This document shows, in pieces, positions 1 through 64,000 of a stretch of DNA of 64,000 bases; position 1 is the stretch's first letter, and each line of letters begins with the position of its first letter. Origin of the DNA: Zhihengliuella sp. ISTPL4. GTDB taxonomy: Bacteria > Actinomycetota > Actinomycetes > Actinomycetales > Microbacteriaceae. The notes under the pieces were generated by a model. That model had not been told where the DNA came from. It did no database searches and was given only the letters and a program-made list of their open reading frames with translations. The translations under genes and the position numbers were made by a program. Where the stretch lies: assembly GCF_002848265.1 (NCBI RefSeq), contig NZ_CP025422.1, forward strand, positions 2,758,727 to 2,822,726, read 5' to 3'.

Positions 1-1
1 T

Positions 2-220
2 CTCGGCGCCGCACCGTCGGACGGCGTGTCCGGGGTGCACGGGGTGTCCCGCACCATGTCCACTGTGCTCACGCTCGCCGGTTCCGGCGTGCGTCCGCAC
101 CACATCGCACAGGACCCGCGACACATCGACATCGCCCCCACGATCTCCGCGCTGCTGGGCTTCGACGCGCCCTCCGCTGCCGAAGGGCGCGTGCTCGTCG
201 AGGCGCTCCGACCGCACTGA
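2..220 (+). CDS. C-terminal end of an alkaline-phosphatase-superfamily phosphodiesterase/phosphatase (5' truncated)
   Basis: Only the last 72 codons lie in the window, reading in frame 2 from the edge to a TGA at 218-220. The segment HIDIAPTISALLGF matches the closing metal-site region of type I phosphodiesterase, sulfatase and alkaline-phosphatase-like enzymes, where a His precedes an I-x-PT-[IL]-x-x-LLG stretch. The substrate cannot be judged from this tail. The gene converges on purB with only 13 bp between stop codons. An alternative is a phosphopentomutase-like or phosphonoacetate hydrolase-like member of the same superfamily. Confidence 0.55.
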   Translation, partial: LGAAPSDGVSGVHGVSRTMSTVLTLAGSGVRPHHIAQDPRHIDIAPTISALLGFDAPSAAEGRVLVEALRPH

Positions 221-233
221 CGACGCGGGCCTG

Positions 234-1616
234 TCAGCGGGCGAGGCGCTCCGCGACGCCGGTGTAGGTCGCGGGCGTCAGAGCGAGAAGGCGCTGCTTG
301 GCGGCGTCGCCGATCTCCAGGTCCTCCACGAAGGAGGCGAGGTCGGCGGCGCCGACGCGGTGCCCGCGCGTGAGCTCCTTGAGCAGCGCATACGGGTCCT
401 GGATGCTCGACCGGCCGGCGACGACCTCGGCGCGGATGACCGTCTGGATCGCCTCGGCGAGCACCTCCCAGTTCAGGTCGAGGTCGGCGAGCAGCACGTC
501 GCGCGACAGCGAGATCGCGTTCAGGCCGCGGCGCAGGTTGTCGAGGGCGAGCAGCGAGTGCCCGAACGCGACCCCGATGTTGCGCTGCGTGGTGGAGTCG
601 GTGAGGTCGCGCTGCAGGCGGCTCGTGACGAGGGTCTGGCCGAGTGACGCGAGCAGGGCGCCGGAGATCTCGAGGTTGGCCTCGGCGTTCTCGAAGCGGA
701 TCGGGTTGATCTTGTGCGGCATCGTCGACGAGCCGGTGGCGCCGGCGACCGGGATCTGCGCGAAGTAGCCGAGCGAGATGTAGGTCCAGATGTCGGTCGC
801 CAGGTTGTGCAGGATGCCGCCGGCGTGACGGACGCGGTCATACAGCTCCACCTGCCAGTCGTGCGACTCGATCTGCGTCGTCAGGGGGTTGAACCCGAGC
901 CCGAGCCCTTCGATGTACTCGCGGGCGATGGTCGGCCAGTCGGCGTCCGGGTCGGCCGCGAGGTGGGCGGACCAGGTGCCGGTGGCGCCGGAGAACTTCG
1001 CGAGGTACTCGGAGCCGGCGATCTGCGCACGCACGCGCTCCAGGCGCCAGGCGAAGACCGCGAGCTCCTTACCCATGGTCGAGGGCGTCGCGGGCTGGCC
1101 GTGCGTGCGGGAGAGCATCGCGGCGTCGGCGTGCTCGACCGCGAGCTCACGCAGCTTCGCGATCACGATGTCGAGGGCCGGGAGCCAGACCTCCTCGACC
1201 GCGCGCTTGACGGTGAGCGCGTAGGACGCGGAGTTGATGTCCTCGCTCGTGCAGGCGAAGTGCGTGAGCTCGGCGATCCGGTCGAGGCCGAGCGTGGAGA
1301 GCCGGTCGCGCACGAGGTACTCGATGGCCTTCACGTCGTGCTGCGTGACGGCCTCCTTCTCGGCGAGCCAGTCGATCTCCGCCTGCCCGAAGTCGCGGTA
1401 GAGCGAACGCAGGCGCTCCTTGTCGCCGTCCGACAGCGGGCTCGTCTCGAACAGCGAGCGGTCGGTGAGGGCGATCAGCCACTCGACCTCCACCTCGACC
1501 CTGGCGCGGTTGAGCCCGGCCTCGGAGAGGAAATCGGCGAGCCCGGTGACGGCAGCGCGGTAGCGGCCGTCGAGGGGGCTGAGGGGCTGGGGCGGGAGCG
1601 AGGGCTGGAAAGTCAG
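234..1616 (-). CDS. purB: adenylosuccinate lyase, CTG start
   Basis: Cytoplasmic purine enzyme that removes fumarate from adenylosuccinate and from SAICAR. The 460-residue product carries the fumarase/aspartase-superfamily signature GSSTMPHKINP and the SRTHGQPATPSTMGKE loop. The start is placed at CTG 1616 because a perfect AGGAGG (complement of 1623-1628) sits 6 nt upstream and the extra N-terminus contains the PLSPLDGRYR segment typical of PurB. The nearest in-frame ATG (1493) would delete that segment. The gene converges on the fragment at the window edge; the phosphatase gene upstream ends 15 bp before this start, so the two may be co-transcribed. Confidence 0.95.
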   Translation of the reverse strand: MTFQPSLPPQPLSPLDGRYRAAVTGLADFLSEAGLNRARVEVEVEWLIALTDRSLFETSPLSDGDKERLRSLYRDFGQAEIDWLAEKEAVTQHDVKAIEYLVRDRLSTLGLDRIAELTHFACTSEDINSASYALTVKRAVEEVWLPALDIVIAKLRELAVEHADAAMLSRTHGQPATPSTMGKELAVFAWRLERVRAQIAGSEYLAKFSGATGTWSAHLAADPDADWPTIAREYIEGLGLGFNPLTTQIESHDWQVELYDRVRHAGGILHNLATDIWTYISLGYFAQIPVAGATGSSTMPHKINPIRFENAEANLEISGALLASLGQTLVTSRLQRDLTDSTTQRNIGVAFGHSLLALDNLRRGLNAISLSRDVLLADLDLNWEVLAEAIQTVIRAEVVAGRSSIQDPYALLKELTRGHRVGAADLASFVEDLEIGDAAKQRLLALTPATYTGVAERLAR

Positions 1617-1630
1617 GGGAGTCCTCCTGA

Positions 1631-2152
1631 TCAGGCCCCGAAGGCTCGGGGCGTGCGGGGCAGGCGCAGGGCGGGTTCGAGCTGGCGGAACAAGCCGCGA
1701 GTCGCCGTCTCGATCATACCGAGCACGGAATCGAACATCTCCGGACCGGCGTAGTACGGGTCGGGGACGTCCTGGGTCGAGGCATCAGGGTCGAACGCGA
1801 GGAGGAGGGTCACCTTGCCGTCCTCGTCTTCGTCCCTGGCCCATTCCCGGAGGATGCGTTCGTGCGTGCGGTCGAGCGCCACCACGAGGTCGTTCTCGGC
1901 GAAGGAGGCGGCGGTGAACTGCCGGGCGCGGTGCAGGGAGCCGTCGTAGCCGCGGCGGGTGAGCGCGTCGAGGGTGCGGTGGTCGGCGCGCTCCCCGAGA
2001 TGCCAGTCGCCGGTGCCCGCGCTGCGTGACACGATCTGCGGGCCGAGACCCTGCCGCTCCGCCATGTCCCGGAACACGACCTCCGCCATGGGAGAGCGGC
2101 AGATGTTCCCCGTGCAGACGAAGATCACGCGGAAGGGATCTCGGGCTGTCAC
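1631..2152 (-). CDS. low-molecular-weight protein-tyrosine phosphatase
   Basis: Cytoplasmic phosphatase of about 173 residues, the usual family size. The P-loop CTGNICRSP begins at residue 13, giving the Cys nucleophile (C13) and phosphate-binding Arg (R19), and the DPYY segment near the C-terminus supplies the general-acid Asp. The GTG at 2152 is preferred because the P-loop then lies at the family position; the upstream extension is low in similarity to anything. AGAAT lies 6 nt upstream, so the mRNA may be leaderless. Family members dephosphorylate tyrosine kinases or exopolysaccharide factors; the partner here is unknown. Confidence 0.88.
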   Translation of the reverse strand: MTARDPFRVIFVCTGNICRSPMAEVVFRDMAERQGLGPQIVSRSAGTGDWHLGERADHRTLDALTRRGYDGSLHRARQFTAASFAENDLVVALDRTHERILREWARDEDEDGKVTLLLAFDPDASTQDVPDPYYAGPEMFDSVLGMIETATRGLFRQLEPALRLPRTPRAFGA

Positions 2153-2319
2153 GGATCCATTCTGCCGGTCGATGCGCTTCCTGCACAGCGGGCGCCGGGC
2201 CGACGCCGTGTGGATGGGCGTCCTGCACCGCGGGAGAGCCTGGTCGGCTGTCCACCGGATGAGGACGTCGCTGCGGCACCCGACGGCTCCGGGGAAGTGA
2301 CAGCGGCAGTCTGGACCCC

Positions 2320-2574
2320 ATGTCCTCTTCTGCACTCACCTCCCTCTCGCCAGGTATCGATCCCGCGCTCCGGCTCGCCGGTCTGTCCGAGCTGGACGTC
2401 GCCCTCTCACGGCTCGACGAGGCGTCCACCGTGCTGACGGTGCTGCGTGAGGCGTGCGCGTGGGATTCCGAGGGGGTCCGGGCCCTGCGGATCGCGATGA
2501 GCCGGCTGTCCGATGACACGGCGGCCCTGCGGTCGACGCTCCAGGGGTGCCGGGCGCGCGCGGAGGACGCGTGA
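2320..2574 (+). CDS. small helical hypothetical protein, partner of the downstream hydrolase
   Basis: An 84-residue, alanine- and leucine-rich, probably helical protein with a central AWDSEGVRAL segment. It resembles small WXG-like secretion partners found upstream of larger actinobacterial proteins, but the exact W-x-G is absent, so this is a guess. Its stop overlaps the GTG of the next gene by 4 bp (GTGA), indicating translational coupling. The ATG at 2320 is the only good start after the divergent phosphatase gene. Confidence 0.6.
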   Translation: MSSSALTSLSPGIDPALRLAGLSELDVALSRLDEASTVLTVLREACAWDSEGVRALRIAMSRLSDDTAALRSTLQGCRARAEDA

Positions 2575-3866
2575 GCGGGCTCAGTATCGATCACGGCGGG
2601 GCGGTCGCCGTGGACACCGCGCAGCTCCGCGACCTCGCTGCGCGGCTGCGCGGTCTGCTGCCGACGTGCAGGGAGGCGGAAGAGGCCGTCGAGCGGGCGG
2701 AGGCGCTGTTCTCCTCGGCGGCCTGGACGGACCTCTCCCCGGTGGGGTGGTCGCTGCGGCCCGCTGTGACCGCGGCGGGTGTGGTGAGGGACGAGGTCGA
2801 GGCCACGGCAGCCGACCTCTTCCTGATGGCCGACGTGTACGAAGCGGTGGAGCTTCGCGCACGGGCAGAGGCGCTGGCGCAGACCGATGCTGCTGCTGCT
2901 GCCGCGGTCGAGGCTCGTCTCGCGCGTCTCCTCGCCGCCGATGGACGTCTGGCGCCCCTCGCCGACACCCTGGAGCGCGAGGCCGACGACCGGCGCTTCC
3001 GCGGCCTGGCGGACCAGTACGACGCCGGCGGCCTGCTCCCGCCGGTCTTCCTCGGTGGGGCGTTCGTCGGGGTGACGTCAGGGCTCGGGCAGATCAGGCC
3101 GGGAATGGCGCTCGGCACCTCGGCGGATCCGGTGCGCGTCTCCGTGACCTCCCGTTCGCATCCGGCAGGAGCGCCGAGCGGACTGGCGAGCGCGTTCCAT
3201 CGCATGCCCTCCGCGTCCGGAGCGCAGGTGGCGATCGAGAAGTACACCATCCCGGGGGAGTCGCCACGGTACGTCGCCTACCTCCTCGGCAGCCGCTCGA
3301 TGTCGCTCCGAGAAGCGGGGGGACGTGAGCCGTGGGACATGAAATCGAACCTCGAGCTCTACACGGGCGGTCGTTCGGCGTCGTATCGAGCGACCCTCGA
3401 CGCGCTGGCCACCGCCGGCGCGCGGCCGGGGGATCGGGTGAATGTGGTCGCCCATTCGCAGAGCGCCATGATCGCAGCGCATCTCTCCATGGAGAGCGAC
3501 TTCGTGGTGACGACCCAGATCACCGCCGGGAGCCCGGTGGAGCCGACGCTGACAGAAGACCAGACCCTGGTGCAGCTTCGGCACACCGACGACGTGGTGT
3601 CCGCGCTCGCCGCGGGCGGCTCGCTGGAGGGCACGGGATCGGCCGACAGCTTCACCGCCAGTCGGGTGGGCGACCCCGACGCGGGGCGTCAGGACCTCGC
3701 GCTCGCGACGCATTCCCTGGAGAACTACATCGAGACGGCGGCGATGGTGGATGCCTCCGCCGATCCGCGTGCCGTGGCTCTTGACGCCTACTGGGCGGAC
3801 CTCGACCGCGCCGTCACCGTCGAGCGCATCGAGTACCGCGCGGAACGGGTGCTCCCCGATCCGTGA
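2571..3866 (+). CDS. alpha/beta-hydrolase (lipase-like) protein with N-terminal helical domain
   Basis: Product of about 431 residues. Residues 1-160 are alanine/arginine/glutamate-rich and probably a helical hairpin or coiled coil with two conserved-looking Trp residues (AAW, GWS), as in LXG/WXG-type secreted proteins. The second half contains VNVVAHSQSAMIAAHL, a lipase-type nucleophile elbow (A-H-S-Q-S) after a beta strand, then an AGSPVEP segment and a late His region typical of alpha/beta hydrolases. The GTG start overlaps the upstream stop codon by 4 bp. No signal peptide is visible, so export, if any, would need the partner or a type VII route. The enzyme substrate is not evident. Confidence 0.65.
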   Translation: MSGLSIDHGGAVAVDTAQLRDLAARLRGLLPTCREAEEAVERAEALFSSAAWTDLSPVGWSLRPAVTAAGVVRDEVEATAADLFLMADVYEAVELRARAEALAQTDAAAAAAVEARLARLLAADGRLAPLADTLEREADDRRFRGLADQYDAGGLLPPVFLGGAFVGVTSGLGQIRPGMALGTSADPVRVSVTSRSHPAGAPSGLASAFHRMPSASGAQVAIEKYTIPGESPRYVAYLLGSRSMSLREAGGREPWDMKSNLELYTGGRSASYRATLDALATAGARPGDRVNVVAHSQSAMIAAHLSMESDFVVTTQITAGSPVEPTLTEDQTLVQLRHTDDVVSALAAGGSLEGTGSADSFTASRVGDPDAGRQDLALATHSLENYIETAAMVDASADPRAVALDAYWADLDRAVTVERIEYRAERVLPDP

Positions 3867-3883
3867 GCCGCGCTCGGCGCCCG

Positions 3884-4288
3884 TCAGTCGCGGCGGGAGC
3901 GCTTGTTCTGGGGGCGGAGGATGAAGCCGAAGATGCCGTTGATGATCGAGATGATCAGCGCCGCCAGCACGCCCCACCAGAACGACTCGACCGTCAGGCC
4001 CCATCCGAAGCTGCTGGTGATCCAGGCGGTCAGCCAGAGCAGAAAGCCGTTGATGAGGAAGCCGATGAGGCCGAACGTGAGGATGTACAGCGGGAACGCG
4101 ACGATCTTCACGACCGTGCCGATGATGGTGTTCACCAACGCGAAGAGGGCTCCGACCGCGAGGAGCGTCAGGACGAGCTGCAGCGTCTCGCCCGGCGGGA
4201 AGGCGCGCACCGTGACCTGGAGCACGGGGATGAGCGTGACGACCCAGATGGCGAACGCGTTGACGACGACCCGGATGATGAAGCGCAT
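3884..4288 (-). CDS. phage holin family 4 / YvlD-type small membrane protein
   Basis: A 134-residue protein with about four hydrophobic segments (MRFIIRVVVNAFAIW, LVLTLLAVGALFALVN, VAFPLYILTFGLIGFL, VLAALIISIINGIFGF) and a basic C-terminus RPQNKRSRRD. This is the pattern of the phage holin superfamily IV (YvlD) family, common in actinobacterial chromosomes with no phage context. Start ATG 4288 precedes the first membrane segment directly. It converges on the lipase-like gene with 17 bp between stops. Function unknown; it should not be taken as evidence for a prophage. Confidence 0.8.
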   Translation of the reverse strand: MRFIIRVVVNAFAIWVVTLIPVLQVTVRAFPPGETLQLVLTLLAVGALFALVNTIIGTVVKIVAFPLYILTFGLIGFLINGFLLWLTAWITSSFGWGLTVESFWWGVLAALIISIINGIFGFILRPQNKRSRRD

Positions 4289-4322
4289 GATGCGTTCAGT
4301 CTCCCACGCCAGGCTCGCGGTG

Positions 4323-4706
4323 TCAGCCGCGGTCGTCCACCCGACGGATGTGGGCGGCGAGGACCTGGGCGATCTCCCCGAGATCCATCCGGCTTTGCGC
4401 GACATCGATGACGAACTCGAAGGCTTCGTCGTTCGTGAAGGTGACGTCGTAGCCGTTCAGCCGGATGAAGATGAAGGTGAGATAGAGCGCTGTGCGCTTG
4501 TTCCCGTCGAACAGTGCGTGATTCTGGGCGACGGAGCTCATCAGGGCCGCCGCCTTCTCTGCGAACGTCGGATACGCATCGACGCCGAACATGCCGGCGG
4601 CGGGTCGCGCCAGAGCGGAAAAGAGCAGACCCTCGTCGCGCACATGCAGGCCGAGCTTCGCGATCAGCGCGAGGGCCTGCTCGGGCTCGATATACTCGGT
4701 GGCCAT
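4323..4706 (-). CDS. doc: Fic/Doc-family toxin (death on curing)
   Basis: A 127-residue protein with the Doc motif HALFDGNKRTA, a variant of HxFx[D/N]GNKR, placed at the family position after the FAEKAAALMSSVAQN helix. Doc kinases phosphorylate elongation factor Tu and stop translation. Start ATG 4706 follows the antitoxin stop by 3 nt, so the two genes form an antitoxin-toxin operon. The motif keeps the catalytic His, the Phe, and the Gly-Asn-Lys-Arg anion-binding residues, so the toxin looks intact. Confidence 0.9.
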   Translation of the reverse strand: MATEYIEPEQALALIAKLGLHVRDEGLLFSALARPAAGMFGVDAYPTFAEKAAALMSSVAQNHALFDGNKRTALYLTFIFIRLNGYDVTFTNDEAFEFVIDVAQSRMDLGEIAQVLAAHIRRVDDRG

Positions 4707-4709
4707 CGA

Positions 4710-4916
4710 TCAGGCGTCTTCGAGGCGCGTGATGGCGTCGCCGTAGCGTTCGGTCACCTCGTCCGCGAGCGCCAGAACTCGATCGGTCTTGGACTCGCTG
4801 TTCGCGAACCGGGTGGCCGCCTCGATGATCACGGCGTGCTTGGAGACGTGCCGGGCTCGTGCGATGTCTTCGAGCCGCGCATCGAGTTCCGCAGGGAGTC
4901 GCACCGTCATAGCCAT
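4710..4916 (-). CDS. ribbon-helix-helix (CopG-type) antitoxin
   Basis: A 68-residue protein opening with MAMTVRLPAELDARLEDIA, the beta strand and first helix of a ribbon-helix-helix DNA-binding fold, followed by AVIIEAATRF and an acidic C-terminal tail that would wrap the toxin. The start at 4916 is chosen so that the beta strand is N-terminal; the extension upstream is not protein-like and crosses the operator palindrome. Doc is classically paired with Phd; here the partner is of RHH type. It probably represses its own operon through the palindrome at 4914-4932. Confidence 0.85.
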   Translation of the reverse strand: MAMTVRLPAELDARLEDIARARHVSKHAVIIEAATRFANSESKTDRVLALADEVTERYGDAITRLEDA

Positions 4917-4932
4917 ACCAGAATGGTACCAT
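4914..4932. promoter_or_regulatory. overlapping palindromes, candidate toxin-antitoxin operator
   Basis: Two overlapping perfect inverted repeats sit at the antitoxin start: TACCA-GAA-TGGTA (4916-4928) and ATGGTACCAT (4923-4932). RHH antitoxins usually bind such short paired half-sites over their own promoter. Position and symmetry are seen; binding is inferred. Confidence 0.55.
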
Positions 4933-4983
4933 CGCGCCCTCGGCCTCGAAAGGGTGGCCGGCCACACGTCCTAGACTCGACGC

Positions 4984-6051
4984 GTGACCGAGCCGACCCT
5001 GCCCCGCATCCGTCCCGCCATCGCCTCCCTCGCGCCGTACCGCCAGGGCAAGCAGGCCGGTCCCGAGGCCTTCAAGCTCTCCAGCAACGAGAACCCGTTC
5101 GACCCGCTGCCCTCGGTCCTCGACGCGCTGCAGCACACGACGCCGATCAACCGCTATCCCGATGCCACCGCGGGCCGCCTGCGTGCGCGGCTCGGCGCCC
5201 GCTACGGGGTCGAGCCCGAGCAGGTCCACGTCGCCTCCGGGAGCGTCGCGATCCTGCACCAGCTCGTGCTCGCCACGGCCTCCGTCGGCGATGAGGTCGT
5301 CTACGCCTGGCGATCGTTCGAGGCGTACCCGAGTCTGCCGCTCGTCGCCGGGGCGACGGGGGTGCAGGTGCCGCTGACGACCGACTCCCGTCACGACCTC
5401 GACGCGATGGCCGACGCCGTGACCGACCGCACGCGGGCGATCATCGTCTGCACGCCGAACAATCCGACCGGACCCATCGTCACCTCTGCCGAGTTCGCGG
5501 CGTTCGTGGACCGCGTTCCGTCCGATGTGCTCATCATCCTCGACGAGGCCTATGCCGAGTTCGTCACGGCTCCGGACGCGGTCGACGGGCTGGCCGAGCG
5601 CGTCTTCGAGGCGCACCCGAACGTCGTCGTCCTCCGCACGTTCTCCAAGGCCTACGGGCTCGCCGGGCTCCGGGTCGGCTACGCGATCGGTCACGAGAAG
5701 GTGCTCGACGCAGCGCGGACGACCGGTATCCCGCTCTCCGTCACCTCCGCCGCGGAGAACGCCGCCATCGCGAGCCTCGATGCGGAAGCCGAGCTCCTGG
5801 AGCGCGTCGCCATGATCGTCGAACGCCGCGCCCGTCTCGTCGAGGGGCTCCGAGCGCAGGGCTGGGAGGTGCCGGACGCCCAGGGCAACTTCGTCTGGCT
5901 GCCGACCGGCGCGCGCACGGACGAGGTGGCGGCGGCGCTCGTCGACGCCGACCTCATCGTGCGCCCGTTCTCGGGGGACGGCATCCGGATCTCCGTCGGC
6001 GAAGAGGCGGCCATCGCCCGCGTCCTGCAGGTCGCCGCAACCCTCCGCTGA
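4984..6051 (+). CDS. hisC: histidinol-phosphate / aromatic aminotransferase
   Basis: PLP-dependent class I/II aminotransferase of 355 residues. FKLSSNENPF opens the substrate site, NNPTGP and DEAYAEF are PLP-binding blocks, and the Schiff-base lysine is K222 in FSKAYGLAGLRVGYA. The protein could act in histidine synthesis or as an aromatic aminotransferase (Pat); no other his gene is near. GTG 4984 lies 6 nt after a TAGACT box (4972-4977), pointing to a leaderless transcript. It is divergent from the toxin-antitoxin operon, so the small gap holds both promoters. Confidence 0.85.
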   Translation: MTEPTLPRIRPAIASLAPYRQGKQAGPEAFKLSSNENPFDPLPSVLDALQHTTPINRYPDATAGRLRARLGARYGVEPEQVHVASGSVAILHQLVLATASVGDEVVYAWRSFEAYPSLPLVAGATGVQVPLTTDSRHDLDAMADAVTDRTRAIIVCTPNNPTGPIVTSAEFAAFVDRVPSDVLIILDEAYAEFVTAPDAVDGLAERVFEAHPNVVVLRTFSKAYGLAGLRVGYAIGHEKVLDAARTTGIPLSVTSAAENAAIASLDAEAELLERVAMIVERRARLVEGLRAQGWEVPDAQGNFVWLPTGARTDEVAAALVDADLIVRPFSGDGIRISVGEEAAIARVLQVAATLR

Positions 6052-6156
6052 GCGCGACGGCACCTCGCGAACCGCGGAATCTCGGGGTTCCGGGGAGATA
6101 CGAGGGCATCCTAGGTATGCGTGACCGGGCATGCCGGCGCGGGTAGCGTGGGGGCC

Positions 6157-7284
6157 GTGAGCACCACTGACACCCCCCTCGTGCGCGTTCTGGACGAGAC
6201 CGGAAAGGTCGCCCCGACGCCGGCCGCGGAACAGTACCTGCCGCTCATCGAGGCCATCCCCGACAGCGAGCTCGCGCAGTTCTACCGCGACATGGTGGGC
6301 ATCCGCGCGATCGACACCCAAGCCACCAACCTGCAGCGGCAGGGGCAGCTCGCCCTGTGGCCGCCGAGCCGCGGACAGGAGGCGGCGCAGGTCGGCTCCG
6401 GTCGTGCCGCCCGCGCGCAGGACACGATCTTCCCGTCGTACCGCGAGCACGCCGTCACGCGCATCCGCGGCGTGGACCCCGTCGACATCATCAAGCTCAT
6501 GCGCGGCGTCTCCCACGGCGGCTGGGATCCGACCGACCCGAAGAACGGCAACACCCGGCTGTACACGCTCGTGCTCGGCTCCCAGGTGCTGCACGCGGCC
6601 GGCTACGCGATGGGTCTCACGTTCGACGGCCGCACCGGCACCGGCGACCCCGAGCGCGACGAGGCGGTCGTCGTCTACTACGGCGACGGTGCCTCCAGTC
6701 AGGGCGACGTGCACGAAGCCATGGTGTTCGCGGCGAGTTACCAGGCCCCGACGCTGTTCTTCCTGCAGAACAACCACTGGGCCATCTCGGTGCCCGTCAC
6801 CACGCAGTCCCGGGTGCCGCTCGTGCAGCGCAGCGCCGGGTACGGCATCCCCAGCGTCCGCGTGGACGGCAACGACGTGCTCGCCAGCTACGCCGTCTCC
6901 CGGGTGTCCCTCGATGAGGCCCGCGCCGGCGGCGGACCCCGTGCGATCGAGGCCGTGACCTACCGGCTCGGCGCGCACACGACCAGCGACGATCCCACGA
7001 AGTACCGCGGCGACGACGAGGAGCTCGCGTGGGCTGGACGTGACCCGATCGTCCGCATGCGCGCCTTCCTGGAGAACCGCGGCGCCGAGGAGAGCTTCTT
7101 CGCCGAGGTCGACGCCGAGGCCGCCGACGCGGCGGAAGACCTCCGCGCCCGCACCGTGCAGCTCGGCCCGCCCCGCGCCGACCTCATGTTCGACCACGTG
7201 TACAGCGAGCCGCACCCGCTGATCGAGGAGCAGAAAGCCTGGCGCGCCCGTTACGAGGCGTCGTTCGAAGGAGAGGGCCAGTGA
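6157..7284 (+). CDS. 2-oxo acid dehydrogenase E1 alpha subunit
   Basis: Thiamine-diphosphate subunit of a pyruvate or branched-chain 2-oxo acid dehydrogenase, about 375 residues. The GDGASSQGDVHEAMVFA to LQNNHWAIS interval is the GDG-x(25-30)-NN thiamine-diphosphate motif, and ESVRYRLGAHTTSDD-like phosphorylation-loop sequence follows (here AVTYRLGAHTTSDDPTKY). GTG 6157 is chosen over an upstream GTG because TAGCGT (6144-6149) lies 7 nt before it, as in other leaderless genes here. It overlaps the E1 beta start by 4 bp. No E3 gene is present, so E3 must be shared. Confidence 0.92.
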   Translation: MSTTDTPLVRVLDETGKVAPTPAAEQYLPLIEAIPDSELAQFYRDMVGIRAIDTQATNLQRQGQLALWPPSRGQEAAQVGSGRAARAQDTIFPSYREHAVTRIRGVDPVDIIKLMRGVSHGGWDPTDPKNGNTRLYTLVLGSQVLHAAGYAMGLTFDGRTGTGDPERDEAVVVYYGDGASSQGDVHEAMVFAASYQAPTLFFLQNNHWAISVPVTTQSRVPLVQRSAGYGIPSVRVDGNDVLASYAVSRVSLDEARAGGGPRAIEAVTYRLGAHTTSDDPTKYRGDDEELAWAGRDPIVRMRAFLENRGAEESFFAEVDAEAADAAEDLRARTVQLGPPRADLMFDHVYSEPHPLIEEQKAWRARYEASFEGEGQ

Positions 7285-8261
7285 CCCGCGAGACCATGCC
7301 GCTCGGCAAGGCGCTGAACGCCGGTATGCGCAAGGCGATGGAGGACGACCCCAAGGTCCTCCTCATGGGCGAGGACATCGGCAAGCTCGGCGGTGTGTTC
7401 CGCATCACCGAGCATCTGCAGCGTGACTTCGGCGAGCAGCGCGTGCTGGACACCCCGCTCGCGGAATCGGCCCTCGTGGGCACGGCGATCGGCCTCGCGA
7501 TGGCCGGGTTCCGTCCCGTCGTCGAGATCCAGTTCGACGGCTTCGTGTTCCCCGCGTTCGACCAGATCACCACCCAGCTCGCCAAGCTCACCAACCGGCA
7601 TGAGGGCTCGCTGCGGCTGCCCGTCGTGATCCGCATCCCGTACGGCGGCCACATCGGCGCGGTCGAGCACCACCAGGAGAGCCCGGAGGCGTACTTCACG
7701 CACACCCCCGGCCTGCGGGTGGTGTCGCCGTCCACCGCGAACGACGCGTACTGGATGATCCAGGAGGCCATCGCGTCGGACGACCCGGTGATCTTCCTGG
7801 AGCCGAAGAGCCGGTACTGGCCGAAGGGCGAGGTCGAGCTCGACGCCCCCGCGGTCCCGGTGCACTCCTCGCGGGTGGTGCGGACCGGGACGGACGTGAC
7901 GCTCGTCGGACACGGCGCGATGGTCACGACCCTGCTCCAGGCCGCCGCGCTCGCCGAGGCCGAGGGCACGAGTTGCGAGGTCGTCGACGTGCGGTCGCTG
8001 TCACCGGTGGACTACGAGCCGATCCTCGGGTCGGTGCGCAAGACCGGGCGCATGGTCTACGCGCAGGAGGCTCCGGGCTTCACGAGCCTCGGCAGCGAGA
8101 TCGCCGCGACCGTCATGGAGCGCGCGTTCTACGCCATCGAAGCTCCGGTGCTGCGGGTCTCCGGCTACGACACCCCGTTCCCGCCCGCGAAGCTCGAGGG
8201 CGCGTACCTGCCGGATGCCGACCGCATCCTCGAAGCCGTCGACCGCTCCCTGGCCTACTGA
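7281..8261 (+). CDS. 2-oxo acid dehydrogenase E1 beta subunit
   Basis: A 326-residue transketolase-like subunit that completes the E1 active site. [35 protein letters not shown] and [20 protein letters not shown] are typical E1 beta blocks; the conserved His pair (EHHQES) serves the reductive acylation step. GTG 7281 overlaps the E1 alpha stop (GTGA). Gene order E1 alpha, E1 beta, E2 is the common bkd/pdh arrangement in actinobacteria. Confidence 0.93.
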
Positions 8262-8289
8262 CACCCGGCATCCGCCGAAAGGACTCCGC

Positions 8290-9654
8290 ATGAGCACGCA
8301 GAACTTCCCCCTCCCGGACGTCGGCGAAGGGCTGACCGAGGCCGAGATCGTCGCGTGGAAGGTGGCCCCGGGCGACCGGGTCGCCATCAACGACGTCATC
8401 TGCGAGATCGAGACCGCGAAGTCGCTGGTCGAGCTGCCCTCCCCGCACGCGGGCGTGGTCGGCGAGCTGCTCGTCGACGAGGGGGCGACCGTCGAGGTCG
8501 GCACCCCGATCATCACCTTCGTGACCGACCCTGCGGCCGGCTCGGGGGCCGGTTCCGTCGCGCCCGGCACCGTCGCGACGGCGGAGGCGCCCGCGCCCGA
8601 GGAGGGCGGCGGGTCGGTGCTCGTCGGCTACGGCTCCGGAAGTGGCGCGACCTCGCGACGTAAGCGCCCGGCCGAGCGCCCCGTGCGGTCGTCGGTCGGC
8701 GTGATCGCGAAGCCGCCGATCCGCAAGCTCGCCCGTGACCTCGGCGTCGACCTCACGAGCGTGTCGCCCACGGGTGCCGACGGCGAGGTCACCCGCGACG
8801 ACGTCATGAAGCATGCCTCCCAGGCGAGTGTCTTCCGCAACATTGAGACCCCGGAGTGGGGGAGCGTGCGCGAGGAGACCGTCCCGGCCCCGCAGGCCCC
8901 GTCCGGCCTGGCGCGCGGCCTCGCACCGGTGCGCCCGTCAGCGGCCGGCGACGACCGCACCGAATCCATCCCCGTGAAGGGCGTGCGCAAGGCGACGTCG
9001 TCGGCGATGGTGCAGAGCGCCTACTCCGCCCCGCACGTGACGGTGTGGAAGGAGATCGACGCCACCCGCACGATGGAGCTCGTGAAGCGCCTCAAGGCCT
9101 CGCCCGACTACGCCGACATCAAGGTCTCGCCGCTGCTCATCATGGCCCGCGCGGTGATCTGGGCGGTGCGCCGGACGCCGATGGTCAACGCGGCCTGGAT
9201 CGACACCGAGGCCGGGGCCGAGATCGCCGTGCGCCACTACGTGAACCTCGGCATCGCCGCCGCCACGCCCCGCGGCCTGCTCGTGCCGAACATCAAGGAC
9301 GCGCAGGACCTCAGCATGAAGGACCTCGCCCGCGCCCTGAACCGGCTCACGCTCACGGCACGCGAGGGCAAGACCCCGCCGGCCGCCCAGCAGAACGGCA
9401 CGATCACCATCACGAACATCGGCGTGTTCGGGATGGACGCGGGCACGCCGATCATCAACCCGGGCGAGGCCGGCATCGTCGCCATGGGCACGATCAGCCA
9501 GAAGCCCTGGGTCGTCGACGGCGAGGTGCGCCCGCGCTGGGTGACCACGGTCGCCGGCTCGTTCGACCACCGCGTGATCGACGGCGACGGCATGAGCCGC
9601 TTCATCGCCGACGTCGCCTCCATCCTCGAGGAGCCCGCGCTCCTCGTGGACTGA
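8290..9654 (+). CDS. dihydrolipoamide acyltransferase (E2)
   Basis: A 454-residue E2 component. Residues 1-80 form one lipoyl domain with the lipoylated lysine K44 in [10 protein letters not shown] linker rich in Ala, Gly and Pro follows, then a peripheral subunit-binding domain near residues 138-175 ([20 protein letters not shown]) and the catalytic domain ending in [11 protein letters not shown], with the acyltransferase His-Asp. The start ATG 8290 follows GAAAGGA and a 28-bp gap. One lipoyl domain and the low-similarity linker fit the branched-chain type, but pyruvate cannot be excluded. Confidence 0.93.
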
Positions 9655-9706
9655 GGGAGTCCACACTTCGGCGCGGCCCGAACGATCGGGTGGCGAGAAT
9701 GGACGG

Positions 9707-10330
9707 ATGAGAACCACGCGGAGCGTCGACCTGCCGGTGTTGTACTTCGGGACTCCCGTCGCGCTGATCACCACGGTCAACCCCGACGGGTCGTCGAACA
9801 TCAGCCCGATCTCGTCCGCATGGGCGCTGGGGACGCGGTACATGCTCGGGCTCGGTGCCGAAGGACAGGCGGCCGCGAATATCGAACGGGTCAGGGACCT
9901 CGTCATCAACCTCCCCTCCGCCGACCTTGTGCACGCCGTGGAGGCGATCGCGCCGACCACCGGCCGCTCGCCGGTTCCCGCCGAGAAGGTTCCCGCGTAC
10001 CGGCATGAGCCGGACAAGTGGAGTCTCGGGGGCTTCACCCCTGTCCCGTCGGACGCGGTGATCCCGTTCCGGATCGCGGAATGTCCGGTGCAGATCGAAG
10101 CGCGCGTGGCGCAGATCATCCCGATCGACGGCGGCGACGCACTGGCGGTCGAAGCGGAGGTCCTGCAGGTCCACGTGCACGAGGACATCCTGAAGGCGCA
10201 CGGACCGGACCGCATCGACACGGACAAGTGGGACCCTCTCTCCTACGCCTTCCGCCACTACTTCGCCCAGGGGCCTCGGGTCGGCTCCAACTTCCGCGCG
10301 CCGCTCCTCGACGACCCCGTCGTGGCGTGA
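9707..10330 (+). CDS. flavin reductase-like FMN-binding protein
   Basis: A 207-residue protein with the N-terminal pattern LYFGTPVALITTVNPDGSSN and SPISSAWALG of the flavin-reductase-like split-barrel family (FMN-binding, dimeric), which includes flavin reductases and related oxidoreductases. GAGAAT lies 6 nt before ATG 9707, indicating leaderless transcription. Its stop overlaps the next gene (GTGA), an ArsR-type regulator, so the pair probably forms a self-regulated unit. The physiological electron acceptor is unknown. Confidence 0.82.
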   Translation: MRTTRSVDLPVLYFGTPVALITTVNPDGSSNISPISSAWALGTRYMLGLGAEGQAAANIERVRDLVINLPSADLVHAVEAIAPTTGRSPVPAEKVPAYRHEPDKWSLGGFTPVPSDAVIPFRIAECPVQIEARVAQIIPIDGGDALAVEAEVLQVHVHEDILKAHGPDRIDTDKWDPLSYAFRHYFAQGPRVGSNFRAPLLDDPVVA

Positions 10331-11019
10331 TCGTCGATCCCTCGTCCGTGTCCCAGCTGGGACACGCGCTCAGCAGCCCGACCCGCGTGCAGATGTGTCT
10401 GGCGCTCCTCGACGGCCGGGCATGGACGTCCGGCGAGCTCGCGCGTGCCGCCGGGGTGTCGAGGTCGACGGCGTCGGAGCACCTGACGACGCTCCTCGAC
10501 GTCCGGCTCGTCGCACTCCGCCGACAGGGGCGGCACTCCTACGTCACCCTCGCGTCTCCCGACGCCGCGCACATCATCGAGGCCGCGACGGCATACGCCG
10601 GGAAGGCGGCTCCCGTCTCGAGCCTTCGTTCAGCGACGGCGCGAGACGGCATGGCCCTGGCCCGCACCTGCTACGACCACCTCGCCGGTCGCCTGGGGGT
10701 CGCCCTCTTCGACGCGCTCGTCGAGCGGGGGCACCTCACGCCGGACCTCGCGGTGACCGCGACGGGGCGCGACCTGTTCGAGAGCATCGCGGGGCCGGAC
10801 GCGTTGGTGCCGTCGTCTCGTCGTCCTCTTGTGCGGAGCTGCCTCGACTGGACCGAACGGCGCTCGCATCTCTCGGGCCACCTCGGAGCCGTCCTCCTCC
10901 GCGCCGCGCGTGACAGGGGCTGGATCCACGCTCAGCAGACCTCGCGCGCCGTGACGATCTCTCCCGCCGGCACGGCCGCCTTCCACAGCCTCTTCGGTAT
11001 TCCGCCGACACTGTCCTGA
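10327..11019 (+). CDS. ArsR-type winged-helix transcriptional regulator
   Basis: A 230-residue regulator. Residues 8-75 form the winged helix: LGHALSSPTRVQMCLALL, recognition helix AAGVSRSTASEHLTTLL and the wing RRQGRHSYVTL. The C-terminal half has no cysteine pairs of classical metal-sensing ArsR proteins, matching the longer ArsR subgroup fused to an unknown domain. GTG 10327 overlaps the stop of the flavin-reductase-like gene, so it may sense a flavin- or redox-related ligand; that is inference from position only. Confidence 0.85.
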   Translation: MIVDPSSVSQLGHALSSPTRVQMCLALLDGRAWTSGELARAAGVSRSTASEHLTTLLDVRLVALRRQGRHSYVTLASPDAAHIIEAATAYAGKAAPVSSLRSATARDGMALARTCYDHLAGRLGVALFDALVERGHLTPDLAVTATGRDLFESIAGPDALVPSSRRPLVRSCLDWTERRSHLSGHLGAVLLRAARDRGWIHAQQTSRAVTISPAGTAAFHSLFGIPPTLS

Positions 11020-11045
11020 CCGCGACCACCCCGTCCGTGCGACGC

Positions 11046-11335
11046 GTGACACAGGCGTTCGCGCGGGAACAGGCTGCCAGGGGTGGGAGAGCCTGAACTC
11101 CCGCGTTCGCCTGAGTGCGCGCGGGGGGCCTGTTCTCGCGACAGCTGACCGTGACACAGGCGTTCGCGCGGGAACAGGCTGCCAGGGGTGGGAGAGCCTG
11201 AACTCCCGCGTTCGCCTGAGTGCGCGCGGGGGCCTGATCTCGCGACAGCTGACCGCGATACAGGCGTTCGCGCGAGAACAGGCTTTCAGGGGTGGAGGGG
11301 CCTGAACTCGCGCGCTTGCGTGTTCTCGCGAGAGG
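11046..11335. repeat. three tandem ~105-bp intergenic repeats with internal inverted repeats
   Basis: Units begin near 11046, 11151 and 11255. The first two are nearly identical over 105 bp (ACAGGCGTTCGCGCGGGAAC at the head); the third is one base shorter in spacing and diverged at its end. Each unit has complementary arms of the type CGCGGGAACAGGC and GCCTGTTCTCGCG, so each can fold into a stem. They fill the gap between the ArsR-type gene and the ROK gene. A related sequence lies at 26108-26190, making this a dispersed family. Confidence 0.85.
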
Positions 11336-11347
11336 GGGGAGAGGGGG

Positions 11348-12562
11348 TCAGGCGGTGAGACGCTGTTCGGCGAGGCGCGGGACGGCACGCTCCCTGGCCG
11401 CACGCCGCGCGGTCGCGATCGCGCCGGCCGACACGACTTCCGCGCCGAGGGTGGAGGCGAGGATCTCCGGTGCGGGCAGGTGCAGCTCGTCGGGGAGGAT
11501 GCGGCGGGCGGCGGCCAGCACGGGTTCGATGCTCTCCGCCACGGCCCCGCAGATGATCACGCGCGCGGGGTCGTACATGCTGCCGAGCACGCCGACGACC
11601 CGCGCGAGGGTGGCCCCCACGCGCTCGGCGACGTGGAGGGCGTCGGGGTCTCCGGAGGCGGCGAGCGTCAGCACCAGCCGGGGGTCGACCGGCCCGTTCG
11701 CCACGAGCCGGCCGATGGCTCCGTCGGTGAGAGCCTCGCCATCCGCGACCGCGGCCTGGGCCTGCTCCTCCAGCGCATACCGCAGCCCGACGGCCGAGCC
11801 GACGCCGACGATGTGATCGAACACCACGCCCTCGCCGACGCCGCCGTGGGCTCCGTGCAGCACGTGCCCATCGACGACGACGCCGCCGCCGAAGCGTTCG
11901 CTGGCGAGCAGGGCCACATAGTCGCGGCAGTCGACGGCCACCCCGAGCGTCCCCTCGGCGATCGCGGCGAGCTGGGCGTCGTTCTTGACCTCGACCACCG
12001 GCGCCCAGTCGCGCAGGGCCTCCGCGAGGCCGGGGTTCGTACGCTCCCAGAAGCCGTCGGGGTGCGGGGGTGAGATGCCGTCGCGGTTCACGGGGGCGGC
12101 GACGCCGGCGCACACGGCGAGCACACGCTCCGGTGGAACGCCGGCCTCGTCGCGCGCGGCGGCGAAGTGCCGCAGGATCGTCGCCCTGCGGTCCTCCACG
12201 CTCTGCGTGGGATCGACCTCCACGCGGTGATGCACGAGCGTGCGATCGAGCAGGTCGGCGACGGTGACGGCGAGATGGGTGTCGCCGGCGTCGATGCCCA
12301 TCACCACGCCGAGGTCCGCCGCGAGGGCGAAGCGGCGTGCGGGGCGCCCGGAGCGGTAGTCGCCGATGGCGCGGGCGTTCGGCAGCTCGCGCAGCACCTC
12401 GGCGGTGACGAGCGTGTCGATGGCGTCGATGGTCGTCGAGCGGGTGAGCGAGGTGCCGGCCATGGCCTCGGTGGCGGTGAACTCGCCGGCCGTCCAGGCG
12501 AAGTCGAGCACCGCGCTCACGCTCGCCCGGCCGGTGCCGAGTCCCGTCGAGACCTCTGTCAC
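11348..12562 (-). CDS. ROK-family transcriptional repressor of the alpha-glucoside locus
   Basis: A 404-residue protein with an N-terminal winged helix (residues 10-70; FTATEAMAGTSLTRSTTIDAI) and a ROK sugar-kinase-like domain from GVVMGIDAGDTHLAVTV on. The NDAQLAAIAEG segment keeps the phosphotransfer Asp region, and FGGGVVVDGHVLHGAHGGVGEG forms the sugar loop, but the CxCGxxGC zinc site of classical ROK proteins is missing. It is divergent from an ABC importer and a GH13 enzyme, so it probably represses both and responds to the imported sugar. GTG 12562 has an AAGGGGA ribosome-binding site. Confidence 0.88.
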   Translation of the reverse strand: MTEVSTGLGTGRASVSAVLDFAWTAGEFTATEAMAGTSLTRSTTIDAIDTLVTAEVLRELPNARAIGDYRSGRPARRFALAADLGVVMGIDAGDTHLAVTVADLLDRTLVHHRVEVDPTQSVEDRRATILRHFAAARDEAGVPPERVLAVCAGVAAPVNRDGISPPHPDGFWERTNPGLAEALRDWAPVVEVKNDAQLAAIAEGTLGVAVDCRDYVALLASERFGGGVVVDGHVLHGAHGGVGEGVVFDHIVGVGSAVGLRYALEEQAQAAVADGEALTDGAIGRLVANGPVDPRLVLTLAASGDPDALHVAERVGATLARVVGVLGSMYDPARVIICGAVAESIEPVLAAARRILPDELHLPAPEILASTLGAEVVSAGAIATARRAARERAVPRLAEQRLTA

Positions 12563-12609
12563 TCCCCTTGACCTTTCTGTCGCCCAGATGAGACAGTACC
12601 TCTAGACGG

Positions 12610-12634
12610 ACTAAATTCGCTCACTAGATTTACT
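12610..12634. promoter_or_regulatory. candidate ROK operator in the divergent promoter region
   Basis: An AT-rich imperfect inverted repeat in GC-rich DNA: ACTAAAT (12610-12616) and ATTTACT (12628-12634), one mismatch from perfect symmetry, between the ROK gene and the sugar-binding lipoprotein gene. The heptamer ATTTACT recurs in the other ROK-associated promoter at 41587-41593. Function inferred from position. Confidence 0.5.
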
Positions 12635-12658
12635 CCGCGGATCTACGAAAGGACGACG

Positions 12659-13984
12659 GTGTCTGCCACACGATCACGGGCGGTGCGCTGGACCGCCGGA
12701 GCGCTCGGCCTCGTGCTGACGGGCGCGGCGCTCACGAGCTGTGCCGCCGGCGGGGGAGCGGAGACGATCCGCTTCACGTTCAGCAAGCGCGAGGCCATCC
12801 CGTTCATGACGGAGCTCGTCGCGGAGTACAACGCGTCGCAGGACGACGTGCGGGTGGAGATCGACACGTCCGGCGTCGACGTCGTCTCCGCGAGCTTCGT
12901 CCGGGGGAACCCGCCCGACATCATGCTCGCCAACTACAACTACGAGGTCGCCCGGTTCGTGCAGCGCTGCGCGCTCACGGACCTCTCCGACACCGAGGCC
13001 GCCGCCGGCATCCGCGAGGACCTGCAGCCGCTCATGGACCAGTACGGCTCCTGCGAAGGGCGCACCAGCGCCCTGCCGTATTCGGTCATGGCCGCCTCCG
13101 TGATCTACAACAAGCAGATCTTCGCGGAGCAGGGCCTGGAGGTGCCGCAGACCTGGGACGAGCTCATCGCCGTCAGCGACCGCCTCCGCGAGGCCGGGAT
13201 CGACCCGTTCTACGCCACTTTCAAGGACGACTGGACGGTCGGACAGGGATGGTACGACTACGCCGTCGGCGGCTCCCTCGACGTGCTGGCGTTCTTCGAT
13301 GCGCTCGCCGCCGAGGGCACCGACGTGGGTCCGGACTCGGAGGTCTCCTTCGAGAAGGACTTCGCGGAGCCGATGGACAAGATGATGGTGCTCGCGAACG
13401 AGTACACGAACGAGGACGCCGCGAGCCGGGCGTACGGGGACGGGAACCTCGCCTTCGCGAAGGGTGAGGCCGCGATGTATCTCCAGGGGCCGTGGGCGTT
13501 CAGCGAGATCGCCAAGACCGACCCCGACCTCGATCTCGGCACGTTTCCGCTGCCCATGACCGACGATCCGGACGACCTGGCTGTCCGGGTGAACATGGAC
13601 CTCGCGGTCATGATCCCGGAGGAGTCCCAGCACCAGGAGGCCGCTCGCGACTTCCTGGAGTACCTCTACCTCCCCGAGAACATCGAGGAGTACAACCGCT
13701 CTCAGCTCGGCTTCACGCCGACGACCGACGCGGCGCCGCCGGACGACCCGCGTGTCGAGGGCATGATCGAGTACTACGACGAGGGCCGCATCTACCAGGG
13801 CCCCTCGGTGCTCGTCCCGAAGACCCTCCCGATCTTCAACTACGCGCAGGCCATGGTCCTCGGCGCCGCCCCGTCGTCCATCCTCCGGACCATGGACGCG
13901 GACTGGGCCCGCATCGCCTTCCGCGCCCCCATCCCCAGCTCCGAGGATTCCGCATCGGGCGAGACAGAGGAGTCCGCGCCATGA
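12659..13984 (+). CDS. sugar ABC transporter substrate-binding lipoprotein (CUT1)
   Basis: A 441-residue extracellular solute-binding protein of family 1. An N-terminal signal peptide ends in the lipobox LTSC (cysteine near residue 30), which would anchor it to the membrane. VRVEIDTSGVDVVSASFVRG, PDIMLANYN and LPYSVMAASVIYNKQIF are typical blocks of oligosaccharide binders. GTG 12659 follows GAAAGGA. Its stop overlaps the next gene. With a GH13 alpha-glucosidase downstream, the ligand is probably an alpha-glucoside such as maltose, isomaltose, sucrose or trehalose. Confidence 0.92.
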   Translation: MSATRSRAVRWTAGALGLVLTGAALTSCAAGGGAETIRFTFSKREAIPFMTELVAEYNASQDDVRVEIDTSGVDVVSASFVRGNPPDIMLANYNYEVARFVQRCALTDLSDTEAAAGIREDLQPLMDQYGSCEGRTSALPYSVMAASVIYNKQIFAEQGLEVPQTWDELIAVSDRLREAGIDPFYATFKDDWTVGQGWYDYAVGGSLDVLAFFDALAAEGTDVGPDSEVSFEKDFAEPMDKMMVLANEYTNEDAASRAYGDGNLAFAKGEAAMYLQGPWAFSEIAKTDPDLDLGTFPLPMTDDPDDLAVRVNMDLAVMIPEESQHQEAARDFLEYLYLPENIEEYNRSQLGFTPTTDAAPPDDPRVEGMIEYYDEGRIYQGPSVLVPKTLPIFNYAQAMVLGAAPSSILRTMDADWARIAFRAPIPSSEDSASGETEESAP

Positions 13985-14895
13985 GCACCAGCACGACCGC
14001 CATCGTCACCGGGGAGCAGCGGAAGATCCGCCGCCACACCCGCCGCGTCGAGCCGATCTACTACCTGTTCCTGCTGCCGACTCTCGTGATCTTCACGCTC
14101 GCGATCACCGTCCCCGGCGTGATCGGCATCTTCTTCAGCTTCACCGACTCGATCGGCATCGGCGAGTGGAGCTTCAACGGGCTGACGAACTACATCGCGC
14201 TGTTCAGCGACCCGGCGATCCTGCAGAGCTATCTCTTCACCTTCGGGTTCTCGATCGCGACCGTGATCGTCGTCAACGTCATCGCGTTCCTGCTGGCCGT
14301 CGGCCTCACCTCCCGCATCCGGTTCAAGACGGGGCTGCGGACGATCTTCGTGATCCCGATGGTGATCTCGGGCATCATCATCGCCTACGTCTTCAACTTC
14401 CTGTTCTCGAACTCGATCCCGGCGGCGGGTGCGGCCACCGGCATCCCGTGGCTGGAGACGAGCCTCCTGGCCAACCCCGATCTCGCCTGGGTGGCGATCG
14501 TCATCGTCACCGCCTGGCAGGCGGTCCCCGGCACCCTTCTCATCTACATCGCCGGACTCCTGTCGGTGCCGGGCGAGGTGTACGAGGCGGCAAGCATCGA
14601 CGGCGCCAGCCGCACTCAGCAGCTCACCCGCATCACGATCCCCCTCGTCGCCGGATACGTCGTCATCAACGTCATCCTCGGCTTCAAGGGCTTCCTCAAC
14701 GCCTACGACATCATCGTCGGCCTCACCAACGGCGGCCCCGGCACCGCCACCCGCAGCGTCGCGATGACGATCATCGCGGGCTTCAACGGCGGCGACTACG
14801 CCTACCAGATGGCCAACGCCACGATCTTCTTCATCGTGGCCGTGCTCATCTCCGTCCTCCAGCTCTCGCTGACCCGCGGAAGGAACACGTTCTGA
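13981..14895 (+). CDS. sugar ABC transporter permease (MalF-like)
   Basis: A 304-residue membrane protein with about six transmembrane segments. The EAA loop, which docks the ATPase, reads YEAASIDGASRTQQLTRITI near residues 200-220. ATG 13981 overlaps the binding-protein stop (ATGA) and places a short basic tail before the first helix. No ATPase gene is in the operon, so a shared MsiK-type ATPase is expected. Confidence 0.93.
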   Translation: MSTSTTAIVTGEQRKIRRHTRRVEPIYYLFLLPTLVIFTLAITVPGVIGIFFSFTDSIGIGEWSFNGLTNYIALFSDPAILQSYLFTFGFSIATVIVVNVIAFLLAVGLTSRIRFKTGLRTIFVIPMVISGIIIAYVFNFLFSNSIPAAGAATGIPWLETSLLANPDLAWVAIVIVTAWQAVPGTLLIYIAGLLSVPGEVYEAASIDGASRTQQLTRITIPLVAGYVVINVILGFKGFLNAYDIIVGLTNGGPGTATRSVAMTIIAGFNGGDYAYQMANATIFFIVAVLISVLQLSLTRGRNTF

Positions 14896-15773
14896 TGTCG
14901 ACGGAGACCCTCACCACCATCCCCGCGGACGGACGCCGGAAGCGGCAGAAGATGGAGCGCGTCAACTGGTCGGGCACCATCATCCTGATCCTGTGCACGG
15001 CGACGATCCTCATCCCGCTGTACGTGACGATCTCGATGGCGTTCAAGACCACCGGCCAGGCGGTCGACGGCAACGCGTTCTCGCTGCCCGCGCCGTTCAG
15101 CATCGACGGCTTCGTGCAGGCCTGGACGCTGACGAAGTTCCCGGTCGGCGCCGCGATCTCGCTGCTCGTCACAGCGGGGACGGTCATCGCGACGATCGTC
15201 CTCGCGGCCTTCGCGTCGTACGCGATCGTGCGCAACTGGGACCGCCGGCTGTTCCGCTACTCGTTCTTCTATCTGCTCGCGGCGATGTTCATCCCCTTCC
15301 CCGTCGTCGCCCTTCCGCAGATCCAGCTCACGGGGCGCGTCGGTCTCGACAACCCGTTCGGCGTGATCATCCTCGCCACGATGTTCCAGCTCAGCTTCAG
15401 CGTGCTGCTGTTCACGGCGTTCCTGCGCTCGATCCCGATCGAGCTGGAGGAGAGCGCGCGGATCGACGGCGCCACGACCTGGCAGACGTTCTGGCGGCTC
15501 ATCTTCCCGCTGCTCGCACCGATGAGCGCCACGGTGGGCATCTTCGCCTTCCTCTACGCCTGGAACGACTTCATGATGCCGTCGCTGATCATCTCCGACC
15601 CGGCGCTGCAGACGTTGCCGGTGCGGCAGAACCTCTTCCAGAACCAGTTCAGCAACAACTACAACGTCGCCTTCGCCTCGTATCTGATGGCCATGGCCCC
15701 CGCGATCGTCGCCTACCTCTTCACTCAGCGCTGGGTGATGGAGGGCGTCACGCAGGGTGCCGTCAAGGGCTGA
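14895..15773 (+). CDS. sugar ABC transporter permease (MalG-like)
   Basis: A 292-residue second permease with about six helices and the EAA loop EESARIDGATTWQTFWRLIF. It starts in the TGATG overlap with the preceding gene and ends in the MEGVTQGAVKG tail characteristic of MalG-type permeases, which contacts the ATPase. It forms the import channel with the product of the preceding gene. Confidence 0.93.
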   Translation: MSTETLTTIPADGRRKRQKMERVNWSGTIILILCTATILIPLYVTISMAFKTTGQAVDGNAFSLPAPFSIDGFVQAWTLTKFPVGAAISLLVTAGTVIATIVLAAFASYAIVRNWDRRLFRYSFFYLLAAMFIPFPVVALPQIQLTGRVGLDNPFGVIILATMFQLSFSVLLFTAFLRSIPIELEESARIDGATTWQTFWRLIFPLLAPMSATVGIFAFLYAWNDFMMPSLIISDPALQTLPVRQNLFQNQFSNNYNVAFASYLMAMAPAIVAYLFTQRWVMEGVTQGAVKG

Positions 15774-15812
15774 CCCGACCCCCGCAAGAAAATCAAGGAG
15801 AGCCTCTTCCTC

Positions 15813-17504
15813 ATGACCGATTCGCTGCTCACCGAGACCCGCGAAGACGACAAGACCGCGACCTGGTGGCGCCAGGCCGCCGTGTACCAGATCTACCCGC
15901 GGAGCTTCGCGGACGCCGATGGCGACGGCCTGGGTGACATCCCCGGCATCGTGTCCCGCGCCGACTACCTCGCCGAGCTCGGCATCGACGCGGTGTGGCT
16001 GAGCCCGTTCTACCCGTCCGAGCTCGCCGACGGCGGCTACGACGTGGCGGACTACCGGAACGTCGACCCCCGTCTCGGCACGCTCGACGACTTCGACGCC
16101 ATGGTCGAGGCCCTGCACGCGCGGGGCATCCGCGTCGTCGTCGACATCGTCCCGAACCACACGTCCGACCAGCACGCCTGGTTCCAGGAGGCGCTCGCCG
16201 CCGGCCGCGGTTCCGCCGCACGGGAGCGCTACATCTTCCGCGAGGGCACCGGACCCGACGGCACGGAACCGCCCACCGACTGGGTGTCGATCTTCGGCGG
16301 CAGCGCGTGGGAGCGCGTCGCGGACGGCCAGTGGTACCTGCACAACTTCGCCGTCGAGCAGCCCGACCTGAACTGGGATCACCCCGAGGTGCGCGAGGAC
16401 TTCCTCACGACGCTCCGCTTCTGGTCGGACCGCGGCGTGGACGGCTTCCGCATCGACGTGGCGCACATGCTGACGAAGGACCTCACCGAGCCGCTGCCGT
16501 CCCGCGCCGAGCTCGACGCGATGGACCGCTCGTCCGGCACGCACCCGATGATCGATCGCGACGACGTGCACGAGATCTACGCTCAGTGGCGCGCGGTCTT
16601 CAATGAGTACGACCCGCCGCGTACCGCGGTCGCCGAGGCGTGGGTCGAGACGCCGGAGCGCCGCGCGAAGTACGCCTCCGCGGAAGGGCTCGGACAGGCG
16701 TTCAACTTCGACCTCCTCGTCGCCGACTTCGAGGCGGCGGACTTCCAGCGCATCATCGCCGACAACCTCGCCCAGGCGCAGGCGGCCGGCTCGTCGACGA
16801 CGTGGGTGCTGTCGAATCACGACGTGACCCGGCACGCCACCCGCTACGGCCTCCCGCCGCTGCGCGGCCGCGCGGTCAAGCAGGGTACAGAATGGGTGCG
16901 CGCGGGCGGCCCGGAAGAGGGCCTCGATCGCGAGGGCGGCCTGCGCCGGGCGCATGCGGCGACCCTGCTGCTGCTCGGTCTGCCCGGCAGCGCGTACCTC
17001 TATCAGGGCGAGGAGCTCGGCCTGCACGAGGTCGCGGACATCACGCCCGACCAGCGCCAGGACCCCGGGTTCTTCCGCGGCGCGGACTTCGACGGCCTCG
17101 GGCGCGACGGCTGCCGTGTGCCCCTGCCGTGGACGGCATCGGGGAGCTCCTACGGCTTCGGCGCGGCCGGCGCGCACCTGCCGCAGCCGGCCTGGTTCGC
17201 GGAACACGCCGTCGAGGTGGAGGACGCCGACCCCGGCTCGACCCTCAACCTCTACCGCGAGGCACTGCGCCTGCGCCGGCAGCTGCAGACAGGGGAGACG
17301 CTCGAGTGGATCGACACGGGCCGCGAGGACGTGCTGCGCTTCCGTCGGCCGAACGGCTGGGAGATCGTGACGAACTTCGGAACCACGCCGTTCGAGCTGG
17401 GCGCCGCGGCCGCTGACGCCGTGCTGTCGACCGTCGCCCTCGACGGCTCCGTGCTGCCCGGCGAGGCCACGGCATGGATCGCCCCGGGGGACCTCGCGAG
17501 CTGA
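15813..17504 (+). CDS. GH13 alpha-glucosidase (oligo-1,6-glucosidase-like)
   Basis: A 563-residue cytoplasmic enzyme with no signal peptide, which would cleave terminal alpha-glucosyl units from imported oligosaccharides. The barrel starts at YQIYPRSFADADGDGLGDI. Catalytic residues visible are nucleophile D215 (DGFRIDVAHM), acid/base E275 (VAEAWVE) and stabiliser D337 (SNHDVTRH); VDIVPNHTSDQH is conserved region I. The start ATG follows AAGGAG by 9 nt, 39 bp after the permease. GH13 subfamily 30/31 is likely; trehalose or sucrose specificity cannot be excluded. Confidence 0.93.
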   Translation: MTDSLLTETREDDKTATWWRQAAVYQIYPRSFADADGDGLGDIPGIVSRADYLAELGIDAVWLSPFYPSELADGGYDVADYRNVDPRLGTLDDFDAMVEALHARGIRVVVDIVPNHTSDQHAWFQEALAAGRGSAARERYIFREGTGPDGTEPPTDWVSIFGGSAWERVADGQWYLHNFAVEQPDLNWDHPEVREDFLTTLRFWSDRGVDGFRIDVAHMLTKDLTEPLPSRAELDAMDRSSGTHPMIDRDDVHEIYAQWRAVFNEYDPPRTAVAEAWVETPERRAKYASAEGLGQAFNFDLLVADFEAADFQRIIADNLAQAQAAGSSTTWVLSNHDVTRHATRYGLPPLRGRAVKQGTEWVRAGGPEEGLDREGGLRRAHAATLLLLGLPGSAYLYQGEELGLHEVADITPDQRQDPGFFRGADFDGLGRDGCRVPLPWTASGSSYGFGAAGAHLPQPAWFAEHAVEVEDADPGSTLNLYREALRLRRQLQTGETLEWIDTGREDVLRFRRPNGWEIVTNFGTTPFELGAAAADAVLSTVALDGSVLPGEATAWIAPGDLAS

Positions 17505-17535
17505 CTGCAGAGGCGGGGCGAGGTCGCCGGTTTGA

Positions 17536-17561
17536 TAATGGTTCTCATTAGCGTTTAGAGT
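17536..17561 (+). promoter_or_regulatory. znuA promoter with Zur-like operator
   Basis: A perfect inverted repeat TAATG-GTTCT-CATTA (17536-17550), resembling the AATGnTTnTCATT core of actinobacterial Zur boxes, lies 5 bp before a TAGAGT -10-like box (17556-17561), which itself is 7 nt from the ATG of znuA. A repressor bound here would cover the promoter. The zur gene is 2.8 kb downstream. Confidence 0.75.
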
Positions 17562-17568
17562 GGGAACC

Positions 17569-18579
17569 ATGAAGAAGCCCGTCCTCGCCCTCACGCTCGC
17601 CTCCGTCGCCGCCCTCACGCTGGCCGGATGCTCGACCACCCCGGGCGCGGCGGAGGACGACGGTGCGGTGACGGTCGTCGCGAGCACCAACATCTACGGC
17701 GACCTCGTGGCGCAGGTCGGTGGCGACCGGGTCGACGTCACCTCGATCATCGACTCCGCGTCGCAGGATCCGCACTCCTACGAGGCGAGCGCCCGCGACC
17801 GTCTCACGCTGCAGAAGGCCGATCTCGTGGTCGAGAACGGCGGCGGCTACGACGCGTTCATCGACAGCCTCCTGCAGGATGCGCAGGACCCGCATGTGGT
17901 CACGGCCGTGGAGTTCTCCCACGACTTCCCGGGGAACGAGGGCCACGAGGAGGGCGAGGATCACGACCACGCCGACGAGGCCGCCACGGAGGAGCCGCAC
18001 GAGCACGAGCACGCCGAGGGTGAGGACGAGCACGCCGGTCACGACCACATCGAGGGCTTCAACGAGCACGTCTGGTTCGACCCGCACACGATGATCCACG
18101 TCGTCGAGGCGATCGCCGACGAGCTCGCCGAGATCGACCCCGACGGGGCCGACACCTTCCACACGAACGCCGACGGACTCGTCGCGGAGCTGGAGGGCTT
18201 CGAGGGCGACCTCGAGGCGATCAAGGCTGACGCCGACGGCGCGACCGTTTTCATGACCGAGCCGCTGCCCGGGTACCTCGCCGCCGCGGCCGGACTCACC
18301 GACGTCACGCCGGAGGGCTTCGCGGAGTCGGTGGAGGAGGGCAGTGATGTCGCGCCCGCCGTGCTGCTGGAAGCGCTCCAGGTCATCGGTTCCGGCGAGG
18401 TGACCGCCGTGCTCACCAACGCCCAGACCGGCGGCGCCGAGACCGAGCGCGTCGAGAAGGCTGCGGCAGACGCCGGGGTGCCCGTGGTCGCGTTCACGGA
18501 GCTGCTCGAGGACGGATCGTCGTACTCTGAGTGGATGAGTGACGCGATCCAGAGCCTCGCCGCCGCCGTCCAGTCGTGA
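17569..18579 (+). CDS. znuA: zinc ABC transporter substrate-binding lipoprotein
   Basis: A 336-residue cluster A-I metal-binding protein. The signal peptide ends in LAGCS (lipobox). VVASTNIYGDLVAQVGGDRV is the family opening, DPHSYEASARDR carries a metal His, and a long His/Glu/Asp-rich loop (about residues 125-165) between the lobes is typical of zinc carriers. Later EHVWFDPHTM and PLPGYLAAAAGL-type segments hold further metal ligands. The mRNA appears leaderless and Zur-controlled. Manganese is the main alternative, made less likely by the His loop and the adjacent Fur-family gene. Confidence 0.93.
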   Translation: MKKPVLALTLASVAALTLAGCSTTPGAAEDDGAVTVVASTNIYGDLVAQVGGDRVDVTSIIDSASQDPHSYEASARDRLTLQKADLVVENGGGYDAFIDSLLQDAQDPHVVTAVEFSHDFPGNEGHEEGEDHDHADEAATEEPHEHEHAEGEDEHAGHDHIEGFNEHVWFDPHTMIHVVEAIADELAEIDPDGADTFHTNADGLVAELEGFEGDLEAIKADADGATVFMTEPLPGYLAAAAGLTDVTPEGFAESVEEGSDVAPAVLLEALQVIGSGEVTAVLTNAQTGGAETERVEKAAADAGVPVVAFTELLEDGSSYSEWMSDAIQSLAAAVQS

Positions 18580-19421
18580 GCGGAGCCCGTCCACAGGCTC
18601 AGCGACCGGCGAGCGGGACCGGCCCCGTCCTCGAGATCGCCGACGGCGCCCTGCAGCGCGGCGATCGCGAACTCTGGTCGGGCCTCGACCTCACGGTGCA
18701 GCCCGGCGAGTTCATCGCGGTGCTCGGGCCGTCCGGTTCCGGGAAGACGACGCTCCTGCGCAGCATCCTCGGACTCCAGCCGCTCTCCCGCGGCAGCATC
18801 CGCGTGGCCGGCGAGCCCGTGCACCGCGGCAACGCGCGCATCGGGTACATCCCGCAGCAGCGGTCTCTCGCTCCCGACACGAGCATGCGGGCCCGCGACC
18901 TCGTCGCGCTCGGCGTGCAGGGCAGTCGGTTCGGCTTCCCGGTCCCGCACCGGGGCGATCGGGCGAAGGTCGACGCGCTCCTGGCCGCGGTCGGGGCGAC
19001 CTCGTACGCGGACCGCCGGGTGGGCCTCCTCTCCGGCGGGGAGCAGCAGCGCCTCCGCGTCGGGCAGGCGTTGGCCGACGAGCCCTCCCTGCTTCTGTGC
19101 GACGAGCCGCTGTCGAACCTCGACCTCGCGAACCAGCTCGCCGTCACCGACATCATCGACCGGCAGCGCCGTGAGCGCGGGGCCGCCGTGCTGTTCGTGA
19201 CGCACGACGTCAATCCGATCCTCAACCGCGTGGACCGCATCCTCTACATCGCCGGCGGGCGCTTCGTCCTCGGTACCCCGGAGGAGGTGCTGCAGACCCG
19301 GGTGCTGACGGATCTCTACGGCACGCCGGTGTTCGTGCTCCGAGCCGGTGACCGGCTCGTCGTGGTCGGCGTCCCGGACGCCGAGCCGCACCACGATCAC
19401 GACCACGGAGGCGCCGCATGA
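18576..19421 (+). CDS. znuC: zinc ABC transporter ATP-binding protein
   Basis: A 281-residue ATPase with Walker A GPSGSGKTT, Q-loop region IPQQRSL, signature LSGGEQQRL and Walker B LLLCDEPL followed by the switch His in FVTHDV. The C-terminus ends in a His-rich tail (EPHHDHDHGG), probably metal-binding. GTG 18576 overlaps the znuA stop and the gene overlaps znuB by 4 bp. Confidence 0.94.
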   Translation: MSGARPQAQRPASGTGPVLEIADGALQRGDRELWSGLDLTVQPGEFIAVLGPSGSGKTTLLRSILGLQPLSRGSIRVAGEPVHRGNARIGYIPQQRSLAPDTSMRARDLVALGVQGSRFGFPVPHRGDRAKVDALLAAVGATSYADRRVGLLSGGEQQRLRVGQALADEPSLLLCDEPLSNLDLANQLAVTDIIDRQRRERGAAVLFVTHDVNPILNRVDRILYIAGGRFVLGTPEEVLQTRVLTDLYGTPVFVLRAGDRLVVVGVPDAEPHHDHDHGGAA

Positions 19422-20290
19422 CCCTCGCGTCCGCCCTCGTCCCCGCGGTCGGCTGGGACGACATCTTCTCCTTCCAGGACTACGGCGAGCTCGTCGCCCT
19501 GCTCTCGAACTCGATCATCGCGGGTGCCGTGCTCGGTATCGTCGGCGGTCTCATCGGCGTCTTCGTCATGCAGCGCGATCTCGCCTTCGCGGTCCACGGG
19601 GTGAGCGAGCTGTCCTTCGCGGGGGCCGCGGCCGCGCTCCTCTTCGGCGGCAGTGTCGTGTTCGGCTCGCTCGGCGGCGCGCTCGTGGCGGCGATTCTCA
19701 TCGGGGTCCTCGGTGCCAAGGCCAGGGACCGCAACTCGATCGTCGGCGTGCTCATGCCGTTCGGTCTCGGTCTCGGCATCCTGTTCCTGTCCCTGTACGA
19801 CGGCCGCAGCGCCAATCGCTTCAGCCTGCTGACCGGGCAGATCGTTTCCGTGTCGAGCCCCGACCTCGGCTGGCTCATCGGCATCAGCGTCGTGGTGCTG
19901 CTCGGGCTGCTCGTGATGTGGAACCCGCTGCGCTTCGACTCGCTCGACCCGGAGTCGGCGGCCGCGCGTGGGGTGCCCACCCGGACCGTGAGCCTGCTGT
20001 TCATGGTGCTGCTGGGGCTCATCGTCGCGGTCAGCGTGCACATCATCGGCGCTCTGCTCGTGATGGCGCTGCTGGTGACGCCGGCCGCCGCGGCCATGCG
20101 GATCACGGCGGGCCCTGTCGCGGTGCCGGTGCTCGCGGCCGTGTTCGGGTTCGTCTCGGCCGTGGGCGGCATCCTCCTCGCGCTCGCCGGGACGCTGCCG
20201 GTGAGCCCCTACATCACGACGCTGTCCTTCACGATCTACGTCGTGTGCTGGATCCTGCAGCGCGTCCGTTCCCGCGTCACCCGGGTCTGA
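19418..20290 (+). CDS. znuB: zinc ABC transporter permease
   Basis: A 290-residue ABC-3 family membrane protein with eight or nine hydrophobic segments. The conserved HGVSELSFAGAAAALL and VHIIGALLVMALLVTPAAAA blocks mark the family. ATG 19418 overlaps znuC (ATGA), completing a tightly coupled znuACB operon. Confidence 0.94.
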   Translation: MTLASALVPAVGWDDIFSFQDYGELVALLSNSIIAGAVLGIVGGLIGVFVMQRDLAFAVHGVSELSFAGAAAALLFGGSVVFGSLGGALVAAILIGVLGAKARDRNSIVGVLMPFGLGLGILFLSLYDGRSANRFSLLTGQIVSVSSPDLGWLIGISVVVLLGLLVMWNPLRFDSLDPESAAARGVPTRTVSLLFMVLLGLIVAVSVHIIGALLVMALLVTPAAAAMRITAGPVAVPVLAAVFGFVSAVGGILLALAGTLPVSPYITTLSFTIYVVCWILQRVRSRVTRV

Positions 20291-20358
20291 CCCCGCTTCG
20301 AAGCGGAGGTGGGGGCGCTCTCAGCCCTCGCCAACCGACGCGGCCTAGAATCGATGGC

Positions 20359-20775
20359 ATGGCTCAGCGGAACACCTGGCAGCGCGAACGCGTGCGCGAA
20401 GCGCTCGCCGACGCGCGCGGCTTCGTGAGCGCGCAGAGCCTGCACGCGACCCTCCGGGACGACAACACCGGGATCGGCCTGGCCACGGTCTACCGTGCCC
20501 TCGCCGGGCTCGCGGCTGCCGGCGACGCCGACTCCCTGCAGAGCCCTGAGGGGGAGGCGCTCTACCGTGCCTGCACCACCCAGGGCCATCACCACCACCT
20601 CATCTGCCGATCCTGCGGCCTCACGGTCGAGATCGAGGCGAAGGACGTCGAACAGTGGGCGCATCGCACGGCCGCGCTGCACGGGTTCACTGAGGCCGCG
20701 CATGTCGTCGACATCTTCGGTCTGTGCACTCCCTGCGCGAACAGGCGCGACGCCGAGAGGGCTGCGACAGCGTGA
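20359..20775 (+). CDS. zur: Fur-family zinc uptake regulator
   Basis: A 138-residue Fur-family repressor. The winged helix includes FVSAQSLHATL and GIGLATVYRALAGL; metal ligands are visible in GHHHHLICRSCG, EAAHVVDIF and CTPC. The two CxxC pairs (CRSC, CTPC) would hold the structural zinc. ATG 20359 is supported by a TAGAAT box 7 nt upstream (20346-20351), indicating its own leaderless promoter 68 bp after znuB. Position beside znuACB argues for Zur rather than Fur. Confidence 0.9.
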   Translation: MAQRNTWQRERVREALADARGFVSAQSLHATLRDDNTGIGLATVYRALAGLAAAGDADSLQSPEGEALYRACTTQGHHHHLICRSCGLTVEIEAKDVEQWAHRTAALHGFTEAAHVVDIFGLCTPCANRRDAERAATA

Positions 20776-21812
20776 CCGCCCCGGCACGAACGGCCACCCG
20801 TCCGGGCCACACGCACCGTCGAGCGCCCTCGCCGCGCTCGACGTGGATCGCCGTCGGCATCGGCGCGCTGATCGTCGCGGCGCTGTTCCTCATCGACGCC
20901 TTCCTCCCCACGCTGTTCCCGGCCTCGCTGCCCACCCGCGCGCAGGACGGTCTGACGCTCGCCCTCAGCGTCCTGATCGAGGCGCTGCCGTTCGTCGTGC
21001 TCGGCGTGCTGCTGTCGATCGTGGTGCAGGTCTGGCTCCCGGCGGACGTCATCCACCGCTGGCTCCCGCGCCGCGCCTGGGCCCGCCGTGCCGTGCTCTC
21101 CCTGCTCGGCATGCTCATCCCGGTCTGCGAGTGCGGGAACGTCCCGTTCGCCCGCGGACTCATGATGCGCGGACTCGCCCCCGCGGAGGCGCTGACCTTC
21201 CTCATCGCGGCGCCCATCGTCAACCCGATCGTGATCCTCACGACGCACGCCGCCTTCGGCTGGGACGGCGGGATCCTCGTCGCCCGCCTCGTCGGCGGCT
21301 ACCTCATCGCGAACCTCATCGGCTGGATCTACAGCCGCCACCCTTCGCCCGACTCGCTGCTCACCCAGCGCTTCGTCGACACGTGCGAGCGTGTCACGCA
21401 CGAACCCGGGACCCCCGTGCGCCGCAGTCTCACGCAGTTCCTCGTGGAGCTGCGGGCCGTGATGCCGGCGCTCGTGATCGGCTCCGCCCTCGCCGGGGCC
21501 GTGCAGGTGCTCATCCCGCGCGACGTCCTGCTCACGATCGGCGCCAACCCGGTGCTCTCCATCGTCGCGATGATGCTTCTCGCGATCGTCGTGGCGATCT
21601 GCTCGAACGTCGACGCCTTCTTCGCGCTGTCCTTCGCGTCCACGTTCTCGTCGGGAGCGCTCGTGGCGTTCCTCCTGGTCGGGCCGCTCGTCGACATCAA
21701 GATGCTCGCGCTCATGCGCACGACCTTCACAACCCGCACGCTCGTCGGGATCACCGGTGTCGTGCTGGCCGCGGCCTTCGCGATCGGGATCGGGGTGAAC
21801 GTCCTTGCCTGA
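20772..21812 (+). CDS. DUF318/YcgR-type permease with CECG motif
   Basis: A 346-residue membrane protein with about eight to nine segments and the motif IPVCECGNVPFARGLMMRG characteristic of the UPF0718 (DUF318) permease family. GTG 20772 overlaps zur (GTGA). In Bacillus the related YcgR is paired with YcgQ (TIGR03943), exactly as here with the next gene. Sitting inside the zur transcript, the pair probably moves or delivers metal ions, but transport activity is not established. Confidence 0.85.
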   Translation: MTAPARTATRPGHTHRRAPSPRSTWIAVGIGALIVAALFLIDAFLPTLFPASLPTRAQDGLTLALSVLIEALPFVVLGVLLSIVVQVWLPADVIHRWLPRRAWARRAVLSLLGMLIPVCECGNVPFARGLMMRGLAPAEALTFLIAAPIVNPIVILTTHAAFGWDGGILVARLVGGYLIANLIGWIYSRHPSPDSLLTQRFVDTCERVTHEPGTPVRRSLTQFLVELRAVMPALVIGSALAGAVQVLIPRDVLLTIGANPVLSIVAMMLLAIVVAICSNVDAFFALSFASTFSSGALVAFLLVGPLVDIKMLALMRTTFTTRTLVGITGVVLAAAFAIGIGVNVLA

Positions 21813-22617
21813 ACTCTCCGTCCGCTCGCGCGCCCTCGCCACGCGGTGGCTGGGCATCGGTCTCGCCTCGGTCGTCGCCGTCGTCACCCTCGGTCTGGCC
21901 GTGACCGACCGTCTCAGTCTCTACATCAGCCCGGAGTCGGTGTGGTTCGCGAGCGCGGCGGCCGTCGTCACGCTCGCCGGAGCCGTCTGGTCGTGCACGC
22001 TGCCGCTCGGGGCCGAAGAGGATCACGGGCACGATCACGGTCCTGCACCGTCCCCGCTTGCGGAAGCCGCGCACGCCTCCGCCGAGGACAGCGAACACGC
22101 CTCCGCCCCGTCGCGCCGGAGCCTCGCGGGGGTCGGCGCGCTGGCCGGCGGTGTGGTCGCCACGGGGGTCGTCGTGGCGGCGCTCGTGCTGCCGCCCGCG
22201 TCTCTCTCGGTGGAGCTCGCGATGTCCCGTGCGGGAGAGGAGACCGCGCTGTTCGCGGGTGCGGACACGGTCGCTCTCGGCGTCGCCGACACGTCGACGT
22301 TCGGGGTGGGCGACTGGGCGAGCGTCTTCGCCGCCGCGACGAACACGACGGCCTACGACGGTGCGGATGTCACGTTGCAGGGATTCGTCACTCCCGGCGA
22401 GGGCGATGACGTGAACCTGACCCGCCTCGTGATCACCCACTGCGTCATCGACGCCCAGACGGCGGCACTGCCGGTGAGCGTCGACGCGGATGCCTATGAG
22501 ACCGGACAATGGGTCGAGATCACCGGGAAGGTCCGCGCGGACGAGAACGGCTCCCTGCGCATCGAGCCGACCGATGTCGTGGCGATCGACGAGCCGAAGG
22601 ACCCGTATGAGTACTGA
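21805..22617 (+). CDS. TIGR03943/YcgQ-like membrane protein
   Basis: A 270-residue protein with two N-terminal membrane segments, a His-rich loop EEDHGHDHG, a third hydrophobic segment near residues 105-125 and an extracytoplasmic OB-like C-terminal domain containing VTLQGFVTPGEGDDVNLTR and the conserved ITHCVIDAQ. This matches TIGR03943 proteins. The start is TTG 21805, overlapping the permease by 8 bp. Probably a partner of the permease in zinc handling. Confidence 0.82.
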   Translation: MPELSVRSRALATRWLGIGLASVVAVVTLGLAVTDRLSLYISPESVWFASAAAVVTLAGAVWSCTLPLGAEEDHGHDHGPAPSPLAEAAHASAEDSEHASAPSRRSLAGVGALAGGVVATGVVVAALVLPPASLSVELAMSRAGEETALFAGADTVALGVADTSTFGVGDWASVFAAATNTTAYDGADVTLQGFVTPGEGDDVNLTRLVITHCVIDAQTAALPVSVDADAYETGQWVEITGKVRADENGSLRIEPTDVVAIDEPKDPYEY

Positions 22618-24412
22618 CGACGAGCGGCAGGAGCCGCCCGCCGTCCCGCGGACCCGCGCCGAGCTGCGCGCTGCCAGGGAGGCCGAGGAGCGAGCCGCCG
22701 CAGAGCGTGCGGCAGCCGAAGAGGCCGAGGCGGAGCAGGTCGCGGCGGAGCGCGCGGCCGTCGAACGCATGGCGGCGGAGGTCGCCGCGGAGCAGGCCGC
22801 CGTCGACCGGGAAGTCGCCGCAGAGCGCGAGGCTGCCGCAGAACGTGAGGCCGCAGAACGTGAGGCGGCAGAGCGCGAGGCCGCAGAGTCGGCTGCAGGC
22901 GTCCCCGCGATCCCGCGCGCACCGGAGCCTGTCTTCACCCCCGCAGCGCCGACGTCCCGGCTCGCGGACGACGCGTCGGAGCCGGGCTGGACGCCGAGCA
23001 CCGATCTTCCCGCAGAGGACGATGCGCCTGCGGCCGCACCGTGGTCCCGGGGCCGCTTCCTCGTCACGATTGGCGCCGTGGTCGCGGTGCTCGTCCTCGT
23101 CGGTACCGGCCTCGGGATCGTGAGCTTGCTCCAGGGACCTCGGATCACCGACGTCCAGGTCGACGCGGGCCAGGCCATCGAGTCGTCGGGGAGCCGCGTC
23201 ATCCTCACGACGAACCAGCCGCTGTCCGCCATCGACCCCGAGCAGGTGACGGTCGAGCCCTCGGTGCCGTTCACGGTCGACGCCGCCGGGCGGGGCGTCG
23301 GCGTGCGCTTCACGGTGCCGCTCGACGACGACACCGAGTACACGGTCACCGTCGCGGGAGTCACGGGTGCCGGTGGGGGTCCGGAAGCCGATCTGACCAC
23401 CTCCTTCGAAACGCCGCCGTCGTCGATCTTCCTTCTGCGCCGCGACCCCGACGGTGACGACATCATCTTCCGCACCGACCTCAGCGGCGAGAACGCGCAG
23501 CCGGTGTTCTCGCATCCGCGGATCGACGACTTCCGGGCCACGTCCACGCAGCTCGTGGCCGCGGTCGAGGACGACGACCAGTCGCGGCTGCTCGTGATGG
23601 ACAGGGACGGCTCGAACGAGCGCGAGCTCACACTCCCCGGCGAAGGCTATGTGGGCGCGATCCAGGTGTCCGAACGGGGCAACCTCGTCGGCTACAGCTA
23701 CTCCGACCGCGAGCTCAGCGACACCGAGGGACGCGCCAGCGTGCTCGTCACCCAGTCGCTGAGCGGTGACGGCGAGCCGCGCATCATCGAGGTCGGCGAC
23801 AAGGAGGTGAGCGTCTTCGTCTGGCAGTTCGTGCCCGACAGCGCTGCCGTCCTGTTCATCGACTTCGACGGGGCACTCTCGCTCGTCGACCAGTCCACCG
23901 ACACCGGCGTGCAGTCCCTCGGCCTCGCGACGACCATCCAGGGCATCTCGCGCGGCACCTACACCGCGATCGTGGAGCGGCTGGACGGATCGGTGGTGGA
24001 ACTCGACCTCGCGGACGGGTCGGAGGAGCCGCTCGCCGCCTCCGAACCGGACTATGGCACCGCCACGTCGATCACTCCGTTCCCTGGCGGGACTCTTCGC
24101 CACGTCGTCGCGCGCGACGAGGGCGGCCTCCCGGTCGGGCAGGCCGTGATCCGCGTCGACGACTCCGGGAAGGCCACGCCGCTCGTCGAGGTGAGTGCGA
24201 CCGATTCGATCCTCCAGGCGTGCGCATCGCCGAGCGGGCAGTATGCCGCTGTGGTGATCGCGCCGGACATGGCGGACAACGCCTATGACGGGATGCTGCT
24301 GCCGTTGCCGGAGGAGCTCGAGACCCACCTCATCGACATGAAGACCGGGGACGAGATGGTAGCGCTGACCGGCTTCGACGCGTCCTGGTGCCAGACAGCG
24401 CCGCGGTTCTGA
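22607..24412 (+). CDS. membrane protein with Ala/Glu coiled coil and extracytoplasmic propeller-like domain
   Basis: A 601-residue protein. Residues 20-95 form a repetitive alanine/glutamate/arginine coiled coil built on AEREAAEREAAERE-like repeats. A single transmembrane helix (FLVTIGAVVAVLVLVGTGL) lies near residues 148-168. The exterior begins with an Ig-like region resembling SbsA-type domains, then TolB-like beta-propeller blades (LLRRDPDGDDIIFRTDLSG; RLLVMDRDGSNERELTL). ATG 22607 overlaps the previous gene by 11 bp. No named family is recognised with certainty. Confidence 0.75.
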   Translation: MSTDDERQEPPAVPRTRAELRAAREAEERAAAERAAAEEAEAEQVAAERAAVERMAAEVAAEQAAVDREVAAEREAAAEREAAEREAAEREAAESAAGVPAIPRAPEPVFTPAAPTSRLADDASEPGWTPSTDLPAEDDAPAAAPWSRGRFLVTIGAVVAVLVLVGTGLGIVSLLQGPRITDVQVDAGQAIESSGSRVILTTNQPLSAIDPEQVTVEPSVPFTVDAAGRGVGVRFTVPLDDDTEYTVTVAGVTGAGGGPEADLTTSFETPPSSIFLLRRDPDGDDIIFRTDLSGENAQPVFSHPRIDDFRATSTQLVAAVEDDDQSRLLVMDRDGSNERELTLPGEGYVGAIQVSERGNLVGYSYSDRELSDTEGRASVLVTQSLSGDGEPRIIEVGDKEVSVFVWQFVPDSAAVLFIDFDGALSLVDQSTDTGVQSLGLATTIQGISRGTYTAIVERLDGSVVELDLADGSEEPLAASEPDYGTATSITPFPGGTLRHVVARDEGGLPVGQAVIRVDDSGKATPLVEVSATDSILQACASPSGQYAAVVIAPDMADNAYDGMLLPLPEELETHLIDMKTGDEMVALTGFDASWCQTAPRF

Positions 24413-24413
24413 G

Positions 24414-25136
24414 ATGACGGAACCGGCACCCCTGCGGCCCGCGACCCGCGACGACGTGATGCGCTCCGCCGTCGACGTCGCCCCGACTCTGCTCGGCGCG
24501 GAGCTGCGGACCGTGGTCGTCGAGGACGGACGCCCTGTCGAGGTGCGTGTGCGGATCACCGAGGTGGAGGCCTATCACGGACAGGGCACGGGGGCGGTGG
24601 CGGACCCGGGGTCCCACGCGCGCATGGGGCGCACGGCCCGGAACGCCACGATGTGGGGGGAGCCCGGGCACCTCTACGTGTACCTGAGTCACGGCATCCA
24701 CTCCTGCGTCAACGTGGCCTGCGGTCCCGAGGGACAGGGCGACGGGGTGCTGCTGCGGGCCGGCGAGGTCGTGGCCGGGGTGGAGGAGGCGGCCCGGCGG
24801 CGGCGTGCCGTCCTGCCGCTCAGCCGCACGGCGCTGCGCGACCTCGCCCGCGGGCCAGGACGGCTCGGGCAGGCCGCGGGACTGCGGCACTCCCTGCACG
24901 ATGGCATCGACGCCATCACGGGGGAGTCCCAGAACGATGCCAGGGCGGAGCTGTGGCTCGGCCCTCCCGTCGCTGAGGTCGCACAGGGCCCGCGAGTGGG
25001 GGTGGCCGGCATCGCCGGGACGGATGCCTTTCCCTGGCGCTTCTGGATCCCCGGCGACCCCACGGTCTCGGCGTTCCGGTGGGGCAGGGGCGCCGCCGAC
25101 GCTTCGAGTCGCGCAGATGGTGCCGTTTCGGGCTGA
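24414..25136 (+). CDS. DNA-3-methyladenine glycosylase (AAG/MPG type)
   Basis: A 240-residue base-excision enzyme removing alkylated purines. [11 protein letters not shown] opens the fold, ITEVEAYHG contains the catalytic Glu, and [22 protein letters not shown] matches the conserved Tyr/His-rich intercalation region; [11 protein letters not shown] precedes the C-terminal strand set. ATG 24414 follows the previous stop by 1 bp, so it is co-transcribed with the zur-led chain, an unexpected neighbourhood for a repair enzyme. Confidence 0.9.
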
Positions 25137-25178
25137 TCGAGCCATTCCGGCTATTGGAACGGTGGGCCGGAGCCGTGC

Positions 25179-25287
25179 TAGACTGACTCTTTGTCTGCGC
25201 ACGCTCCTGTGCGCAGTTCGCATGCTTCCTCTCCAATCGGTCCCTGAGCTTGTCGATGGGCGGCGAGGCGAAGTCGCGTGCAGACAA
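25179..25287 (+). promoter_or_regulatory. rpmB promoter and structured leader with two exclusive pairings
   Basis: A TAGACT -10-like box (25179-25184) lies about 155 nt before rpmB; a possible -35 is TTGGAA at 25154. The leader can form a local hairpin CTGCGCAC (25195-25202) with GTGCGCAG (25209-25216), or a long-range pairing TTGTCTGC (25191-25198) with GCAGACAA (25280-25287). The two share bases 25195-25198 and cannot coexist, as in attenuators and ribosomal protein leaders. No matching known leader family is recognised. Confidence 0.5.
25239..25260. repeat. degenerate copy of the CCCTTCGACAGGCTCAGGGACC dispersed repeat
   Basis: Read on the minus strand this segment is CCCATCGACAAGCTCAGGGA plus CC, two substitutions from the repeat found twice inside the helicase gene at 30482-30526. 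It lies in the rpmB leader loop. Confidence 0.7.
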
Positions 25288-25338
25288 GGGATCTTGGGTG
25301 AGGCCGTCCGGTCTCACGGTAATGAAGGAGTCATCATC

Positions 25339-25575
25339 ATGGCAGCAGTGTGCCAGGTGACCGGAGCTGTTCCCGGCTTCGGTCACAACGTCTCGCACTC
25401 GCACCGCCGGACGAAGCGTCGCTTCGACCCGAACGTGCAGAAGAAGACCTATTTCGTGCCCTCGCTCGGTCGTAAGATCACGCTCAACGTGTCCGCCAAG
25501 GGCATCAAGGTGATCGACGCGCGTGGCATCGAGAACGTCGTCAAGGACCTCCAGGCGAAGGGTGTGAAGCTCTAA
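25339..25575 (+). CDS. rpmB: 50S ribosomal protein L28
   Basis: A 78-residue L28 opening with [20 protein letters not shown] and the basic segment [14 protein letters not shown]. It has one cysteine only and thus lacks the zinc ribbon: it is a C-minus form. ATG 25339 has GAAGGAG 6-8 nt upstream. Its stop overlaps rpmG (TAATG). In several actinobacteria C-minus paralogs are zinc-controlled, and zur lies nearby, but no clear Zur box was seen here. Confidence 0.97.
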
Positions 25576-25745
25576 TGGCCAAGAAGGCTCAGGACGTCCG
25601 TCCGATCATCAAGCTGCGTTCGACGGCGGGTACGGGTTACACGTACGTGACCAAGAAGAACCGCCGCAACACCCCCGACCGCCTCGTGCTGAAGAAGTAC
25701 GACCCGGTCATCCGTCAGCACGTCGAATTCCGAGAGGAGCGTTGA
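25575..25745 (+). CDS. rpmG: 50S ribosomal protein L33
   Basis: A 56-residue L33 ([14 protein letters not shown]... ending HVEFREER) with no cysteines, so also a C-minus, zinc-independent form. [20 protein letters not shown] is the family block. ATG overlaps the rpmB stop. It belongs to the rpmB-rpmG-rpsN operon. Confidence 0.97.
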
Positions 25746-25748
25746 TCC

Positions 25749-26054
25749 ATGGCTAAGAAGAGCAAGATCGCGCGCAACGAGCAGCGCAAGGTCATCGTCG
25801 AGCGCTACGCCGAGCGTCGTGCCGAGCTGAAGAAGACCCTGGTCGACCCGAACGCCACCGACGAGGCCCGCGAGGCCGCTCGCGTCGGCCTGCAGAAGCT
25901 GCCGCGCAACGCGTCGCCGGCTCGCGTGCGTTCGCGCGACGTCATCGACGGCCGCCCCCGTGGTGTCCTCACGAAGTTCGGCATCTCGCGTGTCCGCTTC
26001 CGTGACATGGCGCACCGTGGCGAGCTGCCCGGCGTGACCAAGTCGAGCTGGTAA
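25749..26054 (+). CDS. rpsN: 30S ribosomal protein S14 (long, zinc-free form)
   Basis: A 101-residue S14 starting [14 protein letters not shown]; the C-terminal [20 protein letters not shown] is the rRNA-binding core. The four zinc cysteines of the short form are absent. It starts 3 nt after rpmG and is followed by a strong terminator. Confidence 0.97.
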
Positions 26055-26069
26055 GCATTCAGCGAAGAA

Positions 26070-26099
26070 GGGCGAGGATCTCTGATCCTCGCCCTTTTT
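26070..26099 (+). terminator. Rho-independent terminator of the rpmB-rpmG-rpsN operon
   Basis: Perfect 11-bp stem GGGCGAGGATC / GATCCTCGCCC with a 3-nt TCT loop, followed by five T residues, 15 nt after the rpsN stop. Confidence 0.95.
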
Positions 26100-26107
26100 G
26101 CATGCCC

Positions 26108-26190
26108 GGGGAGCAGGCGATCGCGCCGGATCAGGCGCTGGTGCGCGGGAAAGCCTGATGTCGCGCGGGGGCCTGAACCCGCGAGCGGGC
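26108..26190. repeat. diverged copy of the CGCGGGAA...GCCTGA intergenic repeat family
   Basis: Contains GCGCGGGAAAGCCTGATG and GCGGGGGCCTGAACCCGCGA, recalling the arms of the tandem units at 11046-11335. It sits between the rpsN terminator and the HU promoter. Similarity is by eye and partial. Confidence 0.5.
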
Positions 26191-26287
26191 GTCCGAAATC
26201 GTGTGACGCGAGTGGCCAATGTGACGCGACACGCCGAGAAATCAGTCGAAACCCGCGAAATGACGCGGAAATCCGGGTGGCCGTTGG

Positions 26288-26293
26288 TACATT
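26288..26293 (+). promoter_or_regulatory. probable -10 box of the HU gene
   Basis: TACATT within TTGGTACATTCG resembles an extended actinobacterial -10, about 84 nt before the HU start codon. No convincing -35 is seen. Confidence 0.35.
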
Positions 26294-26376
26294 CGAGGCG
26301 GTCACACGACCAACGGGGAGCACCCGCTCCTCGCACCCACACACGATGCGACGGTCCTTCGTCGCTGGAGGATGAC

Positions 26377-26664
26377 ATGGCTGACAAGTCCATCACCAAG
26401 ACCGAGCTCGTCGCGAGCATCGCTTCCGCCACCGGCCAGAGCCAGGCCACCGTCTCCGGTGTCCTCGACTCGCTGTTCGCCACGGTCTCCGACGCCGTCG
26501 CCAAGGGCAGCAAGGTCTCCATCCCGGGCTGGATCTCGTTCGAGCAGGTCGACACGGCCGCCCGCACGGGCCGCAACCCGCAGACCGGCGCCGAGATCAA
26601 GATCCCGGCCGGCAAGCGCGTCAAGGTGACCGCCGGTTCCAAGCTCAAGGCTGCCGTCAAGTAA
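26377..26664 (+). CDS. hup: HU-family DNA-binding protein
   Basis: A 95-residue nucleoid protein. Residues 1-45 are the helical dimerisation part (MADKSITKTELVASIASATG), and the DNA-binding arm includes ARTGRNPQTGAEIKIPAGK, the HU/IHF signature with the intercalating Pro. It lacks the lysine-rich C-terminal tail of mycobacterial and streptomycete long HU forms. GGAGG lies 5 nt before ATG 26377. A hairpin follows 16 bp after the stop. Confidence 0.95.
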   Translation: MADKSITKTELVASIASATGQSQATVSGVLDSLFATVSDAVAKGSKVSIPGWISFEQVDTAARTGRNPQTGAEIKIPAGKRVKVTAGSKLKAAVK

Positions 26665-26680
26665 GACCGCACCCTGTCGA

Positions 26681-26708
26681 AGGCCGCCCCCGCTTCGGGG
26701 GCGGCCTT
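26681..26708 (+). terminator. terminator-like hairpin after HU
   Basis: Twelve-bp stem AAGGCCGCCCCCG with complement around a CTT loop, ending in TTCG rather than a long T run; typical of GC-rich actinobacterial terminators. Confidence 0.75.
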
Positions 26709-26746
26709 CGTGCGTTCTCCCTGCTGGGCGCGCCTAGGCTGGAGGG

Positions 26747-28759
26747 GTGAGTTCCCGCACCGAGACGCCGCGCCCGACGTCGGCGTACCGTCTCGCCGGC
26801 GTCGTTATCCTCCTCGTCGCCGCCGGCGCCGCCCTCGTCTGGGCGCTCCTGGTCGGTGGAGGAGCGAACCCGCCGCTGCTGCAGGACCCCGGTCCCGTGG
26901 TGCTGTGGGGCACACCCCTGACGAAGCTCGTGATGAACATCGCCGGCGCCGTCATGCTCGGGTCCCTCGTGCTCGCGCTCTTCGGGCTGCGGGCGGGGGA
27001 GCGCACCTTCGACACGGCCCTGAACATCGCGTCGATCGGCGCCGCCGTCTTCACGGTCGCCGCCGGGCTCGCCGGCTTCTTCTCCTTCATGGCGGCCTTC
27101 AACCCGCAGCTCAGCATCGAGCGCGAGTTCGGCTCGCAGCTCGGCCGCTTCCTGCTCGAGCTCCCGCTGGGACAGTCGTGGCTGATCACGACGATCCTCG
27201 GCGCGGTCATCACGGTGCTCGCATTCGCGTGGCGCACCTGGACACCCACGCTGCTCACCGCCCTGCTGGCCGCCGTGTCGTTCCTGCCCCTCGCGACCCA
27301 GGGGCACGCGGGCGACCTGGACGGGCACAACATGGCCGTCAACTCGATCCTCCTGCACACGATCGGCGCGGCGGTGTGGCTGGGCGGCCTGCTCCTCCTC
27401 GTGCTGCTGCGCGGGCAGCAGGGGCTCGACCTCCCCCGGCTCGTCGGCCGGTATTCCTCGCTCGCCATCGCGGCCTTCGCCGTGGTCGCCGTCTCCGGCT
27501 TCACTCGATCGATCGTGGCCGTGGGGAGCTGGGAGGCCGTGTGGACGACTCCGTACGGGCTCATCGTCGTCGTCAAGGCCGTTCTGCTCGTCGGGATGGG
27601 TCTGCTCGGCGCCTGGTACCGCTCGCGACTGATCCCGAAGCTGAGCGGGGCGCGGGCCTCTCGGTGGTTCTGGGGTCTGGTCCTCGGTGAGGTGGCGCTC
27701 ATGGGGCTCGCCTCCGGTGCCGCGGCGGCTCTCGCCCGCACGCCTCCGCCGACCGGAGAGGTCGCCGCGTTCGCGCAGACTCCCGCGCAGATCCTCACCG
27801 GGTCGCTGCTGCCGCCGGAGCTCACGCTGGAGCGCTGGTTCACGGCCTGGGACATCGACGTGCTGTGGCTCGTCGCGGCGGGCTTCGGGCTGTTCTTCTA
27901 CCTCGCGGGTGTGCGCCGGCTCCGGCTGCGCGGCGACCGCTGGCCGATCCACCGGACGATCTTCTGGGTGCTCGGTCTGCTCCTGCTGGTGTGGGTGACC
28001 GGCGGGCCGATCAACGCCTATCAGGAGTACCTCTTCAGCGTGCACATGCTGGGGCACATGATGCTCTCGATGGCGATCCCGCTGCTCCTCGTCTCCGGGG
28101 CGCCGATCACCCTCGCGCTGCGCGCGATCCACAAGCGCGACGACGGCACCCGCGGCGGCCGCGAATGGATCATGTGGGCGGTGCACTCGCCGTTCGCCCG
28201 CGTGGTCACGCACCCGATCGTCGCGGCGGCGATCTTCATCCTCTCGCTCTGGGCGTTCTACTTCACCGATCTGGTGCGCTGGTCGATGTTCGAGCACCTC
28301 GGGCACGAGTGGATGGTCGCCCACTTCCTGATCTCGGGCTACCTGTTCGTGATGAGCCTCATCGGCGCCGATCCGGTGCCCTATCGCCTGCCCTATCCCG
28401 GCCGGCTCATCACCCTCATCGCCGTGATGGCCATGCACGCGTTCTTCGGCATGGCGATCATGATGCAGGAGGGGCTCATGGTGGCGGACTGGTTCGGTGC
28501 GATGGGCCGCGACTGGGGTGCCGACCCGATGACCGACCAGTACGTGGGCGGTGGGATCGCCTGGTCGATCGGGGAGATCCCGACGCTCATCCTCGCGATC
28601 ACCGTCGCCATCCAGTGGAGCCGGAGCGACACCAAGCTCCAGCGCCGTCGCGACCGCCATGCGGACCGCACCGGCGACGCCGAGCTGGAGGAGTACAACG
28701 CCCGGCTGGCCGACCTCGCGGCGCGGGATCAGCGTGCCGCGGAGCGCGAACGCCGCTGA
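26747..28759 (+). CDS. CopD-CtaG fusion, copper uptake / cytochrome c oxidase assembly membrane protein
   Basis: A 670-residue polytopic protein with an N-terminal CopD-like part (about residues 1-330, eight membrane segments, GHAGDLDGHNMAVNSILLH) and a C-terminal CtaG_Caa3-like part (about 360-620) with EYLFSVHMLGHMML, HEWMVAHFLISGYLF and MHAFFGMAI, whose His and Met residues probably bind copper. Such fused proteins supply copper to cytochrome oxidase in actinobacteria. GTG 26747 lies 6 nt after TAGGCT (26735-26740) with a GGAGGG between. Confidence 0.88.
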   Translation: MSSRTETPRPTSAYRLAGVVILLVAAGAALVWALLVGGGANPPLLQDPGPVVLWGTPLTKLVMNIAGAVMLGSLVLALFGLRAGERTFDTALNIASIGAAVFTVAAGLAGFFSFMAAFNPQLSIEREFGSQLGRFLLELPLGQSWLITTILGAVITVLAFAWRTWTPTLLTALLAAVSFLPLATQGHAGDLDGHNMAVNSILLHTIGAAVWLGGLLLLVLLRGQQGLDLPRLVGRYSSLAIAAFAVVAVSGFTRSIVAVGSWEAVWTTPYGLIVVVKAVLLVGMGLLGAWYRSRLIPKLSGARASRWFWGLVLGEVALMGLASGAAAALARTPPPTGEVAAFAQTPAQILTGSLLPPELTLERWFTAWDIDVLWLVAAGFGLFFYLAGVRRLRLRGDRWPIHRTIFWVLGLLLLVWVTGGPINAYQEYLFSVHMLGHMMLSMAIPLLLVSGAPITLALRAIHKRDDGTRGGREWIMWAVHSPFARVVTHPIVAAAIFILSLWAFYFTDLVRWSMFEHLGHEWMVAHFLISGYLFVMSLIGADPVPYRLPYPGRLITLIAVMAMHAFFGMAIMMQEGLMVADWFGAMGRDWGADPMTDQYVGGGIAWSIGEIPTLILAITVAIQWSRSDTKLQRRRDRHADRTGDAELEEYNARLADLAARDQRAAERERR

Positions 28760-28772
28760 CGCCTCCGTCGTC

Positions 28773-29843
28773 TCACTGCACCGGTTCGTCCGGCGAGCCG
28801 ACGCGGATCGACGCCGAGCCGTCGGGAAGGATCGCGATGGAGCCGTTGACGCGGAAGGTGACGTCTTCGGAGATCGGCTCCACGGTGCCGTCGAAGAGCG
28901 ATTGGATCTCGACGTCGACATGGGCGACGGCGTTCGTGGGCGGGATCTGCCAGTGACCGTCGTCGGACGGCGCGACCATGATCTCCGGCTGCTGGGCGAT
29001 CGACCACTTCGGCGGTGACGCGAGCCGGTTCTGCACCCGCAGGCCGAACGGACACGCGGTGGGCTGCAGCACCTCCTGCGCGGTGCACCCGGTGAGGAAC
29101 TCCTCGACGCGCTCCTGGACGACATCGACGAACTCCGCCGTCGGTTCCGTCTGCACGTCGAGGGGCGTGACCGCCAGCGGCTCGTCGGCCAGGACGCCGT
29201 GACCACGGGACTCCGAGATGGCGGTGTCCACCGTCACGGAATACACGCCGGGGGTGAAGACGAGAAGAGGCAGGGGTTCGAGGGGCTGCGCCGCGGGACC
29301 GGCGGCCGAGATCTGGCGACGGTCGACCTCGAAGCCGTTCACCGCGAACCGGTCCGAGCCCCGCACGGTGAGCTCGACGACGGCGAGGGGGCTGGTCGTG
29401 AAACGCCAGTTGGGCGTGATGCCCGCCCAGCCGTCCTGCGCGACATGGAACGTGGTCGTTCCCGAGTGGCCACCGGCGCGGTAGCTGACGGTCACCGCGG
29501 TGCCGTCGCCGGAGGGCTCCTCCGCCTCGACCTCGACGTCGCCGAGCGGGCCGAGGGCGGAGCGCCGGAGCATCGCCTCGGACGCGGCGGGGTCGATCCC
29601 GGCTTCATCGAGGGTCTCCCGGTCGATGGCGACGCCGGGAACGCGGAGCGCGTCGGCCGCTCGTCCCTCGGACAGCAGGTCGAGATAGCGCACCACGAAG
29701 GCCGACGGACCGTAGAACTGACGGTAGAGCGTGGCGCCCCCTGCGCCGATCGCGGCCAGCAGCAGAACGCCGATGAGGCCGAGGATCGCCAGATCGGCGC
29801 CCAGGCGCGACCGCCGGGGCGCGCGCGTCCCGGCCCGCTCCAT
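28773..29843 (-). CDS. single-pass membrane protein with extracytoplasmic domain, function unknown
   Basis: A 356-residue protein: short basic N-terminus, one transmembrane helix (LAILGLIGVLLLAAIGAGGA) at residues 17-37, then an exterior region rich in beta strands with ELTVRGSDRFAVNGFEV and TPGVYSVTVDTAISES. Two cysteines (GCTAQEVLQPTAC) may form a disulfide. ATG 29843 is supported by TAGACT 7 nt upstream on the minus strand. It is divergent from the helicase gene and converges on the CopD-CtaG gene. I do not recognise a named family. Confidence 0.75.
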   Translation of the reverse strand: MERAGTRAPRRSRLGADLAILGLIGVLLLAAIGAGGATLYRQFYGPSAFVVRYLDLLSEGRAADALRVPGVAIDRETLDEAGIDPAASEAMLRRSALGPLGDVEVEAEEPSGDGTAVTVSYRAGGHSGTTTFHVAQDGWAGITPNWRFTTSPLAVVELTVRGSDRFAVNGFEVDRRQISAAGPAAQPLEPLPLLVFTPGVYSVTVDTAISESRGHGVLADEPLAVTPLDVQTEPTAEFVDVVQERVEEFLTGCTAQEVLQPTACPFGLRVQNRLASPPKWSIAQQPEIMVAPSDDGHWQIPPTNAVAHVDVEIQSLFDGTVEPISEDVTFRVNGSIAILPDGSASIRVGSPDEPVQ

Positions 29844-29951
29844 GCCGGCCAGTCTAGGAGGGCGTCCTGGGGGGACGCCGAGCGTCGGCGGGCCCGTGCC
29901 GGACAGGGCACGTAGCATGGGGGAGCGTCCCGTGTCCGCCCCGCCAGCCCT

Positions 29952-31373
29952 GTGAGAACCGTGTCCCTTCCCGCCCTGTCCGAGGAGCAGCAGGAGCTGT
30001 TCCGGCTCATCGAGGACACCAGGGAGCACGTCTTCATCACGGGTCGCGCCGGCACCGGGAAGTCCACGCTGCTGCAGCACTTCGCGTGGAACACGAAGAA
30101 GCAGATCGCGATCTGCGCCCCCACCGGCGTGGCGGCGCTGAACGTGGAGGGGCAGACGATCCATTCGTTGTTCCGCCTGCCGATCGGGCTCATCGGCGAT
30201 GGCGACATCGACCAGAACGATGCGACCCGGCGCATCCTCAACGCGATCGAGACCCTCGTCATCGATGAGATCTCGATGGTGAACGCCGACCTCATGGATG
30301 CCATCGACCGCTCGCTGCGGCAGGCGCGAGGGAGGCGCGGCGAACCGTTCGGTGGCGTGCAGATCGTCATGTTCGGCGACCCCTACCAGCTCGCGCCCGT
30401 ACCGCCGCGCGGCGACGAGGCGCGGTACGTGAAAGATCATTACCGGTCGTTCTGGTTCTTCGACGCCAAGGTGTGGGCGGGCCCTTCGACAGGCTCAGGG
30501 ACCCATCCTTCGACAGGCTCAGGGAGTCAGGGGGCGTTGTTCGAGGTGGACACCCGTGCGGAGCTGCACGTGCGAGAGCTCGTGCAGATCCATCGGCAGT
30601 CGGACGACGGCTTCAAGTCCATGCTCAACGCCGTCCGGTACGGGCGGGTGACCGCGGAGATCGCGGGGATCCTCAACGCCCAGGGGGCGCGCACGCCTCC
30701 GGATCCCGAGCCCGGGGAGGTGCCGATGATCACGCTCGCCACCCGCAACGACATCGTGAACAGCATCAACAGCCGGCATCTCGCCGCCCTCCCGGGCAAG
30801 GAGCAGACGGCGCGGGCGGAGGTCAGCGGCGACTTCGGCCGTGGCGAGGCCTCCCTTCCCGCGGAGTCCGAGCTCAAGCTGAAGGTGGGGGCGCAGGTGA
30901 TGTTCCTGCGCAATGACACCGCGATGACCGGCGAGCCGCCGCGCTGGGTGAACGGCACGATCGGCACGGTGACTCGGATCCTCGGCGGGACCGTGCGGGT
31001 GGAGATCGACGGCGAGGAGGTCGACGTCGAGCCCGCCGTCTGGGAACGGTTCCGGTACGCCTACGACCCGAACACGAAGAAGCTCTCTCGCGATGTCGTC
31101 GCCGAGTTCACCCAGTTCCCGCTGCGGCTCGCCTGGGCCGTGACGATCCACAAGTCGCAGGGCAAGACCTACGACCGCGCCGTGATCGATCTCGGTTCCG
31201 GAGCGTTCGCCCCCGGGCAGACGTATGTCGCGCTGAGCCGGCTCACGTCGCTGGACGGCCTCTACCTCTCCCGGCCGCTGCGCCCGAGTGACATCCGCGT
31301 GGACGAGGACGTCCGGCGGTTCATGCGCGACGCCTGGCTCGCGGCCTCGACACCCGAGCTGCCGCGGACCTGA
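29952..31373 (+). CDS. Pif1-like AAA DNA helicase with repeat-derived insertion
   Basis: A 473-residue superfamily 1B helicase. Walker A is GRAGTGKST (residues 30-38), Walker B LVIDEISMVNADLM, motif III MFGDPYQLAPVP, an Arg finger region LVQIHRQ, and the C-terminal HKSQGKTYDRAVIDLG plus TYVALSRLTSLDGLYL complete the RecD/Pif1 fold. Residues about 178-194, reading PSTGSGTHPSTGSGSQG, are encoded by two copies of a dispersed DNA repeat and interrupt the motif III-to-IV region in a loop. The frame stays open, so the protein is probably active. Starts at GTG 29952 or GTG 29961. Confidence 0.87.
   Translation: MRTVSLPALSEEQQELFRLIEDTREHVFITGRAGTGKSTLLQHFAWNTKKQIAICAPTGVAALNVEGQTIHSLFRLPIGLIGDGDIDQNDATRRILNAIETLVIDEISMVNADLMDAIDRSLRQARGRRGEPFGGVQIVMFGDPYQLAPVPPRGDEARYVKDHYRSFWFFDAKVWAGPSTGSGTHPSTGSGSQGALFEVDTRAELHVRELVQIHRQSDDGFKSMLNAVRYGRVTAEIAGILNAQGARTPPDPEPGEVPMITLATRNDIVNSINSRHLAALPGKEQTARAEVSGDFGRGEASLPAESELKLKVGAQVMFLRNDTAMTGEPPRWVNGTIGTVTRILGGTVRVEIDGEEVDVEPAVWERFRYAYDPNTKKLSRDVVAEFTQFPLRLAWAVTIHKSQGKTYDRAVIDLGSGAFAPGQTYVALSRLTSLDGLYLSRPLRPSDIRVDEDVRRFMRDAWLAASTPELPRT
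30482..30526. repeat. two tandem copies of a dispersed repeat inside the helicase gene
   Basis: CCCTTCGACAGGCTCAGGGA plus CC (30482-30503) is followed three bases later by CCTTCGACAGGCTCAGGGAG (30507-30526). This unit is a well-known kind of short palindromic intergenic repeat in Microbacteriaceae; here it lies in frame and codes for Pro-Ser-Thr-Gly-Ser-Gly. A degenerate copy is at 25239-25260. Confidence 0.88.
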
Positions 31374-31387
31374 GCACCGCCGTCGCG

Positions 31388-32035
31388 TCAGGCGGCGGCG
31401 CGGGCGCGGTCGAGGTCTTCGAAGAGCTCGGTGTTGAAGCGGTACGCGAGCAGCACCTCGCCGATGACGCGCTCGCGCTCCGCCTGGTCCCACGGGGCGG
31501 CGTCGAGCTGCTCGCGATAGACGTCCTTGAAGGCGGAGGGGTCGGCGATGTCGTCGAACAGGTAGAAGCCGATGCCGTTGGTCTCGAAGCCGAAGCGCCG
31601 CGCCATCACCCGGCCGATGAAGATACCCCCGGAGAGGTCGCCGAGGTAGCGGGTGTAGTGGTGCGCGACGAAGCCGCCGGCCCAGGTCGCGCCCACCTGC
31701 CGAATGCGCTCGACGTAGCGCTGCGTGGTGGGAAGCGGGGCGATCCGCTCGCGCCACTCCGGCCCGAGAAGGAAGGCGAGATCGGCTTCCAGCGCGGGGA
31801 GGCGCGTGAGCTTGTCGCTCAGGAACACGGACGCGACGGGGTCCTGGCGCATGCGCTCGCCGGCGCTCTCGAGCGCGTCGTAGATGAAGTAGTGCTGCGC
31901 GACCAGCGAGATGTAGTCCTCGCGCGAGCCCTCGCCCTTCAGCAGGTCGGACATGAAGCCGGCCGTCTCGCTGCGGGAATGCGATCCGGAGGAGCGCTCA
32001 CGGAGGGCGGCGGAGAAGGAGAGGATCTCGGGCAT
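31388..32035 (-). CDS. heme oxygenase (biliverdin-producing)
   Basis: A 215-residue cytoplasmic enzyme that opens heme to biliverdin, CO and iron. GSHSRSETAGFM carries the proximal His (near residue 18), and HHYTRYLGDLSGGIFIGRV is the distal helix with the conserved GDLSGG. Length is normal for HmuO/HO-1-like bacterial enzymes. Eleven bp upstream of ATG 32035 is a DtxR/IdeR-like iron box, so expression should rise under iron limitation. A DUF2470 gene lies immediately upstream on the same strand. Confidence 0.93.
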   Translation of the reverse strand: MPEILSFSAALRERSSGSHSRSETAGFMSDLLKGEGSREDYISLVAQHYFIYDALESAGERMRQDPVASVFLSDKLTRLPALEADLAFLLGPEWRERIAPLPTTQRYVERIRQVGATWAGGFVAHHYTRYLGDLSGGIFIGRVMARRFGFETNGIGFYLFDDIADPSAFKDVYREQLDAAPWDQAERERVIGEVLLAYRFNTELFEDLDRARAAA

Positions 32036-32045
32036 GGCTTCAGTG

Positions 32046-32064
32046 TAAGGGCAGCCTAACCTTT
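32046..32064 (-). promoter_or_regulatory. DtxR/IdeR-type iron box
   Basis: Minus-strand sequence AAAGGTTAGGCTGCCCTTA matches 16 of 19 positions of the DtxR/IdeR consensus TWAGGTTAGSCTAACCTWA, placed just upstream of the heme oxygenase start. Confidence 0.8.
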
Positions 32065-32092
32065 GATGGAAGCCCGATCTCGCCCTGCCCGT

Positions 32093-32407
32093 TCAGGCGT
32101 GCGGCCGCGGCTCGACGCCGAGACGCGCACAGGCCGCGTCGTACAGGGCGACGACCTCGCGGCGCACCTGCGGACGCTCGGTGATCGGACCGCCGGGCCA
32201 CGGGACGCGAAGCTCGGACATCGTGCCGCCGCGCGAGATCTCCCACACCCCGGCCTCCCCGTCGAACCCCGTCATGACGGAACCATCGATCGTTTCGTCG
32301 GACGGCTCGGCGAACGCGCGGGCGATGAGCAGGTTGTCGTCCGTGTGGTCGCCGTTCATGTGGTGGAGGACGGCGGTGATCACGTCGGCATCGAAGTCAT
32401 GGGGCAC
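32093..32407 (-). CDS. DUF2470 domain protein, probable heme-utilisation partner
   Basis: A 104-residue protein consisting of one DUF2470 domain: HHMNGDHTDDNLLIARAF supplies the His-rich signature seen in the C-terminal part of HugZ/HutZ-type heme-degrading proteins, and TGFDGEAGVWEI follows. Start GTG 32407 leads directly into the domain. It lies 57 bp upstream of heme oxygenase in the same direction, with the iron box between them. A role in heme binding or delivery is inferred. Confidence 0.8.
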   Translation of the reverse strand: MPHDFDADVITAVLHHMNGDHTDDNLLIARAFAEPSDETIDGSVMTGFDGEAGVWEISRGGTMSELRVPWPGGPITERPQVRREVVALYDAACARLGVEPRPHA

Positions 32408-32492
32408 ACGGACACCCTACGGCGTCGCGCGGTGCCGACTCCCAGCATCCGCGTTCTAGACTCAGGGGACACGTCTTCGGGGGTTCCCACAC

Positions 32493-33773
32493 ATGCAGCT
32501 TCTCTCGTCGCGCCGGTGGCGCGCCGCCGCGGCCACGGCGGCCGTCCTCGGTCTCGTCCTCACCGGATGCTCCTCGGAGGAGACCTTCAGCTATACGCCT
32601 CCCGCGCAGGTCGACGCCACCCTCCCGGACGAGACGGTGGCCGCGCTCCAGGGCGCGGTCGACAACGCCATCGCCGCCTCGGGCGCGAGCGGGGCGATCG
32701 TCGGCGTCTGGGTCCCGTGGAGCGGGACGTGGATCGCCGCGACCGGCACGCAGAGCAAGGCAGACGGTGGGGAGCTCTCCACCGACATGGCCTTCCGCGT
32801 CGGCGACGTGACCCGGCTCATGACGTGCGACGTCCTCTATGCGCTCGCCGACGAAGGAACGGTGGAGCTCGATGCGAAGGTGCCGGAGTACGTCTCCGGT
32901 GTCGCGGACATGGACGACATCACCCTGCTCGACCTCTGCAACGGGACCAGCGGCGCCGGCTCCTCGGAGGAGACGGTCAAGGGTGCCTGGCGGAACACCC
33001 CTGAGCGTGTGTGGGCCCCGCTCGAGCTCGCCGGATATGGGCTCGGTCGCGACCGTGTCGCTCCGCACACCACATTCCGCGACTCGGACGCCGGATACCT
33101 CCTCCTCGGACTGGCTCTCGAGCGCGCCTCAGGGATGAGCGCGCGCGAACTCTTCGCGGAGTACATCACCGAGCCCCTCGAACTCGCGGACACCTCTCTG
33201 CCGGCATCCCCGGCCGCGCCCGCATCGGACGGCCCCGTGCTCGACGGTCATTATCTGAACACGGTGGAGGGCGGCTTCGACTGCGCCGCTCCCGTCGACA
33301 TCACCACGCTGTCCTCGAGCACCGGATTCACCGACTCCGGTGCCGTCTCGACGATCACCGATCTTGGACGCTACATCCAGGCGGAGGCGAAGCAGGTGCT
33401 GCGCACGAAGGACGATCCGGACCGGTTCGCCACCCCGCTCCCCGTCGCGGAGGGGGCGCCCTCCTGGTATCAGGCGACGGGCGGCGCGTACCTCGCCGGC
33501 TCGATGATCGGTCAGCACGGCTGGACTCCCGGCTATGCCACCGCGGCGTACTCCGACCCGACGACCGGGTTCGCCGTGGCGGCCGTGCTGAACGACTCCA
33601 CGGCCGGGGCGATCTTCGCCCAGCAGCTCTCCTGGGAGCTCGCGGCCATCGCCTCCAAGGCGCCCGCCGCGTCCGGGGAGACGGCACCGGAGTTCGGTCT
33701 TCCCTTCACGGCTGAGCAGTATCACGCGGCGACCGCCGAGGCCGCTCTTCCCTGCGTGCCGCCGGCGGAGTGA
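32493..33773 (+). CDS. serine-hydrolase (beta-lactamase/PBP)-like lipoprotein lacking catalytic residues
   Basis: A 426-residue lipoprotein with signal peptide and lipobox LTGCS. The fold is that of class C beta-lactamase-like hydrolases (FRVGDVTRLMT, GYLLLGLALERASGMSARELF, GWTPGYATAAY). The SxxK motif is replaced: the nucleophile position is D105 and the lysine position R108. The YxN motif is also lost (D197-S-D199). It is therefore probably a pseudoenzyme, perhaps a peptidoglycan- or ligand-binding protein. A TAGACT box at 32456 gives a leader of about 30 nt. Confidence 0.85.
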   Translation: MQLLSSRRWRAAAATAAVLGLVLTGCSSEETFSYTPPAQVDATLPDETVAALQGAVDNAIAASGASGAIVGVWVPWSGTWIAATGTQSKADGGELSTDMAFRVGDVTRLMTCDVLYALADEGTVELDAKVPEYVSGVADMDDITLLDLCNGTSGAGSSEETVKGAWRNTPERVWAPLELAGYGLGRDRVAPHTTFRDSDAGYLLLGLALERASGMSARELFAEYITEPLELADTSLPASPAAPASDGPVLDGHYLNTVEGGFDCAAPVDITTLSSSTGFTDSGAVSTITDLGRYIQAEAKQVLRTKDDPDRFATPLPVAEGAPSWYQATGGAYLAGSMIGQHGWTPGYATAAYSDPTTGFAVAAVLNDSTAGAIFAQQLSWELAAIASKAPAASGETAPEFGLPFTAEQYHAATAEAALPCVPPAE

Positions 33774-33799
33774 TCCCGCCCCGAGCGAACGAGGTCCGC

Positions 33800-34816
33800 A
33801 TGGCGATCGTCGACAACGCGATCTATGTGGACGGTGTACGCACCGAGAACCCGCAGAGCCTGAGCGAGACGTTCGAGCGGATCCGTGAACGGCAGGGCAT
33901 GGGATGGATCGGCCTCTACCGGCCGAGCGCGGAGGAGATCCGCGCCGTCGCGGACGAGTTCGGCATCCACGAGCTCGTCGTGGAAGACGCGCTGTCCGGT
34001 CACCAGCGCGCCAAGCTGGAGCGGTACGGCGATGTGCTGTTCATGGTGCTTCGTCCCGCCCGCTACCTCGACGAGCGCGAGGAGGTCGAGTTCGGCGAGG
34101 TGCATGTGCTGGTCGGGCCGGATTTCGTCGTGACGATCCGGCATGCCGAATCGCCGGACCTCGGCCGCGTGCGACGCCGGCTCGAGGGTGACCCCGCCCT
34201 GCTGGCCCACGGCCCGGAGGCCGTGCTGTACGCGATCCTGGACGAGGTCGTCGATGAGTACTCCCCGGTCCTCGCCGGGTTGGAGAACGACATCGACGAG
34301 ATCGAGAGTCAGCTCTTCGAGGAGGACGTGGACGCGACGCAGCGCATCTACGACCTCGGTCGCGAGGTGATCGACTTCCAGCGGGCGACGCAACCGCTGG
34401 CGGGGATGCTCGAGGCGCTGCTGCGCGGTTCGGAGAAGTACCGCGTCAGCGAGGAGCTCCAGCGGTACCTGCGGGACGTCCTCGACCACACTCTGCGGGT
34501 GAGCGACAAGGCGACCACGTTCCGTTCCGTGCTCGACAACGCCCTCACGGTCGAATCGACCATCGTCGCGCGGCGCCAGAACGACGAGATGCGCCGGATG
34601 ACGGAACTCAGCATCCGCCAGAACGACGAGGTGAAGAAGATCTCCGGCTGGGCGGCGATCCTCTTCGCCCCGACGCTCGTCGGCACCGTTTACGGCATGA
34701 ACTTCGACCACATGCCCGAACTGCACTGGGCGCTCGGCTATCCCATGGCGGTGCTGCTCATGGTGGCGATGGGATTCGGGCTGTACGCGGTCTTCAAGCG
34801 CAAGGGCTGGCTGTAG
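33800..34816 (+). CDS. corA: CorA-family magnesium/divalent cation transporter
   Basis: A 338-residue protein with a long cytoplasmic N-terminal domain, a helical stalk (ENDIDEIESQLFEEDVDATQRIY) and two C-terminal transmembrane helices. The pore signature YGMNFDHMPEL follows the first helix, with the GMN gating motif and an MPEL-type loop. It ends in the basic KRKGWL. ATG 33800 is 27 bp after the preceding gene. Mg2+ is the expected substrate; Co2+ or Ni2+ is possible. Confidence 0.94.
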   Translation: MAIVDNAIYVDGVRTENPQSLSETFERIRERQGMGWIGLYRPSAEEIRAVADEFGIHELVVEDALSGHQRAKLERYGDVLFMVLRPARYLDEREEVEFGEVHVLVGPDFVVTIRHAESPDLGRVRRRLEGDPALLAHGPEAVLYAILDEVVDEYSPVLAGLENDIDEIESQLFEEDVDATQRIYDLGREVIDFQRATQPLAGMLEALLRGSEKYRVSEELQRYLRDVLDHTLRVSDKATTFRSVLDNALTVESTIVARRQNDEMRRMTELSIRQNDEVKKISGWAAILFAPTLVGTVYGMNFDHMPELHWALGYPMAVLLMVAMGFGLYAVFKRKGWL

Positions 34817-34817
34817 C

Positions 34818-34851
34818 GGCGGACGGCGCCGGTCAGTCCTCGCCGTCCGCC
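34818..34851. terminator. bidirectional terminator-like inverted repeat between convergent genes
   Basis: Perfect 10-bp arms GGCGGACGGC (34818-34827) and GCCGTCCGCC (34842-34851) with a 14-nt loop, between corA and the convergent small gene, partly inside the latter's 3' end. No T run. Confidence 0.55.
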
Positions 34852-35042
34852 TCCGGCATCCCCGGCCCGGGGCCAGGGCGCACCTCGGCGTCGTCGCGGA
34901 TGTCGATGCGCGTGTTGCCGTCGTGCTCGGAGACCTCGACGCGCGGTGCGGCGTCGGCCTCCGTGGCATCGGGGGCGGACGTCAACTGGTCGCGCCGGTT
35001 CTCCTCGAACGTCTCGTCGGTGGTGTTGTCAGGCGTGCTCAT
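34833..35042 (-). CDS. small acidic hypothetical protein
   Basis: A 69-residue hydrophilic, acidic protein with no membrane segment or recognisable motif; likely disordered. Its ATG overlaps the 3' end of the permease gene by 14 bp, implying coupling. It may be an accessory factor of the permease or a spurious frame; coupling and codon quality favour a real gene. Confidence 0.5.
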   Translation of the reverse strand: MSTPDNTTDETFEENRRDQLTSAPDATEADAAPRVEVSEHDGNTRIDIRDDAEVRPGPGPGMPEADGED

Positions 35043-36384
35043 GGCTCTCCTTCGGGTCAGCGGTCTTCGAGCGGTTGCGGGTCCACCGCGCGACAGCGTA
35101 GAGCACGCCGCCGACGGCGAGGAGGATGGCCCCGAAGAGCCACACCTGCGGGCGCTGCTGGGTCAGCAGCAGGATGCAGGAGGCGACGCCCAGGACGGGG
35201 ACGAACGTCCACACGCGGAAGTGATCGTGCTCGACCTTGTCGCGGCGCAGGACCAGCACCGAGACGTTCACGGTGAGGAAGACGACGAGGAGCAGGAGCA
35301 CGACGGTCTCGGCGAGGGTCGCGAGGTCGCCGACCAGCGTGAGGCCCATCGCGACGAGCGTCGTGGTGAGGATCGCGACCCACGGGGTCTTCCGCTTCGG
35401 CAGGACACGCCCGAGCACGGACGGCAGGAGGTTCTGCTCGGCCATGCCGTAGGTGAGGCGGCTGACCATGATCATCGTGAGCAGGGCGCCGTTGGCCACC
35501 GCGATGAGAGCGATCAGGCTGAACAGCCAGGACGGCACGCTGACACCGGTGGCCTCGACGACAGCGAGCAGCGGACCGCTCGATTCCTGCAGCTCGGATG
35601 CCGGCAGGGCGACCGCGCTGGCGATGCCGACCAGGACGTAGACGACACCGGCGGTCAGGAGGGCGCCGAACAGCGCACGGGGATACGTGCGGCGCGGGTC
35701 CTTGACCTCTTCGATCATGTTGGCGGAGGTCTCGAAGCCGACGAAGGAGTAGTACGCGATCACCGCGCCGGAGAGGACCGCGAGGGCGACGTTGGCGCCC
35801 TCGGGAACCTGGGTGGCCCGGGACATGTCGCCTCCGCCGCCGCCGACGAACACCGCGACGACGACGATCACGATCACGAGGCCGCTCAGCTCGATCGCCG
35901 TCATCACGAGGTTGGCGCCCATGGACTCGCGGATGCCGCGGGCATTCAGGAGGCCGACGATCGCGAGGAAGGCGATGGCGACCGGGATGGTCGGCAGGTC
36001 GATGAAGGTGCTGAGGTAGTCACCGGCGAAGGCGATGGCGAGACCGGCCGCGCTGGTCACGCCGGCCGCGAGCATGCTGAAACCGACGAGGAAGGAGACG
36101 AGCGGACTGCGGAACGCCCGCTCGGCGAAGACCGCGGCGCCGCCGGCGCGCGGGTACTTGGTGACGAGTTCGGCGTAGGAGCCCGCGGTCAGCATGGCCA
36201 ACAGCAGGGCCAGGACGAGCGGCGCCCAGAGGAGGCCGCCCACGTCCTCGGAGAGGACGCCCATGAGCGCGTAGATGCCGGCACCGAGGACGTCTCCGAG
36301 GATGAAGGCGAACAGCAGGGGACCCGTGATCGCTCGCCGCAGTCGCGTGGGCGTCTCGGCGCGGGGCTCGGTCTGGGTGGTCAT
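35029..36384 (-). CDS. APC-superfamily amino acid permease
   Basis: A 451-residue transporter with about twelve membrane segments. FAFILGDVLGAGIYALMGVL is the helix 1 substrate-binding GxG motif, YAELVTKYPRAGGAAVFAERAF the conserved helix 2-3 region, and SFVGFETSANMIEEVKDPRRTYPRAL the helix 6-loop block. Substrate amino acid or polyamine is not predictable. Start ATG 36384 places a short polar tail before helix 1. Confidence 0.92.
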   Translation of the reverse strand: MTTQTEPRAETPTRLRRAITGPLLFAFILGDVLGAGIYALMGVLSEDVGGLLWAPLVLALLLAMLTAGSYAELVTKYPRAGGAAVFAERAFRSPLVSFLVGFSMLAAGVTSAAGLAIAFAGDYLSTFIDLPTIPVAIAFLAIVGLLNARGIRESMGANLVMTAIELSGLVIVIVVVAVFVGGGGGDMSRATQVPEGANVALAVLSGAVIAYYSFVGFETSANMIEEVKDPRRTYPRALFGALLTAGVVYVLVGIASAVALPASELQESSGPLLAVVEATGVSVPSWLFSLIALIAVANGALLTMIMVSRLTYGMAEQNLLPSVLGRVLPKRKTPWVAILTTTLVAMGLTLVGDLATLAETVVLLLLVVFLTVNVSVLVLRRDKVEHDHFRVWTFVPVLGVASCILLLTQQRPQVWLFGAILLAVGGVLYAVARWTRNRSKTADPKESHEHA

Positions 36385-36486
36385 CCTTGCACGGTAGGGG
36401 CTGGCGCCCTGGCGGGCGACGGGCTTGACAGCGCCGGCACCGATGAGTCACCGCGGACCGAGGGCGCGGCGCTCGGCCACCCCTGC

Positions 36487-37515
36487 TCAGGGTCGGCGTC
36501 GACCGCGACGGCGCAGCGCTGCGGACACGACGGCGACGATCGTCCCGACGAGGACCCCGATGATCGTCTCCAGCACCCGATCGGTCAGCAGGTCGGCGAC
36601 CGGGGTGGGCGCGGCCAGATGCACCATGAGCAGGGCGAGCGGGGTCACGAACACCATGGCGATGCCGTAGTTGCGGCCGATGAACAGCTCGGCCGCCCCC
36701 TGGAGGACCACCACGACGGCTATGACGGCGAGCGGCGGCAGGTCGAGGGCGAGGATCCCAGCGGCGACCAGCACGCCGAGGAGCGTGCCCACGAGGCGCT
36801 GGATGCCGCGGATCACGCGAGCGTTGAGCTGCGCGCCACTGACCGCTGCGACGGCGCCGACCGCCGCCCAGTACCAGTGGGTGCCGCCGAGGAGCAGCCC
36901 CACGACGCCCGCTCCGGCGATGGCGACGGCGACCGAGGCCGCCATCTCGGCGGCGACGGGCCCGACGGACGGACGGACCTTCGGCGCCGCCTCCGTCGTG
37001 CTCCGGGTGACGACCGCCACGAGTGCCGTGAGCGCGAGGCCGAAGAGCACGCTCGCCCCGCCGACGAGCAGAACGGCGCCGAAGGAAGCGCCGGTGGCGG
37101 GGATGGTCGCGCACGCCCCGGTCGCGAAGACCGTGAAGAGCGGACCGGGCGGGTGCCACTGCAAGACGTAGGCGAGCAGTGTCACGACTGCCGCGACGAG
37201 CGCGACGACGAGGATGCTCAGCACCGCGGGCGCGGCGAGCACCGAGAGCGCGGTCCCGATCAGCATCGCGAGCAGCAAGACGCCGCCGGCGCTCGCCTGC
37301 ATGCGGATCCGGTCGCGGAAGACGTCGTGCCGGCCGTAGAGGGCGGCGAAGGCGCCGAAGCTCGCATAGATGCTGAGGTCGAGTCGGCCGACCGCCCACA
37401 GGACGAGCAGTGGGACGGCGACACTCACGGCGGCGCGCACGGCCACGCGGTGATCGCCGCGGTGCGGGCCGACGCGCAGGACTCCCGTCCACACCCGCCC
37501 CTGCGATTCCGTCAC
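36487..37515 (-). CDS. FUSC-family (aromatic acid exporter-like) membrane protein
   Basis: A 342-residue protein with two blocks of five to six membrane segments, as in FUSC/ArAE proteins. SIYASFGAFAALYGRHDVFRDR-type sequence (YASFGAFAALYG, DRIRMQ) precedes each block, and VIRGIQRLVGTLLGVL is the repeat of the RxxGTxxG signature. It probably exports hydrophobic or aromatic acids. The GTG 37515 start is divergent from the next gene with 50 bp between. Confidence 0.85.
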   Translation of the reverse strand: MTESQGRVWTGVLRVGPHRGDHRVAVRAAVSVAVPLLVLWAVGRLDLSIYASFGAFAALYGRHDVFRDRIRMQASAGGVLLLAMLIGTALSVLAAPAVLSILVVALVAAVVTLLAYVLQWHPPGPLFTVFATGACATIPATGASFGAVLLVGGASVLFGLALTALVAVVTRSTTEAAPKVRPSVGPVAAEMAASVAVAIAGAGVVGLLLGGTHWYWAAVGAVAAVSGAQLNARVIRGIQRLVGTLLGVLVAAGILALDLPPLAVIAVVVVLQGAAELFIGRNYGIAMVFVTPLALLMVHLAAPTPVADLLTDRVLETIIGVLVGTIVAVVSAALRRRGRRRP

Positions 37516-37565
37516 CGATCAAGCCTACGTCCGTCGCGCAGCGCCGATGTGCGAGGGTGGAGAGG

Positions 37566-38375
37566 ATGACCACTCCGCCTCCGCCGCGCCGCACCCTTCT
37601 GGTCGGCTTCGGGAAACTCGGTGCCCGGCTCGCCCCGCTGCTCCTGGCCGACGAGGGCTCCGTTCTGGCCCTCCGTCGCAGTGACGGGCCTGCGCCGGAC
37701 GGTGTGGGGGCGCTTTCCGCCGATCTCACCGTCCCGCTCCCGACTCCGTTGCCCGCGGTCGACGCGATGGTGGTGACGCTGCCGCCCGGGCCGGACGTGT
37801 CGTCCTATCGTGCGGCCCTCTCGCACCTCGCGGCAGCGCTTCCGGCGAAGCCCGAACGAACGGTGTTCGTCTCGTCCACCGGGGTGTTCGACGGGGTCGG
37901 CAGCGCGGAGCCCGTCACGGAGCGGGTCGAGCCGGCGCCCACCACCGACCGGGGGCGCGGACTGCGCGACGGGGAGCGTGCGGCCGTCGAGCTCTTCGAT
38001 GCCGTGGTCGTGCGCCCCGCGGGCATCTACGGCCCGGGGCGGGAGTTCCTGCTTCGGAAGGTGCGGGAAGGTGCTCCGATCACGCACCGTCGCCGCACCA
38101 ACCGGATCCACGAGACCGACCTCGTGCGCACCCTCGACCTGCTGCTGCGGATGCCGGGGGCTCCGGCGCTCGTGCACGCCGTCGACCAGGCGCCCGCCCC
38201 GCTCGGAGACGTCGTGACCTTCCTGGCCGACCGCCTCGGCCTGCCCGTGCCGGCGGACGACGGGGGTGCACCGAGCGGCTTCGTCTACGACGGGACGCTG
38301 CTGCATTCGGTCCTCGGCGATCTCGAGTACCCGACGTACGAGGACGGGTACGCGGAGATGATCGACCGAACGTAG
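37566..38375 (+). CDS. NAD(P)-binding epimerase/reductase-like protein (YeeZ type)
   Basis: A 269-residue Rossmann-fold protein. TLLVGFGKLGARLAPLL is the GxGxxG dinucleotide site at residues 9-25, VFVSSTGVFDG the middle strand, VVRPAGIYGPGR the extended-SDR helix, and RIHETDLVRTLDLLL the substrate part. The catalytic YxxxK of true SDRs is not seen at its position, as in YeeZ-type atypical SDRs. Function unknown. Confidence 0.82.
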   Translation: MTTPPPPRRTLLVGFGKLGARLAPLLLADEGSVLALRRSDGPAPDGVGALSADLTVPLPTPLPAVDAMVVTLPPGPDVSSYRAALSHLAAALPAKPERTVFVSSTGVFDGVGSAEPVTERVEPAPTTDRGRGLRDGERAAVELFDAVVVRPAGIYGPGREFLLRKVREGAPITHRRRTNRIHETDLVRTLDLLLRMPGAPALVHAVDQAPAPLGDVVTFLADRLGLPVPADDGGAPSGFVYDGTLLHSVLGDLEYPTYEDGYAEMIDRT

Positions 38376-38461
38376 GGCCGGCGCGGATACATCCCGCGGC
38401 GGAGGACGCTCCGACTTCCGGACGATGCCTCTGGTCCGGAGCCCGGCTTAGCGTCGAGAGC

Positions 38462-39094
38462 ATGCTGTCCACGACCCTGTCTCGTCGCACCGTTCTGCCG
38501 CTCCTCGTCGCCCTCGGGCTCGCCGCTGTCCTGCTGCTGCTCCCGACGCCCGGGAGCGTGAGCATCGTCGGCACGCGGTGGCTCGCGGGCCTGGGCGCGG
38601 GGCTCCCGCGCGTCGAACTCGTCTCCGAGGGGGGTCTGGCCGCGCTCGCCGCCGCGACGGTGGCGACGATCCTCTTCGCCTGGTTCCGACGGCCGGAGCG
38701 TCGTCTCCCGGTCGCGGCCGGGGCGATCGGCGTTGTCGTCGCGTATGCCGCGAGTGAGGGGGCGAAACTCCTGTTCGCACAGCCGCGTCCGTGCGTACGG
38801 TGGCCGAGCGCCGGGGAGTGCCCGCCGGCGGGCGACTGGTCACTCCCCTCGAACCACGCGACCCTCGCGTTCGGCGCGGTCGTCGTGATCGCCGTCGCCC
38901 TCGGTCGGGTGTCGATGATCTGGGCAGCGCTCGCCCTCGCGGCACTCATCGCCGTGGGCCGGGTGCTGCAGGGAGTGCACTACGTTCACGACGTCGCGCT
39001 GGGCGCGGCTTTCGGTGTGGTCATCACGGGGGCCGTCGCGCTCGCCGCGGTGAGCGTCGCTGCACGTCGGGCACGTCGCGAGCCGGCGAGCTGA
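38462..39094 (+). CDS. PAP2-family phosphatase
   Basis: A 210-residue membrane phosphatase with about five helices. The three phosphatase motifs are KLLFAQPRP (motif 1), LPSNHATLAFG (motif 2, PSNH) and GRVLQGVHYVHDVALGA (motif 3, R-x5-HxxxD). These enzymes dephosphorylate undecaprenyl pyrophosphate or phosphatidic acid on the outer face. TAGCGT (38449-38454) lies 7 nt before ATG 38462, so a leaderless transcript is likely. Confidence 0.9.
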   Translation: MLSTTLSRRTVLPLLVALGLAAVLLLLPTPGSVSIVGTRWLAGLGAGLPRVELVSEGGLAALAAATVATILFAWFRRPERRLPVAAGAIGVVVAYAASEGAKLLFAQPRPCVRWPSAGECPPAGDWSLPSNHATLAFGAVVVIAVALGRVSMIWAALALAALIAVGRVLQGVHYVHDVALGAAFGVVITGAVALAAVSVAARRARREPAS

Positions 39095-39134
39095 GGGCAT
39101 TTCGGGCGTCCGCCGTCCGGCGTACCGTGGGCGC

Positions 39135-39749
39135 ATGACGAATGCGCAGACGGCTGTCGAGGTCGTCGACTGGCGGCGGCGGGTCTTCGCCCTGTACGAA
39201 GCAGTGCGGCGGGCCGACTCCCCGGAAGAGGCGCACGAGCTGTGGCGGATCGAGCGGGACGAGCTGCTGCTGCGTCACCCGGCGACGCCGCTTCTTCCGG
39301 AGGACAGGGTGCTGTTCGAGGGGCTGCCCATCGCGCCGTACGACTCCGCCTGGCGGTTCGAGCTTCCGATCCTCGACAGCGATCCGGCGACCTTCGAGTT
39401 CGCGACCGGGACCGACGGCATCGTGCCGTTCGAGCGCGTCGGCGTGGTGGAGATCCCGGACGTCGGATCGCTCGACGTGTGGCGGCTCGCGTCCTACGGC
39501 GGCGGTCTGTTCGTGCCCGTGCGCGACGCCTCCGCCGGACAGCCGGGTGGCACGTACGGAGGAGGGCGGTACCTCGTCGACACGGTGAAGGGCGCCGACC
39601 TCGGTGTCGACCCGCGCCGCGGCACGATCGTGCTGGACTTCAACTTCGCATACAACCCGTCCTGTGCCTACGACCCGGCCTGGGCGTGCCCGCTCGCGCC
39701 GCCTGGGAACGTGCTGACGTTGCCGATCCCGGTGGGAGAGCTCCGATGA
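39135..39749 (+). CDS. DUF1684 domain protein
   Basis: A 204-residue protein matching DUF1684: VDWRRRVFALYEAVR and LWRIERDELLLRHP at the N-terminus, and the C-terminal FNFAYNPSCAYDPAWACPLAPPGN block, which is the family hallmark and includes two conserved cysteines. TACCGT (39123-39128) is 6 nt before ATG 39135. Function not established. It overlaps the next gene by 4 bp. Confidence 0.88.
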   Translation: MTNAQTAVEVVDWRRRVFALYEAVRRADSPEEAHELWRIERDELLLRHPATPLLPEDRVLFEGLPIAPYDSAWRFELPILDSDPATFEFATGTDGIVPFERVGVVEIPDVGSLDVWRLASYGGGLFVPVRDASAGQPGGTYGGGRYLVDTVKGADLGVDPRRGTIVLDFNFAYNPSCAYDPAWACPLAPPGNVLTLPIPVGELR

Positions 39750-40306
39750 GACCGCTGCGGTACGCGATCAACGTGACGCTCGACGGCTGCTGCCATCACG
39801 AAGCCGGACTCCCGCCCGACGAGGAGTCGATGCGCTTCTGGACCGCGGAGCTGCAGCGCGCCGACGCCCTGCTCTACGGCCGGGTGACGTACGAGATGAT
39901 GCGGTCCGCGTGGCGGCGTCCGGATTCCGGGGTCTGGCCGGACTGGATGGAGGAGTGGGAGACGCCGTTCGCCGAGACCATCGACCGGATGCCGAAACAC
40001 GTGGTCTCGGCGACGCTCGACGCCGCCGACTGGAACGCGGACCTCGTCCGCGGCGACCTCGCCGAGGCGGTGCGGCGGCTGAAGGATGAGCCGGGGGCGG
40101 GCCTGTCGGTCGGTGGGGTGACCCTGCCCGCGACGCTCGCCGATCTCGGGCTGATCGACGAGTACGTGTTCGTGGTCCATCCGGTCGTCGCGGGGCACGG
40201 CCCTCGGCTCCTGGATGGCGTGCACGAGCGACTTCGGCTCGAGCTCGTGGAGCGGCGGGAGTTCCGCTCCGGTGCCGTCATGCAGCGGTACCGACCAGCG
40301 CCCTGA
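39746..40306 (+). CDS. dihydrofolate reductase-like (RibD C-terminal) protein
   Basis: A 186-residue RibD_C-fold protein: MRPLRYAINVTLDGCCHHE opens the fold, ADALLYGRVTYEMM is the NADPH-binding strand-helix, and LSVGGVTLPATLADLGLIDEY plus VHPVVAGHGPRLL are the standard C-terminal blocks. Such single-domain proteins reduce small carbonyl substrates; the true substrate is unknown. ATG overlaps the DUF1684 stop (ATGA). Confidence 0.88.
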   Translation: MRPLRYAINVTLDGCCHHEAGLPPDEESMRFWTAELQRADALLYGRVTYEMMRSAWRRPDSGVWPDWMEEWETPFAETIDRMPKHVVSATLDAADWNADLVRGDLAEAVRRLKDEPGAGLSVGGVTLPATLADLGLIDEYVFVVHPVVAGHGPRLLDGVHERLRLELVERREFRSGAVMQRYRPAP

Positions 40307-40351
40307 GCGCCGCGCACCGGAATCCCACCCTGGCTCGCCTGGTTCGGGATG

Positions 40352-41521
40352 TCATCTGGCGTCTGTTGTGAGCCCGGTGACGGCGACCACGACGTCCTCA
40401 ATGCGGCGAAGGGACGCGATTCCCGCCAGAGCGGTCGTGGAAAGGACGTCTTCTTCCTGTGCGGGGAGGACGGTGACGTTGCGGGAGACGAGGGGGAGCG
40501 CCGACGCGCGCAGAGCAGCCGCGGTGTCGTCGATGAACGTGGGTAGACATCTGACCAGCTCGCCGCTCATGACGATGACCTCCGGATCCACGAGGTGGCA
40601 CGTGTTGACGAGAACCCGCCCCAGGATCTCGGCTGCGCGCCGGGCAAGGGCGACGGCGGACTCGTCGCCCTGGGCGACGAGTCCGCAGTACTGCCTCCAC
40701 TCGACGGTCGAGCCCGTACGGGTCCGATAGTCGCGAAGGAGCGCAGGGACGGACACGTATTGCATGAGGCAGCCCGCGTTCCCGCACGTGCATAGCGGGC
40801 CGTTCCAGTCGTATACGGTGTGCCCGATTTCTCCGGAACCTCCGCGGGCGCCGGTGCGAATCAGTCCGTCGACCACGTGCCCGGAGGTGACGCCGAAGCT
40901 GACGTCCACATAGAGGACGTCCCGATGGTTCGCCCCCGCTCCCCACAGTGATTCCGCGAGACCTTCGAGGCGTGCAGTGTTCTGGAGATGCACGCTCACT
41001 CCGAACCGCGTCTCGAGGTGCACCTTCGGATTGACGCCATACCAACGGCTCGATGCACGCTGAGCGTAGACGAGACCCGTCTGCGTGTCGATCTGCGTGT
41101 CGACAGCGAGATGAATGGCCCGCAGAAGCGTTCGCGGGTGCCCGACTTCCTCGAACAGGCGGTCGATGAGGTCGGCCCCGGCGTGCAACCGCTGCTCGGG
41201 CGACGCAGACGCGCTCGTCTGGAGTGTATGGGAAATTACCACTCTTCCATCAGCCCGCGACAACGTTACCGTGCAGGAGTCGACGAGGAAGACGAGAGAG
41301 ACGAGGACGCCCAGCTGGACGGAGGTTCCGATATGCGTCTTGATAGCTCCCGGCTCATGAGCGGGTTCCTCGATCCAACCTTCTTCCAAGAGCGTGTTGG
41401 TCAGGTTGGAGACGGTGGCTCGCGAAACGTCCAGCACGCGAGCGAGGTCCGCCCGATAGGCGGGGCCGTCGATCATCAGAGATCGAAGCAGGCGCTGCGC
41501 GTTGGGTGTGACGCTCGTCAT
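40352..41521 (-). CDS. ROK-family transcriptional regulator of the sulfated-glycan locus
   Basis: A 389-residue regulator. Residues 8-65 are a winged helix (RADLARVLDVSRATVSNLTNTLLEEGWI). The ROK domain includes the zinc/sugar signature GHTVYDWNGPLCTCGNAGC, while the kinase Asp is replaced in LQNTARLEGLAE, so it is a sensor and not a kinase. ATG 41521 is divergent from the sugar importer. ROK regulators of this kind respond to N-acetylglucosamine-type sugars or their phosphates, which fits the GH20 gene downstream. Confidence 0.9.
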   Translation of the reverse strand: MTSVTPNAQRLLRSLMIDGPAYRADLARVLDVSRATVSNLTNTLLEEGWIEEPAHEPGAIKTHIGTSVQLGVLVSLVFLVDSCTVTLSRADGRVVISHTLQTSASASPEQRLHAGADLIDRLFEEVGHPRTLLRAIHLAVDTQIDTQTGLVYAQRASSRWYGVNPKVHLETRFGVSVHLQNTARLEGLAESLWGAGANHRDVLYVDVSFGVTSGHVVDGLIRTGARGGSGEIGHTVYDWNGPLCTCGNAGCLMQYVSVPALLRDYRTRTGSTVEWRQYCGLVAQGDESAVALARRAAEILGRVLVNTCHLVDPEVIVMSGELVRCLPTFIDDTAAALRASALPLVSRNVTVLPAQEEDVLSTTALAGIASLRRIEDVVVAVTGLTTDAR

Positions 41522-41573
41522 CGGGCTCCCTTCAGCCGACCTCCAGACTAGCGCGCCTGCAGACGTGTCGGCT

Positions 41574-41621
41574 CAGAATTCTGTTAATTTACTTGACACT
41601 ATTGCGTACAGCGGTCATTCT
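41574..41621 (+). promoter_or_regulatory. promoter and candidate ROK operator of the glycan importer operon
   Basis: TTGACA (41593-41598) with a 17-bp spacer to CATTCT (41616-41621) resembles a sigma-A promoter with a weak -10. Just upstream are a perfect palindrome CAGAATTCTG (41574-41583) and the near-palindrome GTTAATTTAC (41583-41592). ATTTACT recurs at 12628. A repressor here would overlap the -35. Confidence 0.55.
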
Positions 41622-41707
41622 GATTCGAGCTCACACACTCAACGCCGAGATCAACTATCGCCCGTCGCCGCCGTGAGCAGAGCGGGGCAGATTCCATCGG
41701 AGGGATC

Positions 41708-42985
41708 ATGAAGGCACGCAGCGTACTGGCTGGCATCGCCAGTGCATCTGTACTTCTCACGTTGGCCGCTTGCAGCACGGACACCGACACCGACGCAGGC
41801 GAAAGCGCGGACGAGCCCGGGACCGTGAGGCTCTGGGTGATGGAAGGCTCGCTCTCTGACGAGAGCCGACAGTACCTCGAGGAGCAGTTCGCCGAGGAGA
41901 ACCCGGGGAGCGAACTCAAGGTCGAGGTGCAGCAGTGGGACGGCATCGTCTCGAAGCTCCAGACGTCTCTCGCTTCGAAGAACGAGAGCCCCGATCTTGT
42001 TGAGATCGGAAACACTCAGACCGCGACGTTCACGTCGGTCGGAGCCTTCGCAGACGTCACCGACCTCAAGGACGAGCTCGGCGGCGACGACCTCATCCCG
42101 TCGTTCGTGGACGCGTCCACCATCGACGGCAAGATCTACGCATACCCCCTCTACGCCGGGGCGCGGGGTGTGTTCTATCGCACGGACCTGTTCGAGCGGG
42201 CCGGGATCAGCGTCCCGACGACCATCGAAGAGTTCGGCGACGCCGCCATTGCGCTGCAGGCGGCGAACCCTGAGGGCACCCCGAACTTCTCGGGCATGTA
42301 TCTCGCGGCCGTGGACCCGCACGGTGTCGAGTCGTACCTCTTCCCGCAGGGTTTCGAGTACGCCGAGCAGGACGGCGATGAGTGGGTCGGGGCGGCCTCC
42401 ACCGATGAGTCCCTTGAGGCACTCACGGCGCTGCAAGACCTTTTCCGGAACGGCACGACCTTCGCCCTGGACTCGCAGGCCGGGCAGAAGTCGTTCGAGC
42501 GGTACTTCAACGAGGGGTCCACGGGCATCCTCATCGGTACCGGAAACATCGGAACGAAGATCGATCCGGCGCTGTGGGATGCCGGCAAGGTCGGTGTCTT
42601 CGCGATCCCTTCTGACGAGCCGGGCGTCCCCGGTGCGACTTTCGCCGGAGGGTCGAACATCGCGGTGGCGACGAACTCTCCGCACCCGGAGCTGGCGACG
42701 AAAGCTCTCGAGCTGATCTTCAGTGAGGACTTCCAGACGCGGCTCGCTGAGGAGGGGTGGGTGCCCGGCAACACCGCGTACAGCGATGCGGTCGCCGGTC
42801 CGTTCGGCGAGATCGCGGGCGAGATCATCACGAACTCGAAGCTCACCCCGAACAGCCCGGAATGGGGCGTGGCCTTCGGGTCCACGCAGCTGAACGAGTT
42901 CTTCACCCGCATCGCGAAGGGTGAAGACGTCGCCGCTGTCGCCAAGTCCTTCGACGAGCAGGTCGACACCTCGCTGAACAAGTAA
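41708..42985 (+). CDS. glycan ABC transporter substrate-binding lipoprotein (CUT1)
   Basis: A 425-residue solute-binding protein with a signal peptide and lipobox LAACS (cysteine near residue 22). VRLWVMEGSLSDESRQYLEEQF, NTQTATFTSVGAFADVT and the YPLYAGARGVFYRTDLF block are typical of oligosaccharide binders. ATG 41708 has GGAGG 5 nt upstream. It is the first gene of a long operon running through GH20 and sulfatase genes, so the ligand is probably a sulfated or N-acetylated oligosaccharide. Confidence 0.92.
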   Translation: MKARSVLAGIASASVLLTLAACSTDTDTDAGESADEPGTVRLWVMEGSLSDESRQYLEEQFAEENPGSELKVEVQQWDGIVSKLQTSLASKNESPDLVEIGNTQTATFTSVGAFADVTDLKDELGGDDLIPSFVDASTIDGKIYAYPLYAGARGVFYRTDLFERAGISVPTTIEEFGDAAIALQAANPEGTPNFSGMYLAAVDPHGVESYLFPQGFEYAEQDGDEWVGAASTDESLEALTALQDLFRNGTTFALDSQAGQKSFERYFNEGSTGILIGTGNIGTKIDPALWDAGKVGVFAIPSDEPGVPGATFAGGSNIAVATNSPHPELATKALELIFSEDFQTRLAEEGWVPGNTAYSDAVAGPFGEIAGEIITNSKLTPNSPEWGVAFGSTQLNEFFTRIAKGEDVAAVAKSFDEQVDTSLNK

Positions 42986-43004
42986 GACGGATCCACATCT
43001 CCTC

Positions 43005-43985
43005 ATGACGCAGACGACACTCCGGCCCGCTCGTCGCACCGAGCGCACGGCGAAGACCGCACCCGCACCGATGAGCACACGGGTCCGTGGCGCTCGCGGA
43101 CGCCTGACGCCCTGGATGCTCCTGGCACCCGCGACCGTCATGGTCGCAGTCGCCCTGGGCTACCCACTGGTGCGGCAAGCGATCATGTCCTTCCAGCACT
43201 TCGGCTTGGCGCAGCAGTTCGGCCAGCCCGCCGAGTGGGCCGGAGTGTCGAACTACGCCACCATCCTCACCGACCCGTACTTCTGGAGCGTGTTCCTGAA
43301 GTCCCTGGCGTTCTGTGCCTGGACGGCGGGTGTGACGATGCTGCTCGGAGTGGGCGTCGCGGTGCTCATGCTGCGACTGAACAACGTCATCCGGTCGTTC
43401 CTGAACACCGCCCTCATCATCGTGTGGGCGATGCCGGCCCTGGCTGCTCTGACGATCTGGCAGTGGCTGGTGGACCCCCGCTCCGGTCTGCTGAACTACG
43501 CGCTCACGAGCATCGGACTCAGCGGCTTCGAGAACTTCAATTGGCTGGGCGAGAACTTTTGGACGTTCTACCTCATCGCATCGGCCGTCATCATCTGGGC
43601 ATCCCTGCCGCTGGTCTCCATCACGATATATGCGGCTCTTGCGCAGATGCCCACCGAGGTTCTCGAAGCATCCGAGATCGACGGTGCCACCGGGTTCCAG
43701 CAGATTCGACACATCATGCTTCCGATGGTGGCGCCCGTCATCTCCCTTATCGGAGTGCTCCAAGTGATCTGGGACCTTCGCGTGTTCACCCAGATCTACG
43801 TCCTCCAGCAATCCGGCGGTATCGCGAGCGAGACCAACCTGCTGGGCACATACATCTACCAGACCGGTATCGCTCAAGGCGACTACGGGGTGGCCTCCGC
43901 GCTCGCGATGGTCGTCCTCGCGCTCACCCTCGTGCTCACCGCCCGCTATCTACGAATGCTGTACCGCCAAGGAGGAATGTTCTGA
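43005..43985 (+). CDS. glycan ABC transporter permease 1
   Basis: A 326-residue membrane protein with six segments after a long basic N-terminal tail. EAA loop: EVLEASEIDGATGFQQIRHI. It starts 19 bp after the binding-protein stop and overlaps the second permease (TGATG). No ATPase gene is present in the locus. Confidence 0.92.
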   Translation: MTQTTLRPARRTERTAKTAPAPMSTRVRGARGRLTPWMLLAPATVMVAVALGYPLVRQAIMSFQHFGLAQQFGQPAEWAGVSNYATILTDPYFWSVFLKSLAFCAWTAGVTMLLGVGVAVLMLRLNNVIRSFLNTALIIVWAMPALAALTIWQWLVDPRSGLLNYALTSIGLSGFENFNWLGENFWTFYLIASAVIIWASLPLVSITIYAALAQMPTEVLEASEIDGATGFQQIRHIMLPMVAPVISLIGVLQVIWDLRVFTQIYVLQQSGGIASETNLLGTYIYQTGIAQGDYGVASALAMVVLALTLVLTARYLRMLYRQGGMF

Positions 43986-44893
43986 TGGCGCTTCACACCG
44001 CGGACGCATCGACGCGCGCCCTCACCACCTCCCCGAAGGCGAAGGCCACCGGCGCCGCCACTCGCTCGTGGCGACCGAAGAACCCGCTCGCGAACGTCAC
44101 CGGTCTTCTCGTCGCGCTGTTGTGGCTGGTGCCGGTGTACTGGATGGTCAATTCGGCATTCCAGTCCGAGTCCGAGCTCATGTCCTGGCCGCCGCATCTG
44201 CTGCCCCAGGAGTTCACGTGGGGCAACTTCGTCTCGGCATTGACCAATCCCCATTTCGCTCCCGCGCTGGGATCCTCGCTTCTTGCAGCGTCCCTGACCG
44301 TCGTGTTCTCCACCATCGGAGCGCTGACTGCTGCCTACGCTCTGTCGCGTTTCCGCTTCCGCGGCCGCACCATCATGATCATCGCGATCCTCGTGGTGCA
44401 GATGATCCCCGCCGAAGCGCTTTTCATCTCGCAGTATCGAATGCTGGACGGATGGGGACTGTTGAACTCCGTTCTCGGGCTCTCGATCCTCTACATCGGA
44501 ACCATCGTCCCCTTCGTCGCCTGGATGACGCGCGGTTTCGTCGACGGAGTTCCGATTGAGCTCGAGGAGGCCGCCATGGTCGACGGATGCTCTCGCTTCG
44601 GTGCGTTCCGGCGCGTGACCCTCCCTCTCCTCGCCCCCGGGTTGGTGTCCACGTCCGTCTTCAGTTTCCTCTTCGCGTGGAACGAGTACACCCTCGCGCT
44701 GATTGTCCTCTCCAAGGACTCGTCCGTGACCCTCCCGATCTGGATCCAGTCGTTCCAGCAGGGGCTCAAGGCGACCGACTGGGGCGGAGTGATGGCCGGC
44801 GCCACCCTCATCGCGGTCCCCGTCATCATCATCTTCATGGCCGTGCAGAACAAGATCTCCCAGGGGATGGTTGCGGGAGCGGTCAAGGGATGA
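43985..44893 (+). CDS. glycan ABC transporter permease 2
   Basis: A 302-residue MalG-like permease, about six helices, EAA loop ELEEAAMVDGCSRFGAFRRV, and the C-terminal SQGMVAGAVKG tail that contacts the ATPase. Its stop overlaps the GH20 start (ATGA), coupling uptake to hydrolysis. Confidence 0.93.
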   Translation: MALHTADASTRALTTSPKAKATGAATRSWRPKNPLANVTGLLVALLWLVPVYWMVNSAFQSESELMSWPPHLLPQEFTWGNFVSALTNPHFAPALGSSLLAASLTVVFSTIGALTAAYALSRFRFRGRTIMIIAILVVQMIPAEALFISQYRMLDGWGLLNSVLGLSILYIGTIVPFVAWMTRGFVDGVPIELEEAAMVDGCSRFGAFRRVTLPLLAPGLVSTSVFSFLFAWNEYTLALIVLSKDSSVTLPIWIQSFQQGLKATDWGGVMAGATLIAVPVIIIFMAVQNKISQGMVAGAVKG

Positions 44894-46119
44894 CTCTCGC
44901 TGATCTGCCCCCGGTCCTCGTCGGACCTGTCCGGGGGCGCGACTCGTCGTTCCCTTGGCGCGGGCTGATGATCGACTCTGCCCGCACTCGTTTCACCGTG
45001 CCGGTCATCCTGCGCGTCATCGAGCTCGCCGCGCGATACGGATTCAACCGACTCCACTGGCATCTGACGGACGACCAGGGCTGGCGCTTCGACGTTCCCG
45101 ACTATCCTCTGCTGGCGGCAATCGGCGCCGACCTGCCGAGAGGCGCCTTCGACGACTACAACGCGCTTGCGGGGGAGACCCTGGAGCGGGCGAAAGCGGC
45201 TGCCGTCACGAGGTGGAGCAACGGGTTCTACTCCGATGAGGAGATCGCCACGGTCGTCGACTACGCCACCGCGCACGGTATCGAGGTCGTTCCTGAGGTT
45301 GACCTTCCCGGGCACATGTCCGCGGCAATCGCCGCGTACCCAGAGCTCGGACGCCCCGCACACCTTCCCCTGCCCCGTGGTTCGATGCGCGACCACATGT
45401 GGTGGCCCGCCCGCAACGATCTGTTGTGGCCGACGGCCGACGCCGAACGATTCGTCCGAGCAGTGCTCCGCAGGGTGGCCCAACTGTTCCCGGGGAAGCT
45501 CGTCCACATCGGCGGCGATGAGTGCGCGTACCGACAGTGGTCGTCCGACCCGGGATTGCCGGCAGCCCTGGCAAGCCGCGGGTTGGCGCGCGTCGAGGAC
45601 CTGCAGGCATGGTTCATGGACGTCGCGTCCACGGAGCTGCGGCGCCACGGCAAGACCGTAGCTGTCTGGGACGAAGCCTGCGACATCTGGGACAAGGGGG
45701 ACGCCGTCGTCATCGCATGGGACGAAGCCCGCGGAATGGAACGTGTGGGCCGCTCGTCCCTTCCCTACGTCTTCGCCGACGCGCGCACCCTCTACCTGAA
45801 CCGGGTCGATCCGGAGGGCAGCGACCAGCAGAACGGGATGACGCCCGCCATCTCGGTCGACGACATCCTTCGTGCACCGTGGCCTGAGACAGCGGACCCG
45901 CGGTGCCTGGGAGTGCAGGCCTGCGTCTGGTCGGAGTTCGTGCTCGACGGGGCGGACCTGCTCGACATGTTCTTCCCCCGCCTGCTCGCGGTGTCCGAGC
46001 GGATCTGGAACCCCGACCTCGACGCCGACGATGCCGCCGCACGGGTGCGGCGCGAACACGACCTGCTATCAACCTCTGGTGCTCTCGATGCGCCCCAGCT
46101 GACCCCGACGATGTGGTGA
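44890..46119 (+). CDS. GH20 beta-N-acetylhexosaminidase, cytoplasmic
   Basis: A 409-residue enzyme removing terminal beta-linked GlcNAc or GalNAc. GLMIDSARTRFTVPVI begins the barrel directly, so the N-terminal GH20b domain of most secreted hexosaminidases is missing. FNRLHWHLTDDQGWRF is the conserved strand block, and the catalytic Asp-Glu pair is D210-E211 in HIGGDE. WDEACDIW and VWSEFV carry further subsite residues. No signal peptide is present: it should act on imported oligosaccharides. Confidence 0.93.
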   Translation: MTLADLPPVLVGPVRGRDSSFPWRGLMIDSARTRFTVPVILRVIELAARYGFNRLHWHLTDDQGWRFDVPDYPLLAAIGADLPRGAFDDYNALAGETLERAKAAAVTRWSNGFYSDEEIATVVDYATAHGIEVVPEVDLPGHMSAAIAAYPELGRPAHLPLPRGSMRDHMWWPARNDLLWPTADAERFVRAVLRRVAQLFPGKLVHIGGDECAYRQWSSDPGLPAALASRGLARVEDLQAWFMDVASTELRRHGKTVAVWDEACDIWDKGDAVVIAWDEARGMERVGRSSLPYVFADARTLYLNRVDPEGSDQQNGMTPAISVDDILRAPWPETADPRCLGVQACVWSEFVLDGADLLDMFFPRLLAVSERIWNPDLDADDAAARVRREHDLLSTSGALDAPQLTPTMW

Positions 46120-46126
46120 GGAAACG

Positions 46127-49100
46127 ATGAACAGAACGATCAGGGCGTCAATCGCGGTGTCCCTCGCAATCGCCTTCAGCGGGAGTGGTCTCACCGCTCC
46201 CGCGTCTGCTGCCGTGGCGGTCGCGGCCGAAAGTCAGGCCCCGGCCCGCACCGTCTTCAGCGACGACTTCGCCGCGGGCGACGGCGCCCACTGGAACGTG
46301 ACCACGGCGAATGCCGCTTCCCAGGTGACCTACACCGGCGGGATGGTGAACGTGAAAGGAAGCGGGCCCGAAAACCGCATTCTCACCAAAGACGTCATCG
46401 CCGCCCGAGACTTCACCCTCAGCCTCGACCTCTTCATCCACGCCGGCAACACGAACAGCGCCATCAAGTTCGGCTTCTTCGCCACGGAAGGCGCCGCGTC
46501 CCGCTATCAGGTGACCTACGACGCCCCGAAGAGTCGCCTCGCGTTCGAACGGGTCGTGCAGGGGGCCACGACGCTCCTCGATGCGCCGGCAGCGGTGAGC
46601 CTCCCTGTCAACACCGGCGGAAACGCCCACCGCGTGGAGATCAGTGTGGACGGCGACCGCGTGCGGGCAAGCGTCGGTGGCCAGGTGCTCCTGGACACCG
46701 TCGACGCCGACATGGCCGACGCTGCCGCGGGCCGCATCGTCGTGGCCAGCCAGTTCCCCAACCAGGACTACAGCATCGACAACATCGTCGTCACCACCGA
46801 CGAGACGGAAGCGGTGGGCGAATACACCGTGGATGTCGCAACCGAGACCAACGGTGTACGCGACTCCTCGACCGAGACAGCGGGCGGAACGCTCACGGCG
46901 AGCCGCTCATCAGGGAACGCCGGGGACGGTGTGACGCTGACGTTCGCCGCACGACCCGGGTACATCTTCGACGGCTACGTCTCCCTCCGTGCAGACACGA
47001 TGACCAGCACGGACGGGCTCCTGACCATCAGCGACAACCGGTTCACCCTCGACGACAAGACCGGCAGCGTCGTCATCATCGCCACGTTCGTGACCGAGCC
47101 CGCCGACCCCAACCTGCTGTTCCGTGATGACTTCACCGGGGCCCTGAACGCCAACAACGACTACGACATCCAGGGCGAGGCTGCGGTGCGTGTCGAGGAT
47201 GAGGCGTTGGTCCTCGCGCCCACCACCGGTACAGCGTCAGCCTTCGTGCATTCGAGCAGCTGGGCGAACCCGAAGGCCTACAGGATCGAGGCGGACATCC
47301 GAAAGGCCGACACCGTCGCCGGCACGGCCCAGATCGCGTTTCGCGGCGCCGGTATGGAGTCCCGCTACGTCTTGGCGCTCAACGGCTCGAAGGCGCTTCT
47401 GCGCCGGATCGATGCGGGTGCCAATGTGGAGCTCGCGAGCACAGGGTTCGTGTTCGACCAGACGACCCGGCGCGTGTCGATCGATGTGACCGACGACACC
47501 GTCTCGGTGACCGTGGACGGTTCCCCACTCCTGTCGTACGTGAACGTCGACAGTGCGAACGACACCGCCGAGTGGTCGGGACTCGGCGCGGGTGCGGGCG
47601 TCATCAACATGACGGCGGGCTCATCCATCGCCGTCGACAACCTGACGATTTTCCGGACTCCCGTGCAGGTCGAAGTGAGCGTGGAGATCTCGAAGGATGG
47701 GGTCGCAGACGCCGAGCGAACAGCCGGCGCGGTCGTCCTGTCCCGATACACCGCCTCTGCCGGAGACACGGTGACGTGGAACGCATATCCGAAGGGAGCG
47801 CATCTCCTCCAAGGCCTGTCCTGGCAGGGTGCCCCGGTCCCCGCGGAGGGCTTCACTATCCCGAAGGATGCGGCGGCGGACGTGGTCCTCACTGCGAACT
47901 TCACTTCAACAGCGCTCGCCCCGACGACGTATTACATCGACCCGGTGGGCGGAGCCGACAGCAACGCCGGAACCTCCGCTGACACCGCCTGGGCATCCTT
48001 CAGCGCCCTGAACAGAGCGTTCGGGCCCGGTGACCGCATCCTCCTCAAGCGAGGCAGCGTCTTCAGCGGAGACGACGCGGCACTCCGTTTCCAGGGCTCG
48101 GGTTCCGCGAACGCGCCCATCGAGGTCGGCGCGTACGGGGACGGCCCACGGCCGCGCCTCGACGGTGCCGGAGAGGTCGAGAACGTCATCTCCCTCTTCA
48201 ACCAGGAGCATGTGAGCATCAGCGGGCTCGAGATCACCAACCTGCATCCCGGCCACGACAGCCGCTTCGGCCTGAACACGAGCACGAACCAGGAGAAGAA
48301 CCTGCGCGCCGTGAACGTCTCCGCGCGTGACTTCGGTGTCGTCTCGGACATTTCCCTGACGGACCTGCACATCCACGACATCAACGGGAACCTGTCTTCC
48401 AAGTGGAACGGCGGCATCTTCTTCGACATCGGTGCAGCAATCGAAGGCGGGGAACTCCGCGGAGTGCCCACCAAGTTCGACGGGATCCTCATCGCCGACA
48501 ACGTCATCGAACGCGTCGACCGTTCCGGGATCAAACTCGTGAGCTCCAGCTGGGCGAACCAGTCCGCACAGAACTCCCCGAACGTCCCGCTGTTCTGGTA
48601 CCCGTCAACCGGTATCGTTCTCCGCGACAACCAGATCCGGTACACCGGTGGGGATGGCATCACCGTGCGCGATGCGGATGGTGCGCTCATCGAGTACAAC
48701 CTCGTGCAGCACGCCCGGTACCAGAACACCGGCTACAACGCAGGTATCTGGCCCTTCCAAGCCACGAACACGGTCATCCAGTACAACGTGTCCCACACTC
48801 ACGGTGTTCAGGATGGGCAGGGCCTGGACACCGACCACGTGTCGTCCTACTCGGTCATGCAGTACAACTACTCGCACGACAACGAGGGTGGGTTCATGCT
48901 GATCATGAACGGCTTCCCGCACACGGCACCGACGATCCGGTACAACATCAGCCAGAACGACGCGGACAAGACCTTCGAGTTCTCCCGCGGAACGGCCGCC
49001 GGGACGATGATCTACAACAACACCATCTTCTCGGACTCGCTCCTGCGCGGACCCCGTGGAGGCGTGCTGGATCTTGCCAACTCCGCAGCCGGAACCGGCA

Positions 49101-49852
49101 ACCGCGAGGTCTTCATCTTCAACAACGTCTTCCACTACCCGGAAGGGCAGCCGTTCTACGTTGGTGAGGCAGCCACGATGCGTTCCCAGGTGCGTCTTTA
49201 CAACAACGCGTATGCCGGTGGTATCACCGCACCCGCGGAGGAAGAACAGGCCGTGACAGGAGACCTCGGGCTCCCGGAGATCGGTGACGCACCCGCGAAC
49301 ATCGACATCTCCAGCCCGCGCACGGGCGCTAATGTGGGCACCAGCTTCGATGGGTACACACCGGCGGAGGACTCTGCCCTCCGGGGAGCCGGGGTCACCT
49401 TGGCCGAGCTGGTCGCCCACTACGACGGGACGGTGACCGATCGACGCGATCTCTCCCCGACGGAGATCCACGCGGTGGCGCGTCAAAACACCAGCATCGA
49501 CATGGTGGCCGCGTGGAACCTTCCGGAGATCGGCGGCGTCACCTACGACACCGATTTCCGCGGCGCCGCGCTTCCTTCCGACACGGCGCGGGTCCTCGAG
49601 CCTGAGGGGATCACGGTGGGAGCGGTGCAGTTCGCCCCCGCTGAGTCGACGGGCGGTGGCACCTCAGATGGCGTCTCCTCAGAGGCAGGAGGAGAGGTGG
49701 CTCCGACGGGCGCCGCCCTATCCGCCGATTCGGCTGCCGCCGTCGCGGCTCTCGCTCAGACGGGATCGAACGCTCCGCTGATCCTGCTTGTCGGTGCCGC
49801 CCTGACGATCATCGTCGGGTGGCGTCTCCACGCACGCCGCTCGAGAACATGA
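46127..49852 (+). CDS. large cell-wall-anchored parallel beta-helix protein (probable polysaccharide lyase/hydrolase)
   Basis: A 1241-residue surface protein. Signal peptide (residues 1-30) is followed by two copies of a [concanavalin-like domain + InlB/Big-like beta domain] module: VFSDDFAAGDGAHWNVT (near 40) and LLFRDDFTGALNANNDYDI (near 330). A right-handed beta-helix starts at YYIDPVGGADSNAGTSADT (near 600) and runs to about 1000, with turns such as GIVLRDNQIRYTGGDGITV. The C-terminus is LAQTG (residue 1209), a hydrophobic helix and a basic tail: a sortase E-type sorting signal. ATG 46127 has AGGAAA. It probably depolymerises the glycan at the cell surface; catalytic family undetermined. 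Confidence 0.85.
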   Translation: MNRTIRASIAVSLAIAFSGSGLTAPASAAVAVAAESQAPARTVFSDDFAAGDGAHWNVTTANAASQVTYTGGMVNVKGSGPENRILTKDVIAARDFTLSLDLFIHAGNTNSAIKFGFFATEGAASRYQVTYDAPKSRLAFERVVQGATTLLDAPAAVSLPVNTGGNAHRVEISVDGDRVRASVGGQVLLDTVDADMADAAAGRIVVASQFPNQDYSIDNIVVTTDETEAVGEYTVDVATETNGVRDSSTETAGGTLTASRSSGNAGDGVTLTFAARPGYIFDGYVSLRADTMTSTDGLLTISDNRFTLDDKTGSVVIIATFVTEPADPNLLFRDDFTGALNANNDYDIQGEAAVRVEDEALVLAPTTGTASAFVHSSSWANPKAYRIEADIRKADTVAGTAQIAFRGAGMESRYVLALNGSKALLRRIDAGANVELASTGFVFDQTTRRVSIDVTDDTVSVTVDGSPLLSYVNVDSANDTAEWSGLGAGAGVINMTAGSSIAVDNLTIFRTPVQVEVSVEISKDGVADAERTAGAVVLSRYTASAGDTVTWNAYPKGAHLLQGLSWQGAPVPAEGFTIPKDAAADVVLTANFTSTALAPTTYYIDPVGGADSNAGTSADTAWASFSALNRAFGPGDRILLKRGSVFSGDDAALRFQGSGSANAPIEVGAYGDGPRPRLDGAGEVENVISLFNQEHVSISGLEITNLHPGHDSRFGLNTSTNQEKNLRAVNVSARDFGVVSDISLTDLHIHDINGNLSSKWNGGIFFDIGAAIEGGELRGVPTKFDGILIADNVIERVDRSGIKLVSSSWANQSAQNSPNVPLFWYPSTGIVLRDNQIRYTGGDGITVRDADGALIEYNLVQHARYQNTGYNAGIWPFQATNTVIQYNVSHTHGVQDGQGLDTDHVSSYSVMQYNYSHDNEGGFMLIMNGFPHTAPTIRYNISQNDADKTFEFSRGTAAGTMIYNNTIFSDSLLRGPRGGVLDLANSAAGTGNREVFIFNNVFHYPEGQPFYVGEAATMRSQVRLYNNAYAGGITAPAEEEQAVTGDLGLPEIGDAPANIDISSPRTGANVGTSFDGYTPAEDSALRGAGVTLAELVAHYDGTVTDRRDLSPTEIHAVARQNTSIDMVAAWNLPEIGGVTYDTDFRGAALPSDTARVLEPEGITVGAVQFAPAESTGGGTSDGVSSEAGGEVAPTGAALSADSAAAVAALAQTGSNAPLILLVGAALTIIVGWRLHARRSRT

Positions 49853-50568
49853 AGGCACGGCAGGGCGTTATCGTCGCGCTCATCGGCGGAGCCCTGGTGT
49901 TCAGTGGTGGGTGCTCCGCGCAGCCGCCACTGAGCTCCTCGGGGTCCGCGGTGCACGCGATCTATGAGCGAGCCGGCGAGCCGGACGCCTCTCCGCAGCA
50001 GCAGCTCCACGACATCGTGGTCTTCGATTGGGCGGCGGAACTCGACCTGAGGGAGCCCGTCACCGTCGACGCTCTGCAGCAGCCGGAGTCGGGTCAGACC
50101 GGGCCGCGCGGACAATCCTCCTGGGAGGCGTACGAGCGCGAGGTGGACACCACCATCGAACTCGTCGTCTCGTCGATCCGTTCCGAGTTGGGTCACGACG
50201 ACGTCCGGGAGTTCTACGAGCAGAACCTCGAGTCTTTCGCGCGTCAGGACGTGCTCGTCGTGCAGGTGACGGAATGGGAGGGCGGCCGCGCCCGGGCATC
50301 AACGGAGCTCCACATCGACGAGACGACGGTCCGTACCCTGCAGGAGAGTGATGACACCGTCGTGTCCTCGGCCCTCCTGCTGGAGGCCGGGGAGCAGGTG
50401 ATGGTGACACGCCGCGACGGCACGACCGCGGAGATCCGATGTCTCTCGCGGACCGAGGCCGGTGTGGACCCCTTCGAGGATGTGACGCAGGCGGCCGCCG
50501 CGCAACTCGCTGACGAGTTGTTCCTCGCCGAGCTGACTCGCCGCATCGACGCGGCGCGCCCACGATGA
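49849..50568 (+). CDS. SurA/foldase-like lipoprotein
   Basis: A 239-residue lipoprotein with lipobox SGGCS. The remainder resembles the flanks of SurA/PrsA-type foldases: a helical part, then VREFYEQNLESFARQDVLVV, GEQVMVTRRDGTT and PFEDVTQAAAAQLADELFL, but the parvulin core is reduced or diverged, so prolyl isomerase activity is doubtful. ATG 49849 overlaps the beta-helix gene stop (ATGA), suggesting a dedicated chaperone for that exported protein. Function is inferred from this layout. Confidence 0.6.
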   Translation: MKARQGVIVALIGGALVFSGGCSAQPPLSSSGSAVHAIYERAGEPDASPQQQLHDIVVFDWAAELDLREPVTVDALQQPESGQTGPRGQSSWEAYEREVDTTIELVVSSIRSELGHDDVREFYEQNLESFARQDVLVVQVTEWEGGRARASTELHIDETTVRTLQESDDTVVSSALLLEAGEQVMVTRRDGTTAEIRCLSRTEAGVDPFEDVTQAAAAQLADELFLAELTRRIDAARPR

Positions 50569-50592
50569 CCCCAAGGAATGGAGAGGCCAGCA

Positions 50593-52026
50593 GTGACTGC
50601 CCAGCAACGCCCCAACATCGTCCTCATCCTCACGGATGACCACGCATCGCACGCCATCGGCGCATACGGCTCTGTCGTCAACGCGACCCCTCGTATCGAC
50701 GAGATCGCCGACAACGGGGTGCGGATCGATAACTGCTTCTGCACCAACGCGCTCTGCACCCCCAGCCGGGCGTCGATTCTCACGGGAACATACAGCCACA
50801 TCAACGGCGTCACCACCCTGGAGACGCCCATCGACGCCAGCCAGCCGACATTCATCACACAGCTGCATGAAGCGGGGTATCGCACAGCCCTCGTCGGGAA
50901 ATGGCACATGGGTGAGGGGCCCGGACATGACCCGGAGGGCTTCGACTACTGGGCGGTGCTCCGGGATCAGGGCGAGTACTTCAACCCGCAGATCCTGACC
51001 TCGGATGGAGTGGAGATCGTTGAGGGCTACGCCACCGACATCATCACGGATCTTTCCCTCCAATGGTTGGAGTCGTTGCCCGGTGACGAGCCGTGGTGCA
51101 TCCTCATCCATCACAAGGCCCCGCATCGCCCCTGGGAACCGGATGAAAAGCACAAGGGGATGTTCACGAACCCGATCCCCGTCCCGGACACGTTCGACGA
51201 CGACTACGCCACGCGCTCGTCGGCCGCCCACCGGGCCGCGATGCGCATCGCGGACCACCTGACCCTGACGGATCTCAAACAGAGCCCGCCGGAAGACCTC
51301 ACCTACGAGCAGGCCGCACTCTGGAAGTACCAGCGATACATGGAGGACTACCTCGCCTGCGTGGCGTCCGTCGACGACAACGTCGGGCGGGTCATCGACT
51401 GGTTGCGCGACAACAACGTCTTGGACGACACGCTCATGATGTACACGTCCGACCAGGGCTTCTTCCTCGGCGACCACGGATGGTTCGACAAACGCTTCAT
51501 GTACGACGAGTCGCTGCGTATGCCCCTGCTCGTCAGCTGCCCCTCTCGAATCAGCGACCACGGGCGCACCATCGAACAGATCGTCACGAATGTCGACTTC
51601 GCGCAGACCATTCTCGACGCTGCCGGCCTGGAGCCGCACCCGCGCATGCAGGGGGTGAGTTTCTGGCCGCAACTCACGGATACCCCGGACAAGCCCACCC
51701 GTGATGCGATGTACTACCGGTACTTCGAAAACGACGACGCGAACCACCATGCCCTCGCTCACTACGGCGTCCGCACGGAAACGCACAAATTGATCTACTT
51801 CTACAACGATGGGATGGGGTTGCCCGGTTCGTCGCCGTTCGTCTACCCGCCGGAGTGGGAGATGTACGACCTCGTGGAGGATCCGGAGGAGCTCCGCAAC
51901 GTCTACCACGAGCCTGCATATCGGGACCAGCGGGAAGAGTTGAAGGCAGTCCTCTGGTCGCTGCAGGCCGAGCTGGGGGACACCCCGCATCCATCGCAGC
52001 CGATCCCCGAGCGGGTCAGTCGGTGA
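50593..52026 (+). CDS. S1 sulfatase, probably GlcNAc-6-sulfatase-like, cytoplasmic
   Basis: A 477-residue arylsulfatase-type enzyme. RPNIVLILTDDHASHAIGAY supplies the Asp-Asp calcium ligands; FCTNALCTPSRASILTG holds the formylglycine cysteine C55 in C-x-P-S-R; YRTALVGKWHMG supplies Lys/His. MYTSDQGFFLGDHGW is the second metal site. GTG 50593 is preferred over ATG 50578 because GGAGAGG lies 6 nt before it, while the ATG has only an AAGGA with no spacing. No signal peptide: it should desulfate imported oligosaccharides. Overall pattern resembles GlcNAc-6-O-sulfatases, at modest certainty. It needs a formylglycine-generating enzyme encoded elsewhere. Confidence 0.88.
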   Translation: MTAQQRPNIVLILTDDHASHAIGAYGSVVNATPRIDEIADNGVRIDNCFCTNALCTPSRASILTGTYSHINGVTTLETPIDASQPTFITQLHEAGYRTALVGKWHMGEGPGHDPEGFDYWAVLRDQGEYFNPQILTSDGVEIVEGYATDIITDLSLQWLESLPGDEPWCILIHHKAPHRPWEPDEKHKGMFTNPIPVPDTFDDDYATRSSAAHRAAMRIADHLTLTDLKQSPPEDLTYEQAALWKYQRYMEDYLACVASVDDNVGRVIDWLRDNNVLDDTLMMYTSDQGFFLGDHGWFDKRFMYDESLRMPLLVSCPSRISDHGRTIEQIVTNVDFAQTILDAAGLEPHPRMQGVSFWPQLTDTPDKPTRDAMYYRYFENDDANHHALAHYGVRTETHKLIYFYNDGMGLPGSSPFVYPPEWEMYDLVEDPEELRNVYHEPAYRDQREELKAVLWSLQAELGDTPHPSQPIPERVSR

Positions 52027-52027
52027 C

Positions 52028-52981
52028 ATGACCACTGCCGCTTCGCCTGGGGCGGCAATGGGGCCTGACCCCGCTGAGAGCCCTGCCGCACCCCCTCCGT
52101 CGCCACGGCTGGCGACACGGCCGGTGCGGCGGGAGAGTCGTGGGCTCGTGTTGCGCGCGATGCTGCGCCACGCCCCCGCTAGTCGCGCCGACGTCGCGCG
52201 GCTGACGGGGCTATCCCGGCCGACCGTGTCGGAGGTGGTGCGCGACCTGCTCGAGGAACACGTCATCGTCGAGGCTGACGCATCGAAAGGCGTAGGTCCG
52301 GGCCGACCCGGCACGCATCTCGCCTTCCACCCGTCCGGCGCTCAGGTCATCATCGTCGACCTGAGCGATCCACGGCACCTGGACGCGGCACTCTCCACCC
52401 CCGGCGGCAACGTACTGCACCGGCACCGTCGAGCCTGGGGCCACGGCGGCAGTCGTCCAGCCGACGTCATAGAGATGATTGGAGAGGTCGAAGGCCAGGC
52501 GGGTGGGAACCTCGTCGCTATCGTCATCGCGGCCTCAAGCCACGCGGAGGTCGTCGAAGAAGTCCGACGGGCTGTGCGCGTCCCCGTCCATGTCTTCGAC
52601 CCCGCCGACCTCGCTGCCGACATCGAATACCTCCTCGGCGAGCGCGGCGGGGGAAGCCTGGTGCTCATACAAGCCGGCGCCGATGTCGCCGTCGCTGTGC
52701 GGGAGTGCGACGCTGCGGGCGTTCTCCTGGAACGGCCGGCAGGCGCGGGCCGGTTATCGTCCTCGACGTGGTCTTTGGAGGAGCTCGCCCCGTCGTTGGC
52801 AGTCCTCGCCACCGCTCTCGGGGTTCCGCAGGTCATCGTCAGCGGGGAGCATGCCCGGCGCCTGGCGGGCATGATGAGGAGTGCGGTGCGGAGCCCTCAC
52901 GTGCGCGTGTCCGTCAGCGACCTCGACGACTCGGTCGCCCGTGCCGCGGCGTTGGCCGTCGCACTCCGACCGGAGCAGTAG
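52028..52981 (+). CDS. degenerate ROK-like winged-helix regulator
   Basis: A 317-residue protein. Residues 35-95 form a strong winged helix (MLRHAPASRADVARLTGLSRPTVSEVVRDLLEE). The rest keeps a vague ROK-like alternation but lacks the phosphate loop DxGxT, the sugar EH/CxCG site and about 80 residues of usual length. It starts 1 nt after the sulfatase stop. It may act as a second, ligand-blind or differently tuned regulator of the locus. Confidence 0.75.
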   Translation: MTTAASPGAAMGPDPAESPAAPPPSPRLATRPVRRESRGLVLRAMLRHAPASRADVARLTGLSRPTVSEVVRDLLEEHVIVEADASKGVGPGRPGTHLAFHPSGAQVIIVDLSDPRHLDAALSTPGGNVLHRHRRAWGHGGSRPADVIEMIGEVEGQAGGNLVAIVIAASSHAEVVEEVRRAVRVPVHVFDPADLAADIEYLLGERGGGSLVLIQAGADVAVAVRECDAAGVLLERPAGAGRLSSSTWSLEELAPSLAVLATALGVPQVIVSGEHARRLAGMMRSAVRSPHVRVSVSDLDDSVARAAALAVALRPEQ

Positions 52982-53167
52982 CCAGGGTGACAAAAGGACG
53001 GACGCCAGCCTCTCCTTGGCGTGCCGCGCGTGGATGAGACGAGTTGCTAGCAAAGGCGGTGAGGGACTTCTCGCCGTGTGCTCGACGAGCTGAGGATATC
53101 GAGCGGGACAGAGCGACGCTGGGCGGGCGGTACCCACGACCTGCCTGCTCGATGTTCTGAAACCCCC

Positions 53168-53212
53168 GTCTGAAGTCGCTGCAGAACGTTTGGATGAGCT
53201 GTGGAAGTCACA
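53168..53212. repeat. 45-bp repeat, copy A
   Basis: Gapless alignment to 63394-63438 with 35 of 45 identities; ends GTCTGAAGT and TGGAAGTCACA are identical. The second copy abuts tRNA-Gly. Possible attachment-site or element-end remnant. Confidence 0.7.
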
Positions 53213-53234
53213 AGGGGATGTCACTTCCAAAGCT
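53197..53234. repeat. inverted repeat overlapping copy A
   Basis: Arms AGCTGTGGAAGT (53197-53208) and ACTTCCAAAGCT (53223-53234), 11 of 12 bases pair, 14-nt loop. The right arm, read on the minus strand, is again AGCTTTGGAAGT as in copy B at 63423. No T run, so a terminator is not clear. Confidence 0.65.
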
Positions 53235-53333
53235 GTTCCGAGGCGCCCGCCGAGGGGGAGTGGTTCGGCAGACGCCTCGTCAGCTCGTGGCGCCGTCATG
53301 CGCGGCCCCCGCTCGGAGGATCGCGCGCTTGAT

Positions 53334-54713
53334 CTACAGGCGAGTGACGACAGGCGGCACCCAGGAGTCCTCGGTGATGCCCGGCTCGCCTCCATAGGCG
53401 CGCAGATACAGCGAGAAAGTTGCATCCGGGGCAGGGAGCCAGTTGCTCTCCAGCTCCGCGCCCGGCGATGCGTGCCCGACGTAGAGCGTCAGCGAGCCGT
53501 CTTCGGCGTAGGTGAGCGTCTTGTTCTTCGTGCCGAGCGAGTACCGTCGCACGTCGTTCGGGTAGAAGAAGTGGTCGTCGTCGTACATCGTCAACGACCA
53601 GAAACCGTCGACCGGGGGAAGATCGCCGGCCGCGAACGTCACGGAGTAGCTGGCGGACCCTGTGAGCTGCTGACCCTCAGAGTCGGTATCGGTGTAGAAA
53701 TACTGGGTTTCGTTCGGCCGGTTCTCGAACATGTTCGACCGCGCTGTTGCGGCCCGGTTCAGGTAGTCCAATCCCCACTGGGAGTTGTGTACTGACCGGT
53801 TCCAGCCGTTGCCGGCATCCTTGCCGTTGTATCGCCATTTCATCGCGTTCGGCACGAAGGATTCGTCGGCGGCCTGGAACGCGGCGTCGATGCCGGCGCG
53901 GATTTCCGGGTCGCGGGCACCCGCCTCCAGCATCGCGGTGAACTGTGCGTACAGCGTTTCCTCGCCGGGCAGTGGGGTGGTCGTGCGGAGCACCTCGCCC
54001 AGCTGGTCGAAGAACGTCTCGGGGCGCACCCACTTCGTCTCGCCGCCACCGGCGCTAGGGCCCGCGTCGAACGACGGCACGTCGGCCCAATCTTTCGAGC
54101 GCATCTCACCGGTGAACTCGGTCAGCGGATAGACCATGACTTGGTTCACCACCGGTTGGATCGCGGCGCGATCCTCGTCGGTGTCGTCCATGAAAATGCG
54201 AGGGATCGCGTTGGCGAGCGCAGTGGGGCTGCGGAACACATCGGTGATGCCCCGAGGGACCTCGCCGGTCCACTCGGGACCAACCAGGAGGTAGTGACCT
54301 GGTGCGCTGTCATACAGCGAGCCCAGTTCGCCGAACTGGTCGGTGCGGGCGTCGTAGAACGCGTAGACGAAGAACCGGTCGCCGAAGTCGGGGACCTGCA
54401 CCACCACGGGCTGCTCGTCGAGTGAGAAGAACCCCAACCCGTACACGACATCCTGGTTCGGGCAGGCGATGAATCGCTCCGCGGGTTCGATGTAGTCGTT
54501 CAGCATCGCGATCTGTCCGACAGGCGATGCGGGTAGGACCCCGCCCAGGCGACCTGGTTCGGGCGCTGCCCCCAGTCGGAGGCGACGGTTCATCATGTTC
54601 ACCATCGGATAGCCCCACACGTAGGCGAACTGCGCGACGGTGGACAGGAAGGAGGGCTCGAATGCCGAAGTGCCGGTCGGCAGTGCCAGATTCTCTCGCT
54701 CCAGTTTGCCCAC
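53334..54713 (-). CDS. DUF1254/DUF1214 domain protein
   Basis: A 459-residue protein. The N-terminal DUF1254 part includes FAYVWGYPMVNMMNRR and FIACPNQDVVYGLGFFSLD, and the C-terminal DUF1214 part includes VDGFWSLTMYDDDHFFYPND and RYSLGTKNKTLTY, then GHASPGAELESNWLPAP and FSLYLRAYGGEP, all family hallmarks. No signal peptide is evident from GTG 54713; an ATG at 54787 would only add a polar tail. Family function is unknown; the fold has been likened to beta-sandwich enzymes. It is divergent from the adhesin gene. Confidence 0.88.
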   Translation of the reverse strand: MGKLERENLALPTGTSAFEPSFLSTVAQFAYVWGYPMVNMMNRRLRLGAAPEPGRLGGVLPASPVGQIAMLNDYIEPAERFIACPNQDVVYGLGFFSLDEQPVVVQVPDFGDRFFVYAFYDARTDQFGELGSLYDSAPGHYLLVGPEWTGEVPRGITDVFRSPTALANAIPRIFMDDTDEDRAAIQPVVNQVMVYPLTEFTGEMRSKDWADVPSFDAGPSAGGGETKWVRPETFFDQLGEVLRTTTPLPGEETLYAQFTAMLEAGARDPEIRAGIDAAFQAADESFVPNAMKWRYNGKDAGNGWNRSVHNSQWGLDYLNRAATARSNMFENRPNETQYFYTDTDSEGQQLTGSASYSVTFAAGDLPPVDGFWSLTMYDDDHFFYPNDVRRYSLGTKNKTLTYAEDGSLTLYVGHASPGAELESNWLPAPDATFSLYLRAYGGEPGITEDSWVPPVVTRL

Positions 54714-55035
54714 GGCCGTTCCTGCTTTCGGTTGCGGTCGGAATGCTCTCCCCGCGCGCGGAGAGGCACCGGTCTTGCCATTGACCATAGGTGTCCGTGG
54801 AGAGCACCGCGCGGGAGCGAGAGGAGATTCACCCGGGTGACTCCCCTCCGCCTCGGCAGCCGTAGAACGCGCGGGGGACGCGGTTTCTCGCCTTTTGCGA
54901 CCGCCCGACCTGCTCGGCCGGCGCGGGTGGTCGTTTCGGCCCGCGAGGGACGAGGGTGTCTTTCCGTGACGCGACCTGGTGTACTGAGGTTCACTGGCCC
55001 GATGCAGGGGGTGTCGGGCGGGGAGAGGGGCACTC
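54714..55035. other. divergent intergenic region, no gene seen
   Basis: 322 bp between the DUF1254 gene and the adhesin gene. It must hold both promoters, but no clear -10/-35 pair, repeat or hairpin stands out. A GGGAGAGGGG ribosome-binding tract (55021-55030) precedes the adhesin start. Confidence 0.6.
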
Positions 55036-58000
55036 GTGGCCGACCGCGCGCATCCGATTCTCCGACGCTTTGCTGCGTTCGTCACTGCCGGGGCTTTGGC
55101 GGTGGCGGGTGCGGTGGTCATGGCGGTGGCTGTGCCAGCGCCGGCGGCGGCCGACTATCCGGAGACGGTGAACCCGTTCGCTATCGGGGGCGGGTTCACC
55201 GTGTATGCGCGGGAGGACGCGCTGATACGGAACCAGGAGACGGAGGGCAGTATCGCCGTCGGCGGGACGGCGACCGTCGCGCCGGCCAGCGCGAGCCAGT
55301 ACACCATCGTGCATGTCGCTGCGGGGACAGGTGACTACGACCTGCCGGTGGTCGACGGCGACCCGACACGGTTCCTCGTCGGCCGTTACAGCCCCGAGAG
55401 CACCGGCATCCTGGCGATCACCAGCGCGGGCACCACGGAGCCGAGCCTGCTGGGCGACCTGAAGATGGTGCAACGGGACGGGCCCTGGCAGGCCTTCGCT
55501 CGCGCGAACTGGCTGCGGCTGAACCAGAATCCGGCGAACGCCGACCAGACACCGCTGATCGACGCGACCCATCAGCGGTATCCCGCGAACGCCGCACCGC
55601 CGACGGGCGCCGCGGGAGGCGGGAGCATCTACACCGTCAACACCTCCGCCACCGCTGTCGCCGACTACGTCGAAGCGAACCGGGATGCGTCCTGGCAGCA
55701 GGCGCAGACGTGCCTTGCCGACATCGCCGACCCGACCACCGGGATCGGGTACCCCGTCACCGTGGCCGAGGATGTCGGCAGCCGTGTGGTGCTGGCGCCG
55801 TTGAGTGCCGACCAGCCCAACATCGTCGACTACGCCGACATCGCCGGAACCGCTCTCATCCAGTTCTCTCCTGGGCCGACGCCGGGCGTCTCCAACCCGT
55901 TGGTCATCCGTGTGCCTGCGGGGACCACGGAGGTGATCGGCGCACGCGCGGACCCGCAGGGCGCGTACTCCCCGTACATCATGTGGGACCTGTCGCAGCT
56001 CACCGGCGACGTCACCGTGCGTGCGGCGGAAGCACGCATCGACGGCTCCATCTACGCTCCCGAGGCCTCCGTGACGGTCGATGCCGCGCCCCTCGACGGC
56101 CAGGTCATCGGCAGGAACGTGACGCTTCTGGGCGGCGAGACGCACTCCTTCCTCTTCGCCAGCGAGATCACCTGCGCCGCCGACCGGGGCACGTTCGCGA
56201 TCCGCAAGGAGCTGTCCGGCATCGCCCCGGAAGACCTCCCGGAGGGGGCGACGTTTACGCTCAACTATGTCGCCACGGACCCGGACGGGCAGACCTCGGT
56301 GGGAACGCTCGAGGTCCCCGCCGACGGGAGCCCCGTGCTCGCCGAGGAGCAGTTCCCGCTGGGTACCACGGTCGAGTTCGTTGAGATCGAACCGGAGAGC
56401 GTCCCCGGCTGGGAGTGGGGCGAGCCGGTCATCGATCCGAACCCGCTGACCATCGGCGCGGGGACCGCGAAGGTCGTCATCACCAACACGGCCACCGCGC
56501 AGCTGGGCACGTTCAGCATCAGAAAGTCCATCGACGACGTCTCCGGTGGGAGCCCGGGAGCGCCCTCCCAGGCGACCGTTCCGGTCACGTGGACGGCGAC
56601 ATTCCGCGGGGAACAGATCGGCAGCGGGACTCTGGATGTGCCGTTCGATTCGACCGTCATCGACGTGGGCGTGTCCTTCCCCGTCGGAACGGTCATCACC
56701 CTTTCCGAAGACCTGACGGGCATCGACCCGCCAGACGGCTACGAATGGGCTGGCGCGTCCTGGTCGCCACGACGCATCTTCATCATTCGAACCACCAGCA
56801 CCGTTGCCGTCGAACTCGTGAACGCCATCACACCGGCCACCGCTGAGCGGTCCATCACCATCGTCAAATCCGTCGAGGGTGGGGCGTCCGACACCGGCTA
56901 CGAGTACGCCGTGTCCTACAACACCGACCCGCCGGGAACGCGCACGCAGCTCACGCTCCCTGTCGGAGACCCTGCAGCTCTCGACGATGTCGAATCCGGT
57001 GCCGACACGCTGCAACTCGCCGAGCTCCTGCCCACGTATCAGGGGGACCCGGTCGATGCCGCCGGCTGGTTGCCGCCCGTCATCACTGTGACCATCGACG
57101 GCGAGACGACGCAGTACCGGCCTGAGAACTTCGAGGGCGCAGGGCCGCTGGAATCGGCAATCGTCGACATCCCGCTGCCGGCCAGCGGTGACATCCTGAT
57201 CGACATCACCAACGAAGAGCGGGCGGGAACGTTCGAGCTGGCGAAGGCTTTCGCCGGCATCCCCGCCGGGAGTATCCCGAGCGGGCTGGAGTTCACCGTC
57301 CGATGGACCGCGGTGCTTCCCACCGGGGAGACCCAGACCGGCACCGTGCGCGTCCCCGGTGACGGCACACCGCGCAGCCCCCTCGACGACACCGGCCAGC
57401 CGATCCTGTTCCCCTTCGGGACCACGGTCACCTTCGACGAGCTCGCAGCACCCACCCGGTCGCGGCTGCGATGGGAGGGAAGGGTCTTCGACCCGACGCA
57501 GCTCGTGATCGGTCAAGGCGGGGAAACGGTCGTCGGCGCGACGTTGACGAACAGCGGAACGCTACTGACGGGGACCTTCTCCGTCAGCAAAAGCCTCTTC
57601 GGCATCGACCCAGACCAGGTCCGTGCGGACTCGTTCACCATCGAGTACACCGCACACCTCCCGGGGCAGAGCGAGCCAGTTACCGGCACCATCGCGGTGC
57701 CCACGGACGGAACACCGGCGAGCCCTCTCGACGCGTCCGGCGAGCCGGTGACCTTCCCGCTGGGAACGACGATCCAACTCGCCGAACCAGACCCCGAAGA
57801 TACGGCGCTCCCCGAGAACTTCGAATGGGCGGGGGCAACCTGGTCGCCCCAAAGCAGCCTCATCATCGGACTGCGTGATGCGCCGCAGCTCGAAGTCACC
57901 AACACCGCCGTCGAACTGACACGGTGGGCGCTCACCAAGCGAGTGGAGGGAACCGACTCCCTCCCGCCTGGCACCACGTTCGCCTTCGACTGGTGGGCCG

Positions 58001-58416
58001 ACGACGTCCCCCAGTCGCGTGTCGAAATCGAACCAGGAGAGACCATCTACTCGCCCTACTTCTCAGTCGGAACCGTCCTCGAAGTCCGAGAAGCGACACC
58101 TCCCGCCGTGCCAGGAATCACCTGGTCGACACCGCAGTGGAGCGTCGAGGGGGAGATCCTCACTCCCGATGAGGACGGTCGGGTCGCGCTCCCCACCACT
58201 GTCTCCCGCGACCTCGGCGTCGCAGAGCTCCTCCTCACCAACACCGCCAACAGCAGTGGCGGGGGCGACGACGGTGGCGGTGACGGCGATGACGGCTCGG
58301 ATGGGCAACTGCCCTCCACCGGTGGGGAGCCGTTCTCGCCACTGGTCATCCTCGGAGCCCTGGCCGCCGTACTACTCGGCACCTACCTCGCGATCCGCCG
58401 ACGAGGGCGGATCTGA
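55036..58416 (+). CDS. choice-of-anchor-A surface adhesin with six DUF5979-like repeats and LPSTG anchor
   Basis: A 1126-residue wall protein. A signal peptide (1-41, ending APAAA) precedes a choice-of-anchor-A domain (about 46-380; YPETVNPFAIGGGFTVYARED and EGSIAVGGTATV). Six repeats of about 115 residues begin near 385, 490, 605, 730, 845 and 960, each opening with [FWI]-x-[IVL]-x-K (GTFAIRKELSG, GTFSIRKSIDD, GTFELAKAFAG, GTFSVSKSLFG) and ending in VxxTN, like DUF5979 prealbumin-type stalks. A Gly/Asp spacer leads to LPSTGG at 1092, a membrane helix and RRRGRI. Probably a fibrillar adhesin. Confidence 0.92.
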   Translation: MADRAHPILRRFAAFVTAGALAVAGAVVMAVAVPAPAAADYPETVNPFAIGGGFTVYAREDALIRNQETEGSIAVGGTATVAPASASQYTIVHVAAGTGDYDLPVVDGDPTRFLVGRYSPESTGILAITSAGTTEPSLLGDLKMVQRDGPWQAFARANWLRLNQNPANADQTPLIDATHQRYPANAAPPTGAAGGGSIYTVNTSATAVADYVEANRDASWQQAQTCLADIADPTTGIGYPVTVAEDVGSRVVLAPLSADQPNIVDYADIAGTALIQFSPGPTPGVSNPLVIRVPAGTTEVIGARADPQGAYSPYIMWDLSQLTGDVTVRAAEARIDGSIYAPEASVTVDAAPLDGQVIGRNVTLLGGETHSFLFASEITCAADRGTFAIRKELSGIAPEDLPEGATFTLNYVATDPDGQTSVGTLEVPADGSPVLAEEQFPLGTTVEFVEIEPESVPGWEWGEPVIDPNPLTIGAGTAKVVITNTATAQLGTFSIRKSIDDVSGGSPGAPSQATVPVTWTATFRGEQIGSGTLDVPFDSTVIDVGVSFPVGTVITLSEDLTGIDPPDGYEWAGASWSPRRIFIIRTTSTVAVELVNAITPATAERSITIVKSVEGGASDTGYEYAVSYNTDPPGTRTQLTLPVGDPAALDDVESGADTLQLAELLPTYQGDPVDAAGWLPPVITVTIDGETTQYRPENFEGAGPLESAIVDIPLPASGDILIDITNEERAGTFELAKAFAGIPAGSIPSGLEFTVRWTAVLPTGETQTGTVRVPGDGTPRSPLDDTGQPILFPFGTTVTFDELAAPTRSRLRWEGRVFDPTQLVIGQGGETVVGATLTNSGTLLTGTFSVSKSLFGIDPDQVRADSFTIEYTAHLPGQSEPVTGTIAVPTDGTPASPLDASGEPVTFPLGTTIQLAEPDPEDTALPENFEWAGATWSPQSSLIIGLRDAPQLEVTNTAVELTRWALTKRVEGTDSLPPGTTFAFDWWADDVPQSRVEIEPGETIYSPYFSVGTVLEVREATPPAVPGITWSTPQWSVEGEILTPDEDGRVALPTTVSRDLGVAELLLTNTANSSGGGDDGGGDGDDGSDGQLPSTGGEPFSPLVILGALAAVLLGTYLAIRRRGRI

Positions 58417-58828
58417 CGATCCGTCGCGCAGTGTGTCTGGCCTCGAGATGTCTGCTCGCCAGCGCGGACATCAACCGCTGGGGTGAGCGTCGTTGATCTA
58501 GAGAGCCTCGGTTCTGCACCTAACCATGAGGCTAGGGGCGCGACGGTCCTTGCTCGCCGCGACTAGAGAACAGACGTGCATCGGAGACCTCAACGGATTC
58601 CGTGCCGCCGGAGAGCTCGTGGCGCAGATCGTCAGTGGCGTCGGTGGCGACAGGGCGAGCGGCGGATGGAACGGCGCCAGCACTCTTTCGGCAGCAACCC
58701 CAGCAGGGCACGACGAGGCCCGGATGACATAGAACTGGGGACAGGCCTCGTGAGACCCGCGCGGAGGTCTTTGACGAGGTCGATAGTCTGTCTCACAACG
58801 CGACGCGGCGAGGGAGAATCAGGACGAG
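58417..58828. other. 412-bp region without a supported gene
   Basis: Between the adhesin and the PucR gene. Short open frames exist on both strands (for example 58526-58732) but lack a ribosome-binding site and any recognisable motif. It may hold decayed coding sequence; nothing further is seen. Confidence 0.55.
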
Positions 58829-60334
58829 ATGAGGTTCGGCGAACTCTTGGACGCGCTCGGCGACATGGTGAGACCCCTCACCACCATTACTGACGCGCTC
58901 GACCACGTCGTCCTCCGTGTCATCGTCCCTGAGAGCTTCGATGACATCGGTGAAGGTGACCTCATCATGGTGCCGCCCCATCTCGAAGGGAGCTCCGCGA
59001 CGTCCATTCTGGAACGCTTCCGGCGAGCGGGTGCGGTCGCAGCGGTGTTACGGGCCCGGGACGTCGAAGCTGAGGACCTCCGGGTGATACTTGCTGCTTC
59101 AGGCCTCGCAGTCCTCGAGCTGGCTGCGGACACGAGCTGGCAGTTCGCCCTCCAGCGGTTCTCGACGCTCGTCGAAGTGCCGCCGGACGAAGAAGTCGAT
59201 GACTTCGTCGGCGACCTCTTCGCTCTGGCTGAAGCCACCGCGCTGAGTGTTGGTGGGTCGGTCGCGATCATGAACGATTACAGCCGGATCGTCGCCTACT
59301 CGTCTCAGCCGGATCAACTGATCGACGATGTTCGGCGCGACGGAATCCTGGGGCGGCGGGTGCCGGCGGCGATGGCTGCCACCCATAGCGCAGTGCGCGC
59401 GTGGCCTGCCGGTGCCGTGCAAGTGGTCGAGTCGCCCGGCACACTGCCGCGGCTCGTCGCGACGGTGAGGGCATCCGGGAAGTTCCTCGGTTCCATCTGG
59501 GTGATTATCGCCACACCGCACGCCACTGATTCCATGCATCGCGCTCTCGCCGCATCTGCACGTGCGGCCGCGCTGCATCTGATGAGGTATTCATCCGTCC
59601 AGTCGTGGGGCTCGTGGCGAGCGAACCAATCGTTTGTTCAGGCTCGCCTCCTCGGGGCACGGACACTGGGCGAGAGCACGCCCACGGAGGTCGCCGTGAT
59701 CGCCGCCCTGCCAGCGGGGGACCTGACCGCGGAAGAAGAGATCCTGCGGGAACAGATTGCCTCAATCGTGAGCCTTGTCGTCGCGCCACGACGCGGAGGC
59801 TGCGCGCTCGTCGACGGCGTCGTCTATGCGCTCTTGCCAGTGGCTGCGGTCTCGTTCGAGGATCTCAGGGGGGTGGCGGATGCCATCGTGGAGCGAACCA
59901 AGGAGAGCCTGAACCAGAGCGTCGCCGTCGGGATAAGCGAGGTCGTTCAAGACGCGACGATAGGGCGAGTGCAGAGCCTCGAGGCTGCTCGTTGGCAATC
60001 AGTCCGCGGCACCGGCGTCGCCCCATTCTCCGAGGTGCGGGCGCAGATCGTCCTTGATCATGCAGCAGATTCTCTGCGCGCATCCGGAATCAGCCTCCCG
60101 GTGGTCGACGACATACTGGCGCATGACCGAGCCCACGGAACGTCCTACGCGACGACCCTCCGGACGTACCTGGAGAACGGGCAGAATGTCGCAGGCGCTG
60201 CTGCAGCGCTGCACATGCACGGGAACTCTCTTCGTTATCGTCTTCGCCGGATGACGGTCATGTTCGATGTGAACCTCGACGACGCTGACACCCGTCTCGC
60301 GGTGTGGATGATGCTTCGACTGCATCGCAATTGA
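58829..60334 (+). CDS. PucR-family transcriptional activator
   Basis: A 501-residue regulator. The N-terminal sensory part resembles PucR domains (DIGEGDLIMVPPHL; RRAGAVAAVLRARDVEAEDL), a GAF-like middle follows, and the C-terminal HTH_30 domain is clear: TLRTYLENGQNVAGAAAALH, then HGNSLRYRLRRMTVMF. Members respond to purine degradation or organic-acid intermediates. The gene precedes a transporter and an FAD oxidase in the same direction, probably its targets. Confidence 0.9.
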   Translation: MRFGELLDALGDMVRPLTTITDALDHVVLRVIVPESFDDIGEGDLIMVPPHLEGSSATSILERFRRAGAVAAVLRARDVEAEDLRVILAASGLAVLELAADTSWQFALQRFSTLVEVPPDEEVDDFVGDLFALAEATALSVGGSVAIMNDYSRIVAYSSQPDQLIDDVRRDGILGRRVPAAMAATHSAVRAWPAGAVQVVESPGTLPRLVATVRASGKFLGSIWVIIATPHATDSMHRALAASARAAALHLMRYSSVQSWGSWRANQSFVQARLLGARTLGESTPTEVAVIAALPAGDLTAEEEILREQIASIVSLVVAPRRGGCALVDGVVYALLPVAAVSFEDLRGVADAIVERTKESLNQSVAVGISEVVQDATIGRVQSLEAARWQSVRGTGVAPFSEVRAQIVLDHAADSLRASGISLPVVDDILAHDRAHGTSYATTLRTYLENGQNVAGAAAALHMHGNSLRYRLRRMTVMFDVNLDDADTRLAVWMMLRLHRN

Positions 60335-60429
60335 CTTTGGTTGAGAAGTGAGTTTCAAAGACACTCGTCTCTCACATTCCTCCATTTGGCTGCGCTCGTC
60401 CACGCGAGATGATCGGTAAGCGCAGCTGC

Positions 60430-60478
60430 CTTCTGCCGCGTCAGAAGTCAGCGCATCGAGCGCAGAGCCGCGCTCGAT
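60430..60478. promoter_or_regulatory. two inverted repeats upstream of the MHS transporter gene
   Basis: CTTCTG-CCGCGT-CAGAAG (60430-60447) and ATCGAGCGC-AGAGCC-GCGCTCGAT (60455-60478), both perfect. They lie 25-70 bp before the transporter start; no T run follows, so a PucR operator is more likely than a terminator. Confidence 0.5.
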
Positions 60479-60502
60479 ACTTCACTTGACCATGGAGGTC
60501 AG

Positions 60503-61894
60503 ATGTCATCCCGAGACGCATCTCCCAGTGCAATCACCCCGACCGGCACAATCTCACAAACGAACGACCGCCGTCGAGTAGCTGTAGCAACCGTCGTCGG
60601 CACCACCGTCGAGTGGTACGACTTCTTCATCTACGCGCAAGCAGCGGGACTCGTATTCGCCACCGTGTTCTTCGGTCCACTCAACGAGGACTACCCGGGT
60701 CTCGCCCAGATCATCTCGTTCGTCACCGTCGGCATCAGCTTCCTCTTCCGCCCGCTGGGCGCATTCCTCGCCGGTCACTTCGGCGACAAGATCGGGCGCC
60801 GGCCGATGCTCGTCCTCACCCTCATCCTCATGGGTGTCGCAACGACACTGGTCGGCTTTCTCCCGACATACGCGCAGATCGGCGCCGCGGCTCCGATTCT
60901 GCTGATCCTTCTCCGCGTGCTGCAGGGCATCTCGGCGGGAGGTGAGTGGGGAGGCGCCGTGCTGATGGCCGTCGAGCACGCGCCGAAGCCTCGTCGCGGA
61001 TTGTTCGGAGCGTTCCCTCAGATCGGCGTGCCGATTGGCCTGCTCCTCGCCAGCGGTGTGAACGGCATCATGGCAGCCATCGCTCCGGGAGATGCATTCC
61101 TTGAGTGGGGATGGCGCGTGCCTTTCTTCCTCAGTATCGTGCTCATCATCGTCGGGTACTGGGTGCGTCGTCGTGTCGAGGAAAGCCCCGTGTTCGAGGA
61201 GATCGCTGCACGCAAAGAGCAAGTCTCCGTGCCCGTAGCGCGTCTCTTCGCGCGGTTCACGCCCCTGGTTCTCCTCGCTGCTCTCGTGTTCGTCGGCAAC
61301 AACGCTGTCGGCTATATGACCACCGGTGGCTACATCCAGGGCTATGCAACGAACCCTGAGGGGCCGCTCGGGTTCGAGCGCGGCCCGATCCTCTGGGCAG
61401 TTGCGGCTTCGTCACTGACGTGGCTCGTCTCCACCTTCGCCGCCGGGGTGATTTCCGACCGAATCGGACGTCGCAACACCTTCATCATCGGTTGGTTGGT
61501 GCAGGGCGTGTTCGTGGTGACGCTGTTCCCGCTGGTGAACTCCGGAAGTCTCGGGCTGCTCGCTCTCGGCATCGTGCTCCTCGGCCTGGGATTGGGCTTT
61601 ACCTACGGCGCCCAGTCGTCCTGGTACGCAGAGTTGTTCCCCGCATCCGTCCGCTACTCCGGGGTCTCCATCGCATACGCCATCGGCTCGATCTTCGGCG
61701 GTGCATTCGCGCCGACCATCGCCCAGTGGATCCAGACGACAACCGGATCCTCGACCAACGTGATGTTCTATCTGCTCGGCGTCACGGTGATCTCGCTGAT
61801 CGCGACGTTGCTGCTCCGCGACCGTAAGGGCATCGACCTCAGCCCGGCGAACGAGGACCAGCAGGCGAAGCACATCTACGCCTGGCAGAAGTAA
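60503..61894 (+). CDS. MFS transporter, metabolite:H+ symporter (MHS) type
   Basis: A 463-residue, twelve-helix transporter. GTTVEWYDFFIYAQAAGLVF is the MHS-type helix 1, GHFGDKIGRRPMLVLTLILMG the helix 2-3 loop motif, and RVLQGISAGGEWGGAVLM the helix 4 signature. Substrates of this subfamily are organic acids, betaines or shikimate. GGAGG lies 6 nt before ATG 60503. It is 24 bp upstream of the oxidase gene, so the pair imports and oxidises a 2-hydroxy acid, most simply glycolate or lactate. Confidence 0.92.
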   Translation: MSSRDASPSAITPTGTISQTNDRRRVAVATVVGTTVEWYDFFIYAQAAGLVFATVFFGPLNEDYPGLAQIISFVTVGISFLFRPLGAFLAGHFGDKIGRRPMLVLTLILMGVATTLVGFLPTYAQIGAAAPILLILLRVLQGISAGGEWGGAVLMAVEHAPKPRRGLFGAFPQIGVPIGLLLASGVNGIMAAIAPGDAFLEWGWRVPFFLSIVLIIVGYWVRRRVEESPVFEEIAARKEQVSVPVARLFARFTPLVLLAALVFVGNNAVGYMTTGGYIQGYATNPEGPLGFERGPILWAVAASSLTWLVSTFAAGVISDRIGRRNTFIIGWLVQGVFVVTLFPLVNSGSLGLLALGIVLLGLGLGFTYGAQSSWYAELFPASVRYSGVSIAYAIGSIFGGAFAPTIAQWIQTTTGSSTNVMFYLLGVTVISLIATLLLRDRKGIDLSPANEDQQAKHIYAWQK

Positions 61895-61918
61895 CGACCG
61901 GACCGGATCGAGGAATAC

Positions 61919-63301
61919 ATGTACCCGGAGTCGACGCAGGTGATCGATGCGCAAGTCCCCCTCGCCACGGAACTCGTCGAGGCGCTAGGCGAGAGGGTGA
62001 TCCTGGATCCCGAAAAGATGGCTCCTTACATGGGCGACTCGTCCCGTGCGACGGCGCAGGGGATCCCCCTCGCCGTCGTGCGGGCACAATCCGCGGATGA
62101 TGTCGCAGCTGCGCTTTCGTGGGCGCACAGAAATGATGTCCGAGTCTCCGTCCGCGGAGCGGGCACCGGACTGTCCGGAGGCGCAGTCGCGTACCCCGGC
62201 GGTCTGGTGCTCGCACTTGACGGCATGAATCGCATCGTAGAGATCGACGTAGTAAACCGTCTCGCCATCGTCGAGGCGGGCGTTATAACCGCAGACCTCG
62301 ACAGGGCGGCGCGGGAGCACGGCTTGTTCTTCGCCCCGGATCCCGCGAGCGCGCAGACCTCGACCATCGGGGGGAACATCGCCACGAACGCCGGCGGCCT
62401 TCGATGCATCGCGCACGGAGTTACACGAGATGCCGTCGCCGGCCTCGAAGTGGTCCTCGCCGACGGGCGCATTCTCCGCACCGGATCTCGCACTCGAAAG
62501 AATGTCGTCGGCTACGACCTGACGAGCTTGTTCACGGGATCAGAAGGAACCCTCGGTGTGATCGCCCGTGCGACAGTGCGCCTCGAACCTGTGCCACCGG
62601 GCACACCGCAGTCGTTTCGGGCGAGCTTCGACAACATCGGCGACGCGGGACGGGCGGTCTCTGCCATCGTCGCGTCAACCCATACCCCGGACGTGCTCGA
62701 GCTGATGGACGCCGCGAGCGTGGAGATCATCGAGCAGTATCAACCGAGCGGCTTGCAGCTCCCGGGCGCCGCGCTGCTTGTCGGGCAGACAGTCGGCACT
62801 ACCGCGCGTGAGGAAGCAGAAGCCATCCTCGACCTCTGCCGAGCCGGTGGGGCCGCCGATGTCGCGATCTCCGAGGGGGAAGGGCTCCTGGAAGCTCGCC
62901 GTCTGGCGAACCCGGCCCTGACGGCGAAGGGCCTCCGTGTGTCGTGCGACGTGGGCGTACCTGTTGGCGAACTCGCCGCGGTGTTCACCGGCATCGAAGA
63001 GATCGCTCAGCGGCACGGTCGACGCATCAGCACGGTTGCTCACGCAGGCGACGGCAATCTCCACCCGACCGTCGAGGCGGAAGACACCCCAGACGAGCAC
63101 CACGCGGCTGAAGCCGTCATCGACGACATCACTCGTCTCGCTCTCCGTCTCGGAGGAACCATCAGCGGCGAGCACGGGATCGGATCCGTCAAGCGGCATG
63201 AACTCGCATGGCAACTCGACGAAGGTTCTATCTGGGTGCAGAACGCGATCAAGCGGGCGCTCGACCCGCACGGCATCCTCACGCCGGGGCGTGGCATCTA
63301 G
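61919..63301 (+). CDS. FAD-linked 2-hydroxy acid oxidase (GlcD / D-lactate dehydrogenase type)
   Basis: A 460-residue VAO-family enzyme. The FAD-binding region has VRGAGTGLSGGAV and FAPDPASAQTSTIGGNIATN-type sequence, VGYDLTSLFTGSEGTLGVI follows, and the C-terminal cap contains HAGDGNLHPTVE and GTISGEHGIGSVKRHEL, the metal and substrate residues. It probably oxidises glycolate, D-lactate or D-2-hydroxyglutarate. Partner subunits GlcE/GlcF are not in the window. Confidence 0.92.
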   Translation: MYPESTQVIDAQVPLATELVEALGERVILDPEKMAPYMGDSSRATAQGIPLAVVRAQSADDVAAALSWAHRNDVRVSVRGAGTGLSGGAVAYPGGLVLALDGMNRIVEIDVVNRLAIVEAGVITADLDRAAREHGLFFAPDPASAQTSTIGGNIATNAGGLRCIAHGVTRDAVAGLEVVLADGRILRTGSRTRKNVVGYDLTSLFTGSEGTLGVIARATVRLEPVPPGTPQSFRASFDNIGDAGRAVSAIVASTHTPDVLELMDAASVEIIEQYQPSGLQLPGAALLVGQTVGTTAREEAEAILDLCRAGGAADVAISEGEGLLEARRLANPALTAKGLRVSCDVGVPVGELAAVFTGIEEIAQRHGRRISTVAHAGDGNLHPTVEAEDTPDEHHAAEAVIDDITRLALRLGGTISGEHGIGSVKRHELAWQLDEGSIWVQNAIKRALDPHGILTPGRGI

Positions 63302-63393
63302 CTGTCTGAGCCGCGAATCGAGCGATAGCCGCGAGTATCGCAGCTTCGACCGAGCCTGGCTACTGGTCGTTCAGGCATCGGTCGAGGACTTCG

Positions 63394-63438
63394 GTCTGAA
63401 GTAGCTCAAGAATGCCTGGGATAGCTTTGGAAGTCACA
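63394..63438. repeat. 45-bp repeat, copy B, 3 bp from tRNA-Gly
   Basis: Second copy of the repeat at 53168-53212 (35 of 45 identities). It ends 3 bp before the CCA end of the tRNA-Gly gene, the usual side for integrated elements. Confidence 0.7.
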
Positions 63439-63441
63439 CTG

Positions 63442-63515
63442 TGGAGGGGCTGACGGGAATCGAACCCGCGCTGTCTGCTTGGGAAGCAGAAGTTCTACCA
63501 TTGAACTACAGCCCC
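63442..63515 (-). tRNA. tRNA-Gly (anticodon CCC)
   Basis: 74 nt including encoded CCA. Acceptor stem GGGGCTG/CAGCCCC, D arm GTTC/GAAC, anticodon arm TCTGC-TTCCCAA-GCAGA giving CCC, T arm GCGGG-TTCGATT-CCCGT. All stems pair with one G-T wobble. Confidence 0.97.
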
Positions 63516-63644
63516 GTACCCGCCCGAGAGCAGGTGGAGCAAGCCTACCCGCCGCGGGCCGGATGGCCAAAGCGCCGCGACCACTGACACAGGATGCCGG
63601 CATCCGAGCGGGGCTGAGCGGCCGCACATGACTAGGCTTGTGCC

Positions 63645-64000
63645 GTGCTTCTCAGCGATCGCGACATCAGAGCAGAACTCGCCTCCGGCCGCGTCGGCCT
63701 GGAACCGCACGCGCCGGAGATGATCCAGCCGTCGAGCATCGATGTCCGGCTGGACCGCTACTTCCGCCTGTTCGACAACCACAAGTACCCGTTCATCGAT
63801 CCTTCGGTCGATCAGCCCGAGCTGACGCGGCTGATCGAGGTCGACCCCGACGAGCCCTTCATCCTCCACCCCGGCGAGTTCGCGCTGGGAGCGACGTTCG
63901 AGCAGGTCACCCTGCCGGACGACATCGCCGCACGCCTGGAGGGCAAGTCGTCGCTCGGCCGCCTCGGCCTCATCACCCATTCGACGGCCGGCTTCATCGA
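63645..64000 (+). CDS. dcd: dCTP deaminase (3' truncated by window)
   Basis: The first 118 codons are visible. [19 protein letters not shown] is the family start, [16 protein letters not shown] the first trimer block, and [20 protein letters not shown] the nucleotide-binding signature. It deaminates dCTP, and in many actinobacteria also hydrolyses the product to dUMP. TAGGCT (63633-63638) lies 6 nt before GTG 63645, indicating leaderless transcription. Confidence 0.96.

Follow-up and report, generated by a model that had tools for sequence, protein, structure and literature searches.

The known two-component GH136 systems, LnbX/LnbY from Bifidobacterium longum and ErLnb136/RhLnb136, combine a beta-helix catalytic domain, carrying two aspartates seven residues apart, with a partner subunit or domain that is either required or adjacent. 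In the available part of PMC7335108, the Lewis a/b locus of Roseburia inulinivorans joins GH136, ABC import, and regulators to fucosidases and GH112 and shows that GH136 specificity can change. The S1_11 sulfatases BT4656, BT3177, and BT1628 of Bacteroides thetaiotaomicron carry CxPSR and the Asp/Arg of a recognition triad; according to the accessible text of PMC10154612, mucin S1_11 enzymes work from the nonreducing end on GlcNAc-6S, and L-galactose is read by the same triad. An actinobacterial intracellular GlcNAc-6S sulfatase belongs to the GlcNAc-6-S cluster of a Bifidobacterium breve strain, described (Egan 2016, as cited in PMC7326374) as dependent on cross-feeding. In Limousia, mucin induces GH136 genes and, within the extract of PMC12997984, no sulfatase. 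Among open-licence papers (titles and abstract openings), we found none that dealt with the enzyme branch described below or with a GH136 gene next to one for a sulfatase within Actinomycetota. Here, we report an operon of Zhihengliuella sp. ISTPL4 that shares the beta-helix domain with its Asp pair, an adjacent partner gene, ABC import, regulators, and a CxPSR sulfatase with these systems. It differs in a separate enzyme branch, in a core GH20 instead of GH112/GH42, in a sulfatase and GH20 where R. inulinivorans has fucosidases and GH112, in a surface glycosidase and GH20 within the operon where B. breve depends on cross-feeding, and, compared with B. thetaiotaomicron, in a sulfatase with no signal seen and ABC import without SusCD.

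The window, i.e., the whole 64,000-nt stretch analysed, contains nine open reading frames confirmed at 40352..52981 (Table 1), with families assigned by Pfam. Eight plus-strand genes, spaced by 19, −1, −4, 7, −4, 9, and 1 nt (far from chance spacing), form an operon, and a divergent ROK gene lies across a 186-nt gap. The sequence-only reading had the nine genes, their families, and their overlaps or short gaps right, apart from three starts (corrected in Table 1), as well as the LAQTG and CTPSR motifs; its second "ROK-like" gene keeps a ROK-type HTH N terminus, and Pfam finds no ROK domain in the product. Visual inspection together with simple hydropathy scanning gave N-terminal signals for the binding protein, the lipoprotein, and the beta-helix protein, with none seen in GH20 or in the sulfatase, which is therefore probably cytoplasmic. 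The G+C content of the cluster is 65.3%, versus 68.4% for the window. After the operon, a DUF1254/DUF1214 protein, with no function assigned, is encoded on the opposite strand (53337-55121), and the gene at 55036-58413 specifies an LPXTG surface protein that combines an ice-binding-like adhesive domain with DUF5979 repeats.

Table 1. Features of the operon and its divergent regulator (window positions)
Feature	Positions	Strand	Evidence
ROK-family repressor, divergent	40352..41521	-	PF00480, E 4.5e-40, plus HTH
ROK-SBP intergenic region	41522..41707		Promoter-like TTGACA (41593-41598) N17 CATTCT (41616-41621)
CUT1-type sugar-binding lipoprotein	41708..42985	+	PF01547 (SBP_bac_1), E 2e-35
ABC permease 1	43005..43985	+	PF00528 (BPD_transp_1)
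ABC permease 2	43985..44893	+	PF00528 (BPD_transp_1); start corrected to 43985
GH20 beta-N-acetylhexosaminidase, 409 aa	44890..46119	+	PF00728, E 5e-79; start corrected to 44890
Surface-anchored GH136-like beta-helix glycosidase, predicted	46127..49852	+	Beta_helix, E 4e-7; D896, D903; LAQTG at 1209
SurA/PrsA-like lipoprotein, 239 aa	49849..50568	+	Cys22 lipobox; start corrected to 49849
S1 sulfatase, S1_11-like	50578..52026	+	Sulfatase and SGSH_C domains; CTPSR (Cys60)
HTH regulator, ROK-type N terminus	52028..52981	+	Pfam, HTH only

The beta-helix protein (1,241 residues) is homologous to LnbX-type GH136 enzymes in sequence and predicted fold. Its aspartates correspond to the catalytic pair D568 and D575 of ErLnb136, kept in 28/28 aligned sequences. 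Phe877 replaces W548 of ErLnb136, the Trp stacking on Gal at −2, and is Phe in 18/18 aligned clade members; Arg848 and Asp849 stand where the LnbX/ErLnb136 group has Met and Tyr. The LAQTG motif, followed by a hydrophobic stretch and a basic tail, is presumably a sortase signal, and LAxTG or LPxTG C termini occur in 7/19 clade proteins examined. Identity as a chondroitinase B-like or other PL6-type lyase was rejected, with three GH136 structures far closer than chondroitinase B (E value, 3e-5). The earlier proposal that this protein cuts a glycosaminoglycan polymer, e.g., chondroitin or heparin, draws on the pairing of sulfatase with GH20 and on the fold common to chondroitinase B. We give it only a slim chance; in the available text of PMC8106489, LnbX has a pocket, whereas endo-acting beta-helix enzymes have a long cleft.

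A homologue scan of an 84,980-species collection confirmed 126 places, and the 80 best were taken further. A tree of 136 sequences joins the window enzyme to 19 others (support, 1.0), apart from the characterised lacto-N-biosidases; the four PDB GH136 enzymes make up a clade of their own (support, 1.0), and the tree is weak at deeper nodes. Its clade spans Actinomycetota (Arthrobacter, Propionibacteriaceae, Gleimia, Dermabacter, Bifidobacteriaceae, and the same-family genome G129), streptococci and lactobacilli (Streptococcus gallolyticus, S. azizii, and Lactobacillus colini), and Hungatella, Faecalimonas, Clostridium porci, Pseudoflavonifractor, Butyricicoccus, Blautia, two Lachnospiraceae, Oscillibacter, and Oscillospiraceae; many of these taxa are gut or animal bacteria. 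Loci L036 and L042 look nearly identical and hence are not independent. In S. azizii (L041:4363-7415), the GH136-like coding sequence is broken across two frames and may be inactive or reflect a sequencing error. Any enzyme match at E 1e-10 was found in 21/299 same-family genomes, and a close relative (72%) in 1/298 others, G129; the 17 same-genus genomes listed held no close clade member (one had a 36% match). G129 as sole close same-family carrier, absence of a close member from the same-genus genomes listed, and lower G+C together suggest horizontal gain of the cluster. The genome also carries a second, distant (35%) beta-helix relative (L117; G000:C1:2345458-2346525).

The partner lipoprotein gene adjoins the enzyme gene in the window and in 18/20 clade loci, and we propose its product as a putative partner or chaperone of the GH136-like enzyme. 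It has no Pfam match and no sequence link to GH136_I or LnbY, the partners of the characterised enzymes, and was modelled as SurA/FKBP-like; one PDB profile search was empty, and the other reached SurA-like Cj1289 (E value, 8e-4). Domain I of ErLnb136 weakly resembles 5EZ1, which is also among the lipoprotein's matches; 6kqs is absent among the matches listed. In clostridial loci, a TauE/SafE exporter gene occurs close to the partner and GH136-like genes (L036:1388-2164, L039:5504-6307, and L040:6072-6875); in L039 and L040 it immediately precedes the partner gene. This hints that the product may be a sulfur oxyanion.

G129 and Gleimia both retain the gene order ROK, binding protein, two permeases, GH20, enzyme, lipoprotein (identities of 63% and 47% for the ROK protein and 78% and 70% for the binding protein, respectively), and Dermabacter has the same core genes in a different order. 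GH20 consists of the catalytic domain only (catalytic pair, D210/E211; PDB hexosaminidase match, E 1.5e-51). A binding protein and two permeases represent the CUT1 importer, and Pfam finds neither an ABC ATPase nor a sulfatase-maturing enzyme among the nine proteins; the earlier description of the locus as self-contained is not supported. The ATPase is presumably of the shared MsiK type and encoded elsewhere, and an FGE gene at 1199301-1200185 of the same genome could mature the operon sulfatase. That gene lies near two large sulfatase genes (G000:C1:1199301-1214611). A nagA-like gene at 1661686 (221 bits; cutoff, 226) lies by a second GH20. A conserved ROK operator was sought by comparing the ROK-SBP spacer with that of G129, and only the promoter-like stretch was in common (TTGACACTAT, matched in G129 by ATCGCATTTGCGAT; picked by eye), a candidate operator.

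The best PDB match of the sulfatase is GlcNAc-6-sulfatase 5g2v (402 bits; E value, 4e-119), followed by mucin-desulfating sulfatase 7p24 (371 bits; 1e-109) and, in sixth place, exo-L-galactose-6-sulfatase 7lha (329 bits; 5e-97). We take 5g2v and 7p24 to be BT4656 and BT3177. With the CxPSR cysteine, D304 and R306 make up its S1_11 features, aligned with D361 and R363 of 5g2v, presumably residues of the recognition triad. An environmental sulfated glycan, e.g., one containing L-galactose-6-sulfate, might be the target of sulfatase and enzyme instead of a host glycan, as the triad is common to L-galactose enzymes in the portion of PMC10154612 available. The match to 7lha would fit, and a host-bound life is not a given for Arthrobacter or the same-family relatives. 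The two top PDB matches, the adjoining GH20, and the many clade loci from taxa that we know as gut or animal bacteria make this quite improbable.

Sulfatase relatives (E < 1e-90; 53 to 80% identity) occur in 29/298 other same-family genomes, including G129, where the gene lies away from the core operon, itself followed by one ORF, PspA, and patatin. In 14 such loci examined (source loci L146 and L147 included), no match above 60 bits was found to the enzyme, its partner, GH20, or the binding protein; 7 of them carried a second sulfatase (78 to 100% identity), 9 an FGE match, 10 an NMT1-type binding protein, and 12 a ROK match. The sulfatase as an invariant or core member, as first read, was rejected, since its relatives sit in this other locus type and most clade loci lack one; scattering among relatives, which the sequence-only reading had named as evidence against itself, applies to the sulfatase and not to the core (G129 and Gleimia). 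In same-family loci L146-L151 and L158, two S1 sulfatases, NMT1/Ssu-type ABC components, and a ROK regulator are conserved (FGE match in 6/7), possibly as a sulfate-ester scavenging system. The Gleimia locus adds a radical-SAM/SPASM gene and another S1 sulfatase, 52% identical to the second sulfatase of the 14-locus set. Thus, of two sulfatases encoded side by side elsewhere, each has a relative that follows the lipoprotein gene, in a different species for each, and this links both enzymes to the glycan in question.

Among the other actinobacterial loci, that of Dermabacter includes an FGE gene, that of Arthrobacter a sulfatase together with a GH2 beta-galactosidase, and that of a Propionibacteriaceae metagenome-assembled genome two sulfatases. 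Within the locus sequences analysed, a sulfatase occurs in 4/20 clade loci versus 1/62 other genome_contigs loci (Fisher P = 0.012; profile built from the five sulfatases), in 4/6 actinobacterial clade loci (P = 9e-5; grouping post hoc, cut contig L030 dropped), in 0/13 Bacillota clade loci, and somewhere in 18/19 clade genomes searched. The N-acetylhexosamine glycan first proposed gains support from the GH20 here and from GH20 or DUF4838 genes in 10/20 clade loci (DUF4838 in six Bacillota loci, chosen neighbour genes scanned); DUF4838 is labelled GH163 in the available text of PMC9870897. Locus L040 has a nagA gene above the curated cutoff and a nagB-like gene below it. NMT1-type transporters occur in L039, L040, and L043 (Pfam for L040; blastp for L039 and L043); their ATPases share 54 to 61% identity with the one encoded in the sulfatase loci, versus 30 to 39% for other ABC ATPases compared, and the binding proteins are 26 to 27% identical.

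The operon could also be a plain lacto-N-biosidase system for type-1 chains (milk sugars and mucin), releasing Gal-beta-1,3-GlcNAc, with the sulfatase a sulfur-scavenging passenger. GH136 homology and the catalytic pair would fit, as would the S. azizii locus (lac PTS, lacA, lacB, lacD, and 6-phospho-beta-galactosidase), the Arthrobacter GH2, and the NMT1-type loci of the sulfatase relatives. We nonetheless consider this unlikely, given the Phe in place of the Gal-stacking Trp, a core with GH20 and no galactosidase, and a genome with no match to GH2 or GH42, the galactosidase families searched, both with controls that gave a signal; a GH112 search also gave no match, but its control was silent.

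The operon itself, a GH136-like enzyme with both catalytic aspartates in place, the partner gene next to it, and the separateness of its branch are firm, as are the gene identities, order, and conservation and the fold as a prediction. We think it somewhat probable that the locus is a glycan-uptake operon around a two-component GH136-related surface glycosidase, and we infer its substrate, step order, enzyme locations, and regulation as follows. The sortase-anchored enzyme, which the lipoprotein would help to fold or would complete, would use a retaining mechanism with two Asp residues (D896 as the acid/base and D903 as the nucleophile) to free a terminal disaccharide that contains HexNAc and probably carries sulfate on O6 of GlcNAc; its likely sources are sulfated chains of the mucin type or resembling keratan. 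The CUT1 binding protein and permeases would import the disaccharide, powered by an ATPase encoded elsewhere; the sulfatase would take off the 6-sulfate if the nonreducing sugar is GlcNAc-6S; cytosolic GH20 would split HexNAc-beta-X; and the ROK protein would repress until product is bound. Of the earlier proposal, cleavage at the surface with subsequent ABC import is supported, as is the connection to sulfate; confining such a plan mainly to Bacteroidota is too narrow in light of Roseburia GH136 with ABC import and extracellular Bifidobacterium GH136 (available parts of PMC7335108 and PMC8106489).

More tentatively, these enzymes may form a new branch of two-component GH136-like glycosidases with a −2 subsite remodelled by Phe877, Arg848, and Asp849, whose product is not lacto-N-biose but a sulfated disaccharide bearing HexNAc. 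The branch would have passed between Actinomycetota and Bacillota, with a SurA-like chaperone of its own and with partners that can be exchanged (GH20 or GH163; CUT1, NMT1-type ABC, or PTS; S1 sulfatases or TauE exporter). If true, this would give Gram-positive bacteria a named enzyme branch, with its partner protein, that acts on sulfated glycans; to our knowledge, sulfate handling before or after import has been little studied in these bacteria compared with Bacteroidota. Work on sulfated O-glycans would also gain a tool enzyme, and the way in which GH136 changes specificity could be tested cleanly.
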